Below, piece after piece: positions 1 to 64,000 of a DNA stretch of 64,000 bases. Origin of the DNA: Pseudorhodobacter antarcticus (GTDB lineage Bacteria; Pseudomonadota; Alphaproteobacteria; Rhodobacterales; Rhodobacteraceae); contig CAMAXX010000014.1 in NCBI GenBank assembly GCA_945862435.1, positions 1-64,000 of the forward strand. Reading direction: 5' to 3'. The notes under the pieces were generated by a model. It was not told the origin of the DNA. It worked only from the letters and a program-made list of their open reading frames with translations, and made no database searches. The translations under genes and the position numbers were made by a program. Position 1 is the first letter of the stretch; every line of letters starts with the position of its first letter.

Positions 1-147
1 GGTTGAAGTTGCCCTATTCGAATATATCAACGGCTTCTACAACCCGCGCCGCAGACACTCAGCCTTGGGCTGGAAAAGCCCCATGGCCTTCGAACGGAAG
101 GCAGCGTAACGTGAGCACCTGATCGGTACAGAACCGTGACAGGTCCA
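1..147 (+). mobile_element. right end of an IS3-family insertion sequence (partial)
   Basis: The window opens inside the last codons of an IS3-type transposase and then has about 38 non-coding bases. The segment GAACCGTGACAGGTCCA ends at 147. Read on the other strand it begins TGGACCTGTCACGG, the TG...CA form expected for an IS3-family terminal inverted repeat. The left end and any target duplication lie outside the window, so the boundary at 147 is inferred from this form only. The element abuts the 5' side of the fliK-like gene. Confidence 0.6.
2..109 (+). CDS. IS3-family transposase OrfB, C-terminal fragment
   Basis: Only the last 35 codons are in the window; the rest is cut off by the window edge. 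The tail reads FYNPRRRHSALGWKSPMAFE, the typical C-terminal end of the IS3-family DDE integrase (rve_3-type segment after the catalytic glutamate). The enzyme would catalyse copy-out/paste-in transposition of its own element. The ORF is too short for the supplied track. Whether the full transposase is intact cannot be judged. Confidence 0.8.
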   Translation, partial: VEVALFEYINGFYNPRRRHSALGWKSPMAFERKAA

Positions 148-156
148 TGGTAACCA

Positions 157-1926
157 ATGATGGGCACAGTCATGGCATCCGCCAGAAGGCGCGGCAGAAG
201 TCGAGGGATGATGATTTCGCAAGTCATGCAACAGCTAATTGGCCCAGTTTTACAGGGGGCTACTGGCGATTCTGATAGCCAATTGGGCGGCGATCAGGGC
301 GATGAATTCGCAGGCCTTATGGCCGAGGGCGATGATTCGCTTATTATGGCAGAGGGCGCGACAAAGGGCGCGACTGACAACCTACTGGCCCCAATCGCAA
401 TGCCAGAACCTGCTGCAACCATACCTGCTGCACCCATACCCGCAGTGATCGCGGTGCAGTTCAATTTGCCCGCAGCAGCGGAAGTAGCGGCTAACTTTCA
501 AAGCTATGAAATGCTTCGTCCAATTTACGTGCAAAATACGGTGGGCGAAAACCCGATCCCTGCCAATCCCAACGCTGGCATGATTGTGCCAAACGCCCGG
601 ATACCGCTGGCGGCTGATTCTAAGCTTGATCTGGCGGCAAGTACTGCCTTGGGAAAGGTTGAGGGGGGCAATGGGCGCGGGCTCTTTGGGCAAAGCGCTG
701 TCGTGATCGCTCCATCCCTTGAAGGCGGCAGTTCAGTCCACGGCTTGCCCGATTTGGCTGATGGGGCGGGAAGGTTGATGCCCCCTGATGCGCCAGTCCG
801 CGCGCAAACATCTGCAACGGTTTTGGACGCTATTCAAACCCCGATAACTGAGGCTGCCAAAGTTGCTCCAGATAATCCCGCCTCAGTTTCTGCAAATTCC
901 AGCACTACGCTGGATAGGCCAAGCGGCAGCATACCGCAGCCTGGCATATCCATTACGTCCAGCGCGGCCCCCAATATTGTTCCGCAAAATGTTCATCCAT
1001 TGGCCACGCAATCCCTTGTCGCAGGACTTGGGGCTAAGGCTGGCGCGCCGGATCTGCCCTTGCGGGAACAGCTCGCCCGCACAGCCGATGGCCCCGCGCC
1101 ACTGGTTACGCTGCGGCGCTTTTCATCCACGGCGAACGCGGCTTTAGCTGCGCTGCAAGGTATTTCGCAAATTGCAGATAGCCAGACAAAGATTGATGGC
1201 ACAATCGCAGCCAATAGTGCGCGTATGGGCGAACATTTATTCTCGCAAACCCCCAATGCCCAGATGACTATAGTGGTTCCTGCAACAGGGGCTGGGCCTG
1301 CTGTGGGGCAAACCCCTGCGCAGATAACAGCCGCGCTTTTTGCGTCTGTTGCAGGTGATACATCGGATTTTCTGGGCACTGCATTTGAAGAAAGCGCAGG
1401 CAATTCTCTTTTGGGGATCGATGCGCGCCATGGTTTTGCATCGTCATTTGGCGCAAGCGCCGCAGGAACGGTCAGCACTGGTTTCGCGGGCGCGCCCACC
1501 ACGGCCGCGCAACTGAGTGCGCAGCTTTTGCCGCTGGCCCAATCGGCCCAATCAGGGCCAGTCGAACTGGTGCTTAGTCCTGCTGAACTGGGTCAACTGC
1601 GTTTTGAAATTCATCATCGCGGCGATCAGGTGCAAATTATTTTGTCAGCCGAGCGGCCCGAAACCCTAGACCTATTGCGCCGCAACAGCGAACAGTTGTT
1701 GGCCGATTTTCGCAATGCAGGTTTTGCAGGGGCGTCGCTGGCCTTTGGCGGTTGGGGCGCTGGGCAGAACGCAGGGGCAAACCCGCAGGAATTTGACCGC
1801 GAAGGCCAACCAGATGGCGGCAGCGGCGCTGCTCAAATTCCATCCAGCCCGCCCAGTCAAAACGCCGCCTTCGCGCGCGCGCAATCCTACCTTGACCCGT
1901 CCCGCAGCCTTAATCTGCGCCTGTGA
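157..1926 (+). CDS. fliK: flagellar hook-length control protein FliK-like
   Basis: This is a 589-residue ORF whose first two thirds are low-complexity and rich in Ala, Pro, Gly and Ser, as usual for FliK. The recognisable part is the C-terminal hook-length domain at about residues 466-530 (GPVELVLSPAELGQLRFEIH, then LDLLRRNSEQLLADFRNAGF). FliK acts as the secreted ruler that stops hook growth and switches the flagellar export gate. Residues 1-16 are Arg-rich and unlike a FliK start. The ATG pair at 208/211 after a GAGG stretch is a better start. A stop at 151-153 closes the frame upstream, next to the IS end. flgD follows after 18 bases, suggesting co-transcription. Confidence 0.8.
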   Translation: MMGTVMASARRRGRSRGMMISQVMQQLIGPVLQGATGDSDSQLGGDQGDEFAGLMAEGDDSLIMAEGATKGATDNLLAPIAMPEPAATIPAAPIPAVIAVQFNLPAAAEVAANFQSYEMLRPIYVQNTVGENPIPANPNAGMIVPNARIPLAADSKLDLAASTALGKVEGGNGRGLFGQSAVVIAPSLEGGSSVHGLPDLADGAGRLMPPDAPVRAQTSATVLDAIQTPITEAAKVAPDNPASVSANSSTTLDRPSGSIPQPGISITSSAAPNIVPQNVHPLATQSLVAGLGAKAGAPDLPLREQLARTADGPAPLVTLRRFSSTANAALAALQGISQIADSQTKIDGTIAANSARMGEHLFSQTPNAQMTIVVPATGAGPAVGQTPAQITAALFASVAGDTSDFLGTAFEESAGNSLLGIDARHGFASSFGASAAGTVSTGFAGAPTTAAQLSAQLLPLAQSAQSGPVELVLSPAELGQLRFEIHHRGDQVQIILSAERPETLDLLRRNSEQLLADFRNAGFAGASLAFGGWGAGQNAGANPQEFDREGQPDGGSGAAQIPSSPPSQNAAFARAQSYLDPSRSLNLRL

Positions 1927-1944
1927 CCTGTAACGGAGTTTAAC

Positions 1945-2838
1945 ATGCAAACCACGCCCCTAACGTCTGGCGTTCAGAACACGACACCCAGCCCCGCCGC
2001 TGCAAAGAAATCGATGATCAATTCGGATTTCAATACGTTCTTGCGGATGCTGACGACGCAAATCAAAAACCAAGATCCGACGAACCCGATGGAATCGGCT
2101 GATTTTGCGGTGCAGCTTGCCACGTTTTCGGGGGTAGAGCAGCAGGTGAAAACCAATGATATGCTGTCCCAGTTATCTAGCCAGTTTGGTGTGATGGGCA
2201 TGTCGCAATTGGCCGCATGGGTTGGGCAAGAGGCGCGCGCGCCAAGCCCTGTCTATTTGGGTAACAGCGATGTCACCATCACCTATGCGTCCGTGGCAGG
2301 CGCGGATCGCGCGGTGCTGTCTGTGCGTGATGCCAAAGGAAATGTTGTCGGCCGCGAGGATGTCCCCTTGGGCAATGGCCCGCACCAATGGTCGGGATTT
2401 GACCTGAAGGGCGAGCCTTTGCCCAACGGAAAATATACCCTCACCCTAGAAAGCTATCAGGGCGAGCGTAAACTGGGCGAGGCCACGCCAGTTGAGGCAT
2501 ATTCCCGCATTCAAGAGGCGCGGTCTGGCCCCAATGGAACCGTTTTGGTACTGGAAGGCGGGATTGAAGTGCCCGCAACATCTGTCACCGCCTTGCGTGT
2601 TGCGGGGTCTGCGGCTTCGGAAACGGGCAATGGCACATCTAATGGGTCTTCCACTGTGCCTAATTCTGGCACGACCACACCGCCGCAAACAGAAATCGTG
2701 GATCCGCCGCAATCGGATGAAACTGCGGATTTGGGGGGCGCGGATACGGACGAAGGCTATGATGTGCCCAGCGAAAACCCGCCCAACACATTAGATGAAT
2801 ATGGCCAGCCCATACCCGAGACTTACACCCCCAATTAA
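1945..2838 (+). CDS. flgD: flagellar hook assembly scaffold FlgD
   Basis: A protein of 297 residues. The conserved N-terminal FlgD block lies at about residues 30-68 (FLRMLTTQIKNQDPTNPMES, then FSGVEQQ). The FLN-like/tudor-like core follows to about residue 215. FlgD caps the growing hook and is removed when the hook is complete. The last 75 residues are an extra acidic, Pro/Thr/Ser-rich tail (PPQTEIVDPPQSDETAD) longer than in most family members as I know them. Its final 48 bases overlap the 3' end of ubiB on the opposite strand. With fliK upstream it forms a two-gene flagellar remnant; the rest of the flagellar cluster is outside the window. Confidence 0.9.
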   Translation: MQTTPLTSGVQNTTPSPAAAKKSMINSDFNTFLRMLTTQIKNQDPTNPMESADFAVQLATFSGVEQQVKTNDMLSQLSSQFGVMGMSQLAAWVGQEARAPSPVYLGNSDVTITYASVAGADRAVLSVRDAKGNVVGREDVPLGNGPHQWSGFDLKGEPLPNGKYTLTLESYQGERKLGEATPVEAYSRIQEARSGPNGTVLVLEGGIEVPATSVTALRVAGSAASETGNGTSNGSSTVPNSGTTTPPQTEIVDPPQSDETADLGGADTDEGYDVPSENPPNTLDEYGQPIPETYTPN

Positions 2839-4332
2839 GGCCAAGGCGGTCCAAGCATAGGCGCGGGTGTGGCGCGGTTCGGGGGCATTGGTTTTATCTC
2901 CAGATGCGATCAGCGCGTTTTCGATCAGGCGGGGCAGGCGGGGGCCAAAGCGCGCCATCACTTGCGCTGCTTGGGCGATGTCGCGCAGCAGGGCTGCAGG
3001 CCCCACATTCTTGCGCACGTAATCTTCCACAACGGGGCGGGCGACGTGCCAAATATTGATAGAAGGATCAAGGCTGCGCGCCACGCCTTCAACCACAACC
3101 ATTGTGCGCTGCAGCAAAATCAGCTCGGTGCGGGTTTCCATGCCAAAGCGTTCGGTCACCTCGAACAAATGGCCAAGTAGGCGCGACATGGACAGTCGGG
3201 TTGCGTCCATCCCGAAAATCGGCTCTCCCACCGCGCGCAGGGCCAGCGCGAATTCGTCGATATCGCGGTCGGCGGGCACATAGCCCGCTTCGAAATGCAC
3301 CTCGGCCACGCGGCGATAATTGCGCTGCATGAAGCCCATCAGTATCTCGGCATAAACACGGCGGGTATAGGCATCGATCCGCCCCATAATCCCGAAATCC
3401 AGCGCGATGATATCGCCGTTCGCGGCCACTTTCAGATTTCCTTGGTGCATATCGCCGTGAAAAAGCCCGTCGCGCAGCGCATGCGACAAGAACAATTGCA
3501 ACACCCGCGCACCCAATTCAGTGCGGTCAACAGCGCCCGCGTCAAGTAACGCTTCAATCGCACCGCTATCGGACATCGACGGGCTGTTCACCCAAGCGAG
3601 CGTCATCACCCGCCGCCCCGAATAATCCCACACGGGCAGAGGCACAGAAAAGCCCGCGTCATTTTTGGTATTTTCGGCAAATTCGCTGGCCGCGGCTGCT
3701 TCAAGCCGCAGGTCAAGCTCTGCCATCACCAAGCTTTCAAAATGCGCAATCACTTCGGTGGGGCGCAGGCGGCGGGCAAAGGGGGCCAAAACCTCGATCG
3801 TTCGGGCGGCAAAGTAAAACGCATCCACATCGCGGCGAAAGGCGCGTTCAATGCCTGGGCGCAGCACTTTTACCGCCACATCGACCCCCGTTGCGCGCAA
3901 GCGGGCACGGTGGACTTGCGCAATTGACGCCGCTGCAACAGGTTCGGAAAACTCGTCAAACATATCCGTCAAAGGCCGGCCCAAATCCGCCTCAATCGCC
4001 GCGCGCGCCTCGGCCAGGCCAAACGGGGGCAGTTTATCTTGCAGGTATTTTAGCTGTCCTGCCAACTCTTCGCCCACGATATCGGGGCGGGTGGCAAGGG
4101 TTTGACCGAATTTGATATAGGCAGGCCCCAGCGCCGAAAGGGCGCGTGTCACAGGCGGCAAAGTAGGGTCGCCGCGCAGGCCCAGCCATTTAAACGGCCA
4201 ACCCAGAAGCTTGGCCGCCAGCCGCAATTGGGGCGGGGCATCCAGCGCCAGCAAAACTGCCCCCATCGCGCCCGAGCGTTCAAAGGTGGCACCCGTGCGG
4301 ATCAGCCGCCAAATATTATGCGGCCCACGCAC
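2791..4332 (-). CDS. ubiB: UbiB, atypical kinase/ATPase of ubiquinone biosynthesis
   Basis: A protein of 513 residues of the ABC1/ADCK family, required for aerobic ubiquinone synthesis, probably by handling lipid precursors through ATPase activity. Family signatures are present: the KxGQ motif (AYIKFGQTLATRP, about residues 71-83), the Ala-rich loop ASIAQVHRA (about 135-143), the lysine in VAVKVLRPG (about 155), HGDMHQGNL (292-300) and DFG (312-314). The C-terminal hydrophobic segment would anchor it in the inner membrane. Translation starts at GTG (4330-4332), abutting the ubiE stop, so the two are surely co-transcribed. Its 3' end overlaps flgD tail to tail by 48 bases. Confidence 0.95.
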   Translation of the reverse strand: MRGPHNIWRLIRTGATFERSGAMGAVLLALDAPPQLRLAAKLLGWPFKWLGLRGDPTLPPVTRALSALGPAYIKFGQTLATRPDIVGEELAGQLKYLQDKLPPFGLAEARAAIEADLGRPLTDMFDEFSEPVAAASIAQVHRARLRATGVDVAVKVLRPGIERAFRRDVDAFYFAARTIEVLAPFARRLRPTEVIAHFESLVMAELDLRLEAAAASEFAENTKNDAGFSVPLPVWDYSGRRVMTLAWVNSPSMSDSGAIEALLDAGAVDRTELGARVLQLFLSHALRDGLFHGDMHQGNLKVAANGDIIALDFGIMGRIDAYTRRVYAEILMGFMQRNYRRVAEVHFEAGYVPADRDIDEFALALRAVGEPIFGMDATRLSMSRLLGHLFEVTERFGMETRTELILLQRTMVVVEGVARSLDPSINIWHVARPVVEDYVRKNVGPAALLRDIAQAAQVMARFGPRLPRLIENALIASGDKTNAPEPRHTRAYAWTALALIGGVSLGYGLAIFI

Positions 4333-5115
4333 CTAAATCTTCCATCCCGAATGCAGCGCGGCAATGCCCATCGATAGGTTGCGGTAAGATACCAGATCAA
4401 ACCCCGCGGTACGGATCATGGCCGCGAAGCTTTCTTGATTTGGGAATTTGCGAATAGATTCAACCAAATACTGGTAGCTATCGCGATCATTCGCCACGAT
4501 CTGCCCCATTACGGGAATCACGTTAAAGCTGTACCTGTCATAGATCCATTGCGCCAAATCATTGGGAATCTGGCTGAATTCCAGCACCACCAACCGCCCA
4601 CCGGGGCGTAGTACACGGTACGCTTCGCGCAGCGCGTCGGGAATACGGGTAACATTTCGTATGCCAAAAGAAATTGTGTAAACATCGAACGAATTATCTG
4701 CAAAAGGCAGGGCCATGGCATCGCCGACGATCCAGTCGAGGCGCGCGGCCAACGCCTCGGCATCTGCGCGCTGCCGCCCTGCGATCAACATAGATTCCGT
4801 CATATCCAAAACGGTCGCGGTCGATCCTGCCGCGCGGCCTAAAAAGCGGAAGGCCACATCGCCCGTGCCGCCCGCCACATCCAGCAGCCTTTGGCCCGCG
4901 CGCGGTGCCAGCCAATCCATCATTGCGTCTTTCCACAGCCGGTGCATCCCTGCCGACATCAGATCATTCATAATGTCGTATTTGCTGGCCACGCGGGTGA
5001 AAACGCCATGCACCATCCCCGCCTTGTCGCCCTCGGGCACGGTCTGAAATCCGAAATGGGTGGTGCCAAGATGAGAGGATGTATCGTTCATTTGCTCTTG
5101 CCGATTACTGCGCAT
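4333..5115 (-). CDS. ubiE: ubiquinone/menaquinone C-methyltransferase UbiE
   Basis: UbiE transfers the C-methyl group from SAM onto the benzoquinol ring in ubiquinone synthesis. The 260-residue protein has the family opening [22 protein letters not shown] motif I ([15 protein letters not shown], about residues 77-91) and the signature [20 protein letters not shown]. The ATG at 5091 (MNDTSSH) is an alternative start; the eight residues before it have no family counterpart. The gene is divergent from mutM and shares a 60-base promoter region with it. It leads the ubiE-ubiB operon. Confidence 0.95.
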
Positions 5116-5175
5116 CTGCCACTTATAGGGGTTAAGTTGCCGCGCCTCAATGCGCCCTAATGTCCAAAGGCCGAA

Positions 5176-6021
5176 ATGCCCGAATTACCCGAAGTGGAAA
5201 CAGTGCGCGCTGGGCTTTTGCCCGCGATGGAAGGGCATATAATTGCGCGGGCCGAAGTAAATCGCGCAGATTTGCGCTGGCCTTTTCCGCCGGATATGGC
5301 GCAGCGGTTGAGTGGCGCGCGGGTTTTGGCGTTGCGACGGCGGTCGAAATACATTCTGGCCGATATGGATACGGGCGAGACACTGCTGATCCATCTGGGC
5401 ATGTCGGGGCGGATGTTGGTGTCGGGTGTAATGCTGGGCGAGTATGTCCACGCCCACCCCGCGCCGCAAAAGCATGACCATGTCGTGCTGCATATGGAGG
5501 GCGGGGCAAAGGTGACATTTAACGACCCGCGCAGATTTGGCGCGATGGATTTGATGACTACCGCTGGGGCAGATGGCCACCCTCTGCTGGCGGGCCTTGG
5601 GCCAGAACCTTTGGGCAATGGTTTTGACGGCCCCTATTTGGCCGCGCGCCTTGCGGGGCGCAAAACACCGATCAAGTCTGCATTGCTGGATCAGCGGATC
5701 GTGGCGGGGCTGGGAAACATCTATGTCTGCGAGGTGCTGCACCGCGCCCGCATCGCGCCAGATCGCCTTGCAGGGGAAGTTAAGGATGCGGCTGCCCTTG
5801 TGCCGATTGTCCGCGATGTGCTGAGCGAGGCGATTGCCGCTGGCGGGTCATCCCTGCGCGATTATCGGCAGGCAGATGGCGAATTGGGGTACTTTCAGCA
5901 CACTTTTCATGTCTATGGTCGCGAAGGGCAGCCTTGCCTAAGCCCCGCCTGCGGGGCAGAAATTATGCGTATCGTGCAATCGGGGCGGTCTAGTTTTTAT
6001 TGCCCGCGCTGCCAAAGCTAG
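5176..6021 (+). CDS. mutM: formamidopyrimidine-DNA glycosylase MutM/Fpg
   Basis: Bifunctional base-excision enzyme that removes 8-oxoguanine and FaPy lesions and nicks the abasic site. The 281-residue sequence begins PELPEVET after Met, with the N-terminal Pro as catalytic nucleophile. A helix-two-turn-helix region surrounds [19 protein letters not shown]. It ends in a four-cysteine zinc finger (C..ACG, then FYCPRCQS). The length is normal for the family. It leads a short plus-strand run with the enoyl-CoA hydratase 22 bases downstream. Confidence 0.96.
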
Positions 6022-6043
6022 CGGCATCATAAAAGGAAACGAC

Positions 6044-6820
6044 ATGGCCTATGACACGCTGATTGTGCAGATCAAAGACAAAATCGCCCTCATCACCCTG
6101 AACCGCCCCGAGGCGTTGAACGCCCTGAACACCAAAATGATGCAAGAATTGGCGCAGGCATTGGGCGCGGCAGACAAGGACGCCGCGGTGCGCTGCATCG
6201 TTATAACGGGGTCTGACCGTGCCTTTGCCGCAGGCGCAGACGTGCGCGAAATGGCGGGCAAGGGGTTTGCCGAAGTTTTCTTTGACGATCTGTTTGGGCC
6301 AGAGGCCGAGGCGATTGCCCGCATCCGAAAGCCCATCATTGCCGCCGTGGCAGGCTTTTGCCTTGGCGGGGGGTGCGAGTTGGCCCTGATGTGCGATTTC
6401 ATTATTGCCGCTGATACGGCCAAGTTTGGGCAGCCAGAGATTAACCTTGGCATCGTGGCGGGCATGGGCGGCACGCAGCGCCTGACCCGCGCCGTGGGAA
6501 AGGCCAAGTCGATGGACATGCACCTGACGGGCAGGTTTATGGATGCAGAAGAAGCCGAGCGCGCGGGGCTAGTATCGCGCGTTGTCAAAGCCGCAGCACT
6601 GCTGGAAGAGGCGCTTGCCGCAGCAACCCGCATTGCCGAGAAATCGCAGCTCGCTGCAATGGCGGTTAAGGAGTCGGTGAACCGCGCCCAAGAAACCAGC
6701 CTGCGCGAAGGGCTGATGTTCGAGCGGCGGCTGTTTCACGCCCTTTTCTCGACCCTCGATCAAAAAGAAGGCATGGCTGCTTTTTTGGACAAGCGCCCCG
6801 CGCAGTTTCAAGACCGCTAA
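6044..6820 (+). CDS. enoyl-CoA hydratase (crotonase family)
   Basis: Adds water to 2-trans-enoyl-CoA in fatty-acid beta-oxidation. The 258-residue protein has the crotonase oxyanion-hole segments ([12 protein letters not shown], about residues 59-70, and [14 protein letters not shown], 105-118) and both catalytic glutamates: E112 in CELA and E132 in GQPEINLGI. An AAAGGA ribosome site precedes the ATG. The position between mutM and rpsT is conserved in Rhodobacteraceae as I know them, where the gene is often labelled fadB1 or echA. The exact chain-length preference cannot be read from sequence. Confidence 0.93.
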
Positions 6821-6860
6821 AAATCCAGCGCAGCCGCGCAGCCTTTCGGGGATTTCGCGG

Positions 6861-6889
6861 TTGACAGCGTGCAGCCAGCCGTCTATTTG
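6861..6889 (+). promoter_or_regulatory. sigma70-type promoter for rpsT
   Basis: TTGACA, a 17-base spacer and TATTTG lie 40 bases before the rpsT start. The -35 is a perfect consensus match and the -10 is fair. Placement in the gap after the enoyl-CoA hydratase gene fits independent transcription of rpsT. Confidence 0.6.
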
Positions 6890-6928
6890 GCTGGCTTCAA
6901 GTTGAACTACAGATCCGGAATTATTCGC

Positions 6929-7207
6929 ATGGCAAATACCGCCCAGTCCAAAAAACGCGCCCGTCAATCCGAAGCACGTCAAGACATTAACAAGGCGCGC
7001 CGTTCGCGTATCCGTACTTTTCTGCGCAAAGTGGAAGAGGCGCTGGCTTCTGGTCAGCAAACCGTCGCCGCAGAAGCTTTGAAAAACGCCCAGCCAGAAT
7101 TGGCGCGCGGTGTGACAAAGGGTGTGATGCACAAAAACACTGTGGCACGCAAAATGTCCCGCCTCGCTTCGCGCGTCAAGGCCTTGGGTGCTGCCGTTTC
7201 CGCCTAA
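6929..7207 (+). CDS. rpsT: 30S ribosomal protein S20
   Basis: A 92-residue, strongly basic protein that binds 16S rRNA early in 30S assembly. It begins [18 protein letters not shown] and is all-helical, as S20 proteins are. The ORF track starts 20 codons upstream at 6869, but the family N-terminus is [10 protein letters not shown], so the ATG at 6929 is chosen. A strong intrinsic terminator follows 19 bases after the stop, making it a single-gene unit. Confidence 0.97.
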
Positions 7208-7226
7208 TAGGTTGAACAATTTAGAC

Positions 7227-7258
7227 AAAAGCGCGGCTGAAAACGGCTGCGCTTTTTT
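7227..7258 (+). terminator. intrinsic terminator of rpsT
   Basis: AAAAGCGC pairs with GCGCTTTT (8 bp), continuing into a run of six T and further T-rich sequence. Confidence 0.85.
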
Positions 7259-7723
7259 CATTTTTATTGACATTTTTTTGGCAGTTTTTACCCCAGCGTG
7301 GCGCATTTGCACCCCTTGAAAAAGCTTTGACGATTCGGCCCAAACAAAGCCCTGTCAAGTTAGAAGTTCGGTTGCGCTTTGCTTTGCGGTCTTGTTATCA
7401 TGCGGTAAGCGAGTCGCATCGCGTGAGGGGACGTGCCGAAACTAAAGCTAAGGTTGCATCAAGGGTCGCTGCCAAGATAACAGACCCAAGGCGTTAAAAC
7501 CTTTCTTTATCATAGGCTTGTATCATAGTTGGGCATGTTGCCCGCAGTTGTTTTTCGGCTTTTGCCCGTGTTTGGGACAAGGGCAGGGATGCTGTGTTCA
7601 AAATGGAATTCGATTATGGCGTGCTGCCATGGCGAACCTTTCCGACGATGCGGACGAGTAGGGGTTGTGTATAAAGTAATGAAAGACGCAATCACATGCG
7701 TTTGATATGGGACGGGACAAGTA
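7259..7723. other. rpsT-dnaA intergenic region, with dnaA control and possible origin-related sequence
   Basis: About 465 bases without a convincing gene. One track ORF (7267-7497) has no recognisable protein features. The region begins very T-rich and becomes mixed. It contains one perfect DnaA box near the dnaA start and a poor match, TGTGTTCAA, at 7593-7601. I see no cluster of DnaA boxes or AT-rich 13-mers that would establish an origin here. A role in dnaA expression is the safest reading. Confidence 0.4.
7666..7674 (-). promoter_or_regulatory. DnaA box upstream of dnaA
   Basis: TGTGTATAA is the exact complement of the consensus TTATACACA. It lies 50 bases upstream of the dnaA start codon, where DnaA commonly represses its own gene. 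A single box supports autoregulation better than an origin. Confidence 0.65.
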
Positions 7724-9082
7724 ATGCCTTCTGCGGTTTGGCTACGCTCGCGTGAAGCTTTAATAAAGCGAATCGGCAAGAACAATTACGTCAGCTGGAT
7801 CGAGCCTTTGGTTTTGCAGGGGCTTGTTGATGGCGTGGCATCTTTTGCTGTTCCAACAAGTTTTTTCGGTGATTGGGTCAAACGCAACTTTGGCGATCAG
7901 ATCCTGGCTCTGCTACAGGCAGAAGGCCAATCTGTAGCGCGGCTAGAGTTTGTTTTGGGGCAAGAAATGTCCGTCGGCGTCTTGGCGCCAGCCAGCGCGC
8001 CGCGCGTGGCGGCAAAGCGCGATCTTCGCGCCGAATCACCTTTGCCCGGCGCAACGCTGGATGCTCGCTTTACTTTTGACAGTTTCGTTGTGGGCAAACC
8101 GAATGAACTTGCCCATGCTGCCGCGCGCCGTGTGGCCGAAGGTGGGCCGGTCAGCTTTAACCCGCTGTTTCTGTATGGCGGTGTCGGCTTGGGCAAAACT
8201 CATCTGATGCACGCGATTGCGCATGAATTGCAGGCCCGCCAGCCTGAATTGCGTGTTTTGTATCTGTCGGCCGAGCAGTTCATGTATCGGTTTGTCCAAG
8301 CCCTGCGCGAAAAACAGATCATGGATTTCAAATCGATTTTCCGCAGCGTTGATGTGCTGATGGTGGATGATGTGCAGTTCATCGCGGGCAAGGATTCGAC
8401 GCAAGAGGAATTCTTTCATACATTCAATGCTTTGGTGGATCAGAACAAACAGATCATCATTTCGGCAGATCGTGCGCCTGGCGAGATCAAAGACCTGGAA
8501 GACCGCATAAAAAGCCGCATGCAATGCGGTTTGGTGGTGGATTTGCACCCAACCGACTATGAATTACGGCTTGGCATCTTGCAGACCAAGGCCGATTATT
8601 ATGCTGCACAGTATAAGGGTTTGGTGATTAACCAAGGCGTCTTGGAATTTTTGGCCCATCGCATTACGTCAAATGTGCGCGTTTTAGAGGGCGCGTTGAC
8701 GCGTCTGTTCGCATTTGCATCGCTTGTCGGGCGTGAGATTAATCTGGAATTGGTGCAAGATTGCCTTTCAGACATTCTGCGTGCGTCTGATCGAAAGCTA
8801 ACCATCGAAGAAATTCAACGCAAAGTGGCCGAACATTACAATATTCGCCTGTCTGATATGATCGGGCCGAAGCGACTGCGCGTAATTGCGCGCCCGCGCC
8901 AAGTGGCGATGTATTTGGCCAAGCAGCTCACCCCGCGCAGCCTGCCTGAAATTGGCCGGCGCTTTGGCGGGCGCGATCATACAACGATCATGCATGGCGT
9001 GCGCAAGATTGAAGATTTGATGTCAACCGACAGCCAGCTTTCGGATGATTTACTGCGTTTGCGCCGCGCACTTCAGGGCTAG
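7724..9082 (+). CDS. dnaA: chromosomal replication initiator DnaA
   Basis: A 452-residue AAA+ ATPase that binds DnaA boxes and opens the origin. The N-terminal DnaB-interaction domain (WLRSREALIKRIGKNNYVSW) is followed by a variable linker. Walker A is YGGVGLGKTH (about residues 151-160), Walker B is VLMVDDVQFI, and the C-terminal DNA-binding signature is RRFGGRDHTTIMHGVRKIE. The length is normal for alphaproteobacteria. A perfect DnaA box stands 50 bases upstream. dnaN, recF and gyrB follow in the same direction. Confidence 0.98.
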   Translation: MPSAVWLRSREALIKRIGKNNYVSWIEPLVLQGLVDGVASFAVPTSFFGDWVKRNFGDQILALLQAEGQSVARLEFVLGQEMSVGVLAPASAPRVAAKRDLRAESPLPGATLDARFTFDSFVVGKPNELAHAAARRVAEGGPVSFNPLFLYGGVGLGKTHLMHAIAHELQARQPELRVLYLSAEQFMYRFVQALREKQIMDFKSIFRSVDVLMVDDVQFIAGKDSTQEEFFHTFNALVDQNKQIIISADRAPGEIKDLEDRIKSRMQCGLVVDLHPTDYELRLGILQTKADYYAAQYKGLVINQGVLEFLAHRITSNVRVLEGALTRLFAFASLVGREINLELVQDCLSDILRASDRKLTIEEIQRKVAEHYNIRLSDMIGPKRLRVIARPRQVAMYLAKQLTPRSLPEIGRRFGGRDHTTIMHGVRKIEDLMSTDSQLSDDLLRLRRALQG

Positions 9083-9170
9083 CGTTTTGCCTTGCGATAC
9101 GGCAGAAATCGGCTAGTTTAGCCTTCCCAAGTGCATGATGTGCCTTTGGGATTGTGCAGGAGATGGATTG

Positions 9171-10289
9171 ATGAAGCTAAGCATTGAACGCGCTGTTTTG
9201 CTGAAAGCCTTGGCGCAGGCGCAATCAGTTGTGGAACGGCGCAACACCATCCCGATTCTGGCCAATGTGCTGATCGAGGCAGAGGGCAGCGCGGTCGCCT
9301 TCCGCGCTACCGATTTGGATATTGAAGTGCAAGATCGCGCGGGCGCTATGGTTGAGCGCGCGGGGGCAACAACGGTTTCGGCGGTGATGCTGCACGAGAT
9401 TGTGCGCAAACTGCCCGATGGCGCGCTGGTGGCTTTGACCGATGATGCCGCATCGGGCCGCCTGACAATTGCCGCAGGGCGCAGCACCTTTAGCCTTGCC
9501 ACCCTGCCGCGTGAAGATTTCCCGGTAATGGCGTCTAGCGAATATACGAGCAATTTTTCGGCTCCAGCGCCCGTGCTGCGCCGCCTGTTCGACAAAGCCA
9601 AATTTGCGATTTCTACCGAAGAAACCCGCTATTATCTGAACGGCGTTTATATGCATGTCGCCATGGGTGACGGCGGGCAAAAGCTGCGCTGCGTGGCCAC
9701 AGATGGCCATCGCCTTGCCCGCATTGACGCCGATTTGCCAAGTGGCGCGGCAGGGATGCCCGGCGTGATCGTGCCGCGCAAAACGGTGAACGAGTTGAAA
9801 AAGCTGCTGGACAATGACGAAGCCATTATTGCGGTGTCGGTGTCTGAAACCAAAGTCCGCTTTGCCACGCCAGAAATTACCCTGACATCCAAAGTGATTG
9901 ACGGCACGTTCCCTGATTACACGCGCGTCATCCCCACGGGTAATACCAAGCGGCTGGAAGTGGACGCTGCCGAATTTGCCCGCGCTGTTGATCGCGTGGC
10001 CACGGTATCGTCCGAACGCTCGCGCGCGGTGAAGCTGTCGCTGGACGAAGACCGATTGATCCTGTCGGTCAATGCCCCGGATTCGGGCGCGGCAGAGGAA
10101 GAACTCGCCGTAGCTTATGGCGATGAGCATTTGGAAATTGGATTTAACGCCAAATACCTGTTGGAAATTGCCAGCCAAGTTGACCGCGAAAATGCTGTGT
10201 TTATGTTCAACTCGTCGGGCGATCCAACCCTGATGCGCGAGGGCAATGACACGTCGGCGGTTTATGTTGTGATGCCGATGCGCGTTTAG
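9171..10289 (+). CDS. dnaN: DNA polymerase III beta sliding clamp
   Basis: Ring-shaped clamp that tethers the replicative polymerase to DNA. With the ATG at 9171 the protein has 372 residues and begins MKLSIERAVLLKALAQAQSV, as the family does; the track start at 9135 adds 12 unrelated residues. An AGGAGA ribosome site precedes the chosen start. The C-terminus ends YVVMPMRV, close to the usual clamp ending MPMRL. A hairpin-tail repeat element lies between it and recF. Confidence 0.97.
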   Translation: MKLSIERAVLLKALAQAQSVVERRNTIPILANVLIEAEGSAVAFRATDLDIEVQDRAGAMVERAGATTVSAVMLHEIVRKLPDGALVALTDDAASGRLTIAAGRSTFSLATLPREDFPVMASSEYTSNFSAPAPVLRRLFDKAKFAISTEETRYYLNGVYMHVAMGDGGQKLRCVATDGHRLARIDADLPSGAAGMPGVIVPRKTVNELKKLLDNDEAIIAVSVSETKVRFATPEITLTSKVIDGTFPDYTRVIPTGNTKRLEVDAAEFARAVDRVATVSSERSRAVKLSLDEDRLILSVNAPDSGAAEEELAVAYGDEHLEIGFNAKYLLEIASQVDRENAVFMFNSSGDPTLMREGNDTSAVYVVMPMRV

Positions 10290-10313
10290 GCGTTCAATTG
10301 CGGATAGGGAAAA

Positions 10314-10366
10314 GCGGGGGTTACACACCCCCGCGCCCCCGTGAGGTATTTTCGCCAATGTGAAAG
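10314..10366 (+). repeat. hairpin-tail repeat, copy between dnaN and recF
   Basis: GCGGGGG-ttacaca-CCCCCGC forms a perfect 7-bp stem, followed by CCCCC and the conserved tail AGGTATTTTCGCCAATGTGAAAG (10344-10366). The end of the tail (AAAGGA) also serves as the Shine-Dalgarno of recF, 6 bases before its GTG. Confidence 0.75.
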
Positions 10367-10374
10367 GAAACAGC

Positions 10375-11454
10375 GTGAGCGGGCTTGCTATTAAGGCCTT
10401 GCAGTTGACGCAGTTTCGCAGCCATGCGTCAGCGAAATTGATGTTCGACGGGCGGCCCGTTGCGATTTCGGGGCCCAATGGTGCGGGAAAAACCAATATA
10501 CTCGAGGCGGTGTCGCTGCTGTCGCCAGGGCGCGGTTTGCGGCGGGCAGGTGCCGAGGATTTGGCGCGTATGCAGGCTGGTGTGGGTTGGAAGGTGACTG
10601 CCGATGTGGCGGGGCTTGGCGCGGATCACCAAATTGAAACATGGGCCGAGGCGGGCGCGGCGCGGGCGGTGCGCATCGATGGCAAGGCCGCCCCGCAGAC
10701 GGCGCTGGGGCGAATTTTGCGGGTGCTTTGGCTGGTGCCAGCCATGGACAGGCTTTGGCTGGACGCTGCCGAGGCGCGGCGGCGGTTTTTAGACCGCATG
10801 GCGCTGTCATTTCTACCCGATCATGCCGAGGCAGTGCTGGCCTTTGAAAAGGCGATGCGCGAGCGTAATCGGTTGCTGAAGGATCAGGTGCAAGATGCCC
10901 ATTGGTACGGTGCGCTAGAGGCGCAGATGGCCGTGGCAGGTGCGCAGATCAGCGCCAATCGTGCGCATGCCTTGGCACGGATTGCACTGGCGCAGGCAGA
11001 AGGTGGCGCGTTTCCCGTGGCCGAACTGGCCATTGTGGGCGAGGATGCACCAGATCTGGCGCAGGCCTTGGCCGCAGGGCGCGGGCGCGATATGGCAGCA
11101 GGGCGCAGCTTGATCGGCCCGCACCGCGCCGATTTGCAGGCTGTCTATGCAGCTAAGGGCGCGCGCGCGGATCAATGCTCGACGGGCGAGCAAAAGGCGC
11201 TGCTGATCAGTTTGATTTTGGCCAACGCACGCGCCTTGGCGCAGGATTTGGGGGCTGCGCCGATTTTGCTGCTAGACGAGGTCGCGGCGCATTTAGACCC
11301 AGCGCGCCGCGCCGCGCTGTATGATGAGATTTGCGCGCTGGGGGCGCAGGCACTGATGACAGGTACCGAGCCGGGGCTGTTTGACAGCCTTGGCGCGCGT
11401 GGACAAAGCTTTGCTGTAGAAGAAGGGCAGGTGAGGGCGCTAGGATTGAAATGA
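10375..11454 (+). CDS. recF: DNA recombination/repair protein RecF
   Basis: RecF is an SMC-like ATPase that loads RecA at gapped DNA with RecO and RecR. Walker A is GPNGAGKTN near the N-terminus, the signature region contains STGEQKALLISLILA, and Walker B is LLLDEVAAHLD. I choose the GTG at 10375, giving 359 residues, because AAAGGA lies just upstream; the track start, GTG at 10360, lies inside the repeat tail. The stop overlaps the ATG of the next, frame-broken gene in an ATGA junction. Confidence 0.93.
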   Translation: MSGLAIKALQLTQFRSHASAKLMFDGRPVAISGPNGAGKTNILEAVSLLSPGRGLRRAGAEDLARMQAGVGWKVTADVAGLGADHQIETWAEAGAARAVRIDGKAAPQTALGRILRVLWLVPAMDRLWLDAAEARRRFLDRMALSFLPDHAEAVLAFEKAMRERNRLLKDQVQDAHWYGALEAQMAVAGAQISANRAHALARIALAQAEGGAFPVAELAIVGEDAPDLAQALAAGRGRDMAAGRSLIGPHRADLQAVYAAKGARADQCSTGEQKALLISLILANARALAQDLGAAPILLLDEVAAHLDPARRAALYDEICALGAQALMTGTEPGLFDSLGARGQSFAVEEGQVRALGLK

Positions 11455-11941
11455 TCGCCGATTGGGATGAAACGGCGGTGGAACAGGCGTAGATTGTGAG
11501 GCTTTTGGCGCGTTGTTTTTCAACCGACTTTGGCGGCGCACCTATTTCCGGCAGCGCCCACATTTCAAGCTGTTCTGGCGCGAGGGTGGGCAGATCATCG
11601 GTCATATGGCAGTGATGATGCGGGCCATACGTTTGGGCGGGGCGCTGGTGGATGTGGCGAGTTTGGCCGATGTGACCACGGATCCAGATCATCGCGGCAA
11701 GGGAATTGCGGCGGATATGTTGCACGCGCGTATTGCGCAGGTGCGCCGCACGCGGGCTGACTATTTCTTGCTTTTCGGAACGGCGGCCGTTTATGCCGCA
11801 CATGGTTTTGCCCCGGCGCTGAATGTGATCACCGATACCGATTTGCGCGGTGCGGTGACAGGGGCGGTGAAGATGGAAAAGGCGAAAGAGCTGCGGGCGT
11901 TGCCGCTGCGGGGCCAGGTTTGGCCGTTGATGCCCCCGTAG
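11451..11941 (+). pseudogene. GNAT-family N-acetyltransferase, reading frame interrupted
   Basis: The GNAT core is clear in the 11513 frame: VDVASLADVTTDPDHRGKGI holds the acetyl-CoA-binding pattern, followed by AADMLHARI. That frame is open from 11471 but has no ATG or GTG, only a TTG at 11513. An ATG overlapping the recF stop (ATGA, 11451-11454) begins MIADWDETAVEQA and ends at a TAG (11490-11492) in a different frame. One missing base between about 11480 and 11500 would join them. It is either a real frameshift or a sequencing error. A short acetyltransferase from TTG is the alternative. The substrate is unknown. Confidence 0.6.
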
Positions 11942-11986
11942 ACTTGCTGGGCCATTTGTTCTAGGGCTGCGGCAAAAGGAAATCAC

Positions 11987-12607
11987 ATGCATACCACACT
12001 TTACGAACTGGGCCTTTACGCGCTGGGGATGCTGGGGCTTTGGGCGGTGCCCGGCCCTGTTTGGGTGGCGCTGACAGCGCGGGCGCTGTCGGGTGGGTTT
12101 CGTGCGGCTTGGCCATTGGCCGTTGGCGTGGCGCTGGGTGATTTGCTGTGGCCGCTGGCGGCGATTTTGGGTCTGTCGTGGATTCACACAGTTTATGGCG
12201 ATATTCTAAGCCTGCTGCGCTGGGTGGCGGCGGGGGTGTTCATTGTGATGGGCGTCATGCTGCTGCGCGCGCCCGCAGGCAGTTTGACGGGCGATAATCG
12301 CATGACCAAGCCCGGCCTTTGGGCGGGGTTTACAGTGGGGGTGGCGGCTGTGATCGGCAATCCAAAGGCGATTTTGTTTTATATGGGCGCGCTGCCGGGG
12401 TTCTTTGATTTGGCCGTGCTGACCAAATGGGACATTGCCGCCATTATCGGCATTTCGGCAGGGGTCACATTGGGCGGCAATCTGCTGCTGGCGCTGTTTT
12501 TAGACCGCGCGCGCGCACTGCTTTCCAGCCCGACCGCACTGCGGCGGATGAACGTAGGCTCAGGCGTTTTGCTGGTGCTGGTGGGGATGATTATTCCCTT
12601 TCTTTAA
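11987..12607 (+). CDS. LysE/RhtB-family amino-acid exporter
   Basis: A 206-residue, six-segment inner-membrane protein. It carries the family's proline/glycine motif near the N-terminus (LWAVPGPVWVALTARALSGG) and GNPKAILFYMGALPGFFD in the middle. Members export amino acids or homoserine-like compounds by proton antiport; the substrate cannot be predicted here. It has an AAAGGAA ribosome site and sits alone between the broken GNAT gene and gyrB. Confidence 0.88.
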   Translation: MHTTLYELGLYALGMLGLWAVPGPVWVALTARALSGGFRAAWPLAVGVALGDLLWPLAAILGLSWIHTVYGDILSLLRWVAAGVFIVMGVMLLRAPAGSLTGDNRMTKPGLWAGFTVGVAAVIGNPKAILFYMGALPGFFDLAVLTKWDIAAIIGISAGVTLGGNLLLALFLDRARALLSSPTALRRMNVGSGVLLVLVGMIIPFL

Positions 12608-12630
12608 ACGCTAAATCTTGTGGCAAAGGC

Positions 12631-12659
12631 GTGACAACCCCCCGCAGAATCGCTATAAA
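12631..12659 (+). promoter_or_regulatory. sigma70-type promoter for gyrB
   Basis: GTGACA, 17 bases, TATAAA lie 29 bases upstream of the gyrB start. The -10 matches the consensus at five of six positions and the spacing is ideal. Confidence 0.6.
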
Positions 12660-12672
12660 TTGCGAGTGTTAA

Positions 12673-15136
<2,464 letters not shown>

Positions 15137-15138
<2 letters not shown>

Positions 15139-15166
15139 AAAAGGCCCCCGATTGGGGGCCTTTTTT
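15137..15166. terminator. bidirectional intrinsic terminator between gyrB and terC
   Basis: AAAAAAGGCCCCC-gatt-GGGGGCCTTTTTT is a perfect 13-bp stem with T runs on both strands. It serves gyrB on the plus strand and the convergent terC on the minus strand. Confidence 0.9.
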
Positions 15167-15168
15167 AT

Positions 15169-16149
15169 TTAGGCGGTCTTTTCGTCCCGCGTTTTCCAAA
15201 GGGAGAAAAGAATTCCTGCCGCCAAAATTCCCAAGGTTAGGGTCAGCGAAATGGCGGTCGGTACTTTGATACCTAGCGGCACCAAGAAAATCTTGATCCC
15301 CACCAGAACCAGAATAATCGCCAGCGAATATTTCAGATAACTAAAGCGGTGCATTGCGGCGGCAAGTGCAAAGAACAAACTGCGCAGCCCCAAAATAGCG
15401 AAAATATTCGACGTGTAGACGATGAACGTATCTTGCGTGACCGCAAAAATTGCCGGTACAGAATCAACTGCGAAAATCAAATCCACAAATTCTACTAAAA
15501 TCAGCGCGACTGCCAAAGGTGTTAGCCAAGTGACCATTTTGCCCGTTTTCGGATCGGGTTGCTTTACAGTAAAGTCATGGCTTTTGAATTCATTGGTGAC
15601 GCGGAAATGCTTTTTGACGAACTTCAAAACCGCGTTGTTTTCCAGATCGTTGTTTTCGTCACTGGATGAAAACATCTTCACGCCCGAAAAGACCAAGAAC
15701 GCGCCGAAAAGATATAAAATCCACTGATATTGGCTGACCAGCGCCGCGCCCAAGCCAATCATAATCGCCCGCATGACAATCGCACCGATAATGCCCCAGA
15801 ACAGAACGCGATGCTGATATTTGCGCGGCACTGCGAAGTAAGTAAAGATCGTGGCGATCACAAAAATATTGTCCATCGCAAGGGATTGTTCAATCACGTA
15901 GCCCGTAAAAAACTCTAGCCCCGATTGCATGCCACGCGTGTACCAGACCCACAGGCCGAACAGAAACGCGATAAACACGTATCCGCCATACAGCACAAAA
16001 CTTTCCTTGGCGGAAATTTCTTTATCCTCCTTGTGCAGAATCCCAAGGTCAAAGACCAAAAGCGCGATCACAAGACCGATAAAAATCAGCCAGAAATAAG
16101 TAGGAGTCCCAAGGAAGGGTGACACCAGAAACGGCATAAGAAAGTCCAT
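15169..16149 (-). CDS. TerC/Alx-family integral membrane protein
   Basis: A 326-residue polytopic membrane protein with about nine hydrophobic segments and the TerC signatures GYVIEQSLAMDNIFVIATIF and LVEFVDLIFAVDSVPAIFAV. The intramembrane acidic residues fit a metal-ion exporter. E. coli Alx and related members protect against manganese, and the family was first linked to tellurite resistance. A cytoplasmic loop rich in charge (SSSDENNDLENN) divides the two halves. I could not identify a yybP-ykoY riboswitch in the 140-base leader. Confidence 0.9.
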   Translation of the reverse strand: MDFLMPFLVSPFLGTPTYFWLIFIGLVIALLVFDLGILHKEDKEISAKESFVLYGGYVFIAFLFGLWVWYTRGMQSGLEFFTGYVIEQSLAMDNIFVIATIFTYFAVPRKYQHRVLFWGIIGAIVMRAIMIGLGAALVSQYQWILYLFGAFLVFSGVKMFSSSDENNDLENNAVLKFVKKHFRVTNEFKSHDFTVKQPDPKTGKMVTWLTPLAVALILVEFVDLIFAVDSVPAIFAVTQDTFIVYTSNIFAILGLRSLFFALAAAMHRFSYLKYSLAIILVLVGIKIFLVPLGIKVPTAISLTLTLGILAAGILFSLWKTRDEKTA

Positions 16150-16289
16150 TCAATCCCTCGTCATTTTATTTAGGTATGTTGCGCCCGAGGGCGAACATTC
16201 CGAACTTTGCACTCAAAGTGGTGTGCGGTAGTTAAGAACAAAGCTATTCTGTTCAACCCCAAGGCTGCTATAAATTTTGAAATTTCCTA

Positions 16290-16365
16290 TGGTGACCCCG
16301 GATGGATTCGAACCATCGACCTGCCGCTTAGGAGGCGGCCGCTCTATCCCCTGAGCTACGGGGCC
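16290..16365 (-). tRNA. tRNA-Arg (anticodon CCT)
   Basis: A 76-base cloverleaf on the minus strand. The acceptor stem is GGCCCCG paired with CGGGGTC (one G-T pair). The D arm is AGCTCAGGGGATAGAGC, the anticodon loop CTCCTAA reads CCT, the T arm has GGTTCGAATCC, and the 3' ACCA is encoded. It decodes AGG. It stands alone downstream of the candidate small RNA and upstream of terC, all on the minus strand. Confidence 0.95.
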
Positions 16366-16428
16366 CCAAATAGCAGTAACGTATGTGCCTTATTGCGCGA
16401 AAGGCGCGTGGCGTGCAACTGCTTATCG

Positions 16429-16538
16429 AAAAAAGGTAAGGGGGAGTGAATTTGGCCCACCACTCCCCCTTGGTTTCCGTTGTGTCTGGGTTGAGAGCTT
16501 GCAGGACGCGCAGGATATCGTTCAGTTTTGCCACTGTT
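16429..16538 (-). ncRNA. candidate small RNA divergent from the lacI-family gene
   Basis: On the minus strand a promoter-like TTGTCC-17-TATGTT is followed, about 75 bases after the expected start, by an 11-bp perfect hairpin (AAGGGGGAGTG / CACTCCCCCTT, 16438-16471). Three bases later comes a run of six T (16429-16434). Together they define a transcript of about 110 nt with no convincing coding content. A LacI-type operator covers the -10. A small ORF beginning MLAITVAKLND also runs through it but continues into the tRNA gene, so coding is unlikely. This is prediction from sequence only. Confidence 0.35.
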
Positions 16539-16548
16539 ATCGCTAACA
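16535..16548. promoter_or_regulatory. LacI/GntR-type operator
   Basis: TGTTATCGCTAACA has perfect TGTTA/TAACA arms around a central TCGC, the form of LacI-family operators with a central CG. It lies 77 bases before the lacI-type gene and overlaps the -10 of a divergent promoter-like sequence (TTGTCC at 16568-16573, TATGTT at 16545-16550, minus strand). Autoregulation is the simplest reading. Confidence 0.6.
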
Positions 16549-16624
16549 TATGGTATATTCTGCGCTTGGACAAGGGGGCAAATGGCGCTAGACAGGGGTA
16601 ATTGCTCTAGCACCCGGTAATCTT

Positions 16625-17656
16625 GTGACCAAGTCAGACCCCCAACGCGCCCTCACGCTGCGCGATGTTTCAGAAGCATCGGGCGTTAGCGAAATGACGG
16701 TCAGCCGTGTTCTGCGCAATCGCGGAGATGTGTCGGGTGCCACGCGAGAGCGCGTTTTAGAAGCCGCGCGCCGCCTTGGCTATGTGCCCAATAAGATTGC
16801 AGGTGCGCTGGCCAGCCAGCGGGTGAATTTGGTGGGTGTTATCATTCCATCCCTGTCGAACATGGTTTTCCCTGAAGTCTTGAGCGGTATTTCCGAAACG
16901 CTGGAAGATACGGGCCTGCAACCCGTTGTGGGTGTTACAAATTATTCGCCCGAACGCGAGGAAGCCGTGCTGTATGAAATGCTGTCTTGGCGCCCATCGG
17001 GGGTTATTCTGGCAGGGCTAGAACACACCGATGCGGCAGGGGCCATGTTGGCCCGCGCAGGCATTCCCGTGGTCGAGATTATGGATATAGACGGGCCTGC
17101 AATTGATAGCGCCGTTGGTATATCGCACCGGCGTGCAGGCCGCCAAATGGCCGACGCGATCTTGGACGCAGGCTATCGCAACATCGCCTTTCTGGGCACG
17201 ATGATGCCTTATGACCACCGCGCGCGCAAACGGCTGGAAGGCTTTGAAGAGGCACTGGCAAACGCAGGTGTGCCGCTGATTGACCGCGAGTTTTATTCAG
17301 GCGGATCGGCCCTGCTGAAAGGGCGCGAGATGACCGAAGCCGTTCTGCGTCGTAGCCCAAATGTAGATTTTTTGTATTATTCCAATGATATGATCGGCGC
17401 GGGTGGCCTGCTTTACTGCCTAGACGCTGGCATTGACGTGCCAAATCGCGTGGGTCTTGCGGGCTTTAACGGCGTAGAACTGCTGGATGGCTTGCCGCGA
17501 AGACTGGCCACTATGGATGCCTGTCGCCGCGAAATTGGCAGCAAGGCCGCGGAAATAGTGGTGGGCAAACCGCACCACGATGGTGCGCTGATATCGGGCG
17601 GTAAGGTGATTGAATTGCTGCCCGTTTTGCAATTGGGCGACACGATCCGAAAATAG
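16625..17656 (+). CDS. LacI-family transcriptional regulator, GntR (gluconate)-like
   Basis: A 343-residue repressor. The N-terminal helix-turn-helix is LRDVSEASGVSEMTVSRVLRN, followed by the hinge region GYVPNKIAGALASQRVNLVG and a periplasmic-binding-like effector domain. From memory it resembles E. coli gluconate repressor GntR: MTVSR-LRN, GVIIPSLSNMVFPEVLSGI, and VVEIMDIDGPAID against VVELMDSKSP. The start is GTG at 16625. No transporter or sugar kinase is adjacent, so its targets are elsewhere, apart from its own near-palindromic operator. The effector is an inference. Confidence 0.88.
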   Translation: MTKSDPQRALTLRDVSEASGVSEMTVSRVLRNRGDVSGATRERVLEAARRLGYVPNKIAGALASQRVNLVGVIIPSLSNMVFPEVLSGISETLEDTGLQPVVGVTNYSPEREEAVLYEMLSWRPSGVILAGLEHTDAAGAMLARAGIPVVEIMDIDGPAIDSAVGISHRRAGRQMADAILDAGYRNIAFLGTMMPYDHRARKRLEGFEEALANAGVPLIDREFYSGGSALLKGREMTEAVLRRSPNVDFLYYSNDMIGAGGLLYCLDAGIDVPNRVGLAGFNGVELLDGLPRRLATMDACRREIGSKAAEIVVGKPHHDGALISGGKVIELLPVLQLGDTIRK

Positions 17657-17799
17657 GGGGCGTATGCCGCCCCCTCGGGCCTTTGGCCCTCACCCCCTCA
17701 GGATATTTCCAGAGTTAGGAAGTCCAAGCTTCATAGATCTTCCTAACTCCCTAAATATGCTGCGGGGGGGGGAGGATCGAGGGGGCGGCATCCGCCCCC
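17656..17799. repeat. two hairpin-tail repeats in inverted orientation
   Basis: This 144-base gap between convergent genes is an imperfect inverted repeat with arms of about 65 bases. Each arm has a GGGGGC..GCCCCC hairpin, a CCCC-rich stretch and a tail ending GAGTTAGGAAG. The innermost arms GAGTTAGGAAG (17712-17722) and CTTCCTAACTC (17739-17749) are perfect. The left copy follows the lacI stop and the right copy follows the zinc-ribbon gene stop on the minus strand. It could end transcription from both sides. Confidence 0.75.
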
Positions 17800-18956
17800 T
17801 AACTGCGCAAGCTATCCATCCAGGCTGGGCGCGGCAGGCCCAAATCTTCCGGGTTGTTTAGGTAAATCGCGCCCAAGATCAGGGCGGCAACTATCAGAAC
17901 GGCAAAACCGATTTTCCATGCGGAATAGGGACGCTCGCCCTGCACCTCGCCCGTTTGGCCGTTCACCAAAAACCGATAGCTTTTGCCGCGATATTTATAG
18001 GCCGCCGCCCAAACAGGCAGCAAAACGTGTTTAAAAGTTTCATCCGCATAACGGGTTTGGACACTATCAATCCGCTGCACGTCCCCGCCAATATCGCGGC
18101 GGATGTCCATTTCAATCACGCGGGCCATGATGCTTTGGGCATCAATCCAGCCATCGGCAAGGCTGATCGTATAGCCTTCGGCCTGAAACCCCGCCAGATA
18201 ATCGGGGTTATACGCCTGAGCCTCCGATAAATCCCAAGGGGTCAATTCATTTCCCAAACGCTGCGGCAAACTTTTGGACGCAAGGGTGATGACATCGTCA
18301 AAATCGCGCGAAACAGTGCCAGAGGCTGGATACCAACGCGTGCGCTGCACCTGCTCGGTGCGCCGCTGGGATTTGCCATTCACATTTACTGTGACCGTGC
18401 GCGTTTCATAATAATGCTCGCCGCGCGCCCCTGTGTAGCGGGTCGATGTGGCGGCATCAAATGTCCAAAACGGGGCATAGATCCCTGCCATAGCGCGGCC
18501 TTTACGGGTGTACTCCAGCAGGCCGTTTGGTGCAAACCATAGGCTGCCCAGCCATTTAGATAGCGCATCGCGGGCCTGATTTTCGGTCCAGGCAAAGGGC
18601 AGCAGCGATTGCGGTTTAATAGACCTGCGCGCGCCCGTATCCACCACAACGGGCGTTGCACAATAGGGACAATTGGCGGCATGGTTGGCCTGCGAAAATT
18701 CAACCACCGCGCCGCAACTGGGGCAACTGGTGGATCGCACATCTTCGCTGGCTGCATCGGGCAGATCGTTTGCCAGGCCTTGCTTTAGGTTAAGCTCTTG
18801 AAAAGCATTCCCTTCGGCGCGAGCGTCTGGTTTGGACAGGTCTTGCACATGGCCGCAATGCGCGCATTCAAGTTGCCCTTTATCAGGCGCAAAGCGCAGG
18901 TCAGACCCGCACTTCTCGCAAGGCCAGCGGTGGGCCTCGATCACATCGCCTTGCAT
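17799..18956 (-). CDS. zinc-ribbon membrane protein of the TFIIB-zinc-finger/YdjG-like type
   Basis: A 385-residue protein. It opens with a zinc ribbon (CEKCGSDLRF...CAHCGHVQ, about residues 17-40) and has a second CxxC pair (CPSCGAV...NCPYCATPVV, about 78-100). A mixed domain with several Trp residues follows, and there is one transmembrane helix near the C-terminus (IGFAVLIVAALILGAIYL). Such proteins are often misannotated as primosomal protein N'. No helicase motifs are present. It is the last gene of the telA/xpaC/SPFH operon, 1 base after the SPFH gene. Its function is not known; partnership with the SPFH protein is inferred from context. Confidence 0.75.
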   Translation of the reverse strand: MQGDVIEAHRWPCEKCGSDLRFAPDKGQLECAHCGHVQDLSKPDARAEGNAFQELNLKQGLANDLPDAASEDVRSTSCPSCGAVVEFSQANHAANCPYCATPVVVDTGARRSIKPQSLLPFAWTENQARDALSKWLGSLWFAPNGLLEYTRKGRAMAGIYAPFWTFDAATSTRYTGARGEHYYETRTVTVNVNGKSQRRTEQVQRTRWYPASGTVSRDFDDVITLASKSLPQRLGNELTPWDLSEAQAYNPDYLAGFQAEGYTISLADGWIDAQSIMARVIEMDIRRDIGGDVQRIDSVQTRYADETFKHVLLPVWAAAYKYRGKSYRFLVNGQTGEVQGERPYSAWKIGFAVLIVAALILGAIYLNNPEDLGLPRPAWMDSLRS

Positions 18957-18957
18957 A

Positions 18958-20049
18958 TCAGGTCTTTGGCAGCGGCGGTGGGGCAGATTTCAACAGCTTG
19001 GCCAGCGCGGTTTCTGCCGCGGATTTCCAGCCGTCTTGCCCTTCGCACCACACCAAAGTGGTCGCAGTTAGCGTGCCTACGGCGGCCATCGTGGCCAAAT
19101 CTGCCTCGCTATACGGGCCTTTGGTTTGCCCATCTATGCCCACATGCCATGCCGCGCCAGCCTGCGGCAAAGGTGGCGGTGCGGCCGGCGCTGGTGCTGC
19201 GCCCCATGGCCCCGCTTGGCCCGCGCCCATCGCAGCCCCTATACCTACGCCCATAGCTGCCCCCATCGTGGCCCCCATGGCCGAATTTGGCTGTGCGAGC
19301 CCTTCGGCGGCATTAAACTGCATATACTTGTGCAAATCACCGATCACTCCCATCGAGGTGCGCTTATCAAGCGCCTTTTCCACCTCGGCGGGTAGGCTGA
19401 TGTTTTCAATATAAAATTCGGGAATGCTTAGACCATATTCGGCGACTTTGGGGCCAATTGCCGTGGTCACCAGCCCGCCCAAATCGGCTGTGTTGCCCGC
19501 CATGTCCAGCACGGGAATGCCCGATTTGGCCAAAATCTGGCTGATTTCTTGCACGATAATGTTGCGGATCTGTTCGCTGATCTCATCTGCGGTAAATTCG
19601 CCATCTGTGCCGACAATCTCGGTTAGGAATTTGGCAGGGTCACCCACCCGCATGGAATAGCTGCCAAAGGCGCGCAGGCGCACGGGGCCAAATTCGGGAT
19701 CGCGCGCGATAATGGGGTTCTTTGTGCCCCATTTCTGATCATTAAACCGCGTGGTGTTGATGAAATAAATTTCCGATTTGAAGGGGCTGTCAAAACCATG
19801 ATCCCAGTGCTGCAGCGTGGTCATAATCGGCATGTTATTGGTTTCCAGCACATACATGCCAGGTGCAAACACATCTGCCAACTGGCCCTCGTGCACGAAC
19901 ACGGCGGCTTGGCCTTCGCGCACTGTCAGCTTTGCGCCGTATTTGATCGCATTGCCGTGGCGTTCAAACCGCCAAACCATTGTGTCGCGCGTCTCGTCCA
20001 GCCACGTGATGACATCAACAAATTCGCCGCCTAAAAATCCAAAAACCAT
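18958..20049 (-). CDS. SPFH-domain protein with C-terminal GYF_2 domain (YdjI-like)
   Basis: A 363-residue protein from the ATG at 20049. That ATG has a strong AAGGAGG site; the track start adds 13 residues and overlaps the upstream gene. The N-terminal two thirds is an SPFH/band-7-like domain of the virion-core/YdjI type (MVFGFLGGEFVDVITWLDE, NTADLGGLVTTAIGPKVAEYG). An Ala/Gly/Pro-rich linker follows. The end is a GYF_2-type domain (HVGIDGQTKGPYSEADLATM ... WCEGQDGW). SPFH proteins build membrane-associated scaffolds; GYF-like domains bind proline-rich peptides. Its neighbour is the zinc-ribbon membrane protein. The role is not established. Confidence 0.82.
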   Translation of the reverse strand: MVFGFLGGEFVDVITWLDETRDTMVWRFERHGNAIKYGAKLTVREGQAAVFVHEGQLADVFAPGMYVLETNNMPIMTTLQHWDHGFDSPFKSEIYFINTTRFNDQKWGTKNPIIARDPEFGPVRLRAFGSYSMRVGDPAKFLTEIVGTDGEFTADEISEQIRNIIVQEISQILAKSGIPVLDMAGNTADLGGLVTTAIGPKVAEYGLSIPEFYIENISLPAEVEKALDKRTSMGVIGDLHKYMQFNAAEGLAQPNSAMGATMGAAMGVGIGAAMGAGQAGPWGAAPAPAAPPPLPQAGAAWHVGIDGQTKGPYSEADLATMAAVGTLTATTLVWCEGQDGWKSAAETALAKLLKSAPPPLPKT

Positions 20050-20074
20050 AATTTCCTCCTTGCCCAATGGGCCG

Positions 20075-20989
20075 TTAAGTATTGCCACCCAAAAGGTCGC
20101 GCGCCAAACTTTCGATAATGGGGTGTGCCTCGGCCTCGGTCATACCGTTTTGCAGGGCAGGATTGTAAAGCATACGCAGCATCAACTCGTCCTGACGCGT
20201 CAGCAGCGCAAATTGTTCATCATCATTGAAAATCGATGGCCGTGCCAAGCCCGAATCATTAGGCAGGCCAAGCGCTTGGGCGATTTCTTCGTGCATACAG
20301 GCCAGCCGCATCAAATCTGGATGCTCGGCAGGGATAAAAACAAACGCCCGCTCATAGCTGTTGGTCGCGGCGTTGCTTTGTGTCCAGACAAGGCAATAGG
20401 TGCTGCGATCCATGCCCGTGACGCCCTCCACTTGGGCCGCGTTAATCTGCGGCAGGGCGGCGGTGATTATCGGGCCCAGCGCGCGGCGCTCGTCTGTCGA
20501 GGTGATGGCAATTGTGAAGTTGGCGTTTTGCGACACCAGCCCAATAGACAGCCCCGTCAACTGCGACAGCCGCGCCAGATAGGACGCGATCCGCGCGCGG
20601 TCGGTGGCCTGCAACGCAGCGGGAACCGACGGGCCAAAGTTCAGGGCCACCCGCACAGGCCCCGACCAGCGTGTGAGCAGAAGTGGCGTCTCTCCACGCG
20701 CGAATTTGCCGTGTTCTTCATACATGGCAATGCGCAAAAAATTGTTGGCTAGCATTACAGCGGTCAGCGGTGTATCCGGCCCCCCGCCATCCGTGCGCAG
20801 CAGGCCTTGGGACAAAAGCGATTGCTGCACCCCCGCGTAATAGGCCGCAAGCACGGTACTTTCGCTGCTTGGGGCGCTTGGCGGCGGTGCAAATTGGGGC
20901 TTGGGCGTTGGCGCGCAGGCAGCAAGGCCAACGGCGGCTGCGGCCATTGCCGCCCGCCCCATGCCCTGCATCTGCGCGCTAAATCCCAT
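20075..20989 (-). CDS. DUF2927-family lipoprotein
   Basis: A 304-residue protein with a signal peptide and lipobox (VGLAACAP, Cys at about residue 25), so it is probably a lipoprotein facing the periplasm. The conserved core ends with MHEEIAQALGLPNDSGLARP and SIFNDDEQFALLTRQDELML, the DUF2927 pattern. HEEIAQ resembles a metal-binding HExxx helix, but a protease activity is unproven. Its ATG lies 2 bases after the telA stop, and the SPFH gene follows after 25 bases, so it is part of the same transcript. Confidence 0.8.
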   Translation of the reverse strand: MGFSAQMQGMGRAAMAAAAVGLAACAPTPKPQFAPPPSAPSSESTVLAAYYAGVQQSLLSQGLLRTDGGGPDTPLTAVMLANNFLRIAMYEEHGKFARGETPLLLTRWSGPVRVALNFGPSVPAALQATDRARIASYLARLSQLTGLSIGLVSQNANFTIAITSTDERRALGPIITAALPQINAAQVEGVTGMDRSTYCLVWTQSNAATNSYERAFVFIPAEHPDLMRLACMHEEIAQALGLPNDSGLARPSIFNDDEQFALLTRQDELMLRMLYNPALQNGMTEAEAHPIIESLARDLLGGNT

Positions 20990-20991
20990 AC

Positions 20992-22179
20992 CTAAACAGA
21001 CCCACCAATATTCGCGCCCGATGCCGTGCCGCGTGATTTTGCCGCAACCAACGCATCGCGCAAGTCCGCCTCCATCTTGACCAGTTCTTCCTCGGCGCTG
21101 GCGCGTTTGGCTTTGCCTTCGTCGGCGATCTTTAGGCTTTCTTCAATCGTGGCCACGAGGGTGGCATTCGCCTTGCGCACGGCCTCAATGTCAAACACCC
21201 CGCGCTCCATTTCGGTGCGCACGATGCGATTGGTTTCCTTTAGATTTTCCGCGTTCGAGGTGAGCAGTTCGTTGGTCAAATCATTGGCCGCGCGCACCGC
21301 CTCTCCCGCCTCGCGTGAGCGTTGGATCGTAACCGCCTGCGCCAATTGTGTTTCCCACAAAGGTACGGTGTTGACTAAGGTTGAATTGATTTTGGTGACC
21401 AAGGATTTGTCATTTTCCTGCACCAAGCGGATGGAGGGCAGCGATTGCATCGTCACCTGCCGCGTCAGTTTCAGATCATGCACGCGGCGTTCTAGATCGT
21501 CGCGGGCAGCGCGCAAATCGCGCAGTTCTTGCGCGGTAATCACTTGGTCAGCCTCTGGGGCTGCGGCCACTTTTGCCTCGGCTGCGGGAATGTTGACCTT
21601 GTCTAGATCGGCCAGTTTCGCCTCGCCCGCAGCAATATAAAGCGCCAATTCGTGGTAGAAATCTAACGTCTTTTCATACAGCAAATCCAAAGACTTAATG
21701 TCTTTTAGCAGCGTATGCTCGTGGCGCAAAAGATCGTTCGTGACCATATCAATCTGGCCCTGAACCTTTTCAAATTTCGCCACAAAATTGGCAAAGGGCG
21801 CAGCGCGGCCTAGCAGCTTTTCCCACCAAACCCGCTCGCGGCGCACGTCCAGTTCCGATACGGTAAAACCGCGCAGCGTTGTGACCATGCTGCGCAGACT
21901 ATCCCCCGCAGGGCCGACATCTTTGTTCTTGACCCCTGCCAGCATTTCTTGGCTGATGGCCTGCAATTCAGCCTGCGCGCGCGATCCGAACGAAATGATC
22001 GATTGGGTGTTGCCCATATCGATCTCGTCCATCCGCTTGCGAATTTCGCCGGCTTCTTTGGCGGGGGCGTCATCCAGCGTAATCAGCGCCGTACTGGGCG
22101 CAGGCAGGATATTTGCGGTAATCTTTTCCGCTTCGGCAAGGGCGGTGGCGGCGGCAGTGCGGGTGTCGGTGCTCATCAT
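20992..22179 (-). CDS. TelA-family toxic-anion resistance protein
   Basis: A 395-residue, soluble, highly helical protein of the TelA/KlaA family. Members are linked to tellurite and envelope-antibiotic tolerance, though the biochemical role is unknown. Family segments include EIRKRMDEIDMGNTQSIISFG, GRAAPFANFVAKFEKVQGQID and QLAQAVTIQRSREAGEAVRA. Much of it should form coiled coils. The ATG at 22179 has an AGGA site; the track start, TTG at 22194, is less likely. It follows xpaC after a gap filled by a 25-bp tandem repeat. Confidence 0.85.
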   Translation of the reverse strand: MMSTDTRTAAATALAEAEKITANILPAPSTALITLDDAPAKEAGEIRKRMDEIDMGNTQSIISFGSRAQAELQAISQEMLAGVKNKDVGPAGDSLRSMVTTLRGFTVSELDVRRERVWWEKLLGRAAPFANFVAKFEKVQGQIDMVTNDLLRHEHTLLKDIKSLDLLYEKTLDFYHELALYIAAGEAKLADLDKVNIPAAEAKVAAAPEADQVITAQELRDLRAARDDLERRVHDLKLTRQVTMQSLPSIRLVQENDKSLVTKINSTLVNTVPLWETQLAQAVTIQRSREAGEAVRAANDLTNELLTSNAENLKETNRIVRTEMERGVFDIEAVRKANATLVATIEESLKIADEGKAKRASAEEELVKMEADLRDALVAAKSRGTASGANIGGSV

Positions 22180-22193
22180 TGCGTCCTGTGTCA

Positions 22194-22266
22194 AATGCGC
22201 CGTGGCGCGGGGTTTCGTTTGCGCCTTTGGCGCGGGGATTAGTTTGCGCCTTTGGCGCGGGGATTA
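22194..22266. repeat. 25-bp tandem repeat between xpaC-like and telA-like genes
   Basis: GTTTGCGCCTTTGGCGCGGGGATTA occurs twice in perfect tandem (22217-22241 and 22242-22266). A degraded third unit (TGCGCCGTGGCGCGGGGTTTC) precedes them. Each unit contains the short hairpin GCGCC-ttt-GGCGC. The second unit covers the xpaC stop codon. It looks like recent local duplication and could affect mRNA stability between the two genes. Confidence 0.85.
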
Positions 22267-23115
22267 GTTTTCCAGTTTCAGCCGATCACGTAGAACGGAT
22301 ATTTCTACATCTAGCCCCGTACGGCCTTGGCCAATCAGCGCTTTGGTGCGGCTGGCGAAGGTTGTTTCCAAATCGCGCAGCAGCACTTCGTAATCATGGC
22401 GGGCGGCGGCATCGCGGGTTTTGGCATAGTGGTCGGCAAATTTGGCTGTCGCGTCGCGTGCGCCCATCAAATAAACGGTCAGATATTTGCGCGCAGCGGT
22501 CAAATCGCCGGGGTCATCTTCGATGTTGCGAAACAGGCTTCGCGCGGTATGGGCAAAGGTTTCCACCCGCAAAGCCAAAGCGCGGTCTTTGGTGCGGGCA
22601 ATCGCCTCGGCCATCGCGGACAGCATCGCCTCGGCCTCTTCCACAGCGCGGGCCACGCGGTCGTTTTGAAAATCATAGGCCCCGTCCAACCCCTTGGCGC
22701 GCAGCGGGTCGGCCCCAAAGGCCAGCCCATGCAAAACAACGCCCGTTGCCGCGAACAGGGCGACATACAGCATCGGCTGTCCCGCAAGCACAGCGCCCAG
22801 GCCAAGCCCAGCCGCCATCAGAACATTTCCCAGCAGTTTGCGCGGCAATTTGGGCGGGCGCGCGATGCTGCGGGCATCAAATTCAGCCTGCGCGCGCAGC
22901 CCTTCGCGGGTGACCCACGCCGAAGCTGTCAGCACTGCAAAGGTGCCCAGCCCCAGAAACAACTGATTTGGCCCACCCCCCAAAAAGGCGCTGGCCAAAA
23001 ACAGATAGGGCAGTAAGAACATCAGCCGCAGGCGCTGAATGGGGGTAACAGCAACAGGCGCGGTTTCATTTGCCGCAGGGCTTGGGCTGTATTTCCCGCT
23101 GTATCGCTGCGCCAT
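22264..23115 (-). CDS. XpaC-like 5-bromo-4-chloroindolyl-phosphate hydrolysis family membrane protein
   Basis: A protein of 283 residues from ATG 23115 (MAQRYSGK). It has two hydrophobic hairpins in the first half (LMFLLPYLFLASAFLGGG and VLMAAGLGLGAVLAGQPMLYVALFAATG). The cytoplasmic helical C-terminal half (FQNDRVARAVEEAEAMLSAM, YLMGARDATAKFADHYAKTR) is typical of XpaC. The name comes from an old Bacillus phenotype; no hydrolase motif is visible. XpaC and TelA genes are neighbours in many bacteria, as here. Four bases upstream lies a 26-codon membrane ORF. Confidence 0.78.
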   Translation of the reverse strand: MAQRYSGKYSPSPAANETAPVAVTPIQRLRLMFLLPYLFLASAFLGGGPNQLFLGLGTFAVLTASAWVTREGLRAQAEFDARSIARPPKLPRKLLGNVLMAAGLGLGAVLAGQPMLYVALFAATGVVLHGLAFGADPLRAKGLDGAYDFQNDRVARAVEEAEAMLSAMAEAIARTKDRALALRVETFAHTARSLFRNIEDDPGDLTAARKYLTVYLMGARDATAKFADHYAKTRDAAARHDYEVLLRDLETTFASRTKALIGQGRTGLDVEISVLRDRLKLEN

Positions 23116-23119
23116 AAAG

Positions 23120-23200
23120 TCAGCCCCCCAAGACCGAGACATAAATAATCAGCCCCATCAGAAGGTAATAAGACAGGCTTTGAAGACGCTTTGGTGTCAT
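23120..23200 (-). CDS. 26-residue single-pass membrane microprotein (candidate)
   Basis: The ORF is too short for the track. It encodes MTPKRLQSLSYYLLMGLIIY followed by VSVLGG and a TGA that ends 4 bases before the xpaC ATG. It has a basic N-terminus and one hydrophobic helix of about 16 residues, which is an inside-to-outside single-pass layout. A GGAGG lies 12 bases before its ATG, a little far. Coupling to xpaC and the membrane-protein composition argue for a real gene. Without homologues it remains a candidate. Confidence 0.45.
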   Translation of the reverse strand: MTPKRLQSLSYYLLMGLIIYVSVLGG

Positions 23201-23330
23201 TTTGGCAAGCCGCCTCCAGCGGCCAAAAGCGCGGAGATTGTTTCCGCTGGAGTAACTATAAGCATTCTGCCCCCGTGCGGCTAGGGGGCAAGGGGGGAAA
23301 AGCGGGCGATTTGCGGCACATGGACAGGGG

Positions 23331-24314
23331 TCAGCCGCGGTTTGGGCCGCCCCTTGGCGCGCTGGGGCGCGGTTTTGCGCCCGCAGCAGGGCGGGCCGCG
23401 CTGGTTGGGCGCGGCTTGCGGGTAAATTCGCGCTCGCTTGCGCCGGCTTGTATTGCCGCGCTGCGTTCGGCGGCCATTTTCGCATCGCGCTGCAAAGACC
23501 TTGTGGGCCGCGCACGGGCCGGGGCATCGCCCGCGTCTTTGCCGCCGCTTTCGCCAAGTTGTTCGCGCAGCACGCGGGGTTTGACCTCTTCCACCATACC
23601 GGGCGTCATTTCACCCAATCGGAATGGGCCGTAGGAGATGCGGATCAGGCGGTTGACGGTTAGGTTAATCGCCGCCATCGCACGGCGGATTTCGCGGTTT
23701 TTCCCCTCGCGCAGGCCAACCGTTAGCCAAGCATTCGCGCCTTGGATACGGTCGATGACCACTTGCATTGGCTGAAACCGCTCTCCCTCTACCTCGATCC
23801 CTTTGCGCAGGGGTTCCAGATCGGGATCCATCGGGTTGCCGTTCACCCGCACGCGGTATTTGCGCAGCCAACCCGTTGAGGGCAGTTCTAGCCGCCGCTT
23901 TAGACCGCCGTCATTGGTCAACAAAAGCAGACCTTCTGAATTCAAATCCAGCCGCCCAATTGACATAACGCGCGGCAGTTCGGGGGGTAAATTGTCGAAA
24001 ACCGTCTCGCGGCCCTTTTCATCGGACGCGGATGTAACCAGCCCTTCGGGTTTGTAATACAGCCACAGGCGCGCGGGTTCGGGTTCGCTAATCGCTTTGC
24101 CGCGCACAAGGATTTTGTCGGCAGGCGTGACATTGAGGGCGGGGGAGGTGATGACCGCGCCGTTTACCGAAACCTCGCCCAGTTCGATCATTCGTTCTGC
24201 CTCGCGCCGCGATGCGACGCCCGCGCGCGACAGAACTTTGGCGATACGCTCGCCTGCGGGGGCGGAAGCGGATTTGGGGGGGGCAGATTTGGGGGGGCTT
24301 GTCTTTTCGGTCAT
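23331..24314 (-). CDS. RluB-like 23S rRNA pseudouridine synthase
   Basis: A protein of 327 residues from the ATG at 24314 (MTEKTSPPK), preceded by AGGA; the track start lies within that site. An S4 RNA-binding domain (ERIAKVLSRAGVASRREAER) is followed by the RsuA/RluB catalytic domain, with the aspartate in MSIGRLDLNSEGLLLLTNDG and the GKNREIRRAM motif. The last 80 residues are a basic Arg/Ala/Pro-rich tail (KPRPTSAARPAAGAKPRPSA), common in alphaproteobacterial members. It isomerises uridine in helix 89/90 rRNA if it is RluB; the exact site is inferred. Confidence 0.9.
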   Translation of the reverse strand: MTEKTSPPKSAPPKSASAPAGERIAKVLSRAGVASRREAERMIELGEVSVNGAVITSPALNVTPADKILVRGKAISEPEPARLWLYYKPEGLVTSASDEKGRETVFDNLPPELPRVMSIGRLDLNSEGLLLLTNDGGLKRRLELPSTGWLRKYRVRVNGNPMDPDLEPLRKGIEVEGERFQPMQVVIDRIQGANAWLTVGLREGKNREIRRAMAAINLTVNRLIRISYGPFRLGEMTPGMVEEVKPRVLREQLGESGGKDAGDAPARARPTRSLQRDAKMAAERSAAIQAGASEREFTRKPRPTSAARPAAGAKPRPSAPRGGPNRG

Positions 24315-24365
24315 TGCGGGCATCCTGTTCTTGGCGCATCTCTGCGCGAGGTTTGGCGGATAGCG

Positions 24366-24413
24366 CTGGGGCCTCAGCCCCAGACCCCGAAGGTATTTGA
24401 ATCAGTATGAAAG
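24366..24413 (+). repeat. hairpin-tail repeat, copy providing the tadA start
   Basis: The hairpin CTGGGGC-ctca-GCCCCAG (24366-24383) is followed by CCCCGA and the tail AGGTATTTGAATCAGTATGAAAG (24391-24413). The annotated ATG of tadA at 24407 lies inside the tail (CAGTATGAAAG). Confidence 0.75.
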
Positions 24414-24871
24414 AGCAACGCGCCTTTAGATCCTTTATGGAGGCCGCCCTGAGCGAGGCGCGGGCGGCGGGCGCGCGGGGCGAGGTGCCAGTGGGCGCGG
24501 TTTTGGTGCTGGGCGGCGAAGTTTTGGCGCAGGCAGGCAATCGCACGCGCGAATTGAACGACCCCACTGCCCATGCTGAAATTTTAGTGATCCGCGAGGC
24601 TTGCGCGCGGCTGGGGGCCCAGCGGCTGACGGGCGCAGATTTGTATGTAACGCTAGAGCCTTGCCCGATGTGCGCGGCAGCTATTGCGGCGGCGCGCATA
24701 GAGCGGCTGTATTTTGGCGCGAATGATCCCAAATCGGGCGGGGTGCTGGTGGGAGCAAAAGTGTTTTCGCACCCGCAGTGCCACCATGCGCCGCAGGTAT
24801 ATGATGGGATTGGGGCGCAGGAATCCGAAGCCCTGTTAAAAACGTTTTTCGCCGCGAGGCGCGCGCCCTAG
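24407..24871 (+). CDS. tadA: tRNA-specific adenosine deaminase TadA
   Basis: Deaminates A34 to inosine in tRNA-Arg(ACG). The zinc site is complete: HAE (residues 56-58, catalytic Glu) and PCPMC (85-89). The 154-residue length is normal. The track start at 24407 lies within a repeat tail and lacks a clear ribosome site; the in-frame ATG at 24437 (MEAALSEARAAG) follows TCCTTT with no better site. The gene is divergent from rluB. Good confidence on function, less on the start. Confidence 0.92.
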   Translation: MKEQRAFRSFMEAALSEARAAGARGEVPVGAVLVLGGEVLAQAGNRTRELNDPTAHAEILVIREACARLGAQRLTGADLYVTLEPCPMCAAAIAAARIERLYFGANDPKSGGVLVGAKVFSHPQCHHAPQVYDGIGAQESEALLKTFFAARRAP

Positions 24872-24932
24872 CGCCCCTTGCGGCAAACTGCCCGCGCGGG
24901 TAAACGGGGGGGCATTTGAAACGGAGCATCCC

Positions 24933-25220
24933 ATGTCCATCGACATTGATACCGCGCGCAAAGTTGCGAAACTGGCCCGCATTCGGGTAGAGACGGGCGA
25001 ATTGCCCGCCTTGGCCCAAAAGCTTTCGGACATTTTGGGCCTGATGGAGCAACTGGACGAGGTGGGTGTGACGGGCATTGAACCCATGACATCCGTCACA
25101 CCGCAGCGGCTGAAACGGCGCGCCGATGTGGTCAATGTCGGCGATCAGCAAGCCGCAGTTTTGGCCAATGCGCCTGACGCGCGCGAGGGGTTTTTTGCAG
25201 TGCCGAAGGTGGTGGAATGA
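24933..25220 (+). CDS. gatC: Asp/Glu-tRNA(Asn/Gln) amidotransferase subunit C
   Basis: The 95-residue subunit holds GatA and GatB together in the transamidosome that makes Gln-tRNA(Gln) and Asn-tRNA(Asn). It has the family pattern [20 protein letters not shown] and ends [11 protein letters not shown], the usual GatC ending. A GGAG site precedes the ATG. The stop overlaps the gatA ATG by four bases (ATGA), indicating translational coupling. gatB is not in this window. Confidence 0.95.
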
Positions 25221-26692
25221 GCGCGACTTGGACTATTTCTGCCGCCCGCGATGCCCTGCGCAAGGGCGAGGTATCGGCGACCGATCTGACAATGTCTTGC
25301 CTAACTGCCATTGATGCAGCCGACGGGCTGAATGCCTTTGTGCATAAAACCCCCGAACTTGCGCTGGCGCAGGCGCGGGCTGCTGACGCGCGCCTGAAGG
25401 GTGGCGATTCCCCCAGCTTGTGCGGCATCCCTTTGGGGATAAAGGATTTGTTTTGCATCAAAGACGTGCCTACGCAGGCGGCATCGAACATTTTGCGCGG
25501 GTTTTTGCCGCAGTATGACAGCACGGTTACGACTAAGCTGTTTGATGCAGGCGCGGTGTGCCTTGGCAAGTTGAACATGGACGAATTTGCGATGGGCTCG
25601 TCTAACGAGTCCTCTTGCTACGGCCCAGCGGTCAACCCTTGGAAGATAGACGTTCGCAAACTGACCCCAGGCGGATCTTCGGGCGGTTCGGCTGCTGCTG
25701 TGGCGGCGGATTTGTGCCTTGGTGCGACTGGCACGGATACGGGCGGATCAATTCGCCAGCCTGCGGCGTTTACTGGCATCACGGGGATCAAGCCAACCTA
25801 TGGGCGCGTGTCGCGCTACGGGATTATTGCCTATGCGTCTAGCCTTGACCAAGCGGGCCCGATGACCAAATCGGTGCGCGATGCGGCAATTATGTTGCAG
25901 GCGATGGCGGGGCATGACCCAAAGGATTCGACATCTGCCGACATCCCCTTGCCTGATTTTGAGGCGGCGTTGACAGGCGATATTCGAGGCAAAAAGATCG
26001 GCATCCCGCGCGAATATCGCATGGATGGGCTTTCGGCCGAAATTGCGGCGATGTGGGACAACGGCGCAGATATGCTGCGCGCGGCGGGGGCCGAGGTCGT
26101 GGATATTTCTCTGCCGCACACGAAATACGCCCTGCCCACCTATTACATCATCGCACCTGCCGAAGCCTCCAGTAACCTTGCCCGCTATGATGGGGTGCGC
26201 TATGGCCACCGCGCCGCGCTGGCTGCAGGCGATGGCATTACCGAAATGTATGAAAAGACGCGGGCCGAGGGGTTTGGCCCCGAGGTGCAGCGCCGTATAA
26301 TGGTGGGCACCTTTGTGCTGTCGGCGGGATTTTATGATGCCTATTACAACCGCGCGCGCCGCGTGCGCGCCTTGATCAAGCGTGATTTTGAACTGGCTTT
26401 TGCGGCTGGCGTGGATTGCATCTTGGCCCCTGCCACGCCCACGGCTGCCTTTGGTCTGGGCGAGCAAGGTACGAGCGACCCCGTGGAAATGTATCTGAAC
26501 GATGTGTTCACCATCACGCTAAACCTTGCAGGATTGCCAGGTATATCCGTGCCGATGGGGTTGGATTCCAAGGGCTTGCCGCTGGGCCTGCAACTGATTG
26601 GCCGCGCTTGGGGTGAGGCCGATTTGCTGAATCACGCCTATGTTTTAGAGAAATCAGCAGGATTTGTGGCCAAAGCCGAAAAATGGTGGTAG
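25217..26692 (+). CDS. gatA: Asp/Glu-tRNA(Asn/Gln) amidotransferase subunit A
   Basis: The 491-residue glutaminase subunit of GatCAB supplies ammonia from glutamine. The amidase-signature triad is visible: Lys in [11 protein letters not shown], and the Ser-cisSer-Ser region in [20 protein letters not shown] and [14 protein letters not shown]. The C-terminal half carries [20 protein letters not shown]. Start and length fit the family. It is coupled to gatC by an ATGA overlap. Confidence 0.96.
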
Positions 26693-26726
26693 AAGGTCGT
26701 CAAAATAATAAACGACCGAGGCAAAA

Positions 26727-27602
26727 ATGCGTGCATATCATTTGGTTTTCGCCGCCCTAGGGCTGGCGGCTTGTTCGCCTGCTGTTCCAGATTCGGGTCT
26801 GGGCGTGGGATTTCAAGATTACGATAGCTATATCGCCAACCGCCAAGCGGTCTTGGCCCAGCCGCTTTCGGCGGGTGCTGGTATATTGCCCGCTGCGGGC
26901 GGTTTTAGTGCGGCAGGCGCAGCAGCGGCCATTGTAACTGCACAAGGCGGCGCGGCAACGGGCGGCGTCAATCCTAACCCGCTTGCGCCACGATCTTTGC
27001 AGGAACAAGCTGCCCTTTTGGGCGGCGCGCAGCCTGCCCCAGTCTCTAGCATAGCAGTGCCATTGGCCCCTGTGGTACCTTTGGATCCGAACGCAGGGCG
27101 GGTGATTGGGGCTGCTCCCCTTGCCCCCGCAGCAAATGGTGAATTGGCTGCCGTACGCCCGCGCGGCAATGCGCCTGCAGGCATAACCGAAACGGTGTCA
27201 GAAATGGCGGCAGTGGGCGGCGTGTCGGATGAACAAGATTTTGATGCTGTGGCTGCCCGCGAAACCATCGAAAGCGATAGGGCCCGCATCGAGCGTAATC
27301 GCGCCCAATACCAAATTGACCAACCTGGTGCTTTGCCGCAGCGCACAGGTCACGTCGGCCCCAGCATCGTGGAATATGCTTTGGCCACGCAGCACCCAGT
27401 GGGGGTGAAATTGTTCCGCCGATCGCCATTTAAGTTTAAAAAGGTTGAAGTGGCCTGCGCGCCATATGCCAACGCCGACCTGGCGCAAGAGGGGTTTTTG
27501 GCCGCAGGCGGGCCAGATCGCGACCGCTTGGGCGTGGATCCTGACGGCGATGGGTATGCTTGCGGCTGGGATCCATCCCCTTACCGCGCGGTTGTGCCAT
27601 AA
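26727..27602 (+). CDS. putative lipoprotein with C-terminal excalibur-like domain
   Basis: A 291-residue protein with a short signal and lipobox (ALGLAACSP, Cys at residue 16), so probably lipid-anchored. The middle is low-complexity, rich in Ala, Pro, Gly and Val. The last 50 residues (EVACAPYANADLAQEGFLAA, then GVDPDGDGYACGWDPSPYR) have two Cys and an Asp/Gly calcium-loop-like stretch resembling the excalibur domain. Its 3' end overlaps the most upstream possible start of the amidase gene. A role at the cell envelope is likely; nothing more specific is visible. Confidence 0.75.
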   Translation: MRAYHLVFAALGLAACSPAVPDSGLGVGFQDYDSYIANRQAVLAQPLSAGAGILPAAGGFSAAGAAAAIVTAQGGAATGGVNPNPLAPRSLQEQAALLGGAQPAPVSSIAVPLAPVVPLDPNAGRVIGAAPLAPAANGELAAVRPRGNAPAGITETVSEMAAVGGVSDEQDFDAVAARETIESDRARIERNRAQYQIDQPGALPQRTGHVGPSIVEYALATQHPVGVKLFRRSPFKFKKVEVACAPYANADLAQEGFLAAGGPDRDRLGVDPDGDGYACGWDPSPYRAVVP

Positions 27603-28261
27603 GCGGGGACTTTCCTTCGCCCAACTTTGGGACGCGCAAAGATCATGCGCGCCCCAGCCTGATTGTGCTGCATTACACTGCTATGGCCACTGCCGCCGAG
27701 GCGCGGGCGCGGCTTTGCGACCCCGCCCATGAAGTATCTGCCCATTGGCTGATAGATGAAGCAGGCCATGCCGAGGCTTTGGTGGGCGAGGCGCAGCGCG
27801 CATGGCACGCGGGCGCAGGGTGTTGGGCTGACATTGCGGATATCAACAGCCATTCCATTGGGATCGAGATGGCTAATAGGGGCGATCACCCCTTTGCCGC
27901 CGCCCAAATGGACGGGCTGGAAACCTTGCTGCGCGGCGTTATAGCGCGTTGGGGTATCCCGCCCGCAAATGTGATTGCCCATTCCGACATGGCCCCCACG
28001 CGTAAAGGCGATCCGGGCGCGCGGTTTGATTGGCAGCGTTTGGCCCGCGCGGGCCTGTCAGTTTGGCCGCAGGCAGATGTCCCCGCAGATCCAGCGGCGT
28101 TCCTTCCAGCCGCGCGCGCTTTTGGCTACCCCGATGCGCCCGTGGGTGCGCTGCTGGCATCCTTTCGTCTGCGCTTTCGCCCATGGGCGCGGGGTGCTTT
28201 GGATGGCTGGGACGCGGCTCTCGCCAGCGACTTGGCCCGCCGCTTTGCCCCAAATTCTTAG
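27560..28261 (+). CDS. N-acetylmuramoyl-L-alanine amidase (Amidase_2/AmiD type)
   Basis: A zinc amidase that cleaves the bond between MurNAc and the stem peptide, probably for peptidoglycan turnover. Zinc and catalytic residues appear in LIVLHYTAMATA (His), NSHSIGIEMANRG (Glu) and VIAHSDMAPTRKGDPGARFD (His, Asp). The homologous part begins near FPSPNFGTRKDHARPSLIV. No ATG or GTG precedes it in frame. The only usable start is TTG at 27560, inside the lipoprotein gene (43-base overlap). The start is therefore uncertain. There is no signal peptide, so it may be cytoplasmic. rnpB follows. Confidence 0.85.
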   Translation: MRLGSIPLPRGCAISGDFPSPNFGTRKDHARPSLIVLHYTAMATAAEARARLCDPAHEVSAHWLIDEAGHAEALVGEAQRAWHAGAGCWADIADINSHSIGIEMANRGDHPFAAAQMDGLETLLRGVIARWGIPPANVIAHSDMAPTRKGDPGARFDWQRLARAGLSVWPQADVPADPAAFLPAARAFGYPDAPVGALLASFRLRFRPWARGALDGWDAALASDLARRFAPNS

Positions 28262-28264
28262 CCG

Positions 28265-28293
28265 TTGACCCAAGGCCCGCCTTGGCCTAAAGC
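28265..28293 (+). promoter_or_regulatory. sigma70-type promoter for rnpB
   Basis: TTGACC, 17 bases, TAAAGC. The spacing puts the transcription start near 28300, where the P1 helix of RNase P RNA begins. Confidence 0.65.
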
Positions 28294-28300
28294 GCCCCTT

Positions 28301-28735
28301 GCGCGGATGGCTGGATGATCGCGGGGGCGTGCCTTCGAGGAAAGTCCGGACTCCATGAAGAAAGGGTGCTGGGTAACGCCCAGCGAGGGCAACCTCAGGG
28401 AAAGCGCCACAGAGAAAAGTCTGCCGCTGTGCGGGGCGTAAGCCCTGCGGATCAGCGGTGATGGTGAAAAGGTGGGGTAAGAGCCCACCGCAGGCTTGGC
28501 AACAAGACTGGCATGGCAAGCCCCACCCGGAGCAATGCCGAATAGGGGCCTTGCGTGGAAAGGTCTGCCCATGTGCCCCCGAGTCTTACTCGGGGGCGGG
28601 CGGAGACCTCCACAGGGAACTTCAGCCCGAAGGCCCGGGTTGGCAGCTTGACCGCCGTGGCAACACGGTTGGCAGAGGAATGATCATCCAAAGGGGTGAC
28701 CCTTGGACAGAATCCGGCTTATAGGCCATCCGCGC
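28301..28735 (+). ncRNA. rnpB: RNase P RNA, bacterial type A
   Basis: The catalytic RNA that matures tRNA 5' ends. The 5' GCGCGGATGGC pairs with the 3' GGCCATCCGCGC to form P1. Universal conserved blocks are present: GAGGAAAGTCCGGACTCC near the 5' end, AGGGTGCTGGGTAACGCCCAG, and ACAGAATCCGGCTTATAGG near the 3' end. The length of about 435 nt is typical for alphaproteobacteria. Its own promoter lies just upstream. All track ORFs across it are spurious. Confidence 0.97.
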
Positions 28736-28779
28736 AAAACTTCCGCTTAGCTTTGCCCCAAGGGCGGACGCTTCGCGGA

Positions 28780-28839
28780 AGGTATTTGTATCAGTGCGAA
28801 AACCAAAGGCGTTTTTCTTTCATACTGATACAAATACCT
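28780..28839. repeat. inverted pair of hairpin-tail repeat tails after rnpB
   Basis: AGGTATTTGTATCAGTGCGAAA (28780-28801) and its complement TTTCATACTGATACAAATACCT (28818-28839) match at 20 of 22 positions around a 16-base loop that contains five T. The right copy is nearly identical to the tail before tadA. In RNA it would form a 22-bp hairpin, which may end the rnpB transcript. Confidence 0.8.
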
Positions 28840-28883
28840 GCGCCGCAGGCATCCAACCTTTCAACTTTTGCAGCGTTTCTCTG

Positions 28884-28911
28884 TTGACTCTGCTTGTGCC
28901 TTGGCTAAAAG
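28884..28911 (+). promoter_or_regulatory. probable promoter for rpmG
   Basis: TTGACT, 16 bases, TAAAAG, 53 bases upstream of the rpmG start. The -10 is only a fair match. It resembles the rnpB promoter (TTGACC, 17, TAAAGC). Confidence 0.45.
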
Positions 28912-28963
28912 GCAGGCTTAAACATTCCACCAAGGCGTAGCTTTGGGCTGAAGGGGACTTACC

Positions 28964-29131
28964 ATGGCCAAACCGGCGACGATCAAGATCCGTCTGAACT
29001 CGACGGCAGGCACGGGGCACTTTTATGTGACCAAGAAAAATGCGCGCACCATGACGGACAAAATGGTTGTCAAGAAATACGACCCCGTCAAGCGTGAGCA
29101 TGTCGAATACAAAGAAGGCAAGATCAAGTAA
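28964..29131 (+). CDS. rpmG: 50S ribosomal protein L33
   Basis: A 55-residue basic ribosomal protein near the E site of the large subunit, too short for the supplied track. The sequence [20 protein letters not shown] then [20 protein letters not shown] is the alphaproteobacterial L33 form. It lacks the zinc-binding cysteines, so it is the Cys-free type. GAAGGGG precedes the ATG by about 8 bases. A strong terminator follows, making it monocistronic. Confidence 0.97.
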
Positions 29132-29156
29132 GATCGATTGCCAGTCTATCAGTTTG

Positions 29157-29186
29157 AAACCGCGCCAGAAATGGCGCGGTTTTTTC
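29157..29186 (+). terminator. intrinsic terminator of rpmG
   Basis: AAACCGCGCC-agaaat-GGCGCGGTTTTTT: a 10-bp stem with a run of six T. Confidence 0.9.
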
Positions 29187-29216
29187 ATGGGCATCGGCGG
29201 CAGCGCTTGGCACAAT

Positions 29217-29248
29217 AGAAAAGGCCACGGTTTCCCGTGGCCTTTTCT
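29217..29248. terminator. hairpin between rpmG and the convergent BI-1 gene
   Basis: AGAAAAGGCCACGG-tttc-CCGTGGCCTTTTCT is a perfect 14-bp stem with CTTTTCT at both sides. It probably terminates the minus-strand BI-1 transcript and backs up rpmG termination. Confidence 0.75.
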
Positions 29249-29269
29249 TCTATTGCGATCATGCGCTGC

Positions 29270-29992
29270 TTATTCGCGGTTACCCAAGAATTGCAGCAGG
29301 AACATGAACATGTTGATAAAGTCCATATACAGGCGTAGCGCGCCCATGATGGCCGATTTACCCATCCAAGCCTCATCACCGTGTTCTGCGTGGGCGATGT
29401 ATTCGTTCTTGATCGACTGCGTGTCGTAGGCAGTCAGACCTGCGAAAATCAGCACGCCGATCACCGAAACAGCAAAGGCCAGCGCCGAAGACGCAAGGAA
29501 GATGTTCACGATCGAAGCCACGATAAGGCCAATCAAGCCCATCATGAGGAACGTGCCCATGCCCGACAAATCGCGCTTGGTGGTATAGCCGTACAGGCTA
29601 AGCCCCGCAAAGGCGATGGCGGTCACCAAGAACGTGGTCGCAATCGATGTGCCCGTGTAAACGGCGAAGATGAACGAAAGCGACAGGCCCATTAGCGATG
29701 CATAGGCGTAGAAGAACAGCTGAGCTGCAGCCACCGACATCCGGTTGATCAGCGCGCCAAAGGCGAAAACCATCGCCAGCGGCGCGAACATCACCACCCA
29801 CTTCAAAGGCGTTGCGAAAATCGCGTTTAGCAGTGTCTCATTGGTACCAACGCCCCATGCAACAGCCGCAGTGAGCAACATGCCCACGGACATCAGCCCG
29901 TATACTTTGTTCATGTGGGCGCGCAGCCCAACATCAATCTCGGCGGTCCGGGCGCCCGCGCCGATTGTCCGGATCGTCTGATAGTCAGCCAT
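29270..29992 (-). CDS. Bax inhibitor-1/YccA-family membrane protein
   Basis: A 240-residue protein with about seven hydrophobic segments and the UPF0005/BI-1 signature GLTAYDTQSIKNEYIA near the C-terminus. Family members are pH-sensitive calcium-leak channels or modulators of the FtsH protease (YccA). The N-terminus up to about residue 25 is polar and cytoplasmic. A 40-base inverted repeat lies in its upstream region. Nothing in the neighbourhood narrows the function. Confidence 0.9.
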   Translation of the reverse strand: MADYQTIRTIGAGARTAEIDVGLRAHMNKVYGLMSVGMLLTAAVAWGVGTNETLLNAIFATPLKWVVMFAPLAMVFAFGALINRMSVAAAQLFFYAYASLMGLSLSFIFAVYTGTSIATTFLVTAIAFAGLSLYGYTTKRDLSGMGTFLMMGLIGLIVASIVNIFLASSALAFAVSVIGVLIFAGLTAYDTQSIKNEYIAHAEHGDEAWMGKSAIMGALRLYMDFINMFMFLLQFLGNRE

Positions 29993-30040
29993 AAAAGCCT
30001 CCGCTAGGGTGGGCGGCGCGGAAATGCACCGTATGGCGCT

Positions 30041-30080
30041 AATATTGCCATCTGAAACCTATATTTCAAGTGCCAATATT
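30041..30080. repeat. 17-bp-arm inverted repeat between DUF1127 and BI-1 genes
   Basis: AATATTGCCATCTGAAA and TTTCAAGTGCCAATATT match at 14 of 17 positions around the loop CCTATA. It lies after the DUF1127 stop and before the BI-1 start, both on the minus strand. No T run follows on the minus strand, so a terminator is unlikely. An operator for the BI-1 gene or an mRNA hairpin is possible. Confidence 0.55.
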
Positions 30081-30112
30081 CAGAAAAATTGAGTGCGCCT
30101 GCGCGCCTGCGC

Positions 30113-30334
30113 TCACGCGCGCCAGTTGGCGGGAACGTCCCAAATGGGTCGGGCAGCCTCGGCGCGGGCTTGGCCGCGAGACAGGCCAATATCGGCAAGC
30201 ATGGCGTCGTCCATATCAGCAAGGCGCGCACGCGATGCGGCAACCGAAGGAGCGACGCGCAGATAGGGCAACGCGCCCAAGAGCGAGGACAGGATCGAGG
30301 GGCGGGTGGCGCTGTGGCCAATTGCGGCAAACAT
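30113..30334 (-). CDS. DUF1127-family small protein
   Basis: A 73-residue Arg/Ala-rich protein ending in the DUF1127 motif (RLADMDDAMLADIGLSRGQA, then RPIWDVPANWRA). In Rhodobacter-related bacteria small DUF1127 proteins are stress-induced, bind RNA and act in sRNA turnover and phosphate or oxidative-stress responses. Which class this belongs to is not clear. It has a good AAGGAA ribosome site. The next gene upstream, a LysR regulator, is divergent. Confidence 0.8.
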   Translation of the reverse strand: MFAAIGHSATRPSILSSLLGALPYLRVAPSVAASRARLADMDDAMLADIGLSRGQARAEAARPIWDVPANWRA

Positions 30335-30425
30335 AGTGTTTCCTTAATGGTACATTTTATTAGTTTGCGTGATGCAAGCGGCTGCCCGCATCACCGAACT
30401 TGATCTTTCTAACACACCCGTGCAT

Positions 30426-30440
30426 ATTCCGAAAACGAAT
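30426..30440. promoter_or_regulatory. LysR-type binding-site candidate
   Basis: ATTC-cgaaaac-GAAT is a dyad with the T-N11-A layout of LysR sites. It lies 34 bases before the lysR-type gene in the divergent region. Confidence 0.4.
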
Positions 30441-30473
30441 GTTCTTGAAACTTAACATCAAGGTTTGTGATAT

Positions 30474-31355
30474 ATGCGCAATCTCGATCTGGTATCCCTG
30501 CGGTCTTTCGTGGCGATTATTGACGCCGGCGGTGTCACCCGCGCGGCGGGTTTTTTGAACCTAACACAGTCGGCAGTTTCGATGCAGATCAAGCGGTTAG
30601 AGGATTTTCTGGGCTTGCCGCTGTTAGATCGAAGCACGCGCAAATTGGCCCCCACAGCGGCGGGGGAGCAGTTGATTGGCTATGCCCGCAAGATGCTGGC
30701 CCTGAATGACGAGGTGTTCACAAGGCTAACCACGCCCGAGGCAGAAGGCGAAATTATCCTCGGTGTGCCGCACGATATTGTCTACCCCGCGATTCCCCCC
30801 GTGCTAAAGGCGTTCAACGCTGAGTATCCTAAAATGCGGGTGCGGCTGAATTCGTCCTTTACTAAAACACTAAAGGAACAATTTGCCCAAGGGGAATGCG
30901 ATTTGATCCTGACCACCGAGGCGCGTGCCGATGCGGGCGGCGAGACAGTAGCGGAACTACCACTGGTGTGGATTGGGGCTGTTGGCGGCAGCGCATGGAA
31001 GGCGCGGCCCTTGCGGCTTGCGTTCGAGCAGCGCTGTTATTTCCGCGCGGGCGTGCAGGCCGCGCTGGACACGCGCGGTATCCCATGGGAAATGGCCGTC
31101 GATGGTGGCAGTACGCGGGCGGTCGAGGCTTCGGTTTCGGCCGATTTGGCAGTGCATACAGTGCTGGCAGGGTCAGAACCCCAAGCGGTTGAGCGGATTA
31201 ACCACGGCGGAGCTTTGCCCCATTTGGGGGCGGTCAAGATCAATCTTTATGTGGCAGATCCTGTGCATTCCCATGCGATAACCGCGCTGGCGGGGATGAT
31301 ACGGCAGGCGTATCGGCTGCGCGCCGCGCAAAAATCCACCGCTACGGCCGCGTGA
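30474..31355 (+). CDS. LysR-family transcriptional regulator
   Basis: A 293-residue regulator. The winged helix-turn-helix spans residues 1-60 (MRNLDLVSLRSFVAIIDAGG, TRAAGFLNLTQSAVSMQIKR LED), followed by a substrate-binding domain that starts EGEIILGVPHDIVYPAIPPV. The last 14 bases overlap the 3' end of the convergent quinone oxidoreductase gene. It is divergent from DUF1127. A T-N11-A dyad lies close upstream. Its regulon cannot be assigned. Confidence 0.9.
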   Translation: MRNLDLVSLRSFVAIIDAGGVTRAAGFLNLTQSAVSMQIKRLEDFLGLPLLDRSTRKLAPTAAGEQLIGYARKMLALNDEVFTRLTTPEAEGEIILGVPHDIVYPAIPPVLKAFNAEYPKMRVRLNSSFTKTLKEQFAQGECDLILTTEARADAGGETVAELPLVWIGAVGGSAWKARPLRLAFEQRCYFRAGVQAALDTRGIPWEMAVDGGSTRAVEASVSADLAVHTVLAGSEPQAVERINHGGALPHLGAVKINLYVADPVHSHAITALAGMIRQAYRLRAAQKSTATAA

Positions 31356-32304
31356 TTACCACTTTGCCTGTGGCGGTGCGGCTTCGCAGCAGTTCTAACC
31401 CTTCGGGTGCGCGCTCGAACGGGATTTGGTGCGAGATGTGCGGGCGCACTTCGCCCGCCGCGATCCAATCTAAAACCTGCGTCAGGCTTTGCGTCAGCAC
31501 TTGGGGGGCAAATTTCAAATAGCCGCCCCAATACAGACCCATGGCCGATAGGTTTTTCACCAGCAGCAGATTGGCAGGGATTTGGGGCACTTCGCCCCCC
31601 GCAAATCCAATAGTCAGCAGCCGCCCTTCGGGGCGCGTGGCAGATAGCGCGGCCATAAAGGCAGGCCCACCCACAGCATCGTAAACCACATCGAACCCGC
31701 CCGCCGCACGCAAAGCGCCCTTTAAGTCGGGGGTATCGCTGTCAATCAGAACATCGGCCCCAGCAGACTGCGCCACGGCCAGCCGATCTGCGCCGCGCGC
31801 CACGGCAATCACCCGTGCGCCCATGCGTTTGCCAATTTCAACCGCCGTTAGACCCACCCCGCCCGCCGCGCCCAGCACCAGCAGGGTTTCCCCTGCCTGC
31901 AAGCGCGCCTTATGATCCAGCGCCAAATGCGAAGTGCCATAGGCAATTTGAAATGCCGCGCCCACGCTATTATCTACGCTGTCTGGCAGTGCGATCAATT
32001 GATTGACAGGGGCAATCGCCGCCTCGGCCAATCCGCCACTGCCAATAAATGCCGCAACCCGCGCGCCAATGGCGGGGCCGATTGTGCGCGGGCCAAGCGC
32101 CAACACTGTGCCTGCCACTTCCATTCCCAGCGTCATTGGCAAGGCGGGGCGTTCTTGATAGCGCCCCGATTGCATCAGCAAATCGGCGTGGTTCAACCCG
32201 CACGCGCGTATGGCGATAAGAGCTTCGCCTTTTGCAGGCTGCGGTATTGGCGTTTCGGCCATCGTTAGCGCTGCGCCCAACTCTTGGACTTGCCATGCTT
32301 TCAT
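31342..32304 (-). CDS. zinc-independent NAD(P)H:quinone oxidoreductase (MDR family)
   Basis: A 320-residue protein from the ATG at 32304 (MKAWQVQELGA); the five residues before it in the track are not family-like. The fold is alcohol-dehydrogenase-like: GroES-like N-terminal half (IRACGLNHADLLMQSGRYQ) and Rossmann half (LLVLGAAGGVGLTAVEIGKR). The structural and catalytic zinc cysteines are absent, as in QOR/zeta-crystallin. It likely reduces quinones or 2-alkenals with NADPH. The convergent LysR gene overlaps its end by 14 bases. Confidence 0.88.
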   Translation of the reverse strand: MKAWQVQELGAALTMAETPIPQPAKGEALIAIRACGLNHADLLMQSGRYQERPALPMTLGMEVAGTVLALGPRTIGPAIGARVAAFIGSGGLAEAAIAPVNQLIALPDSVDNSVGAAFQIAYGTSHLALDHKARLQAGETLLVLGAAGGVGLTAVEIGKRMGARVIAVARGADRLAVAQSAGADVLIDSDTPDLKGALRAAGGFDVVYDAVGGPAFMAALSATRPEGRLLTIGFAGGEVPQIPANLLLVKNLSAMGLYWGGYLKFAPQVLTQSLTQVLDWIAAGEVRPHISHQIPFERAPEGLELLRSRTATGKVVITRP

Positions 32305-32729
32305 CGCGATCAACCCCAATATGATCTAAGTTTAGTCGGCCGTAGTGGCAATTTCAGCGAATCATGCGGGATGCGCAACACGGACTTGTGCCCCTTTGGT
32401 TTTGGAATTTCCGTGCTTGTAGTAAAATTTCCTAGAATCGTTCGCATTATGCGCAAACTTGCGGCAGACAGCGCCTTTTGCGCGTAAACTTTTGGCGCAG
32501 ACCTAGGTGAGGTAGGTTAACACCCTTAGGTAGATTGATCGACCGGCCAAGGCAACCCAACCATAACTGCGCGAGTTAACGCATTTTCTGCCTGTATCAA
32601 CCATAAGTAATATACTAAAGTATATATAAAAAAGACTTTAGATTAGTTTTGCAATGCGTAAGTGGGTATGGAAAAAATCTTTACCACAGGCGAATGATAT
32701 CCAACTTAGCAATGAAATCGGACAAATCT
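32305..32729. other. long intergenic region upstream of the XRE regulator
   Basis: About 425 bases with no credible ORF. The first part is the QOR promoter region. The part near 32600-32660 is clearly AT-rich compared with the rest of the window and contains the palindrome TATACTAAAGTATA (32611-32624), followed by TATATAAAAAAG. It probably holds the promoter and an operator of the XRE gene. Confidence 0.45.
32611..32624. promoter_or_regulatory. palindrome TATACTAAAGTATA, possible operator
   Basis: Perfect 6-bp arms around AA, in the AT-rich promoter region 105 bases before the XRE regulator start. Such a dyad fits an XRE-type dimer site, but the assignment is inference. Confidence 0.35.
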
Positions 32730-33089
32730 ATGAAGCACCCAGTTGATATACATGTGGGCAAACGTATTCGCCATCGTCGGTGGATGATAGGTATGACCCA
32801 ACAGCAATTGGCTGACAAAGTTGGTATCAAATTCCAGCAGATTCAGAAATATGAAACGGGCATGAACCGTGTTTCCGCGTCGCGTCTTTGGGACATCGCA
32901 GAAACCCTGGGCGTTGAGATTTCCTTTTTCTTTGAAGGTCTAAGTGAAGGCAGCGCACCTACCCCTGCGCAGGCCGACATAATGGCTGACAAAGAAGCTT
33001 TGGATTTGGTGCGTTCGTATTACTTGATCCCCGAGGCGCAACGTCGCCGTCTGTTTGATCTGGCGCGCGTTTTGTCCGAAGCAGCTTAA
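32730..33089 (+). CDS. XRE-family helix-turn-helix regulator
   Basis: A protein of 119 residues from ATG 32730 (MKHPVDIHVGKRIRHRRWMI); the 27 residues before it in the track are not conserved in character. The HTH_3 domain spans about residues 9-65 (GMTQQQLADKVGIKFQQIQK YETG, SASRLWDIAETL), followed by a short C-terminal region (SYYLIPEAQRRRLFDLARVL). From memory, close relatives are common single-copy genes in Rhodobacteraceae. The HisN-like gene begins 71 bases downstream and may be co-transcribed. Confidence 0.88.
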   Translation: MKHPVDIHVGKRIRHRRWMIGMTQQQLADKVGIKFQQIQKYETGMNRVSASRLWDIAETLGVEISFFFEGLSEGSAPTPAQADIMADKEALDLVRSYYLIPEAQRRRLFDLARVLSEAA

Positions 33090-33159
33090 CCTCGCCTTCA
33101 GCTTGACCAAATTGCCCCTGTCTCCTATGCGAGCAGGGGTATTTGTTTTGGGGTATGCC

Positions 33160-33954
33160 ATGCTGTCACAGTCCACGCGCGAAGACATTTTCGCAACCGC
33201 CCATGCCTTGGCAGATGCCGCCCGCGTGGCGACTTTGCAGCATTTCCGCAGCGAAGGCTTGGCGGCTGATAATAAAGAGATTGGGCGGTTCGATCCTGTC
33301 ACAGTGGCAGATCGGCTGTCAGAACAGCGGATGCGCGCCATACTGGCAACCCGCCGCCCTGATGATGCAATTTTGGGCGAAGAGTTTGGGCCAAAGGCGG
33401 GCACATCGGGCCTGACTTGGGTGCTTGATCCAATTGATGGCACGCGCAGTTATCTTGCAGGCGCCCCGACATGGGGCGTGTTGATTTCTGTGCGCGATGT
33501 GGAGGGGCCGATTTACGGAATTATCGACCAACCCTTTATCGGCGAGCGGTTTGAAGGCGGCCTTGGACGCGCCACCACAAATGGCCCGTTAGGGGTGCGC
33601 GCCCTAAAGACGCGCCCACCGCGCACCCTGACCGATGCGATCTTGTTTTCTACCTTCCCCGAAGTTGGCACGCAGGCCGAAGGTGACGCTTTTCGGCGTG
33701 TTTCTGCTTGCGCAAAACTGACCCGCTATGGCACAGATTGCTATGCCTATGCCCTTATCGCTGCGGGCCAGATTGATCTGGTGATCGAGGCTGGTCTGCA
33801 ACCCTATGACGTGCAGGCACCCATTGCAGTGATTACGGCGGCAGGCGGCGTGGTGACCAACTGGCAAGGCGGCCCCGCCCATGACGGCGGGCAGATACTG
33901 GCCGCTGCAAATACCGCTGTTCATGCGCAGGCGATGGCTCTGCTGAACGGATAA
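33160..33954 (+). CDS. inositol-monophosphatase-family phosphatase, HisN-like histidinol-phosphatase
   Basis: A 264-residue protein from ATG 33160 (MLSQSTREDIFATAHAL). It has the Mg/Li-dependent phosphatase motifs GEEFG, LTWVLDPIDGTRSYLAG and LQPYDVQAPIAVITAAGG. By resemblance it would hydrolyse histidinol phosphate, as HisN does in many Rhodobacteraceae, but IMPase or CysQ-like activity cannot be excluded from motifs. The track start at 33055 runs through the XRE stop region. A hairpin-tail repeat follows it. Confidence 0.85.
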   Translation: MLSQSTREDIFATAHALADAARVATLQHFRSEGLAADNKEIGRFDPVTVADRLSEQRMRAILATRRPDDAILGEEFGPKAGTSGLTWVLDPIDGTRSYLAGAPTWGVLISVRDVEGPIYGIIDQPFIGERFEGGLGRATTNGPLGVRALKTRPPRTLTDAILFSTFPEVGTQAEGDAFRRVSACAKLTRYGTDCYAYALIAAGQIDLVIEAGLQPYDVQAPIAVITAAGGVVTNWQGGPAHDGGQILAAANTAVHAQAMALLNG

Positions 33955-33974
33955 GGGGGCCAGCCGCCTTGCCC

Positions 33975-34027
33975 GTGACGCGTGGCGTCACAGGCTTACC
34001 CCCGAGGTATTTATGTCAATGTGAAAG
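33975..34027 (+). repeat. hairpin-tail repeat, copy after hisN-like gene
   Basis: The perfect hairpin GTGACGC-gtg-GCGTCAC (33975-33991) is followed by CCCCCG and the tail AGGTATTTATGTCAATGTGAAAG (34005-34027). Confidence 0.75.
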
Positions 34028-34132
34028 GGCTTTAAGGCGCGAATAGTTTTGCTATGCTGTCCGCGCACCTGAGCCCTTGGCCCGATTCTGTCAGGTGAAT
34101 GTCATCCTCCGAACGGGCAGGGCGGAGGCGAT

Positions 34133-35470
34133 ATGCAGGAAACTCTAATCAAAGGCGCGGATGTGGTTGTGACCATGGACGGAGCGCGGCGCGAGATTGC
34201 AGGCGGCGATGTGCTGATCCGTGGCGGGGTGATTGCGGGCGTGGGGCAGGGGCTGGCGACGCAGGGCGAAGTGATTTCGGCCCGCGGCTGTGTTGTAACT
34301 CCGGGGCTCGTGAACACACATCACCATCTTTACCAAACCCTAACCCGCGCAGTGCCTGCGGGCCAAGACGCGCTGCTGTTCGGCTGGCTGAAAGCGCTGT
34401 ATCCTATTTGGGCGCGGTTTGGGCCAGAGGAGATGTTTATCTCGGCCCAAGTAGGCCTTGCCGAACTGGCGCTGTCGGGCTGCGCGCTGACATCAGATCA
34501 TTTATACCTGTTTCCCAATGGTGCGCGGCTGGATGATACCATCGCGGCGGCGGGCGCGGTTGGCCTGCGCTTTCACCCAACGCGCGGGGCTATGAGCATT
34601 GGGACAAGTGCGGGCGGTCTGCCCCCCGACAGTTTGGTGGAAAACGAGGCCGCAATTTTGAACGACTGCATCCGCGTTATTGATGCCTTTCATGACAGAG
34701 CTGATGGCGCGATGGTGCGGGTGGGGATTGCACCTTGCTCGCCCTTTTCCGTTTCGCGCAATTTGATGCGCGATGCGGCGCTGCTTGCGCGCGATAAGGG
34801 CGTCATGCTGCATACCCATTTGGCCGAAAATGATGAAGATATTGCCTATTCCCTGGCGCAGTTTGGCTGCCGTCCAGGCCAATATGCCGAAGATCTGGGC
34901 TGGACAGGCGCGGATGTTTGGCACGCGCATTGCGTGAAATTGGACGCCAGCGAGATTGACCTTTTCGCGCGCACGGGCACGGGTGTGGCGCATTGTCCCT
35001 GTTCCAACTGCCGTCTTGGGTCGGGCGTGGCGCCCGTGCGTGCGCTGCGCAATGCTGGCGTGAAGGTTGGCCTTGGTGTGGACGGATCTGCCAGCAATGA
35101 CGCAGGCAATCTGATTGCCGAGGCACGCCAAGCGATGCTTTTGCAACGCGTCATGTTTGGGGCAGATGCCTTTTCCGCCCGCGCTGCGCTGGAACTGGCC
35201 ACCATTGGCGGCGCGCAGGTGCTGGGGCGCAGTGATTGCGGGTCGATCGAAGTGGGCAAACGCGCCGATATCGCAATTTGGGATGTGTCCGGAGTTGAGG
35301 CTGCTGGCACATGGGATGCGGTCGCCGCCCTAATCCTGTGCGGCCCTACCCGCGTGCGCGATTTAATCGTAGAAGGGCGGCGGGTTGTGCGGGCCGGGCA
35401 GATGGTCACGATTGACCTTGCGGGCGTGGTGGAGCGGCAAAACCAACTCGCCGCGCGGTTGACGGGCTAG
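34133..35470 (+). CDS. 8-oxoguanine deaminase (amidohydrolase superfamily)
   Basis: A 445-residue metal-dependent deaminase that converts 8-oxoguanine (and probably isocytosine-like bases) to urate-type products. The N-terminal metal site is PGLVNTHHHLYQTLTRAVPA, the following FGWLKALYPIWARFGPEEMF is characteristic of this subgroup, and the later metal ligands lie in LHTHLAENDED and the Asp in GLGVDGSASND. GGAGG precedes the ATG. It stands alone but matches the purine theme of the xdh/BMP operon 16 kb away. Atrazine/cytosine-deaminase relatives are the main alternative. Confidence 0.85.
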   Translation: MQETLIKGADVVVTMDGARREIAGGDVLIRGGVIAGVGQGLATQGEVISARGCVVTPGLVNTHHHLYQTLTRAVPAGQDALLFGWLKALYPIWARFGPEEMFISAQVGLAELALSGCALTSDHLYLFPNGARLDDTIAAAGAVGLRFHPTRGAMSIGTSAGGLPPDSLVENEAAILNDCIRVIDAFHDRADGAMVRVGIAPCSPFSVSRNLMRDAALLARDKGVMLHTHLAENDEDIAYSLAQFGCRPGQYAEDLGWTGADVWHAHCVKLDASEIDLFARTGTGVAHCPCSNCRLGSGVAPVRALRNAGVKVGLGVDGSASNDAGNLIAEARQAMLLQRVMFGADAFSARAALELATIGGAQVLGRSDCGSIEVGKRADIAIWDVSGVEAAGTWDAVAALILCGPTRVRDLIVEGRRVVRAGQMVTIDLAGVVERQNQLAARLTG

Positions 35471-35594
35471 ACAGGTGGCAAAGCTTTGGATATTTGTGCC
35501 GCATTACAAACCAATGCGCCCCCTTTTCGCCGCCGCCAGATCTGACGCTTTCTCTTTGCGCGCCCCTGCGTCACCCACCGCGCGCCTTTCCCCG

Positions 35595-35623
35595 TTGACC
35601 AATTCCACCGTCTTGGCTAGGCC
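35595..35623 (+). promoter_or_regulatory. probable promoter for argD
   Basis: TTGACC, 17 bases, TAGGCC, 28 bases before the argD start. The -10 is a weak match; the -35 and spacing are good. Confidence 0.4.
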
Positions 35624-35650
35624 TAGGCTTTGTTTGCGAAAGATACCGCT

Positions 35651-36829
35651 ATGATCCCCCCCGTTCTACCGACCTACAACCGCGCCCCGCTAGAGTTTAC
35701 CTTTGGCGCAGGCTCTTGGCTGACGGCCTTGGACGGCGCGCGATACCTTGACCTTGGCGCTGGTATTGCGGTGAATGCGCTGGGCCATGCACATCCGGCG
35801 CTGGTGGCGGCACTCACGGCGCAGGCGGGGCAGCTTTGGCATGTCTCGAACCTGTACCGCATCCCGCAGCAAGAACAGCTTGCGCAAATGCTGGTCGATC
35901 AAACCTTTGCCGATACGGTGTTTTTCACCAATTCAGGCACCGAAGCGGCCGAACTTGCCATTAAAATGGCGCGCAAATATCACTATGACAAAGGCCAGCC
36001 TGACCGCACCGAAATCGTCACATTTGAAGGCGGGTTTCATGGCCGCTCGACAGCGGCCATTGCCGCCGCTGGGTCAGAAAAAATGACCAAAGGCTTTGGC
36101 CCGTTAATGCCGGGCTTTACCCAAATCAAATGGGCAGACCATGACGCCATTCGCGCCGCCATTACGGAAAAAACTTGCGCCGTGATGATTGAGCCCGTGC
36201 AGGGCGAAGGGGGCATTCGGACTGTTCCCGATCAATGTCTTAAGGGCCTGCGCGATATCTGCGATGCAACGGGGACATTGCTGATATTTGACGAGGTGCA
36301 ATGCGGCATGGGCCGCACGGGCCGCCTGTTTGCACATGAATGGGCAGGGATCACCCCCGATATCATGATGGTGGCCAAGGGGATCGGCGGCGGTTTCCCG
36401 CTTGGCGCAGTTTTGTCCACCGAAAACGCCGCATGCGGCATGACGGCTGGCACCCATGGCTCGACCTATGGCGGCAACCCTTTGGGCTGCGCCGTCGGGG
36501 CCGCTGTTTTGGGCATTGTCGGGCAAGACAGTTTTCTTGCCGAGGTTGCCCGCAAAGGTGCGCTGTTTGCTCAAGGGCTGGAAAGCCTTTGCGCGCGCCA
36601 CCCGAAAGTCTTTGAAGCGGTTCGCGGCCAAGGTCTGATTATGGGCCTTAAATGCGTGGCCCCCAATACCGATGTGGTCAAAGCGGCCTACGCGCAGAAC
36701 CTGCTGACTGTACCCGCCGCCGACAACGTATTGCGCCTTTTGCCTGCGCTGAACATCGAAGACGCAGATATAACCGAGGCCCTTACCCGCCTAGACCGCG
36801 CCGCAATCGCTTTGGAAGCTTCAACTTGA
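35651..36829 (+). CDS. argD: acetylornithine aminotransferase
   Basis: A class III PLP aminotransferase of arginine synthesis that converts N-acetylglutamate semialdehyde to N-acetylornithine; many also act on succinyldiaminopimelate. The start at 35651 gives 392 residues beginning MIPPVLPTYNRAPLEFTFG. It shows NSGTEAAELAIKMARKYHYD, the FDEVQCGMGRTGRLFAHEW region and the PLP lysine in MMVAKGIGGGFPLGAVL. argF follows after 80 bases, so they act together in the pathway. An inverted hairpin-tail repeat lies between them. Confidence 0.94.
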   Translation: MIPPVLPTYNRAPLEFTFGAGSWLTALDGARYLDLGAGIAVNALGHAHPALVAALTAQAGQLWHVSNLYRIPQQEQLAQMLVDQTFADTVFFTNSGTEAAELAIKMARKYHYDKGQPDRTEIVTFEGGFHGRSTAAIAAAGSEKMTKGFGPLMPGFTQIKWADHDAIRAAITEKTCAVMIEPVQGEGGIRTVPDQCLKGLRDICDATGTLLIFDEVQCGMGRTGRLFAHEWAGITPDIMMVAKGIGGGFPLGAVLSTENAACGMTAGTHGSTYGGNPLGCAVGAAVLGIVGQDSFLAEVARKGALFAQGLESLCARHPKVFEAVRGQGLIMGLKCVAPNTDVVKAAYAQNLLTVPAADNVLRLLPALNIEDADITEALTRLDRAAIALEAST

Positions 36830-36840
36830 CTGCCTGCTTC

Positions 36841-36886
36841 CTTGCTCTGTAAGTATCCTCGGGGTCTGGGGGCGGATAGTCCCCAG
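36841..36886 (-). repeat. degenerate hairpin-tail repeat between argD and argF (opposite strand)
   Basis: Read on the minus strand: hairpin CTGGGG-actatccgc-CCCCAG, then ACCCCGAGGATACTTACAGAGCAAG. The tail is diverged from GAGGTATTT but the architecture is the same. Confidence 0.55.
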
Positions 36887-36909
36887 CTCTTGTCAATTAG
36901 GCCAAACCC

Positions 36910-37836
36910 ATGAAGCATTTCCTAGATATCCACCAAAGCGAAGCCGCCGAATTGCGCGCGATGATCAATTCGGCCCACGCGATGAAGGCCGCTCGGGGTG
37001 GTCTGCCCAAGGGCGCGCCTGATGATGATCAGCCGCTGGCAGGCCGCATGGTGGCGCTGATCTTTGAGAAACCCTCCACCCGCACCCGCGTGTCGTTCGA
37101 TGTGGGCGTGCGGCAAATGGGCGGGCAGACCATGGTGCTGTCTGGCAAAGAAATGCAGCTTGGCCATGGCGAAACAATTGCAGATACGGCCCGCGTTCTG
37201 TCGCGCTATGTTGATCTGATTATGATCCGCACCTTTGAAGAGGCAACGCTGCTGGAAATGGCCGAACATGCCACAGTGCCTGTGATAAACGGGCTGACCA
37301 ACCGCACGCATCCCTGCCAGATCATGGCCGATGTGATGACATACGAAGAACATCGCGGCCCTATAGCCGGCAAAAAGGTGGTCTGGGCAGGCGACGGCAA
37401 CAACGTCTGCGCCAGCTTCCTGCATGCGGCTGGCCAGTTCGGTTTTGATTTTACCTTCACGGGGCCTCAGCCATTAGACCCTGAAGCCGCCTTCATCGAC
37501 TTTGCGCGCAAAAAGGGCAGCACAGTGCTGATCGAACGCGACCCTGCAGTGGCCGTGCAGGGCGCTGATTTGGTGGTGACAGATACTTGGGTATCCATGC
37601 ACGACCCCGAATCCGCTAAGGAACGCCGCCACAACCAACTGCGCGGTTATCAAGTGAACGAGGCGCTGATGGCCCGCGCCCGCCCTGATGCGCTGTTCAT
37701 GCACTGCCTGCCTGCCCATCGCAACGACGAAGTGACATCGGCAGTGATGGACGGCCCCCATTCGGTGGTGTTCGACGAGGCCGAAAACCGTCTGCACGCG
37801 CAAAAGGCGGTAATGCGGTGGTGTTTGGGGATCTAG
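36910..37836 (+). CDS. argF: ornithine carbamoyltransferase
   Basis: Forms citrulline from ornithine and carbamoyl phosphate. The 308-residue protein has the carbamoyl-phosphate loop [20 protein letters not shown], the [15 protein letters not shown] motif, DTWVSM in the ornithine loop and the catalytic [11 protein letters not shown]. Length and start are typical. It is downstream of argD in the same direction. The stop lies 4 bases from the end of a decayed hemerythrin gene on the other strand. Confidence 0.97.
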
Positions 37837-37839
37837 GAA

Positions 37840-38270
37840 CTAATCGCCAGGCTGCTTCAACACCACGGGCAGCACAGGGTCGTCTTCATCGCCTAGATGC
37901 TGTCCCAGCGGCCTTTCAAACCGCCCCAAAACGGTGTCAAAACCTGTAACCAGTTCGTGCTGGGCGGTATCATTCCGTGCTCGCAACACGGCATTTGCGC
38001 CTGACGCAAAGGTATCGATCATCTTATGCAGGGCGTGATGGTCTGCGTCCAGCACCTTAAATCCGCGCGCGATGCGCGGTTCCAACTGCGCCAGTTGCGG
38101 GAAATAAGCGGAATCTTCTATTCCAGTCAAAACGCCGCTTGCCCGCTGAAATGGGGATGCGCGGCCCACCTCTCGCGCGGGCAATCTGCCAAGATGATGC
38201 GAAATTCATCGCGCAGGGCGCTGCGATGATACAGGGCCAAGTTTCGGGGCCAAGTTTTGGCGCCAATGGG
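37840..38270 (-). pseudogene. hemerythrin-domain protein, degraded
   Basis: Two hemerythrin pieces lie in different frames on the minus strand. The N-terminal piece (LYHRSALRDEFRIILADCPR, then ERWAAHPHFSGQAAF) ends at a TGA near 38128. The C-terminal piece starts at GIEDSAYFPQLAQLEPRIAR and continues FKVLDADHHALHKMID to the stop at 37840. Compared with family members as I recall them, about 45-50 residues between QAAF and GIED are missing, including the HxxxH helix. The start region is also frame-shifted. The result is an internal deletion plus frameshift, so no di-iron protein can be made. The track ORFs 37840-38184 and 38057-38290 are its fragments. Confidence 0.65.
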
Positions 38271-38397
38271 TCATCGATCATCCGCCGCACCTTATCAATA
38301 TTTGTTGAACCCTATTCCCGGGCCAATGCGGTAGCAACCCTTGCGCGCGCCTTCATTCTGCTCTTCTATGCGGCGATCTCAACCGCAAAGGTACTAA

Positions 38398-38886
38398 ATG
38401 CAAAACCCAGTTCCCTTTTTCATCCATTCGCTGACGGCCCTATCAAACTGCATAGCCAAGGCCGAAGCCTTTGCCGACGCCAAGCGCCTAAAACCCGAAG
38501 TGCTGCCTAACTTGCGCCTTGTGGCCGATATGTTGCCCTTTGCGCGCCAAGTTATGATTGCCACCGATCACGCCAAGGGTGCCCCTGCGCGGTTGGCGGG
38601 GATGGAAGCGCCCAGTTTTGCCGATACCGAAACCACGTTGGAAGAGTTGCGCGCGCGCATCCAGAAAACCATCGATTTTCTGAAAACCATTCCCGAAGAT
38701 GCGTTCGAGGGGGCCGAGGCGCGCACCATCACCATTAAGGCAGGCCCGCGTGAATTGACCTTTCCCGCCGCGCAATATTACAGTGGTTATGCGACCCCGA
38801 ATTTCTTTTTCCACATGACCACAGCCTACAATATTCTGCGCAGCAATGGCGTTGAAATTGGCAAGGTTGATTTCTTGGGCGCTTAA
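38398..38886 (+). CDS. DUF1993-family (DinB-like) protein
   Basis: A 162-residue helical protein. It begins MQNPVPFFIHSLTALSNCIA and carries the DUF1993 pattern PAQYYSGYATPNFFFHMTTA YNILR near the C-terminus, where the His and Tyr residues suggest a DinB-like four-helix bundle. The molecular role is unknown. It is divergent from the decayed hemerythrin gene and ends at a shared hairpin with the convergent MFS gene. Confidence 0.82.
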   Translation: MQNPVPFFIHSLTALSNCIAKAEAFADAKRLKPEVLPNLRLVADMLPFARQVMIATDHAKGAPARLAGMEAPSFADTETTLEELRARIQKTIDFLKTIPEDAFEGAEARTITIKAGPRELTFPAAQYYSGYATPNFFFHMTTAYNILRSNGVEIGKVDFLGA

Positions 38887-38895
38887 TGCCCTATT

Positions 38896-38917
38896 GCAGC
38901 GGGGCTAACCCCGCTGC
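38896..38917. terminator. hairpin between convergent DUF1993 and MFS genes
   Basis: GCAGCGGGG-ctaa-CCCCGCTGC is a perfect 9-bp stem with a tetraloop, touching the MFS stop codon. There is no clear T run, so it may stabilise 3' ends rather than act as a full terminator. Confidence 0.5.
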
Positions 38918-40080
38918 TAATCATCAGCAGCCGCCGCGCGGGCCGCAATCATCCCCACAAGTCCCAGCACCATCGCCAGTGTCAGATATGTCGCGCGATA
39001 GCCCACATGTTCGGCGACAAAGCCAATGCTCGCAGGGGCCACCAGAATCCCCGTATAGCCGACCATTGTTACAGTCGAAATACCCACGCCAGCGGGCAGC
39101 CCCGGCCTATTTCCAGCGGCAGAAAACAAAATCGGCACCATGTTGGCTACGCCAAGCCCTGCTATGGCAAAGCCTAAAATCGCCATCGGGGCAGTGGGGG
39201 ATAACGCGCCCATTGCCAGCCCCAGCGTCCCTAGCGCTGCAGAGAAGCGCAGTGTTTTGACCGCGCCATAGCGGTTGCGCACAAAATCCCCTGTAAAGCG
39301 CATTACAGCCATTGTCCCCGCGAAAAACGCAAAGCCAAGGCCCGACGCAAACACCCCTGCGCCCAATTCGCTTGATAGATAAATCGCCGCCCAATCCAGC
39401 ACCGCGCCTTCGGGTACCATAGAAAACAGCGCCATTGCCCCCAAAATCCATAACCCCATATCGCGGGTAATCAGCCGTGACTTGGGCTTTGCCGCACCAG
39501 TGTCTTGGCTGGGTTGAGGCGCGTCTTGCATCACAAAACGCATCGCGCCCACGACCAGCAACAAAGATACCCCTGCAACGATCAGTGCCTGCCGCTCGGC
39601 CCCGATATGGGCGATCATCCATGCGCCGCCCGCGCCGCCGACAAATCCGCCAAGGCTCCAGAACCCGTGGCTGGATGACATAATCGCGCGACCAAGGCGG
39701 CGCTCGACCACCACGGCATTGGCATTCATCGCCACGTCCATACAGCCAATCACTGCCCCCATCAGCGCCATAAGCGGGGCCAGCAGCCACAGGTTTTGCG
39801 CAAAAACCACAGCCGCCAACATGGGCGTTGCAGCTAACGCAAAGCCCGTGGCCACCTGCGCCGATCCATAGGCCGCAATCAGCCGACCTGCATACAGCAT
39901 CGCCCCCACAGCCCCCAGCCCAAGGCACAGGATCAGCAGGCCCAGCACGCTTTCGCTGATTGAATGACGCGTCAACAGCAGCGGAATCTGTGGTGCCCAA
40001 GCCCCCATGATAAAGCCGTTCACCGTGAAAAACGCCGCAATGGCCCAGCGATTTGTTTGTCCCGAATATTCTTGCGCCAT
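38917..40080 (-). CDS. MFS transporter (YbjJ/FucP-like)
   Basis: A 387-residue major-facilitator protein with about 12 hydrophobic segments in two halves. The N-terminal helix reads WAIAAFFTVNGFIMGAWAPQIPLLL and a cytoplasmic loop follows helix 6 (MQDAPQPSQDTGAAKPKSRL). The SSSHGFWSLGGFVGGAGGAW stretch is typical of the YbjJ-type group. The gene starts 3 bases after galM stops, so the two are co-transcribed, which suggests a sugar substrate. That is inference from context. Confidence 0.85.
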   Translation of the reverse strand: MAQEYSGQTNRWAIAAFFTVNGFIMGAWAPQIPLLLTRHSISESVLGLLILCLGLGAVGAMLYAGRLIAAYGSAQVATGFALAATPMLAAVVFAQNLWLLAPLMALMGAVIGCMDVAMNANAVVVERRLGRAIMSSSHGFWSLGGFVGGAGGAWMIAHIGAERQALIVAGVSLLLVVGAMRFVMQDAPQPSQDTGAAKPKSRLITRDMGLWILGAMALFSMVPEGAVLDWAAIYLSSELGAGVFASGLGFAFFAGTMAVMRFTGDFVRNRYGAVKTLRFSAALGTLGLAMGALSPTAPMAILGFAIAGLGVANMVPILFSAAGNRPGLPAGVGISTVTMVGYTGILVAPASIGFVAEHVGYRATYLTLAMVLGLVGMIAARAAAADD

Positions 40081-40083
40081 GAT

Positions 40084-41040
40084 CTATTCCTTCGAAAAAT
40101 GCCATACTGTTGACTGGGTTCGGCTTTGCCCCGCGCCAAGTTCGATACTGGGAAATCCTGCTTTATTTGGCGCATCGGGCCAATTTTGCGCCTCAATTGC
40201 AACGGCGGCAAAGGCGTCGTGGCGACAATCATACAGTTGCACGGCCGCTTCGGTGGTCGATAGCCGCAGTGTGACACCGCTTGTCCCGCGCAGCATAAGC
40301 ACCTCGCGCAGCGGTTCTTGCGCACTGCCAAGGCAAAAGCTGTTGTCAAGCGGGGGCTGTTGCGGCGCAATGCTGCGCAGCGCGCGAAAATCAAAATCCG
40401 TGCCCGTGACATTTGCAATCGCGCCCGTGGGGATAAACTCGCTGTCCGTGGGCAGATAATGATCCGCTGCCACCTGTATGCCGTGGCCCGCATAATCTGG
40501 GCTGCCGTCAAGGTTCCAGTAGCTGTGGTTGGCCACATTCCACAGGGTTGCCGCATCGGTTGTCACAGTTACATCCATCTGCAACTGCGCCCCGTTCAGG
40601 TTAAAGCGCGCAGTCACATCGCGGTTGCCAGAAAAGCCGCCCATACCATCAGGCAAATGTAAGGCAAGGGTCAGCGCGCTGTCACTGACATCGACAATAT
40701 CCCAAACCTGATGCTGCGCCCCCGATAGCCCCGAATGCAGCACATGCTTGCCCAAAAAGTTCTTTTCAAACTGCGCTGTCTGCCCGCCAACTTGCGCCGC
40801 AGCGCCCGTCAATCGGTTGACCACGGGCGCAATCAAGCTGCCATAATAGCACATCGCGCCTTCGGCATCGGCCACGTTTTGCGCGGCTACGGTCAGATCA
40901 TAGGGCACGCCATCCAGCCGAACTGATTGCAGCGTAGCCCCTAGGGTCAGCACCGCCACGTGCATCTCTTCGCTGCGCAGCATAACCCTCTGAACTAACC
41001 CGCCATTAGCCGTTCTACCAAACTTTGTAATCTGCGCCAT
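40084..41040 (-). CDS. galM: aldose 1-epimerase (galactose mutarotase)
   Basis: Interconverts alpha and beta anomers of aldoses. The 318-residue beta-sandwich protein has NRLTGAAAQVGGQTAQ, the catalytic His region LHSG and LWNVANHSYWNLDGSPDYAG, and a C-terminal Glu in GFPSIELGAGQSRTQST. It is followed by an MFS transporter 3 bases downstream and transcribed from the region shared with the znuA 3' end. The specific sugar is not determined. Confidence 0.9.
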   Translation of the reverse strand: MAQITKFGRTANGGLVQRVMLRSEEMHVAVLTLGATLQSVRLDGVPYDLTVAAQNVADAEGAMCYYGSLIAPVVNRLTGAAAQVGGQTAQFEKNFLGKHVLHSGLSGAQHQVWDIVDVSDSALTLALHLPDGMGGFSGNRDVTARFNLNGAQLQMDVTVTTDAATLWNVANHSYWNLDGSPDYAGHGIQVAADHYLPTDSEFIPTGAIANVTGTDFDFRALRSIAPQQPPLDNSFCLGSAQEPLREVLMLRGTSGVTLRLSTTEAAVQLYDCRHDAFAAVAIEAQNWPDAPNKAGFPSIELGAGQSRTQSTVWHFSKE

Positions 41041-41091
41041 CTATGCCTCTAAAACGATTTTGGGGCAACGTGACGAGCTATTCCCAAAAGG

Positions 41092-42000
41092 TCAAGCGCC
41101 CGAAAGACATCCCTTCAGCGCGGCCGTCAAATTGCGCAGCACATCGCCAAAGCTGGCGGGCGAGGGGTTTAGCATCGTGCCAACGGGGTCTAATGCTGCG
41201 CCTGCTTTGGCCGCAGTCCCGTCTGTTAATTGCAGCAACAAATCGGCATCATGTTGCACCTCGGGAAAGACGCAAACCACGCCATCTGCGATTGTGCCTT
41301 GCACCTCGCGCAGGTGCGCCGCACCTGCCGTGCTGGCATCGCCCATCGCGACTGCGCCCCGATAGTTCAGGCCGTAGTGCAGGACGAAATACTGATAGGC
41401 ATCGTGATATGCGACAAAACCCTTGTCTTTGACGGGGGCGAGTGCAGCAAAAATCTCGGTGTCCAGTGCTGCAATCTCGGCCTTGGCGGCTGCAGCATTC
41501 GCGGCATAAGTTGCAGCATTACCGTTGTCCTTGGCCGACAAAACCGCAGCAATTGCATCCAGCCACGGCGCTGCATTTTCGGGGTTCAACCACGCATGCT
41601 GGTCTGTGCCGTTGTGATCGTGGTCGCGATTATGGCCTTGATGCTCAGCCGGATCATCCATGGCCCCAAATTCCAATAACTTGGTGCCCTTCACAGCCAA
41701 TAGGGGCAGCGAGACCATATTGCCCGTTGCCCCCTTTAGTGCCCTTTCCATCCACGGGGTCAGCTCTGGCCCAATCCATACGGCCACATCGGCGCTGGCA
41801 ATATCGCTCATCTGGCTGGGGCGGAGCTGAAAATCATGCTCGTCCGCGCCTTTTTCCAGCAGCAAAACAGGCGTGCCCAAATCGCCCATCACTTGCGCAA
41901 CAAGCCCGTAAACAGGCGGGATATCAGTCATCACGCGCGGCACTTCGGCCAGTGCAGAAAGAGGCAGCATGGACAGAATAGATGATATGATATAACGCAT
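41092..42000 (-). CDS. znuA: zinc ABC transporter substrate-binding protein ZnuA
   Basis: Periplasmic zinc-binding component of the ZnuABC importer. The start at ATG 42000 gives 302 residues with a signal peptide MRYIISSILSMLPLSALA. The track start adds 14 residues that run back towards the operator. A His-rich loop (HQGHNRDHDHNGTDQHAWLN) is characteristic, as are EHDFQLRPSQ and the later His in VAYHDAYQYF. It is divergent from zur-znuC-znuB across a 78-base region that holds a perfect Zur-type palindrome, so zinc-dependent repression is expected. Confidence 0.95.
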   Translation of the reverse strand: MRYIISSILSMLPLSALAEVPRVMTDIPPVYGLVAQVMGDLGTPVLLLEKGADEHDFQLRPSQMSDIASADVAVWIGPELTPWMERALKGATGNMVSLPLLAVKGTKLLEFGAMDDPAEHQGHNRDHDHNGTDQHAWLNPENAAPWLDAIAAVLSAKDNGNAATYAANAAAAKAEIAALDTEIFAALAPVKDKGFVAYHDAYQYFVLHYGLNYRGAVAMGDASTAGAAHLREVQGTIADGVVCVFPEVQHDADLLLQLTDGTAAKAGAALDPVGTMLNPSPASFGDVLRNLTAALKGCLSGA

Positions 42001-42040
42001 GGTATGCGGCCCTTTTTTATTTGTGTTGGTCGCTGTATAC

Positions 42041-42057
42041 ATGTTATATTATAACAT
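42041..42057. promoter_or_regulatory. Zur operator
   Basis: ATGTTATA-T-TATAACAT is a perfect 17-bp palindrome in the znuA/zur divergent region, 41 bases from znuA and 22 bases from zur. Its form matches alphaproteobacterial Zur boxes as I know them. One site could control both directions. Confidence 0.85.
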
Positions 42058-42078
42058 TTCAAGAGGCGCGAGCAAAAC

Positions 42079-42612
42079 ATGTCCCACGACCATTGCCGCA
42101 ACTGTGCGGCCCCAGATTTGGCATTTGCAGCCCACGATCACGCCCCTTGCGCCAGTGAAGCGCTGGCGCGGGCGATCGGTATTTTGGCTGCGAAAGGCCA
42201 GCGCCTGACGCCGGTGCGCCGCCGCACGTTGGAAATTCTGCTAGAAGGTCACCGCGCATTGGGCGCGTATGAAGTGCTTTCGCGTCTTGCGACAGAGGGG
42301 TTTGGAGCGCAGCCGCCTGTGGCCTACCGCGCGCTGGATTTTCTAGAAGAACACGGCCTTGCCCATCGCATCCGCCGCCTAAACGCCTTTACCGCCTGCA
42401 TGCACATGGGCGAAAATCATACAGCCGCCTTCCTGATTTGCTGCGTCTGTCATGCGATATCCGAAGCACCCGCCCCTCCCGCGCGCGCCGCCTTGGACAG
42501 CGCCGCATCGGCGCAGGGGTTCACCATCGAATCCGCCACGATCGAAGCGCTGGGCCGATGCCCTACCTGCCAAAACGCACCACAATTGGTCCCGAACAAG
42601 GCCGCAGCATGA
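42079..42612 (+). CDS. zur: zinc-uptake regulator Zur (Fur family)
   Basis: A 177-residue Fur-family repressor. The winged helix includes RLTPVRRRTLEILLEGHRAL GAYEVL and PVAYRALDFLEEHGLAHRI. Zinc ligands are expected from CICCVCH-like residues (FLICCVCHAISE) and the C-terminal CPTCQ. The N-terminus (MSHDHCRNCAAPDLAFAAHD) is unusually rich in His and Cys. It overlaps znuC by an ATGA junction, so the repressor is co-transcribed with the ATPase and permease it controls. Confidence 0.93.
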   Translation: MSHDHCRNCAAPDLAFAAHDHAPCASEALARAIGILAAKGQRLTPVRRRTLEILLEGHRALGAYEVLSRLATEGFGAQPPVAYRALDFLEEHGLAHRIRRLNAFTACMHMGENHTAAFLICCVCHAISEAPAPPARAALDSAASAQGFTIESATIEALGRCPTCQNAPQLVPNKAAA

Positions 42613-43400
42613 GCCTGATTTCTGCGCAGCATATTTCTGTAACCTTTGGCGCGGCAAACGTGCTTACCGATGTGTCCCTAGCTATCCACCAAGGCGAAAT
42701 TGTCACCTTGATTGGGCCGAACGGGTCGGGAAAATCCACACTTTTGCGCGCTATGCTGGGCATTGTGCCCCTCGCAAGCGGGCAGGTGCATCGCGCGCCA
42801 GATTTGTGCCTTGGATATGTGCCGCAAAAACTCGCTATAGACCGCGCTATGCCAATGACAGTGCGCAGATTCTTGTCCCTACCGCAGCGCGTATCCGACA
42901 AACAGGCTCGCGCCGCACTGGCCCGCGTTGGGCTTGGCGCGATGGAGGGCGCGCAAATGGCGCAGCTTTCGGGCGGGCAAATGCAGCGCGCAATGCTGGC
43001 CCGCGCGCTGCTGACTGATCCGCAGATTTTGGTGTTGGATGAGCCGACCCAAGGTCTGGATCAACAGGGCGAGGCCGCCTTTTACCGCCTGATCGAAGAA
43101 TTGCGGCTAGAAACAGGCGCGGCGGTGCTGATGGTATCGCACGATCTGCACGTTGTTATGGCAGCATCGGACCGCGTGATTTGCCTCAACGGCCATATCT
43201 GCTGCCAAGGCGCGCCGCATGTGGTCTCATCCGCCCCTGAATACCGCGCGCTGTTTGGCCTTGGCACCCAAGGCGCGCTGGCCCTTTATCAACACGCGCA
43301 CGACCACGTGCATGATGGTGGCCCTGCGCCTGCTGGCCCCACCAAAGATGCCTTTGGTCGCACCCCCACCGATCCGCACTATGGCCATAACCATGCTTGA
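42609..43400 (+). CDS. znuC: zinc ABC transporter ATP-binding protein ZnuC
   Basis: ATPase of the zinc importer. The ATG at 42609 overlaps the zur stop and gives 263 residues beginning MSLISAQHISVTFGAANVLT; the longer track start is a shadow through zur. Walker A is GPNGSGKST, the signature is LSGGQMQRAMLARALL, Walker B is ILVLDEPTQGLD, with the switch His in VSHDLHVV. The C-terminus is His-rich (YQHAHDHVHDGG and HYGHNHA), fitting a zinc function. Confidence 0.95.
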   Translation: MSLISAQHISVTFGAANVLTDVSLAIHQGEIVTLIGPNGSGKSTLLRAMLGIVPLASGQVHRAPDLCLGYVPQKLAIDRAMPMTVRRFLSLPQRVSDKQARAALARVGLGAMEGAQMAQLSGGQMQRAMLARALLTDPQILVLDEPTQGLDQQGEAAFYRLIEELRLETGAAVLMVSHDLHVVMAASDRVICLNGHICCQGAPHVVSSAPEYRALFGLGTQGALALYQHAHDHVHDGGPAPAGPTKDAFGRTPTDPHYGHNHA

Positions 43401-44184
43401 TGATTTCCTTACTCGCGCCGCTTTGGCGGGCATTGGACTGGCGCTGGCAACTGGGCCTTTGGGCAGTTTCGTGGTTTGGCGGCGCATGGCCTATTTCGGG
43501 GATGCAACATCCCATGCGGCCATTCTGGGCGTAGCACTGGCGTTGGCGCTGCACCTTCCCATTGGGGTGGGCACGCTGATCGTCGCCCTTGCGATGGCAG
43601 GAACAGTGTCAACCCTTGCCGCCAAGGGCTGGGCGATGGACACGGCCTTGGGCGTTCTGGCCCATTCGGCGCTGGCTTTTGGTCTTGTCGCCATTTCCTA
43701 TGTGCCCAATGTGCGGGCGGATCTGTCAAGCTACCTGTTCGGCGATATCTTGGCGGTGTCGCGCGCTGATTTGGTCTTTATCTGGGGCGGCGCGGCGCTG
43801 GTTTTGGCGCTCTTGATCTGGCGCTGGCAGCGCTTGCTGACAGCGACTCTATCCGAAGATTTGGCCCATGCCAGCGGCATCAACCCATCGGTCGAGCGAT
43901 TGGCCCTTACCATTGCGCTGGCCTTAGTCGTCGCCGTGGCGTTGAAAATCGTCGGCGCCCTGCTGATCGCCGCCATGCTGATTATTCCCGCCGCCGCCGC
44001 CCGCGCCCTATCGCGCACGCCCGAGGCGATGGCCACTATTGCCGCCTTTATCGGTGCGCAGGCCTGCCTTGGTGGTTTGGCCCTGTCCCTATGGCAAGAC
44101 ACGCCCGCAGGCCCGTCAATCATCACTGTGGCCGCCGTGATCTTTGCGATCAGCGCAGCATTCGGCCGTGTAACGCAAAAGTAA
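43393..44184 (+). CDS. znuB: zinc ABC transporter permease ZnuB
   Basis: A 263-residue inner-membrane permease with about eight hydrophobic segments. It carries LATGPLGSFVVWRRMAYFGD ATSHAAILGVALA near the N-terminus and LKIVGALLIAAMLIIPAAAA near the C-terminus, the ABC-3 family pattern. The ATG at 43393 overlaps the znuC stop by 8 bases; the ATG at 43381 is also possible. It completes the zur-znuC-znuB operon. Confidence 0.94.
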   Translation: MLDDFLTRAALAGIGLALATGPLGSFVVWRRMAYFGDATSHAAILGVALALALHLPIGVGTLIVALAMAGTVSTLAAKGWAMDTALGVLAHSALAFGLVAISYVPNVRADLSSYLFGDILAVSRADLVFIWGGAALVLALLIWRWQRLLTATLSEDLAHASGINPSVERLALTIALALVVAVALKIVGALLIAAMLIIPAAAARALSRTPEAMATIAAFIGAQACLGGLALSLWQDTPAGPSIITVAAVIFAISAAFGRVTQK

Positions 44185-44189
44185 TTGCG

Positions 44190-44253
44190 CCCCTCCTAAC
44201 TCTAAAAATAACCTGGGGTGCGCGAAGCAATACGTGCGAAATTCCTTCGCACG
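44190..44253 (-). repeat. hairpin-tail repeat after znuB (opposite strand)
   Basis: Read on the minus strand: a perfect hairpin CGTGCGAA-ggaat-TTCGCACG, then after 14 bases the tail CCCCAGGTTATTTTTAGAGTTAGGAGGGG. It belongs to the GAGTTAGGAAG subtype seen at 17.7 kb. The remaining sequence up to 44399 shows no gene. Confidence 0.65.
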
Positions 44254-44399
44254 CTTGGGCAAAGCCCCTCTCAGCCATGCCGCAAACAAACCATATGTCG
44301 TTTTTCGCCGTCAAAGGTCGGCCCCCCCTTGCCCCCTTGCCCCCGCTTGCGGCAAAACGGGGCAACGCCTGCTAGCGCCCCATTTTTCGGAGAGTTCCC

Positions 44400-46895
44400 A
44401 TGAAAACGCATGTCAAAGCATTGGTCGTCGGTGGCGGCGCTGTAGGCACAGGGATTGCCTATCATCTGGCCCGCGCGGGCTGGGATACAATGCTGGTCGA
44501 ACGCGACGAATTGACAGCGGGTTCTACATGGCACGCCGCTGGCCTGCTGCCATTGTTCAACATGGGCTATGCCACAACCCATATTCACAAATATTCGGTC
44601 GATTTTTACAAGGGGCTCGAGGCGGAAACGGGTCTGAACCCTGGGTTTTACGTTGTGGGCAACCTGCGCATGGCGCAGCGCCAAGAACGAATGGACGAAT
44701 ATATGTTGTATTCCTCCGTCGCCGAAACGGCTGATGTTTATCACGAATTTCTGACCCCTGCGCAGATCAAAGATCGCTGGCCACTGGTGCGCACCGAAGA
44801 TTTGGTCGGCGCACTGTTTCATCCGCAAGACGGCTATATCAACCCCGCTGACGTGACCCAAGCCATGGCCAAAGGCGCGCGGCAGTTGGGGGCCACGTTT
44901 GAGCGTAAAATCCAAGTCGATGCCTACCGCTGGACGGGCAGCGAATGGATCGTGTCCTGCACCCGTATGATTGAGCAGGGCGGCAATTTGCTGCCTGCGG
45001 AAGAGAAATTCGAAATCCACGCCGAACATGTTGTGACTGCCACGGGCAACCACGCCCAGCGCACCGCGCGGCTGCTGGGTATCAAAACCCCCGCAATTCC
45101 TGTCGAACATCAGTATATCGTGACCGAGCCAGACCCCGCGCTGGTCGAATGGCGCAAGACCAACGATCAGCACCCTGTTTTGCGCGATGCTGATGCGAAA
45201 TGGTATGTGCGCGAAGAACGCGGCGGCTGGATTCTTGGGCCATATGAGAAAAACGCCCCCGCGCGATTCCTATATGATGTGCCGCCATCCTTCCGCGCCG
45301 ATCTGTTCCCGCTGGATCTGGAACGCATTGAGGCGGAATACATGTCGATGATCCACCGCATTCCGTCATCGGAAACTGTGGGCCTAAAGGATGATTTCAA
45401 CGGCCCCATCTGCTATACCCCCGATGGTAACCCGCTGGTCGGCCCAGCCCCCGGCCTGCGCAATATGTGGCTGGCCGAGGGTTTTAGCTTTGGCATCACC
45501 GCCGCGGGCGGCACGGGACACTACCTTGCGCAATTGATGACAGCAGGGGAAGCGGAAATTGACATGGCATCCCTAGACCCGCGCCGATTTGGCGGCTGGA
45601 TGACCACTGAATATGCCGCGCGCAAGAACGAAGAATGCTACGACCACGTCTTTATTCTGCACCACCCCGATGAAGAACGCGAAGCCGCCCGCCCCCTGCG
45701 CACCGCCCCAGCGTATGATCGCCAAAAGGCGCTAGGCGCACAGTTTGGTCAGGTCAACGGGTGGGAGCGTCCAATCTATTACGGCCCCCTGAACGCCCCC
45801 GAAGATTTCGATCATCACACACGCAGCTTCCGCCGTGGCGGTTGGTGGCAATATGCAGTGGACGAGGCAAAGGCCATCCGCGAAACGGCGGGGCTGATCG
45901 ATGCCACCGCCTTTACCAAACACGCCGTGCGCGGGCCGGGTGCCACGGCATTTCTTGATTGGTTCACCTGCAACACCTTGCCAAAAGTAGGCCGCATCAA
46001 CCTGACCTATGCGCTGACCCCCACAGGCACCACGCGCACCGAATACACCATCGTCCGCCATGCCGAAAACGAATATTACCTTGTATCTGCAGGGGCTTGG
46101 ACAGATTACGATGGCGATTACCTGCGCAAATGCGCCGAAGACATGGCCCCCAAGTTTGGCTATATCGAAATTCAAAATGTCACCACGCAATACGGCGTTT
46201 TAGCCCTTGCTGGCCCAAACAGCCGCAAGATTCTGGCTGAATTGATCAAAGATGCCGATCCTGAAACAGCCCTGTCAAACAAGCGGTTCCCGTGGCTATC
46301 GGCGCGGCGGATCGAGTTGGGCATGGTGCCTGTAAATGCCATTCGCGTGGCTTATACGGGCGAACTTGGCTGGGAGCTTCATCACCCTATCGAGATGCAG
46401 CGCCACCTTTGGGATCAGTTGCTTGCGGCGGGCGAAAAGCACGGAATGAAACTGGTCGGCGCGCGGGCGCAAAACTGGCTGCGGCAGGAAAAATCCTACC
46501 GCGCCTTTGGCAACGAACTGGGCCGAGATGCTACCCCGCTAGAGGCGGCCTTGGACAGGTTTGTGGATTTGAACAAAGATTTCCAAGGCAAGGCTGCGAT
46601 GCTGTCGCACGGCATCCGTTCCAAATGTTGCACCCTGCTGATTGATGGCCCCGCAGATACCGACCCTTGGGGCAAAGAGGCGCTTCTGCTGGACGGCGAG
46701 AAAATTGGCCGTCTGACATCGGGCGGCTATTCGGTGGCCTTTGGCAAGCAAATCGGCATGGGCTATGTCCGCCCGAACTTGGCCGAGGTGGGAACCAAAC
46801 TGAAAGTGCGCATGAACCGCGAACTTTGGGATGCGGTCGTCGTCGAAGACAGCCCGTTTGATCCGACGAACGCCCGCATTCGGGTGGATGGCTAA
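44400..46895 (+). CDS. FAD-dependent dehydrogenase fused to a GcvT-like domain (dimethylglycine/sarcosine dehydrogenase family)
   Basis: An 831-residue two-part enzyme. The N-terminal half is a DAO-type flavoprotein (VVGGGAVGTGIAYHLARAGW, residues 9-28; GSTWHAAGLLPLFNMGYA near 41-58, with the His expected for covalent FAD in this family). The C-terminal half, from about residue 430, is a GcvT/aminomethyltransferase fold (VAYTGELGWELHHPIEM, GARAQNWLRQEKSYRAFGNE). Such fusions demethylate N-methylated glycines and pass the methyl group to tetrahydrofolate. The exact substrate (dimethylglycine, sarcosine or another) is not fixed by sequence. The convergent DadA-like oxidase is a plausible partner. 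Confidence 0.85.
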   Translation: MKTHVKALVVGGGAVGTGIAYHLARAGWDTMLVERDELTAGSTWHAAGLLPLFNMGYATTHIHKYSVDFYKGLEAETGLNPGFYVVGNLRMAQRQERMDEYMLYSSVAETADVYHEFLTPAQIKDRWPLVRTEDLVGALFHPQDGYINPADVTQAMAKGARQLGATFERKIQVDAYRWTGSEWIVSCTRMIEQGGNLLPAEEKFEIHAEHVVTATGNHAQRTARLLGIKTPAIPVEHQYIVTEPDPALVEWRKTNDQHPVLRDADAKWYVREERGGWILGPYEKNAPARFLYDVPPSFRADLFPLDLERIEAEYMSMIHRIPSSETVGLKDDFNGPICYTPDGNPLVGPAPGLRNMWLAEGFSFGITAAGGTGHYLAQLMTAGEAEIDMASLDPRRFGGWMTTEYAARKNEECYDHVFILHHPDEEREAARPLRTAPAYDRQKALGAQFGQVNGWERPIYYGPLNAPEDFDHHTRSFRRGGWWQYAVDEAKAIRETAGLIDATAFTKHAVRGPGATAFLDWFTCNTLPKVGRINLTYALTPTGTTRTEYTIVRHAENEYYLVSAGAWTDYDGDYLRKCAEDMAPKFGYIEIQNVTTQYGVLALAGPNSRKILAELIKDADPETALSNKRFPWLSARRIELGMVPVNAIRVAYTGELGWELHHPIEMQRHLWDQLLAAGEKHGMKLVGARAQNWLRQEKSYRAFGNELGRDATPLEAALDRFVDLNKDFQGKAAMLSHGIRSKCCTLLIDGPADTDPWGKEALLLDGEKIGRLTSGGYSVAFGKQIGMGYVRPNLAEVGTKLKVRMNRELWDAVVVEDSPFDPTNARIRVDG

Positions 46896-46945
46896 TGCAA
46901 AAACACCCGAGATTTGCGCCTTAATCCGCGCAAGGCTTCGGTGTC

Positions 46946-48019
46946 TTATGCAAACCGCGCAGGCGTAAGGGCCTTGACCAACTCTTGTTCAAATTCAGGC
47001 GCGTGGCCCAGCACCAAACCCGCCAGCAATCTGCTGGCCGCATCCGCCGTTTGAAAACCGTAGCCGCCAAGTCCCGCCGCCCAGAAAAAGCTAGGCTCTT
47101 GCCCGTCCGCACCAATTACAGGCACCCGGTCGGGCGCAAAACTGCGCAGCCCCGCCCACGATGCAATCAGCCGGGTCACGGGCGCAGTCACCATTGCCTC
47201 ATATCGCGCCAGCCCTTCGGCCAGAACCATATCATCGGCAAAGGCATCTTGCGGCGGCATAGGGTGTTCTTCGGCGGGCGATACGATCAGCGCCCCCGCA
47301 TCGGGCTTCATGTACCACGCCTCGCCCGCGCCAAACACCATCGGCCAGCGCGCCACGTCCATTCTCGTAGGTGCGGGAATACGCGCCATCGAACGGCGCA
47401 TCGGCGTTATTCCCTTGGCGGCAATCCCCGCCATATGCGCCACGTCATCCGCCCAAGGGCCAGCCGCATTGACAATAATCTCACCCGAAAAACGCCCCTG
47501 CGCGGTCTCAAGCTGCCACTTGCGCCCAGCGCGGCGCAGCTCTGTAACACGCGCTTTTGCAACAATCTGCGCCCCATGCGCGCGCGCCGTCTTGGCGAAA
47601 TCTGCGATCAGCAAATCCGTGTCGATATCCCACGCATGTGCGCCATACCCCGCATGGGCGACTGTTTCGGGGTTCAAAATTGGCACCATGGCGCGGGCCG
47701 CATCTATACCTATCTGTGCAAGGTTCATATCCGCACAGTCATGGTCAAACTGCGCGCGGTCGTCCAGCCCCGCTACAATCATCAACCCGCGCGGGGTAAG
47801 AAGGTTCGGCAAAGCGCGAAAGAAATCGCCCGAAGCCAGCGACAGTGCCACGACAGGCGGCAGCCCATAATGTGGCTCATACAGCGCCGCAGATCGGCCA
47901 GAGGCGTGATAGGCAAGGCTATCTTCACCTTCTAGCAGCGTGACCTTTGCATGGGGGGCAAGGCGGGCCGCGGCAGAAATTCCCGCAATACCGCCGCCAA
48001 TAATCAGAACATCGCTCAT
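46946..48019 (-). CDS. FAD-dependent amine/amino-acid oxidase (DadA/glycine-oxidase type)
   Basis: A 357-residue protein from ATG 48019 (MSDVLIIGGGIAGISAAARL). The dinucleotide motif is followed by LLEGEDSLAYHASGRSAALY and a C-terminal AAGLGGYGFQTADAASRLLA. It would oxidise an amino acid or N-substituted glycine, releasing an imino acid and peroxide or reduced carrier. The first 48 residues of the track ORF come from the upstream gene in another frame. Its ATG overlaps the stop of the aldo/keto reductase gene (ATGA), so they form an operon. Confidence 0.85.
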   Translation of the reverse strand: MSDVLIIGGGIAGISAAARLAPHAKVTLLEGEDSLAYHASGRSAALYEPHYGLPPVVALSLASGDFFRALPNLLTPRGLMIVAGLDDRAQFDHDCADMNLAQIGIDAARAMVPILNPETVAHAGYGAHAWDIDTDLLIADFAKTARAHGAQIVAKARVTELRRAGRKWQLETAQGRFSGEIIVNAAGPWADDVAHMAGIAAKGITPMRRSMARIPAPTRMDVARWPMVFGAGEAWYMKPDAGALIVSPAEEHPMPPQDAFADDMVLAEGLARYEAMVTAPVTRLIASWAGLRSFAPDRVPVIGADGQEPSFFWAAGLGGYGFQTADAASRLLAGLVLGHAPEFEQELVKALTPARFA

Positions 48020-48927
48020 GCTTCTTCGCTGCGGTCCGTGGCAGGGGGCGGGGCGGCGGACAGCGCCGTGATACGCTCCAGCAGGCCAGGCGTCAGCACC
48101 AAATTCTGCGCGTCCAGCGACGGTGCAAGCTGCCCCGCATCGCGGGCTGAAACAATCGGGCAAACCCCACGCGCCATGACCCAGGCCACCGCCAGCGTGG
48201 CGGCATCAATCCCCACTTCGCGTGCTAAACGCGCCAACCCTGCCGCCGTTTCATGGGCGGCAGCGGCACTATAACGTGCATTATAGCGCGAATCCTCTGC
48301 CAATCTGCCACCACCTGCACCGCCCGCATATTTCCCCGTCAGCAGCCCGCCCCCCAGCGGCGAATAGCTGTAAACCGCGATGCCCTGATCGGTGGCCATT
48401 GGCAAAATCTCAACCTCGGCTTGTCGTTTTACAAGGTTATACATCGGCTGAATTGCGTCAATCTTTGTGCCCATACGCACGGCAATCGCTTGTGCTTTCA
48501 TCACCGCCCAGCTTGGAAAGTTCGACAGCCCAATATGTGCAATCAACCCGCGGGATTGAAAATCAGCAAAGGTTTCAATGGTTTCCTCTAGCGGCGTGAT
48601 AGGGTCATAACGGTGCAGGTATAACAAATCAACACCATCCATCCCAAGGCGGTGTCGCGAGCCGTCAAACTGCGCCGTCATATTCGCGCGCCCGCCGCCG
48701 CCCACATAGCCCACCTTCGTGGCGATATACAGACGCCCGCGATGTGGTGCTGCCAAGGCCCCCAGTATGGTTTCCGAAGCGCCTTGATTATACCCACAAG
48801 CGGTATCAAAATGTGTCAGCCCCGCGCCAAGGCAGGCGTCAAACATCGCCGCGCTGGCCGCCGCATCTGCGCGCGCGCCAAATTGCATTGTGCCAAAGGC
48901 CATTCGAAAAGGTGAAGTATGTTCCAT
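48016..48927 (-). CDS. aldo/keto reductase
   Basis: A 303-residue TIM-barrel oxidoreductase from ATG 48927 (MEHTSPFRMAFGTMQFG). AKR features are HFDTACGYNQGASETILG (catalytic Asp and Tyr), the Lys in YIATKVGYVG, the His in LLYLHRYDPIT, and the NADP-binding YSPLGGGLLTGKY. It reduces aldehydes or ketones with NADPH; the substrate is unknown. It is first in the operon with the DadA-like oxidase, which may generate its substrate. Confidence 0.87.
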   Translation of the reverse strand: MEHTSPFRMAFGTMQFGARADAAASAAMFDACLGAGLTHFDTACGYNQGASETILGALAAPHRGRLYIATKVGYVGGGGRANMTAQFDGSRHRLGMDGVDLLYLHRYDPITPLEETIETFADFQSRGLIAHIGLSNFPSWAVMKAQAIAVRMGTKIDAIQPMYNLVKRQAEVEILPMATDQGIAVYSYSPLGGGLLTGKYAGGAGGGRLAEDSRYNARYSAAAAHETAAGLARLAREVGIDAATLAVAWVMARGVCPIVSARDAGQLAPSLDAQNLVLTPGLLERITALSAAPPPATDRSEEA

Positions 48928-49049
48928 ACCCTGCAACTTGACACGGCGCAGCAAAACAAAAAAGCCCCCAGTTTCCTACCTGCGTGCTGGCATGTAAGCA
49001 CACACCTAGGGCCATTTTCAATAGGTTGCTTAAAAAACAACCTGACAGG

Positions 49050-49814
49050 TCAATCCATTTTCCAAAGCAAACCTTGCCCTGTCGGCAACATCATGATTTG
49101 GGTGCCCAACTCTTTGGCAAGTTCGTCCAAAGCGATGCGCTGCGCTGAATGACGCGGGAAACCGTAATCGTCAAAAATCACAGGCGCACCCGGCAACAGC
49201 AACGGCCAGAAAAATCGCAAAGCAGCGACCTCCGGCAGGACAACATTCATGTCTATATGAAGATAGGCAACTGGCTGCCCGTCATAGTGGATCAACGATT
49301 CAGGCACAGCGCCCTGCACAATACTTACAAAGTTGTATGGCGCGAATGTCTGCCTGACGATTTCCACAACTGGAGGATATAACATGTTATCATGCTTTAA
49401 CTTGCGCTCAGCCTCGCTTAATTGTTCTTCGACCAAGCCGTTGAACGTGTCAAAAAGAAAGAACTTACGATTATCGAAAGCAGCAGGTGAAACATATGTC
49501 AGCACTGCCATGGCCGTGCCGCCGCGATTAGCACCGCATTCGACAAAATTACCGTTCAGCCGTGCTGCGGCCTGTGCAGATTTCACCAGCGTATAGACGC
49601 GCCATCTGATTTTGCTGCCCCAAACAGAAATATTTTCCGCAGCCGCGTAGGCATTTTGGAAATCAGGCTCATCAAGCCAATGGGCTTCCGCGCGCGTTGC
49701 GAACAAATCTTCAGCACAGGTGGCATCACGAACCAATTTTTCTATAAAGGCTTTTTTTCTGTCATCTTCTGACAACGGCGCTTTAATTTTTGGTTCTTTA
49801 TCAATGTCCATCAT
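49050..49814 (-). CDS. TylF/MycF-like class I SAM methyltransferase
   Basis: A 254-residue protein (possibly from the second Met, MDIDKEPK) with the TylF-type core: NGNFVECGANRGGTAMAVLT (SAM motif I), KFFLFDTFNGLVEEQLSEAE, and AYLHIDMNVVLPEVAALRFF WPLL with the metal-binding DD in PVIFDDYGFPRHSAQ. Relatives O-methylate sugars of macrolides or lipopolysaccharide and also occur in glycan clusters. It is an isolated gene, more AT-rich than its neighbours and with fewer GC-ending codons, which suggests horizontal acquisition. The substrate is unknown. Confidence 0.78.
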   Translation of the reverse strand: MMDIDKEPKIKAPLSEDDRKKAFIEKLVRDATCAEDLFATRAEAHWLDEPDFQNAYAAAENISVWGSKIRWRVYTLVKSAQAAARLNGNFVECGANRGGTAMAVLTYVSPAAFDNRKFFLFDTFNGLVEEQLSEAERKLKHDNMLYPPVVEIVRQTFAPYNFVSIVQGAVPESLIHYDGQPVAYLHIDMNVVLPEVAALRFFWPLLLPGAPVIFDDYGFPRHSAQRIALDELAKELGTQIMMLPTGQGLLWKMD

Positions 49815-50057
49815 CCTATAAGCACCTTTTTATACGCTACATAGCGCCCATCCAATTTATTACTCCTTATCATTGCGTGTTTTGATCTGATTGTCCGAAA
49901 GAACAACTGTAATGCTGACAGTTTATCGCGCACTGCCGACAACGGCAACCATAAACTTGGATGGTCTAAAGGCAAAACTTACCCTAATGAGCGCGGACAC
50001 GAACTCCACAAATATCTCGGTGAGGAGCGCAGCGAAGGGGGGCTGCCCCCTGCCGCC
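49815..50057. other. intergenic region between methyltransferase and SQR-like genes
   Basis: 243 bases, no convincing gene; the 49891-50121 track ORF shows no protein-like features and runs into the SQR gene. It holds a hairpin-tail repeat at 50001-50050. The remainder is AT-rich and presumably carries the methyltransferase promoter. Confidence 0.45.
50001..50050 (-). repeat. hairpin-tail repeat after the SQR-like gene
   Basis: Read on the minus strand: GGGGGC-a-GCCCCC (50038-50050), then CTTCGCTGCGCTCCT, then the tail CACCGAGATATTTGTGGAGTTC (50001-50022). It lies directly downstream of the SQR stop. Confidence 0.6.
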
Positions 50058-51344
50058 CTATCCTTTGGTCACCTTCTTCAACTTGTTAATCCCCATCGCT
50101 TCCATCGCCAGCTTTTCATAAAATGGCTCGGAGGTGCCCTTTTTGATCTTGCGTAGGAAATATTTCTCAAACCCCACTTTCGCCAAATGAACCCATTTGC
50201 CAGAAGATGACCAATTTACATTTCGGGGCGGTATTTGGGGTTGAGCGACAAAGGCAATGCCACTGTCGCCAAAATCTGCAAGGCAAACCGCGTTCCAAGT
50301 GCCCACCCGATCAGGCTGCTTGCCGCGCACCATATTGCCGATATTCTGCGCCGTGGCGGTGACCATCGATTCAATCATGAACCCCGTTTTCGGCACACCG
50401 CAAGGCACGGGGGTTGGGCCCATCGGCGGGATCGCCACGCAAACCCCCACGGCGAAGATATTCTTGAACTTCGGGTTCTGCTGATGCCGATCCACAAGTG
50501 TAAATCCGCGAGGGTTAGACACCCCTTCGATCCCTTGCAAAGGCTTAATCCCGCGAAAGGCGGGCAGCATCATCGAAAAAGCAAAGGGCAGTTCTTTTTC
50601 CGCCTTCACGGTGCCATCGTCATTGATTTCTTCAATCGTCATGCGGCCTTCTTCCACCTTTTTCACGCGGGAAGAGGTATGCCATTTAATGTGCTTGGCC
50701 CGCATTTCGCTTTCCAAAAGGCCTTTGGTATCGCCCACCCCATCAAGGCCCAGATGCCCGATATATGGCTCGGACGTGACATAGGTCATCTTCACACGAT
50801 CGCGAACTTTCGCGCGGCGCAACGCGGTTTCCAAAATGAACAAAAACTCATAGGCAGGGCCAAAGCAACTGGCCCCCTGCACCGCACCAATGATAACTGG
50901 GCCAGGATTGGCCAGCAGCTTATCGAACGCCTCTTTGGCCGCCAAAGCGTGATCGACGTGGCAAACACTTTGCGTAAAGCCGCCATGCGGGCCAAGTCCA
51001 GGGATTTCGTCAAAGGCAAGTTCTGGCCCGGTGGCGATCACAAGGTAATCATAACTGACCGAAGTTCCATCGACCAAATCCACCCGGTTCTCTTCAGGGT
51101 GCAGGCGCTTGGAAGCGACGGCCTTAAACGCGATTCCCTTTTTCGCCATCGTCGGGGCCAGATCAATGGTGATATCCGCGCGCGCGCGCCATCCCACTGC
51201 TATCCATGGATTTGAGGGCACAAAATGATAGTATGGGTCTTTGGTGATAACCGTAATCGTATCTTCGGCCCGAAGGCTATTTCGCAACTCGTAGGCCATG
51301 ATCGACCCGCTCAGTCCCGCGCCCAAAACAACAATATGTGCCAT
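50058..51344 (-). CDS. sulfide:quinone oxidoreductase-like flavoprotein
   Basis: A 428-residue protein from ATG 51344 (MAHIVVLGAGLSGSIMAYEL). It is of the SQR/flavocytochrome-c sulfide dehydrogenase group: FAD motif at the start, FVPSNPWIAVGWRARADITI, Cys in VQGASCFGPAYEFLFILETA, Cys in IFAVGVCVAIPPMGPTPVPC and GVPKTGFMIESM. These cysteines fit the redox-active pair. A basic C-terminus (YFLRKIKKGTSEPFYEKLAM) would bind the membrane. It oxidises sulfide and feeds electrons to quinone. NDH-2 is the main alternative, less likely given the cysteines. Confidence 0.82.
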   Translation of the reverse strand: MAHIVVLGAGLSGSIMAYELRNSLRAEDTITVITKDPYYHFVPSNPWIAVGWRARADITIDLAPTMAKKGIAFKAVASKRLHPEENRVDLVDGTSVSYDYLVIATGPELAFDEIPGLGPHGGFTQSVCHVDHALAAKEAFDKLLANPGPVIIGAVQGASCFGPAYEFLFILETALRRAKVRDRVKMTYVTSEPYIGHLGLDGVGDTKGLLESEMRAKHIKWHTSSRVKKVEEGRMTIEEINDDGTVKAEKELPFAFSMMLPAFRGIKPLQGIEGVSNPRGFTLVDRHQQNPKFKNIFAVGVCVAIPPMGPTPVPCGVPKTGFMIESMVTATAQNIGNMVRGKQPDRVGTWNAVCLADFGDSGIAFVAQPQIPPRNVNWSSSGKWVHLAKVGFEKYFLRKIKKGTSEPFYEKLAMEAMGINKLKKVTKG

Positions 51345-51424
51345 AGCCCGCCCCTGATGAATGTGTAATGCACCCAATATGGCAGGTAGCCTGGCCTAAG
51401 GCCGTGATCTGGATCATGTCCAAT

Positions 51425-51454
51425 AAAAAAGGCCCGCCACAACGGCGGGCCTTT
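51425..51454 (-). terminator. intrinsic terminator of the xdh/BMP operon
   Basis: On the minus strand AAAGGCCCGCC-gttgt-GGCGGGCCTTTTTT: 11-bp stem followed by T6, 22 bases after the last stop codon of the operon. Confidence 0.9.
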
Positions 51455-51475
51455 AAATTGGATAATGCCTGCGGC

Positions 51476-52567
51476 TTATTGTGGGATATCGCCCGTGATG
51501 CCTTCGACGTAGAAGTTCATGCCCAGCAAATCGCCATCAGGTGCGGTTGCGCCTTCTGCCAGCCATGGGCTGCCATCTTGCTTATTGATTGGGCCCGTGA
51601 ACGGATGGAAGGTGCCTGCTGCAATAGCATCGCGCATCCCTTCTGCTTCGGCCTTTACGTCGGCGGGAACGGCTTCGGTGATCTCGCCGATCTGTACTTC
51701 GCCCTCTTTAATGCCAGCCCAAATATCCACCTGCGCATAGGTGCCATCCATCAACTCGCCCACGCGCTTGACATAGTAGGGCGCCCAGTTGTCGATGATC
51801 GAAGATACCCGCGGCGTTGGCATATACTCTGGCAGCGCCATGTCCGATGCTTGGCCAAAGCCGATAACAGCGCCGTTTGTCTTGGCCGCTTCCGCAAGTG
51901 GCGCGGTCGAATCGGTGTGGCTTGCAATAACGTCAACGCCTTGGTCGATCAAAGCCTTGGCAGCGTCAGCCTCTTTGGCGGGGTCAAACCAGGTAAAGGC
52001 CCACACCACCGACAGTTCCACTTCTGGGTTGGCTTTCTTGGCTGCCAAGAAATAGGCATTGATGCCCATGACCACTTCGGGAATTGGGAACGATCCGATA
52101 TAGCCTATCTTGTTAGTTTTGGTCATCTTGCCTGCGATGTGACCCTGCACGGCGCGCCCCTCATAGAAGCGGGCATTGTAAGTGGATACGTTGGCATGGT
52201 CGCGCTTGAAGCCCGTTGCATGTTCAAATTTCACGTCGGGGAACTTCGCTGCCACTGCATTGGTTGGATCCATATAGCCAAACGACGTGGTGAAGATAAT
52301 CTTGCAGCCACCCAGCGCCATTTGCGTCAATACGCGCTCGGCATCTGCGCCTTCGGGCACGTTTTCCTGAAACTGGATTTCCACCTTGTCGCCATAGGTC
52401 TCCTGTACGGCCAAAGCGCCTTGGTGATGCTGGAACGTCCAGCCGCCATCGCCAATTGGGCCTACATACACAAAGCACGCCTTAAGCGTGTCTTGCGCCA
52501 TCGCGTTGCCCGACGCCATCAGCGAAAGGCCCAGCGCAGCGCTTGCCAGCAAAGTTCTTCTTAGCAT
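51476..52567 (-). CDS. BMP-family substrate-binding protein (purine/nucleoside ABC importer)
   Basis: A 363-residue periplasmic protein with signal peptide MLRRTLLASAALGLSLMASGNAMA. The BMP domain opens KACFVYVGPIGDGGWTFQHH and includes FTTSFGYMDPTNAVAAKFPD and GYIGSFPIPEVVMGINAYF. Family members bind nucleosides or purine bases. It is the last gene of the xdhABC-transporter operon, a context that points to a purine such as hypoxanthine, xanthine or urate. It is separated by only 50 bases from the permease gene. Confidence 0.92.
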   Translation of the reverse strand: MLRRTLLASAALGLSLMASGNAMAQDTLKACFVYVGPIGDGGWTFQHHQGALAVQETYGDKVEIQFQENVPEGADAERVLTQMALGGCKIIFTTSFGYMDPTNAVAAKFPDVKFEHATGFKRDHANVSTYNARFYEGRAVQGHIAGKMTKTNKIGYIGSFPIPEVVMGINAYFLAAKKANPEVELSVVWAFTWFDPAKEADAAKALIDQGVDVIASHTDSTAPLAEAAKTNGAVIGFGQASDMALPEYMPTPRVSSIIDNWAPYYVKRVGELMDGTYAQVDIWAGIKEGEVQIGEITEAVPADVKAEAEGMRDAIAAGTFHPFTGPINKQDGSPWLAEGATAPDGDLLGMNFYVEGITGDIPQ

Positions 52568-52617
52568 TTCCGTCTCCCCGTTGTGGGCGATTTTGCCCGT
52601 TATGATGCGCCCTTCGA

Positions 52618-53544
52618 TCAGCGCACCAAATGAAAGTTTTGGCCCAAGGCAGCGGGCGCATCGGTTCTGCGCCCTTTTCCCGCCGAAATGGCGACCAACA
52701 CCGCAATTGTTACCAGATATGGGGCCATCGACAAGTATTCGACTGGGATAGACGACCCTGCTGCCTGCAAATTCAGCTGTAACACCGAGATGCCGCCAAA
52801 TAAATAGGCGCCAATCAGCACACGCACTGGCCGCCAGCTAGCAAAGACCACAATCGCCAGCGCAATCCAGCCCGCACCCGCCGTAATCCCGTCAGTCCAC
52901 TGTGGCACGCGGATGAGGCTGATATAGGCACCGCCCATCCCCGCCAACGCCCCGCCAAACGCGATAGCCCCAAGCCGAATGCGCGCTACCTTATAGCCCA
53001 GCGCATGGGCTGCTTCGGCGCTTTCGCCCACGGCACGCAGCACAAGCCCAGCGCGGGTGCGGGTGATAAACCACCAAATCGCCGCTATCATAAACAGGCT
53101 AAAATAGACCACCCAATCATGGCTAAACAAAACACGGCCCAAAAAGGGAATATCGCCAAGTTGGCCAAAATCAACCGCCAAGGTCGTGGGCGGTTTGATG
53201 CCGTTATACCCCTGCCCCATCAGCGCCGAAAGACCCAGCCCGAACAGTGTCAGCGCAAGGCCGGTCGCAACTTGGTTCGCCAAAAATCCCAGCGTTAGCA
53301 GCGCAAACAACAGGCTTATCCCCGCGCCTCCCGCCGCCCCCGCAACAAAGCCAAGCAGCGGGCTGCCCGAATGAACAGCCACGATAAAGCCGCAAATCGC
53401 GCCCATAATCATCATGCCTTCGACGCCAAGGTTCAAAACCCCCGCGCGTTCGGTTATCATCTCGCCCAATGCAGCCAGCAGTATCGGCACCGAAGCGACC
53501 ATAAGAGACGCGATCAGCACCGAAAGATTGATATCGCCCATCAC
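52618..53544 (-). CDS. BMP-type ABC transporter permease (second)
   Basis: A 308-residue inner-membrane permease of the RbsC/YufQ type with about eight to ten hydrophobic segments. Signatures are MITERAGVLNLGVEGMMIMG near the N-terminus and GGALAGMGGAYISLIRVPQW in the cytoplasmic loop. It starts inside the end of the preceding permease gene (ATGA overlap). The two permeases form a heterodimeric channel. Confidence 0.92.
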   Translation of the reverse strand: MMGDINLSVLIASLMVASVPILLAALGEMITERAGVLNLGVEGMMIMGAICGFIVAVHSGSPLLGFVAGAAGGAGISLLFALLTLGFLANQVATGLALTLFGLGLSALMGQGYNGIKPPTTLAVDFGQLGDIPFLGRVLFSHDWVVYFSLFMIAAIWWFITRTRAGLVLRAVGESAEAAHALGYKVARIRLGAIAFGGALAGMGGAYISLIRVPQWTDGITAGAGWIALAIVVFASWRPVRVLIGAYLFGGISVLQLNLQAAGSSIPVEYLSMAPYLVTIAVLVAISAGKGRRTDAPAALGQNFHLVR

Positions 53545-54617
53545 GCACCCCCGCCAAGTTTAATCCGATAATTGGTCAGCACATCCACGCCCAAAAGGAA
53601 AAACAAAAGCATCCCTTGAAAGGCCTGAACAGCAGCGGATGGCAGGCCCAGATTGGTCGCAGCCATTTCGCCGCCAATATATGTCAGCGCCATAATCAGC
53701 CCAGCCAGTACAATGCCAAGCGGGTTCAGGCGGCCCAAAAACGCAACGATAATGGCGGTAAACCCATAGCCCACGTTAAAATCAATGCTGATCTGGCCCG
53801 CTGGCCCCGTCACTTCAAACAGGCCCGCAAGACCCGCCAGCGCGCCCGAAATGCCCATGCAAAGCACGATCAAACGCTGCGGCACCACGCCATGAAACCG
53901 CGCAGCGCGCGGCGCTTGGCCTGTAAGTTTTATCTGAAACCCAAGGATATGGCGCTGCAGCAAAACATACGCGGCAATGGCCACCACAATCGCCATTACC
54001 CCGCCCCAATGCAGCCCCGATCCCGCAATCAATTCAGGATTGCCCGCTGCAGGATAGCTGGAAAAATTACGGCTGCCAGGAAAGCCTGATCCTTCGGGAT
54101 TGCGCAGAAACCCAGTCGCGGCCATGGCCAAAATCACTTGCGCCACATAAACCAGCATTAGGCTAACCAAGATCTCATTGGTATTCAGCCGCGTCTTTAA
54201 AATCGCTGGAATTATCGCCCAAGCCCAGCCGCCAAACGCCCCCGCAATCACCATCACAGGAAAAATCCAGCGGCTTTCCGTAGGATAAAACGCCAGTCCA
54301 ACGGCCGCACCCACAATCGCCCCCATGATATACTGGCCTTCGGCCCCGATATTCCAAATACCTGCCCGAAACCCAAGGCTTAGGCCAATCGCAATCAAAA
54401 TCAGCGGCCCAGCTTTCACCAGCAGTTGACCCCGCAGATACCACGCAAATTCCCCAAACAGCGGGTCATAAAAAATGGTGCGGATCACTTCAGCAGGGTC
54501 TTTCCCCAGCACCAAAAACATCAAGCCGCCAAAGACCATGGTCAGCGCCACCGCGACCACAGGCGTGGCCCATATCCAAAACTGTGATGCGATGGCCCGC
54601 CGCTCTAGCCTAATCAT
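53541..54617 (-). CDS. BMP-type ABC transporter permease (first)
   Basis: A 358-residue permease of the YufP type. It has a long first helix (FWIWATPVVAVALTMVFGGL), GFRAGIWNIGAEGQYIMGAI as conserved motif, and GISGALAGLAGLFEVTGPAG in the transmission loop. It lies 24 bases after the ATPase gene and overlaps the second permease by 4 bases. Confidence 0.92.
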   Translation of the reverse strand: MIRLERRAIASQFWIWATPVVAVALTMVFGGLMFLVLGKDPAEVIRTIFYDPLFGEFAWYLRGQLLVKAGPLILIAIGLSLGFRAGIWNIGAEGQYIMGAIVGAAVGLAFYPTESRWIFPVMVIAGAFGGWAWAIIPAILKTRLNTNEILVSLMLVYVAQVILAMAATGFLRNPEGSGFPGSRNFSSYPAAGNPELIAGSGLHWGGVMAIVVAIAAYVLLQRHILGFQIKLTGQAPRAARFHGVVPQRLIVLCMGISGALAGLAGLFEVTGPAGQISIDFNVGYGFTAIIVAFLGRLNPLGIVLAGLIMALTYIGGEMAATNLGLPSAAVQAFQGMLLFFLLGVDVLTNYRIKLGGGA

Positions 54618-54641
54618 GCCGCGCCCCCCTGCACAGTTGCC

Positions 54642-56195
54642 TTACACATGGGCCACCTCTATCCCCCGAGGACTTAAATCATGCGCGCCGCCCATCATCA
54701 GGCCAATCTCTTCCATGCTTAGCCCCGCGCGCGGGCGCGGCACCGACAGCCGCCCTTCGTTCAGTGCTGCGAAATTGTCCGATATTTCCATCAACTCGTC
54801 CAAGTCTTGGGAAATCACCACCACCGCCGCGCCCCCTTCGGCGCAGGTCAAAATAGCTTGCCGAATAAAAGCCGCCGCCGCCGCATCCACGCCCCAAGTG
54901 GGTTGATTGATCACAATCACATCGGGCGACTGGCGCAACTCGCGCCCAATCACGAATTTCTGCAAATTCCCGCCCGACAGCGCCCGCGCCGCCACACCAG
55001 AATGGGGCGTGCGCACATCGAATGCCGCAATGATTTCTTCGGCAAAAGCCTTTGCGCCAGCCCAATCGACAAAACCGCGCCGCGCCAATTTTCGTTGCAC
55101 AGCACCCGTGAGAAATGCGTTTTCCATTAGCGACATATCGGGCGCCGCCGCATGGCCAAGCCTATCTTCTGGCGCCACCACAAAGCCGCGCGCACGCCGC
55201 GCATTTGGCCCCATCGCGCCAATCGCTTCCCCTTTGGCGCGGATCATTTCAGGGCCACATGCAATCTCGCCCGATAGGGCCAAAACCAACTCGTCCTGCC
55301 CATTGCCAGCAACGCCCGCAATTCCCAAAACCTCGCCTTTGGCCACCGCAAAGCTGATGTCTTTCAAAGATGTGCCAAATTGAATAGCCGAGTGCGCAGA
55401 CAACCCGCGCACCTCCAGCGCAGGCGCGCCCGCTGCAAATTCCTGCGCCTTGCCCGCGCGGGCCGGGCTGGCCAGCGCTGATCCCACCATCAATTCCGCC
55501 ATCTCGCGCGCGGTGGTTTTGGCGGGGGTGGCAGTGGCCACAACCCTGCCGCGCCGCAAAATTGTCGCGCGGTCACACAGGGTGCGAATTTCTTCCAACT
55601 TGTGGCTGATATACAAAATCGCCGTTCCCTCGGCAGCCAGTTGCCGCAGGGTTTTAAACAAAATCTCCACCTCTTGCGGGGTTAGAACCGAGGTTGGCTC
55701 GTCCATAATCAGCAGTTTGGGCGATTGCAGAAGACAGCGGATAATCTCGACCCGCTGGCGCTCGCCCGCCGACAAATCCCCCACGCGCCGCGCTGGGTCA
55801 AGCGGCAGGCCATAATCAGCACTGATCTTGGAAATCTTCGCGGAAAGCTGCGTCATTGGCGGCGGGTTTTCCATGCCCAAAGCCACGTTTTCGGCAACAT
55901 TCAGCGCCTCGAACAAGGAGAAATGTTGAAAAACCATGCCAACACCCGCCGCACGGGCGCGCGCGGGGTCGCCGGGGGCAAAGGGCGCGTCCATCCATTC
56001 CATATGGCCCTGATCGGGCTTTACCAGCCCGTAAATCATCTTGACCAAGGTCGACTTTCCTGCCCCGTTTTCACCCAGCAGGGCGTGAATCTCGCCGCGT
56101 TTGATCGCAAAATTCACATCATCATTGGCCCTTACACCTGGGTAAGATTTGCCAATGCCGATTGCGGCAAACAGGGTTGGTTGATCTGCGCTCAT
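54642..56195 (-). CDS. BMP-type ABC transporter ATPase (two nucleotide-binding domains)
   Basis: A 517-residue ATPase with two ABC domains, as in YufO/RbsA. Domain 1: Walker A LLGENGAGKSTLVKMIYGL (about residues 36-54), signature LSAGERQRVEIIRCLL, Walker B LLIMDEPTSVL. Domain 2 from about residue 255: a degenerate Walker A GVAGNGQDEL, signature ALSGGNLQKFVIGREL, and VIVINQPTWGVD in which the Walker B region has Asn-Gln instead of Asp-Glu. The first domain is thus the active site. It overlaps xdhC by an ATGA junction. Confidence 0.93.
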   Translation of the reverse strand: MSADQPTLFAAIGIGKSYPGVRANDDVNFAIKRGEIHALLGENGAGKSTLVKMIYGLVKPDQGHMEWMDAPFAPGDPARARAAGVGMVFQHFSLFEALNVAENVALGMENPPPMTQLSAKISKISADYGLPLDPARRVGDLSAGERQRVEIIRCLLQSPKLLIMDEPTSVLTPQEVEILFKTLRQLAAEGTAILYISHKLEEIRTLCDRATILRRGRVVATATPAKTTAREMAELMVGSALASPARAGKAQEFAAGAPALEVRGLSAHSAIQFGTSLKDISFAVAKGEVLGIAGVAGNGQDELVLALSGEIACGPEMIRAKGEAIGAMGPNARRARGFVVAPEDRLGHAAAPDMSLMENAFLTGAVQRKLARRGFVDWAGAKAFAEEIIAAFDVRTPHSGVAARALSGGNLQKFVIGRELRQSPDVIVINQPTWGVDAAAAAFIRQAILTCAEGGAAVVVISQDLDELMEISDNFAALNEGRLSVPRPRAGLSMEEIGLMMGGAHDLSPRGIEVAHV

Positions 56196-57130
56196 GCGCG
56201 CACCTCCTTGTGCAATGCGGGCACTGCGGCCATGTGCGCCATCATGCGGGCGGCCACGCCAATGGCAATGGCTTGGGGATGTTTTCCAAGGATTTGGTCA
56301 CCAATTGGGCACATAATGCGCGAAATATCGGCAGGTGCATGGCCAAGGGCCGCCAGCCGCGCCCTAAACCGCGCCCATTTGGTAGCCGATCCGATCAGCC
56401 CGCAGGCGGCAAAGCCGTGCTTCAGCAATCCATCACACAGCGCCAAATCCAATGCATGGGAAAAGGTCAAAATGACGTGATGCGCGTCCGCTGGGGCCAG
56501 CGCAACGGCGCGGGTGATATCCGCCGCTGGCAGGGCGCGCACCCCGGCAGCAATAATATCTGGAAAGCGCGCCAAATCTGTATCGATCCACGTGATTTCC
56601 ACATCGGGCAGGGGGGCCATAACGCCCACAATCGCACGCCCCACATGCCCCGCCCCCCAAACCCAAACGGGGGTTTTAGGCGCGAAAAACGGCTCAATAA
56701 ACCAGCCCTGATGTAGCGCCGCTTGCACCTTTTGCCCCCGCCGTGCCCCCGCGAGCGCGCGCGCAATGGCCAGCGGCATCGGGCCAGCATTGTTTGAAAT
56801 GGGCCGCACAAAGGCTAGACCATCTGCGGGGGCTTCGCAGAACACTTCAGTCAGCAAACGCACGGATCCGCCGCAACATTGCCCAAGGTTGGGGCCAAGC
56901 GGCACGGCATCAATGCGTGATACCTCGCCAGCGGACAGCATCTCTCGCGCGGTCGCCGCCGCCTGAAACTCCAGCGCGCCTCCGCCAATTGTGCCGTCCT
57001 GCCCGCCCTGCCACACCATCATCCAAGCCCCCATTTCGCGCGGGGCACTTCCCTTGACTTCAGCCACGACAACCCGCGCTATAGGGCCCCGGGCAGCAAT
57101 TGCACGCGCAAGGGCCGCGCGGTCAAACAT
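56192..57130 (-). CDS. xdhC: xanthine dehydrogenase accessory protein XdhC
   Basis: XdhC binds molybdopterin cofactor and helps insert and sulfurate it in XdhB. The ATG at 57130 gives 312 residues beginning [20 protein letters not shown]. It shows VVVAEVKGSAPREMGAWMMV, GTIGGGALEFQAAA, LGPNLGQCCGGSVRLLTEVF (the conserved Cys pair) and a Rossmann-like C-terminal domain (VWVWGAGHVGRAIVGVMAPL). It overlaps xdhB by 8 bases and the ATPase gene by 4, so it bridges enzyme and transporter genes in one operon. Confidence 0.93.
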   Translation of the reverse strand: MFDRAALARAIAARGPIARVVVAEVKGSAPREMGAWMMVWQGGQDGTIGGGALEFQAAATAREMLSAGEVSRIDAVPLGPNLGQCCGGSVRLLTEVFCEAPADGLAFVRPISNNAGPMPLAIARALAGARRGQKVQAALHQGWFIEPFFAPKTPVWVWGAGHVGRAIVGVMAPLPDVEITWIDTDLARFPDIIAAGVRALPAADITRAVALAPADAHHVILTFSHALDLALCDGLLKHGFAACGLIGSATKWARFRARLAALGHAPADISRIMCPIGDQILGKHPQAIAIGVAARMMAHMAAVPALHKEVRA

Positions 57131-59468
57131 CTCGCTGCTCCTGCACGGCAGCCAAAATCCGCTCTGGCGTGGCAGGCGCGTCCATACTTGGATAGCGCGT
57201 CCCATCCCCGCAGGCCGCGACCGCATCCCGCAACGCAAAGAACGCCGAAATCCCCAGCATAAAAGGCGGCTCGCCTACAGCCTTGCTGCGCCCGATGGTA
57301 TCTTCGCGGTTGGGTCGGTTCCACAAATCCACGTTGAAAACGGCGGGCCTATCTGCGCAGGCAGGGATTTTATAAGTGCTGGGCGCGTGGGTTTTAAGCG
57401 CGCCCTTGGCATCCCAAACCAATTCCTCCATCGTCAGCCAACCAGCGCCCTGCACATAGGCCCCCTCGATCTGGCCAATATCCAGCGCAGGGTTCAACGG
57501 GCTGCCGGTATCGTGCAGCATATCTGCGCGCAAAATACGGTTCTCGCCCGTCAAAGTGTCGATCACGACTTCGGTCACTGCCGCGCCATAGGCAAAGTAT
57601 AGGAAAGGCCGCCCGCGCCCTTTCACCCTATCCCAAGTGATTTTGGGCGTAGCGTAATAGCCCGTCGATGACAGGCTAACCCGCGCCTGATAGACCCAGG
57701 CGGCCACTTGGGCAAAGCCAAATACTTCGCCCCCCGCGCTGACCTGTCCAGCCTCGAACAGCACCTCATCTGCGCCCACGCCCACCTTAGCCGCCAAAAA
57801 CTCGGCCATCCGCGCGCGGATGGTTTCGGCCGCATTGCGCGCCGCCATCCCATTCAGATCACTGCCTGAACTGGCCGCCGTGGCAGAGGTATTCGGCACC
57901 TTCGCCGTATCGGTTGCGGTGATTTTTATCGCCCCCACACCCAGCCCAAACACCCCCGCCACCACTTGGGCCACCTTTTGGTTCAGCCCTTGGCCCATCT
58001 CTGTGCCGCCATGGTTAAGTTGCACCGACCCGTCTTGGTACACATGCACCAAAGCCCCCGCCTGGTTCAGCCATGTCAGCGTAAAGGAAATCCCAAATTT
58101 CACAGGTGTCAGCGCTATGCCGCGCTTCAATATCGGGCTTGCTGCATTCCACGCTGCAATCGCGGCTTTGCGCGCGCCGTAGCCTGATGTCTCTTCCAGC
58201 TTTGCAACCAATTCCCGCCCGATGAAATCATCAACAGGCATATGAAAGGGGGTTGTTTGCTCGTCTTTCACATTGACGAAAATACCTTCGCCGAAGGCAT
58301 CCGCCGTTTGCGCCTCCTGATAAAAGTTGGCACGGCGCACAGCGCTAGGGTCGCGCCCCACGGCAAAGGCGATATGATCCATCACCCGTTCCATACCAAT
58401 CATCCCCTGCGGGCCGCCAAATCCGCGAAAGGCCGTGGCGCTTTGGGTGTTGGTTTTTAAGCGGTGGCTGATAATGGCGATATGCGCGATGTGATAGCAG
58501 TTATCGCTGTGTAGCATGGCGCGGTCGGCCACGGGTAGGGACAGGTCTTGCGCCCAGCCGCAGCGGAAATAATGGGTAAACTCAAGCCCAAGCAGCCGCC
58601 CCTCACCATCATGTCCTGCGCGATAGCTAATACGGCAATCGTGCCTCTTACCCGTAATCATCATATCATCATCGCGGTCATAGCGCATTTTGCACGCCTG
58701 CCCTGTCAGGCGCGCGGCAATGGCGCAGGCAATTGCCAGCGCGTTGCCTTGGCTTTCTTTGCCGCCAAACCCGCCCCCCATGCGCCGCACCTCGACCCGC
58801 ACTGCCGACATTGGCAGATGAAAGGCATGGGCAACCTTATGCTGTATCTCGCTTGGGTGCTGGGTGGATGAATAAATATGAAAATCCCCGCCTTCCAGCG
58901 GCAAGGCGGCGGCGACTTGACCCTCTAGGTAGAAATGTTCCTGCCCGCCCACATTGAAAACGCCCGTCAGAACGTGCGGGGCGGCGGTGATGTTGGCACC
59001 AGCATCGCCCTTGGCCCAAACAATTGGGCCTTGCTCAAACCGAGAGTTTGCTGCCAACGCATCGTCTATGGTCAGCAGGGCGGGCAATGGGGCATAGGCA
59101 ACTTTGGCTTTCGCCGCCGCCCGCCGCGCCTGATGGTGCAATGTGGCGATGACCAAAAACACAGGCTGGCCAATGTAATGCACACGGCCCGTGGACAAGA
59201 GCGGCTCGTCATGCGCAGACGGGCTGCAATCGGGCATCTCTGGCGGCAGGCTTTCGGGCCAATCCAAATAGGACAAAACTGCCACCACACCCTCGCTGGC
59301 GCGCACGGCGGACAAGTCCATCGCCGTGATCGTGCCATGGGCGCAAGTTGACAGGCCAAAGGCCAAATGCAGCGCGCCCGCGGGCAGGGGAATATCGTCG
59401 GTATAGCGCGCCGACCCTGCCAGTTGCATCAAAGCGGAATCGTGCGGAAGGGGGGCACCCACGCTCAT
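57123..59468 (-). CDS. xdhB: xanthine dehydrogenase molybdenum-binding subunit XdhB
   Basis: The 781-residue large subunit hydroxylates hypoxanthine to xanthine and urate at the Mo centre. Motifs are [12 protein letters not shown] (substrate pocket), [40 protein letters not shown] (Arg of the substrate site, Mo binding) and [16 protein letters not shown]. The C-terminus holds [20 protein letters not shown] with the catalytic Glu (GEPP). It begins GTG or ATG within the ATGA-type overlap with xdhA. Length is normal for a bacterial XdhB. Confidence 0.95.
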
Positions 59469-60877
59469 ACGCGCACCTCCATCACCGACGTTTTCGCGCC
59501 CGCCAGATCATGCGCATAACGGACAAGTAAATTCTGCGCGATGGTCAGCCGATAGCCCGCTGATGCACGCATATCCGACAGCGGCGTGAAATCTTGTTCC
59601 ATAAGCGGGGCGATTTGGGCAGCGATTTGCGGGGTTAGAACCTGCCCAATCAGCGCCGCCTCGATTGCGCTGGCCCGTTTCGGAACCCCCGCCATGCCGC
59701 CAAAGGCGATGCGGGCCGAGGTAATTATGCCCCCCGACGCCTCGATATTGAAACAGCCGCAAACTGCAGAAATATCCTGATCGAAGCGTTTAGAAATTTT
59801 ATAGCAGCGCAGGTATTGCGCTGTTTTGGGTATGGTCACGCCCACCACAAATTCGCCCGCGCGGCGATCTTGTTTGCGGTAGTCCAAAAAGAAACCCTCT
59901 AGCGGCAAATTGCGCGTTGTGTCCCCTTGGCGCAAATGCAGCACCGCCGCCAGCGCGATCAGCGCAGGCGGGCCATCGCCAATGGGCGAGCCGTTCGCGA
60001 CGTTGCCACCGATGGTCGCCGCATTGCGAATTTGCGTGCTGGCATAGCGGCGCAAAAGTTCGGCAAAGCTGGGGTGATGCGCGCCCATAGCGATGCGCAA
60101 TGCCTCAATCGTCACACCCGCGCCGATGTGCAGACCATCCCCCAAATCGGTAATCTGCGCCATTTCGGTGATGCCGCCCAGAAAGGCGGTTTTGGGCAAA
60201 TCGCGGTGCAGTTTGTTCACCCACAGCCCCACATCCGTAGCACCGCCAATCAACGTAGCGTCAGGGTGGGCCAGATACCAGCGTGCCAGTTCGTCGATGG
60301 TCTGCGGTCGGAGGGAAAGGGGGCTGTCCGCCCCCTCGCGGCCTCCGCCGCTCACCCCTGAAGGTATTTGTGCCAATGTGAACGCGCTATCGGTTTTCAT
60401 ATGGGCAGGCACGGGCGCGGATTCTGCAGCGCGGGCGGCGCGGATGATGGGGGCATAGCCCGTGCAGCGGCACAGGTTGCCTGCAAGTGTGGTGTCGTGA
60501 TCGGTGTCTCCATTCAAATGCGCTGCCGCCATCGAGGCGATAAATCCAGGCGTGCAAAACCCGCATTGGCTGCCGTGATGGCGGTGCATCTCGCGCTGCA
60601 CAGGGTGGGGGGTGCCATCGGGGGCGGCGATACCTTCAACTGTGCGAATGGCTTTGCCGTGCAACTGGGGCAGGAATAAAATGCAGGCGTTCAGCGCCTT
60701 TGCGCCGTCGGCACCCGTGACAATCACCGTGCAGGCACCGCAATCCCCTTCATTGCAGCCCTCTTTCGTGCCGCATAGCGCGCGGTCTTCCCGCAGATAG
60801 TCCAAAAGCGTGCGTGTGGGGGACACACCCGTTAGCACAACCTGTGTTCCGTTTAGCAAAAACGCAACTTCGGTCAT
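59465..60877 (-). CDS. xdhA: xanthine dehydrogenase FeS/FAD subunit XdhA, with an in-frame repeat insertion
   Basis: A protein of 470 residues from ATG 60877 ([20 protein letters not shown]). It has the plant-type [2Fe-2S] ligands [19 protein letters not shown], the second cluster [15 protein letters not shown] ... [12 protein letters not shown], and an FAD-binding CO-dehydrogenase-flavoprotein domain from about residue 195 ([40 protein letters not shown]). Between the two domains, about residues 163-192 ([20 protein letters not shown]) are encoded by a hairpin-tail repeat element and have no family counterpart that I recall. It leads the operon; the promoter lies in the 204-base gap shared with dnaE. 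Confidence 0.94.
60319..60384 (+). repeat. hairpin-tail repeat inside the xdhA coding sequence
   Basis: The hairpin GGGGGC-tgtcc-GCCCCC (60319-60335), then TCGCGGCCTCCGCCGCTCA, CCCCTGA and the tail AGGTATTTGTGCCAATGTGAACG (60362-60384). It is read antisense by xdhA, in frame and without stop codons. The layout closely matches the copy after the lacI gene. Confidence 0.8.
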
Positions 60878-61081
60878 GGTCAGCCTCGCCGCCTTCTTTT
60901 GCGTTCGCCCTTTGGCCCCCATCCGATGCGGCGTAAAATGGGAGCGCGGCGTTGTGACATGAAGCATTGCAAAGCCGCTTCTGGCAAGCATTACCTTATC
61001 ATCATTGCAGATATCACTTTTCGTAAATGCCGCATAATGATGCGCCTTTCCCTTGCCCTGCCCATTGGATAGGCTGGGCGC

Positions 61082-64000
61082 ATGTCCCAATCCCGATTCA
61101 TCCACCTGCGCACCCATACCGAGCATTCCCTATTGGAAGGCGCGGTTCCGTTAAAGGCCCTGATAAAGCTATGCTTAAAGCATCAGATGCCTGCAGTTGC
61201 GGTGACGGATACCAATAATCTGTTCGCCGCATTGGAATTTTCGGTATCGGCCAACGACGCGGGGGTGCAGCCCATCGTCGGCTGTCAAATCTCGCTGGCT
61301 TATGATCCCGCGCCGCTTGGCGCGCAGCCCCGCGCGCCTGCGCCAATTGTTCTGCTGGCGCAGAATGAGGCTGGCTATATGAACTTGATGAAGCTGAACT
61401 CGGCCCTTTATATCGGCAAGGGCGGGCAGTTGCCGCAACTGACGTTAGCGGAACTTACTTCCCATTCTGCTGGGCTCATTTGCCTAACCGGCGGCAGCGA
61501 TGGGCCACTGGGGCGGCTTATCCGCGCGGGCCAAATGCCGCGCGCCAATGATTTGATGCGCGCGCTGGCGGCGGCTTTTCCGCAGCGGTTGTATGTGGAA
61601 TTGCAGCGCCACCCGATGGGCGATTCTTTGCCCGATGCCGAGGTGAAAACCGAAGCGCCAATGTTGGACATCGCCTATGAAATGGGCCTGCCGATAGTGG
61701 CCACCAACGATGTTTATTTCCCCGAATCCAAAATGTATGAGGCACATGACGCACTGATATGTATTGCCGAGGGGGCCTATGTTGACCAGCAAACCCCGCG
61801 CCGCCGCTTGACCCCGCAGCATTATTTCAAATCCGAGGCCGAGATGGCCGCCCTGTTCGCCGATCTGCCCGAGGCGCTGGAAAACACCATCGAAATAGCC
61901 CGCCGCTGCGCCTTTGCTGCCTATAAACGTAAACCAATTCTACCCCGCTTTGCCGATGACGAGGTCGAAGAACTTCGCCGCCAAGCCCATGCAGGTCTTA
62001 AGGCGCGGTTGGCTGTGATCCCCCACGCCGCCAGCGTCGAAGACTATACCGCCCGCCTAGATTTCGAGTTGGACGTTATCATCAACATGGGCTTTCCGGG
62101 CTATTTCCTGATCGTGGCCGATTTTATCAAATGGGCCAAAGAACAGGGCATTCCCGTTGGGCCAGGGCGCGGTTCGGGCGCGGGCAGTTTGGTGGCCTAT
62201 GCGCTGACCATCACCGACCTTGACCCGCTGCGTTATGCCCTGCTGTTCGAGCGTTTTCTTAACCCCGAACGCGTGTCGATGCCCGACTTTGACATCGACT
62301 TTTGCATGGATCGCCGCGAGGAGGTGATCCAATATGTGCAGGGCAAATACGGGCGCGACCGTGTGGGCCAAATCATCACCTTTGGCGCGCTTTTGTCCAA
62401 AGCCGCCGTGCGCGATGTGGGGCGGGTGTTGCAACTGCCATACGGACAGGTTGACCGCCTGTCTAAGCTGATCCCGCTGGAAGGGGTCAAACCCGTATCC
62501 ATCACCAAGGCGCTGGCGGATGAGCCGCGCCTGCGCGATGCGGCCAAGGAAGAGGTGGTCGCACGCCTATTGAACTATGGCGCGCAATTGGAAGGGCTTT
62601 ATCGCAATGCATCAACCCATGCCGCAGGCGTGGTGATTGGCGATAGGCCGTTAGACGAACTTGTCCCCCTATATCAAGACCCGCGATCCGACATGCCTGC
62701 CACCCAGTTCAATATGAAATGGGTCGAAGCGGCGGGGCTGGTGAAATTCGACTTTCTGGGCCTTAAAACCCTGACGGTCATTCAAAACGCGCTGCATCTT
62801 TTATCGCGGCGCGGGGTGAATATCGATATAAGTCTTATCCCGCTGGACGATCAGCCAACCTATGATCTGTATGCCAGCGCAAAAACGGTCGCTGTGTTTC
62901 AGGTGGAATCCAGCGGCATGATGGACGCTCTGCGCCGCATGAAACCAACCTGCATCGAAGATATCGTGGCACTGGTCGCCCTGTATCGCCCCGGCCCCAT
63001 GGAAAATATCCCTACCTATTGCGAGGTGAAAAACGGCCAGCGCGCGCTTGAATCGCTGCACCCGACGATTGACCATATTTTGGCCGAAACCCAGGGCATC
63101 ATCGTTTATCAAGAACAGGTGATGGAGATTGCCAAGGTGATGGCGGGGTATTCCCTTGGTGGGGCTGATTTGCTGCGCCGTGCGATGGGAAAAAAGATCA
63201 AAGAGGAAATGGATAAAGAACGCCCCAAGTTCATTGGAGGGGCGCTGCAAACCCATAATGTGCAAGCTGCCAAAGCAGGCGAAGTGTTTGATCTGCTGGA
63301 AAAATTCGCCAACTACGGCTTTAACAAATCGCATGCTGCGGCCTATGCGGTGGTGTCTTACCAAACCGCCTATCTTAAGGCCAATCACCCCGTTGAATTC
63401 ATGGCCGCCGTGATGAATTGCGACCTTCATTTAACGGATAAACTGGCGGTTTATAAACGCGAAGTGGACAAGCTGGGCATACCCATGCGCGCGCCATGTG
63501 TGAATGGCAGTGAGGCGACATTTTCGGTGCGCGATGGGGCCGTGGTCTATGCCCTTGGAGCGCTAAAGGGAGTGGGCGTTGAGGCGATGCGCCTGATTAC
63601 GGCTGCGCGGGGGGACGCTCCGTTTGCCACCCTGTTCGATTTTGCGCGGCGGGTGGATTTGAAACGCGTGGGCAAGCGCCCGTTGGAAATGCTGGCGCGG
63701 GCGGGCGGGTTTGACGTGCTGGATGCAAATCGCGCAAAGGTGTTTGATGCATTGGACGCGCTGGCGGCCTATTCGGCGGCGGTGCATGAGGCGAAGGCAT
63801 CTTCCCAAGTCAGCCTGTTTGGAGAAGGCGGCAGCGACATTCAGGAACCGCGCCTGCCGTTCCGCGATGATTGGTTGCCCTTAGAACGCCTGTCGCAGGA
63901 ACATATGGCGGTGGGATTCTATCTGTCGGGCCACCCGCTGGATGACTATTTGCCCGCCCTAAAGCGCCGTGATGTCAAGACCTTAGCCGAAGTTATCCGC
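61082..64000 (+). CDS. dnaE: DNA polymerase III alpha subunit DnaE (3' end beyond the window)
   Basis: The replicative polymerase catalytic subunit. 973 codons are present and the frame is still open at 64000, so it is absent from the ORF track. The PHP domain begins [20 protein letters not shown]. The polymerase core has [20 protein letters not shown], the catalytic aspartates in [20 protein letters not shown], and [20 protein letters not shown]. The (HhH)2 and the OB-type region are beginning to appear at the end ([20 protein letters not shown]). About 15-20 percent of a usual DnaE is missing. Start ATG 61082 follows GGCTGGGCGC. Confidence 0.96.

Follow-up and report, generated by a model that had tools for sequence, protein, structure and literature searches.

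Among known small membrane proteins, many act by modulating transporters or other membrane proteins, and a small membrane partner encoded beside a large one is a known arrangement. KdpF, a protein of 29 residues, is the product of the first gene of kdpFABC and is probably translated in coupling with KdpA. CydX, a 37-residue subunit of cytochrome bd oxidase, is experimentally required; it is a short helix encoded in one operon across many genera, its presence is tied to one type of partner protein, and annotation has often missed it (PMC4325964). The locus described here resembles both, as members of a kind rather than of one homologous family. In a window of 64,000 nucleotides (the whole stretch of DNA that was analyzed) from Pseudorhodobacter antarcticus, a tiny predicted single-helix protein, hereafter the microprotein, is encoded first and directly before the gene for a large polytopic membrane protein, as KdpF is; its putative partner, however, is XpaC rather than a potassium-pump subunit. 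CydX shares its small size, its single-operon distribution and its tie to one partner, but sits after cydB, and its partner and sequence are unrelated to those of the microprotein.

XpaC and TelA are widespread proteins for which we know of no established biochemical role. The same xpaC-telA two-gene core occurs in Firmicutes and has been linked to nisin and tellurite tolerance, to both of which TelA contributes in Listeria (PMC12791056). A chromosomal telA is also among the tellurite-resistance loci of R. sphaeroides (reviewed in PMC6955997). In comparison with other alphaproteobacterial families, the microprotein was found in Rhodobacteraceae only. As a family, it appears to be new: when 29 members were compared with Pfam and NCBIfam, no family was hit by two or more members, and neither KdpF nor CydX was found. 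An earlier, sequence-only reading of the window had called the ORF unannotated, a description that holds for those two collections. A search of plasmid records for annotation returned a single, unannotated record, and phage records returned none; the literature on XpaC with TelA and on small proteins of Rhodobacteraceae held nothing on the microprotein. It may be listed, without a name, in global catalogues of small ORFs (e.g. PMC11364881).

Features of the microprotein locus in the window
Feature	Position	Strand	Evidence or remark
Microprotein ORF	23120..23200	-	26 codons/26 aa, MTPKRLQSLSYYLLMGLIIYVSVLGG; one predicted transmembrane helix, basic N-terminus
GGGGGG run, candidate xpaC ribosome-binding site	23124..23129	-	within the microprotein's last two Gly codons
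xpaC (PF10112)	22264..23115	-	Pfam E 1.3e-20; 74.6 bits, above the curated cut-off of 29.8
telA (PF05816)	20992..22194	-	Pfam E 1.1e-105; true start probably lies a few codons further in
DUF2927 protein, next gene of putative operon	20075..20989	-	Pfam E 1.5e-59
TATAGT, -10-like hexamer	23255..23260	-	some 55 nt 5' of the microprotein ATG
TTGCCCCCTAG, promoter-like counterpart of conserved upstream motif	23281..23291	-	exact match to the relaxed pattern
RluB-like pseudouridine synthase, upstream neighbour	23331..24323	-	Pfam S4 and PseudoU_synth_2

The peptide and position given in the sequence-only reading were correct: the microprotein ORF runs on the minus strand from an ATG at 23200-23198 to a TGA at 23122-23120, and four bases (CTTT) separate this stop from the xpaC ATG at 23115. 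Going upstream, the frame stays open over 161 codons and includes a TTG-started ORF of 145 codons from 23557. This longer candidate was rejected: the extension lacks conservation (43 codons in the relative L005, 27 in L017), which makes the ATG at 23200 the likely start. A second, earlier in-frame ATG for xpaC lies at 23142, within the microprotein ORF; an N-terminal extension of XpaC from this codon is ruled out by the conserved N-terminus MA[QEKR]RFGGKYSP, which places the xpaC start at 23115. Directly 5' of the microprotein ATG, at 23200-23240 on the minus strand, GCCGCTGGAGGCGGC forms a candidate hairpin with GGAG in its loop, and this element is kept in the window's close relatives L003-L005.

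Conservation was assessed on xpaC loci gathered from Rhodobacteraceae by way of XpaC-similar relatives, named genomes (Pseudorhodobacter, Rhodobacter, Shimia and Sulfitobacter), a Pfam profile and a microprotein profile, and their flanks were extracted from the genome sequences. A frame was counted if its end lay between -28 and +1 relative to the xpaC start and it scored at least 10 bits with the microprotein profile. Such a frame was present in 219 of 235 distinct canonical xpaC loci; the same 10-bit test at 303 other gene starts of these loci yielded none. The profile had been built from at most 29 of the 235 loci, leaving at least 190 of the 219 positives independent of it. Most of the remaining 16 loci have, by eye, a divergent hydrophobic frame at that spot (e.g. 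L100, MTTKGVKIPAFLALFVLLLGLSSGLIGGL); longer or differently placed frames account for L098, L112, L120 and L149, whose layout differs, and for L027, which has a two-helix version.

The profile was also run on one genome per genus, where it matched 155 of 199 genera. Among the 44 genomes with no match, 25 have no canonical xpaC; the other 19 have it, and in each of them a hydrophobic frame, though divergent, lies at or close to the expected place. No genome lacking canonical xpaC gave a match. Some 380 genomes of other families returned a single match, which lies inside a 692-codon frame. PF10112 proteins are uncommon outside Rhodobacteraceae, and those sampled in other alphaproteobacterial families had neither the N-terminal motif nor the microprotein. 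Searches for second copies elsewhere gave just weak single-helix matches, mostly within long frames. The sequence-only reading had staked its ORF on in-frame conservation in relatives that keep xpaC, and the ORF is so conserved, overlapping or abutting xpaC, across about 200 genera.

The dN/dS of the microprotein was 0.454 (bootstrap CI 0.38–0.53; 104 independent pairs of the same length), a moderate value, compared with ratios of 0.93 and 1.53 for the shifted reading frames of the same DNA. In the 27-residue form, the entropies of the three codon positions were 1.07, 0.71 and 1.53 bits. Together, these values indicate purifying selection on the protein. The window (L002) and its relative L005 differ in this ORF by four synonymous changes and no non-synonymous ones. 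From these data, the ORF is very likely a selected coding gene, and we infer that it is translated.

Microprotein lengths have modes at 27 and 29 residues; the shorter flavour reads roughly MSxtGLQKLAFxLLLALILYVAxtGGx and the longer roughly MSgtgLQKvAYvaLIVLLFGVtTGWLGGL. Start codons were ATG in 198 loci, GTG in 21 and TTG in 12, with four not assigned; some of L088, L075, L080 and L055 seem to start with GTG or TTG, and in L088 no start codon is evident around the conserved position. The best 17-residue segment had a mean hydropathy of 2.27 and exceeded 1.6 in 99% of 226 microproteins. Basic residues are almost confined to the first ten positions, which by the positive-inside rule suggests that the N-terminus faces the cytosol. 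An AlphaFold model was made of a read-through product (L028, a natural in-frame fusion whose TGA was read as W), and it predicted a microprotein helix at residues 3-23 with pLDDT 88-95. Thus, a product of fewer than 50 residues with one hydrophobic helix is conserved as a protein, and the sequence supports well the earlier identification of a membrane microprotein; it is probably a single-pass membrane protein of N-in/C-out orientation.

At the junction with xpaC, 119 loci have the microprotein stop and the xpaC ATG overlapping in the sequence TGATG, and nearly all of the others end 3-8 nt before the ATG. This overlapping or abutting arrangement supports well the coupled translation that the sequence-only reading had raised as a possibility. 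In 87% of 156 loci the terminal Gly-Gly opens with GGG or GGA, codons that make up 31% of Gly codons in xpaC; this excess suggests that both residues probably double as the xpaC ribosome-binding site, which may in part explain their conservation.

The putative partner was examined by structure prediction. AlphaFold2 modelled the window's XpaC with a mean pLDDT of 90.3, as four predicted membrane helices (25-45, 49-81, 92-110 and 115-133) and a cytosolic helical bundle (148-282). No significant fold relative was found in the PDB (the best, a designed protein, had E 0.014), and none was found there by sequence. Mean-field coupling analysis of 219 paired sequences (about 190 effective) recovered plausible helix-hairpin contacts within XpaC (69-96, 65-97 and 53-120). 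Between the two proteins, 37 of the top 50 couplings fell on XpaC membrane columns, which make up 37% of its columns; the null count was 25.9 ± 2.6 with a maximum of 30, from 22 within-clade shuffles that partly control for shared ancestry. The strongest pairs are on TM1, and several would fit parallel packing (19-38, 23-42 and 25-44); a test of helix orientation from the couplings was not significant (0.153 vs. 0.076 ± 0.082, maximum 0.219). Contact between the microprotein and the XpaC membrane domain is indirectly supported by these couplings. The earlier suggestion of a small membrane subunit gains from them and from the strict linkage to xpaC, short of proof.

Could the ORF act as a leader, its translation mattering and its peptide not, by coupling ribosomes to xpaC or exposing the xpaC start site? 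The nearly universal overlap or abutment of stop and start would suit such a role, as would the candidate ribosome-binding site in the terminal Gly codons with its strong over-use of GGG and GGA. However, the peptide of a pure leader would be free to vary, with position alone conserved, and here residues are constrained along the entire helix (L14, L6-Q7, Y20-V21 and G25; dN/dS 0.45), the entropy at codon position 3 is twice that at position 2, and the length is mostly 27 or 29. A pure leader would also have no need of a conserved membrane helix, and the couplings to XpaC transmembrane columns likewise speak against it. We therefore regard the leader explanation as unlikely.

The genomic neighbourhood bears on which protein the microprotein serves. 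It adjoins xpaC in all 110 profile-matched loci that were fetched with flanks, and telA lies 3' of xpaC in 141 of the 141 loci with enough sequence. The DUF2927 gene also follows telA in L036. The upstream neighbour, by contrast, varies: across the 235 loci it is RluB in 151, TerC in 53 and an XpaC paralogue in 17, these sets being partly overlapping. The microprotein gene keeps its place as the gene before it changes, and thus belongs with the genes that follow. In the 53 loci with a TerC-family gene (PF03741) before the microprotein, L030 and L031 included, the order is TerC - microprotein - XpaC - TelA, and some of these loci sit after RluB.

Upstream of the microprotein, promoter-like elements recur. 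TTCCCCCTAG was present in 54 of 231 loci, at a median of -67 relative to the microprotein start, and is usually followed 19 nt on by an element of the CTA(A/G) type. The composite TTCCCCCTAG-N19-CTAnnTT, seen some 65 nt before that start in 54-60 of the 231 loci, occurred exactly once per genome, just before this operon, in four of the five genomes searched, and a reversed control pattern had zero occurrences in the genomes searched. TATAGT was found in 32 of 231 loci, at a median of -50. A scan of the site for a standard sigma-70 promoter gave no consensus pair, the one terminator-like site is weak and lies inside xpaC, and no Rfam match was found in 20000-25000. The variable upstream genes and, in some genera, the once-per-genome motif together suggest that the microprotein probably heads its own transcription unit.

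A real membrane microprotein might instead act elsewhere—on TerC, the secretion machinery or lipid composition—and merely be co-expressed with xpaC. Given the modulation of transporters and other membrane proteins by known small proteins, and the presence of TerC just upstream in 53 of 235 loci, such a target is conceivable. Yet TerC is adjacent in a minority of loci, whereas linkage to xpaC is without exception in those fetched; genomes without canonical xpaC gave no profile match; and XpaC paralogues are often preceded by a small membrane protein of their own. On balance, a target other than XpaC seems improbable. As for a chance hydrophobic ORF in GC-rich intergenic DNA, short ORFs of this kind are common (96 of at least 20 residues were listed around the site), but such an artefact is ruled out for practical purposes by 219 of 235 loci against 0 of 303 control starts, by conservation across about 200 genera and by purifying selection.

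Taking this evidence together, we consider it probable that the ORF is the first gene of a microprotein-xpaC-telA-DUF2927 unit and encodes a single-pass XpaC subunit translated in coupling with xpaC. The unit's first product would be a membrane protein of 26-30 residues; translation of xpaC would re-initiate at or right after its stop codon, and both proteins would thus be produced together near the membrane. The microprotein helix would then pack onto the XpaC transmembrane bundle as a small stabilizing or modulating subunit. The resulting assembly would be XpaC-TelA, or TerC-XpaC-TelA in many relatives, and is thought to serve envelope, toxic-anion or metal stress; Bacillus TerC proteins load manganese onto exported proteins (PMC12096827). 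Judged from the neighbouring genes, the assembly could plausibly act in membrane or metal stress.

In 11 of 17 loci where an XpaC paralogue stands in tandem with canonical xpaC, the paralogue was observed to have its own preceding small protein (the L028 group, namely L231, L201, L259, L180, L026 and others). This protein has about 65 residues and two predicted helices, with the pattern ..NLRxVxxDTxxA..RLAFAALWLLIFALSYF, and the two tested gave no Pfam match. In L231 this small protein ends some 20 nt inside the XpaC2 frame. Canonical xpaC of L027 is preceded by a two-helix version, the second helix of which scores 20.9 bits with the microprotein profile. Tentatively, XpaC of Rhodobacteraceae might generally have a dedicated small transmembrane partner—one-helix for the canonical protein, two-helix and about 65 residues for the paralogue, with L027 as an intermediate—and might form, with TerC and TelA, a membrane assembly under its own promoter. 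If so, the stress system, which has awaited a mechanistic explanation for decades, would have in the small protein a missing subunit.

A conserved extra subunit, missed because of its small size, would alter what should be expressed or deleted in studies of XpaC and TelA: a clone begun at the xpaC ATG lacks the microprotein, and a deletion of the region takes it out as well. The microprotein would offer a well-defined 26-residue target for pull-down assays and mutagenesis, and the known small membrane proteins would gain a new family.
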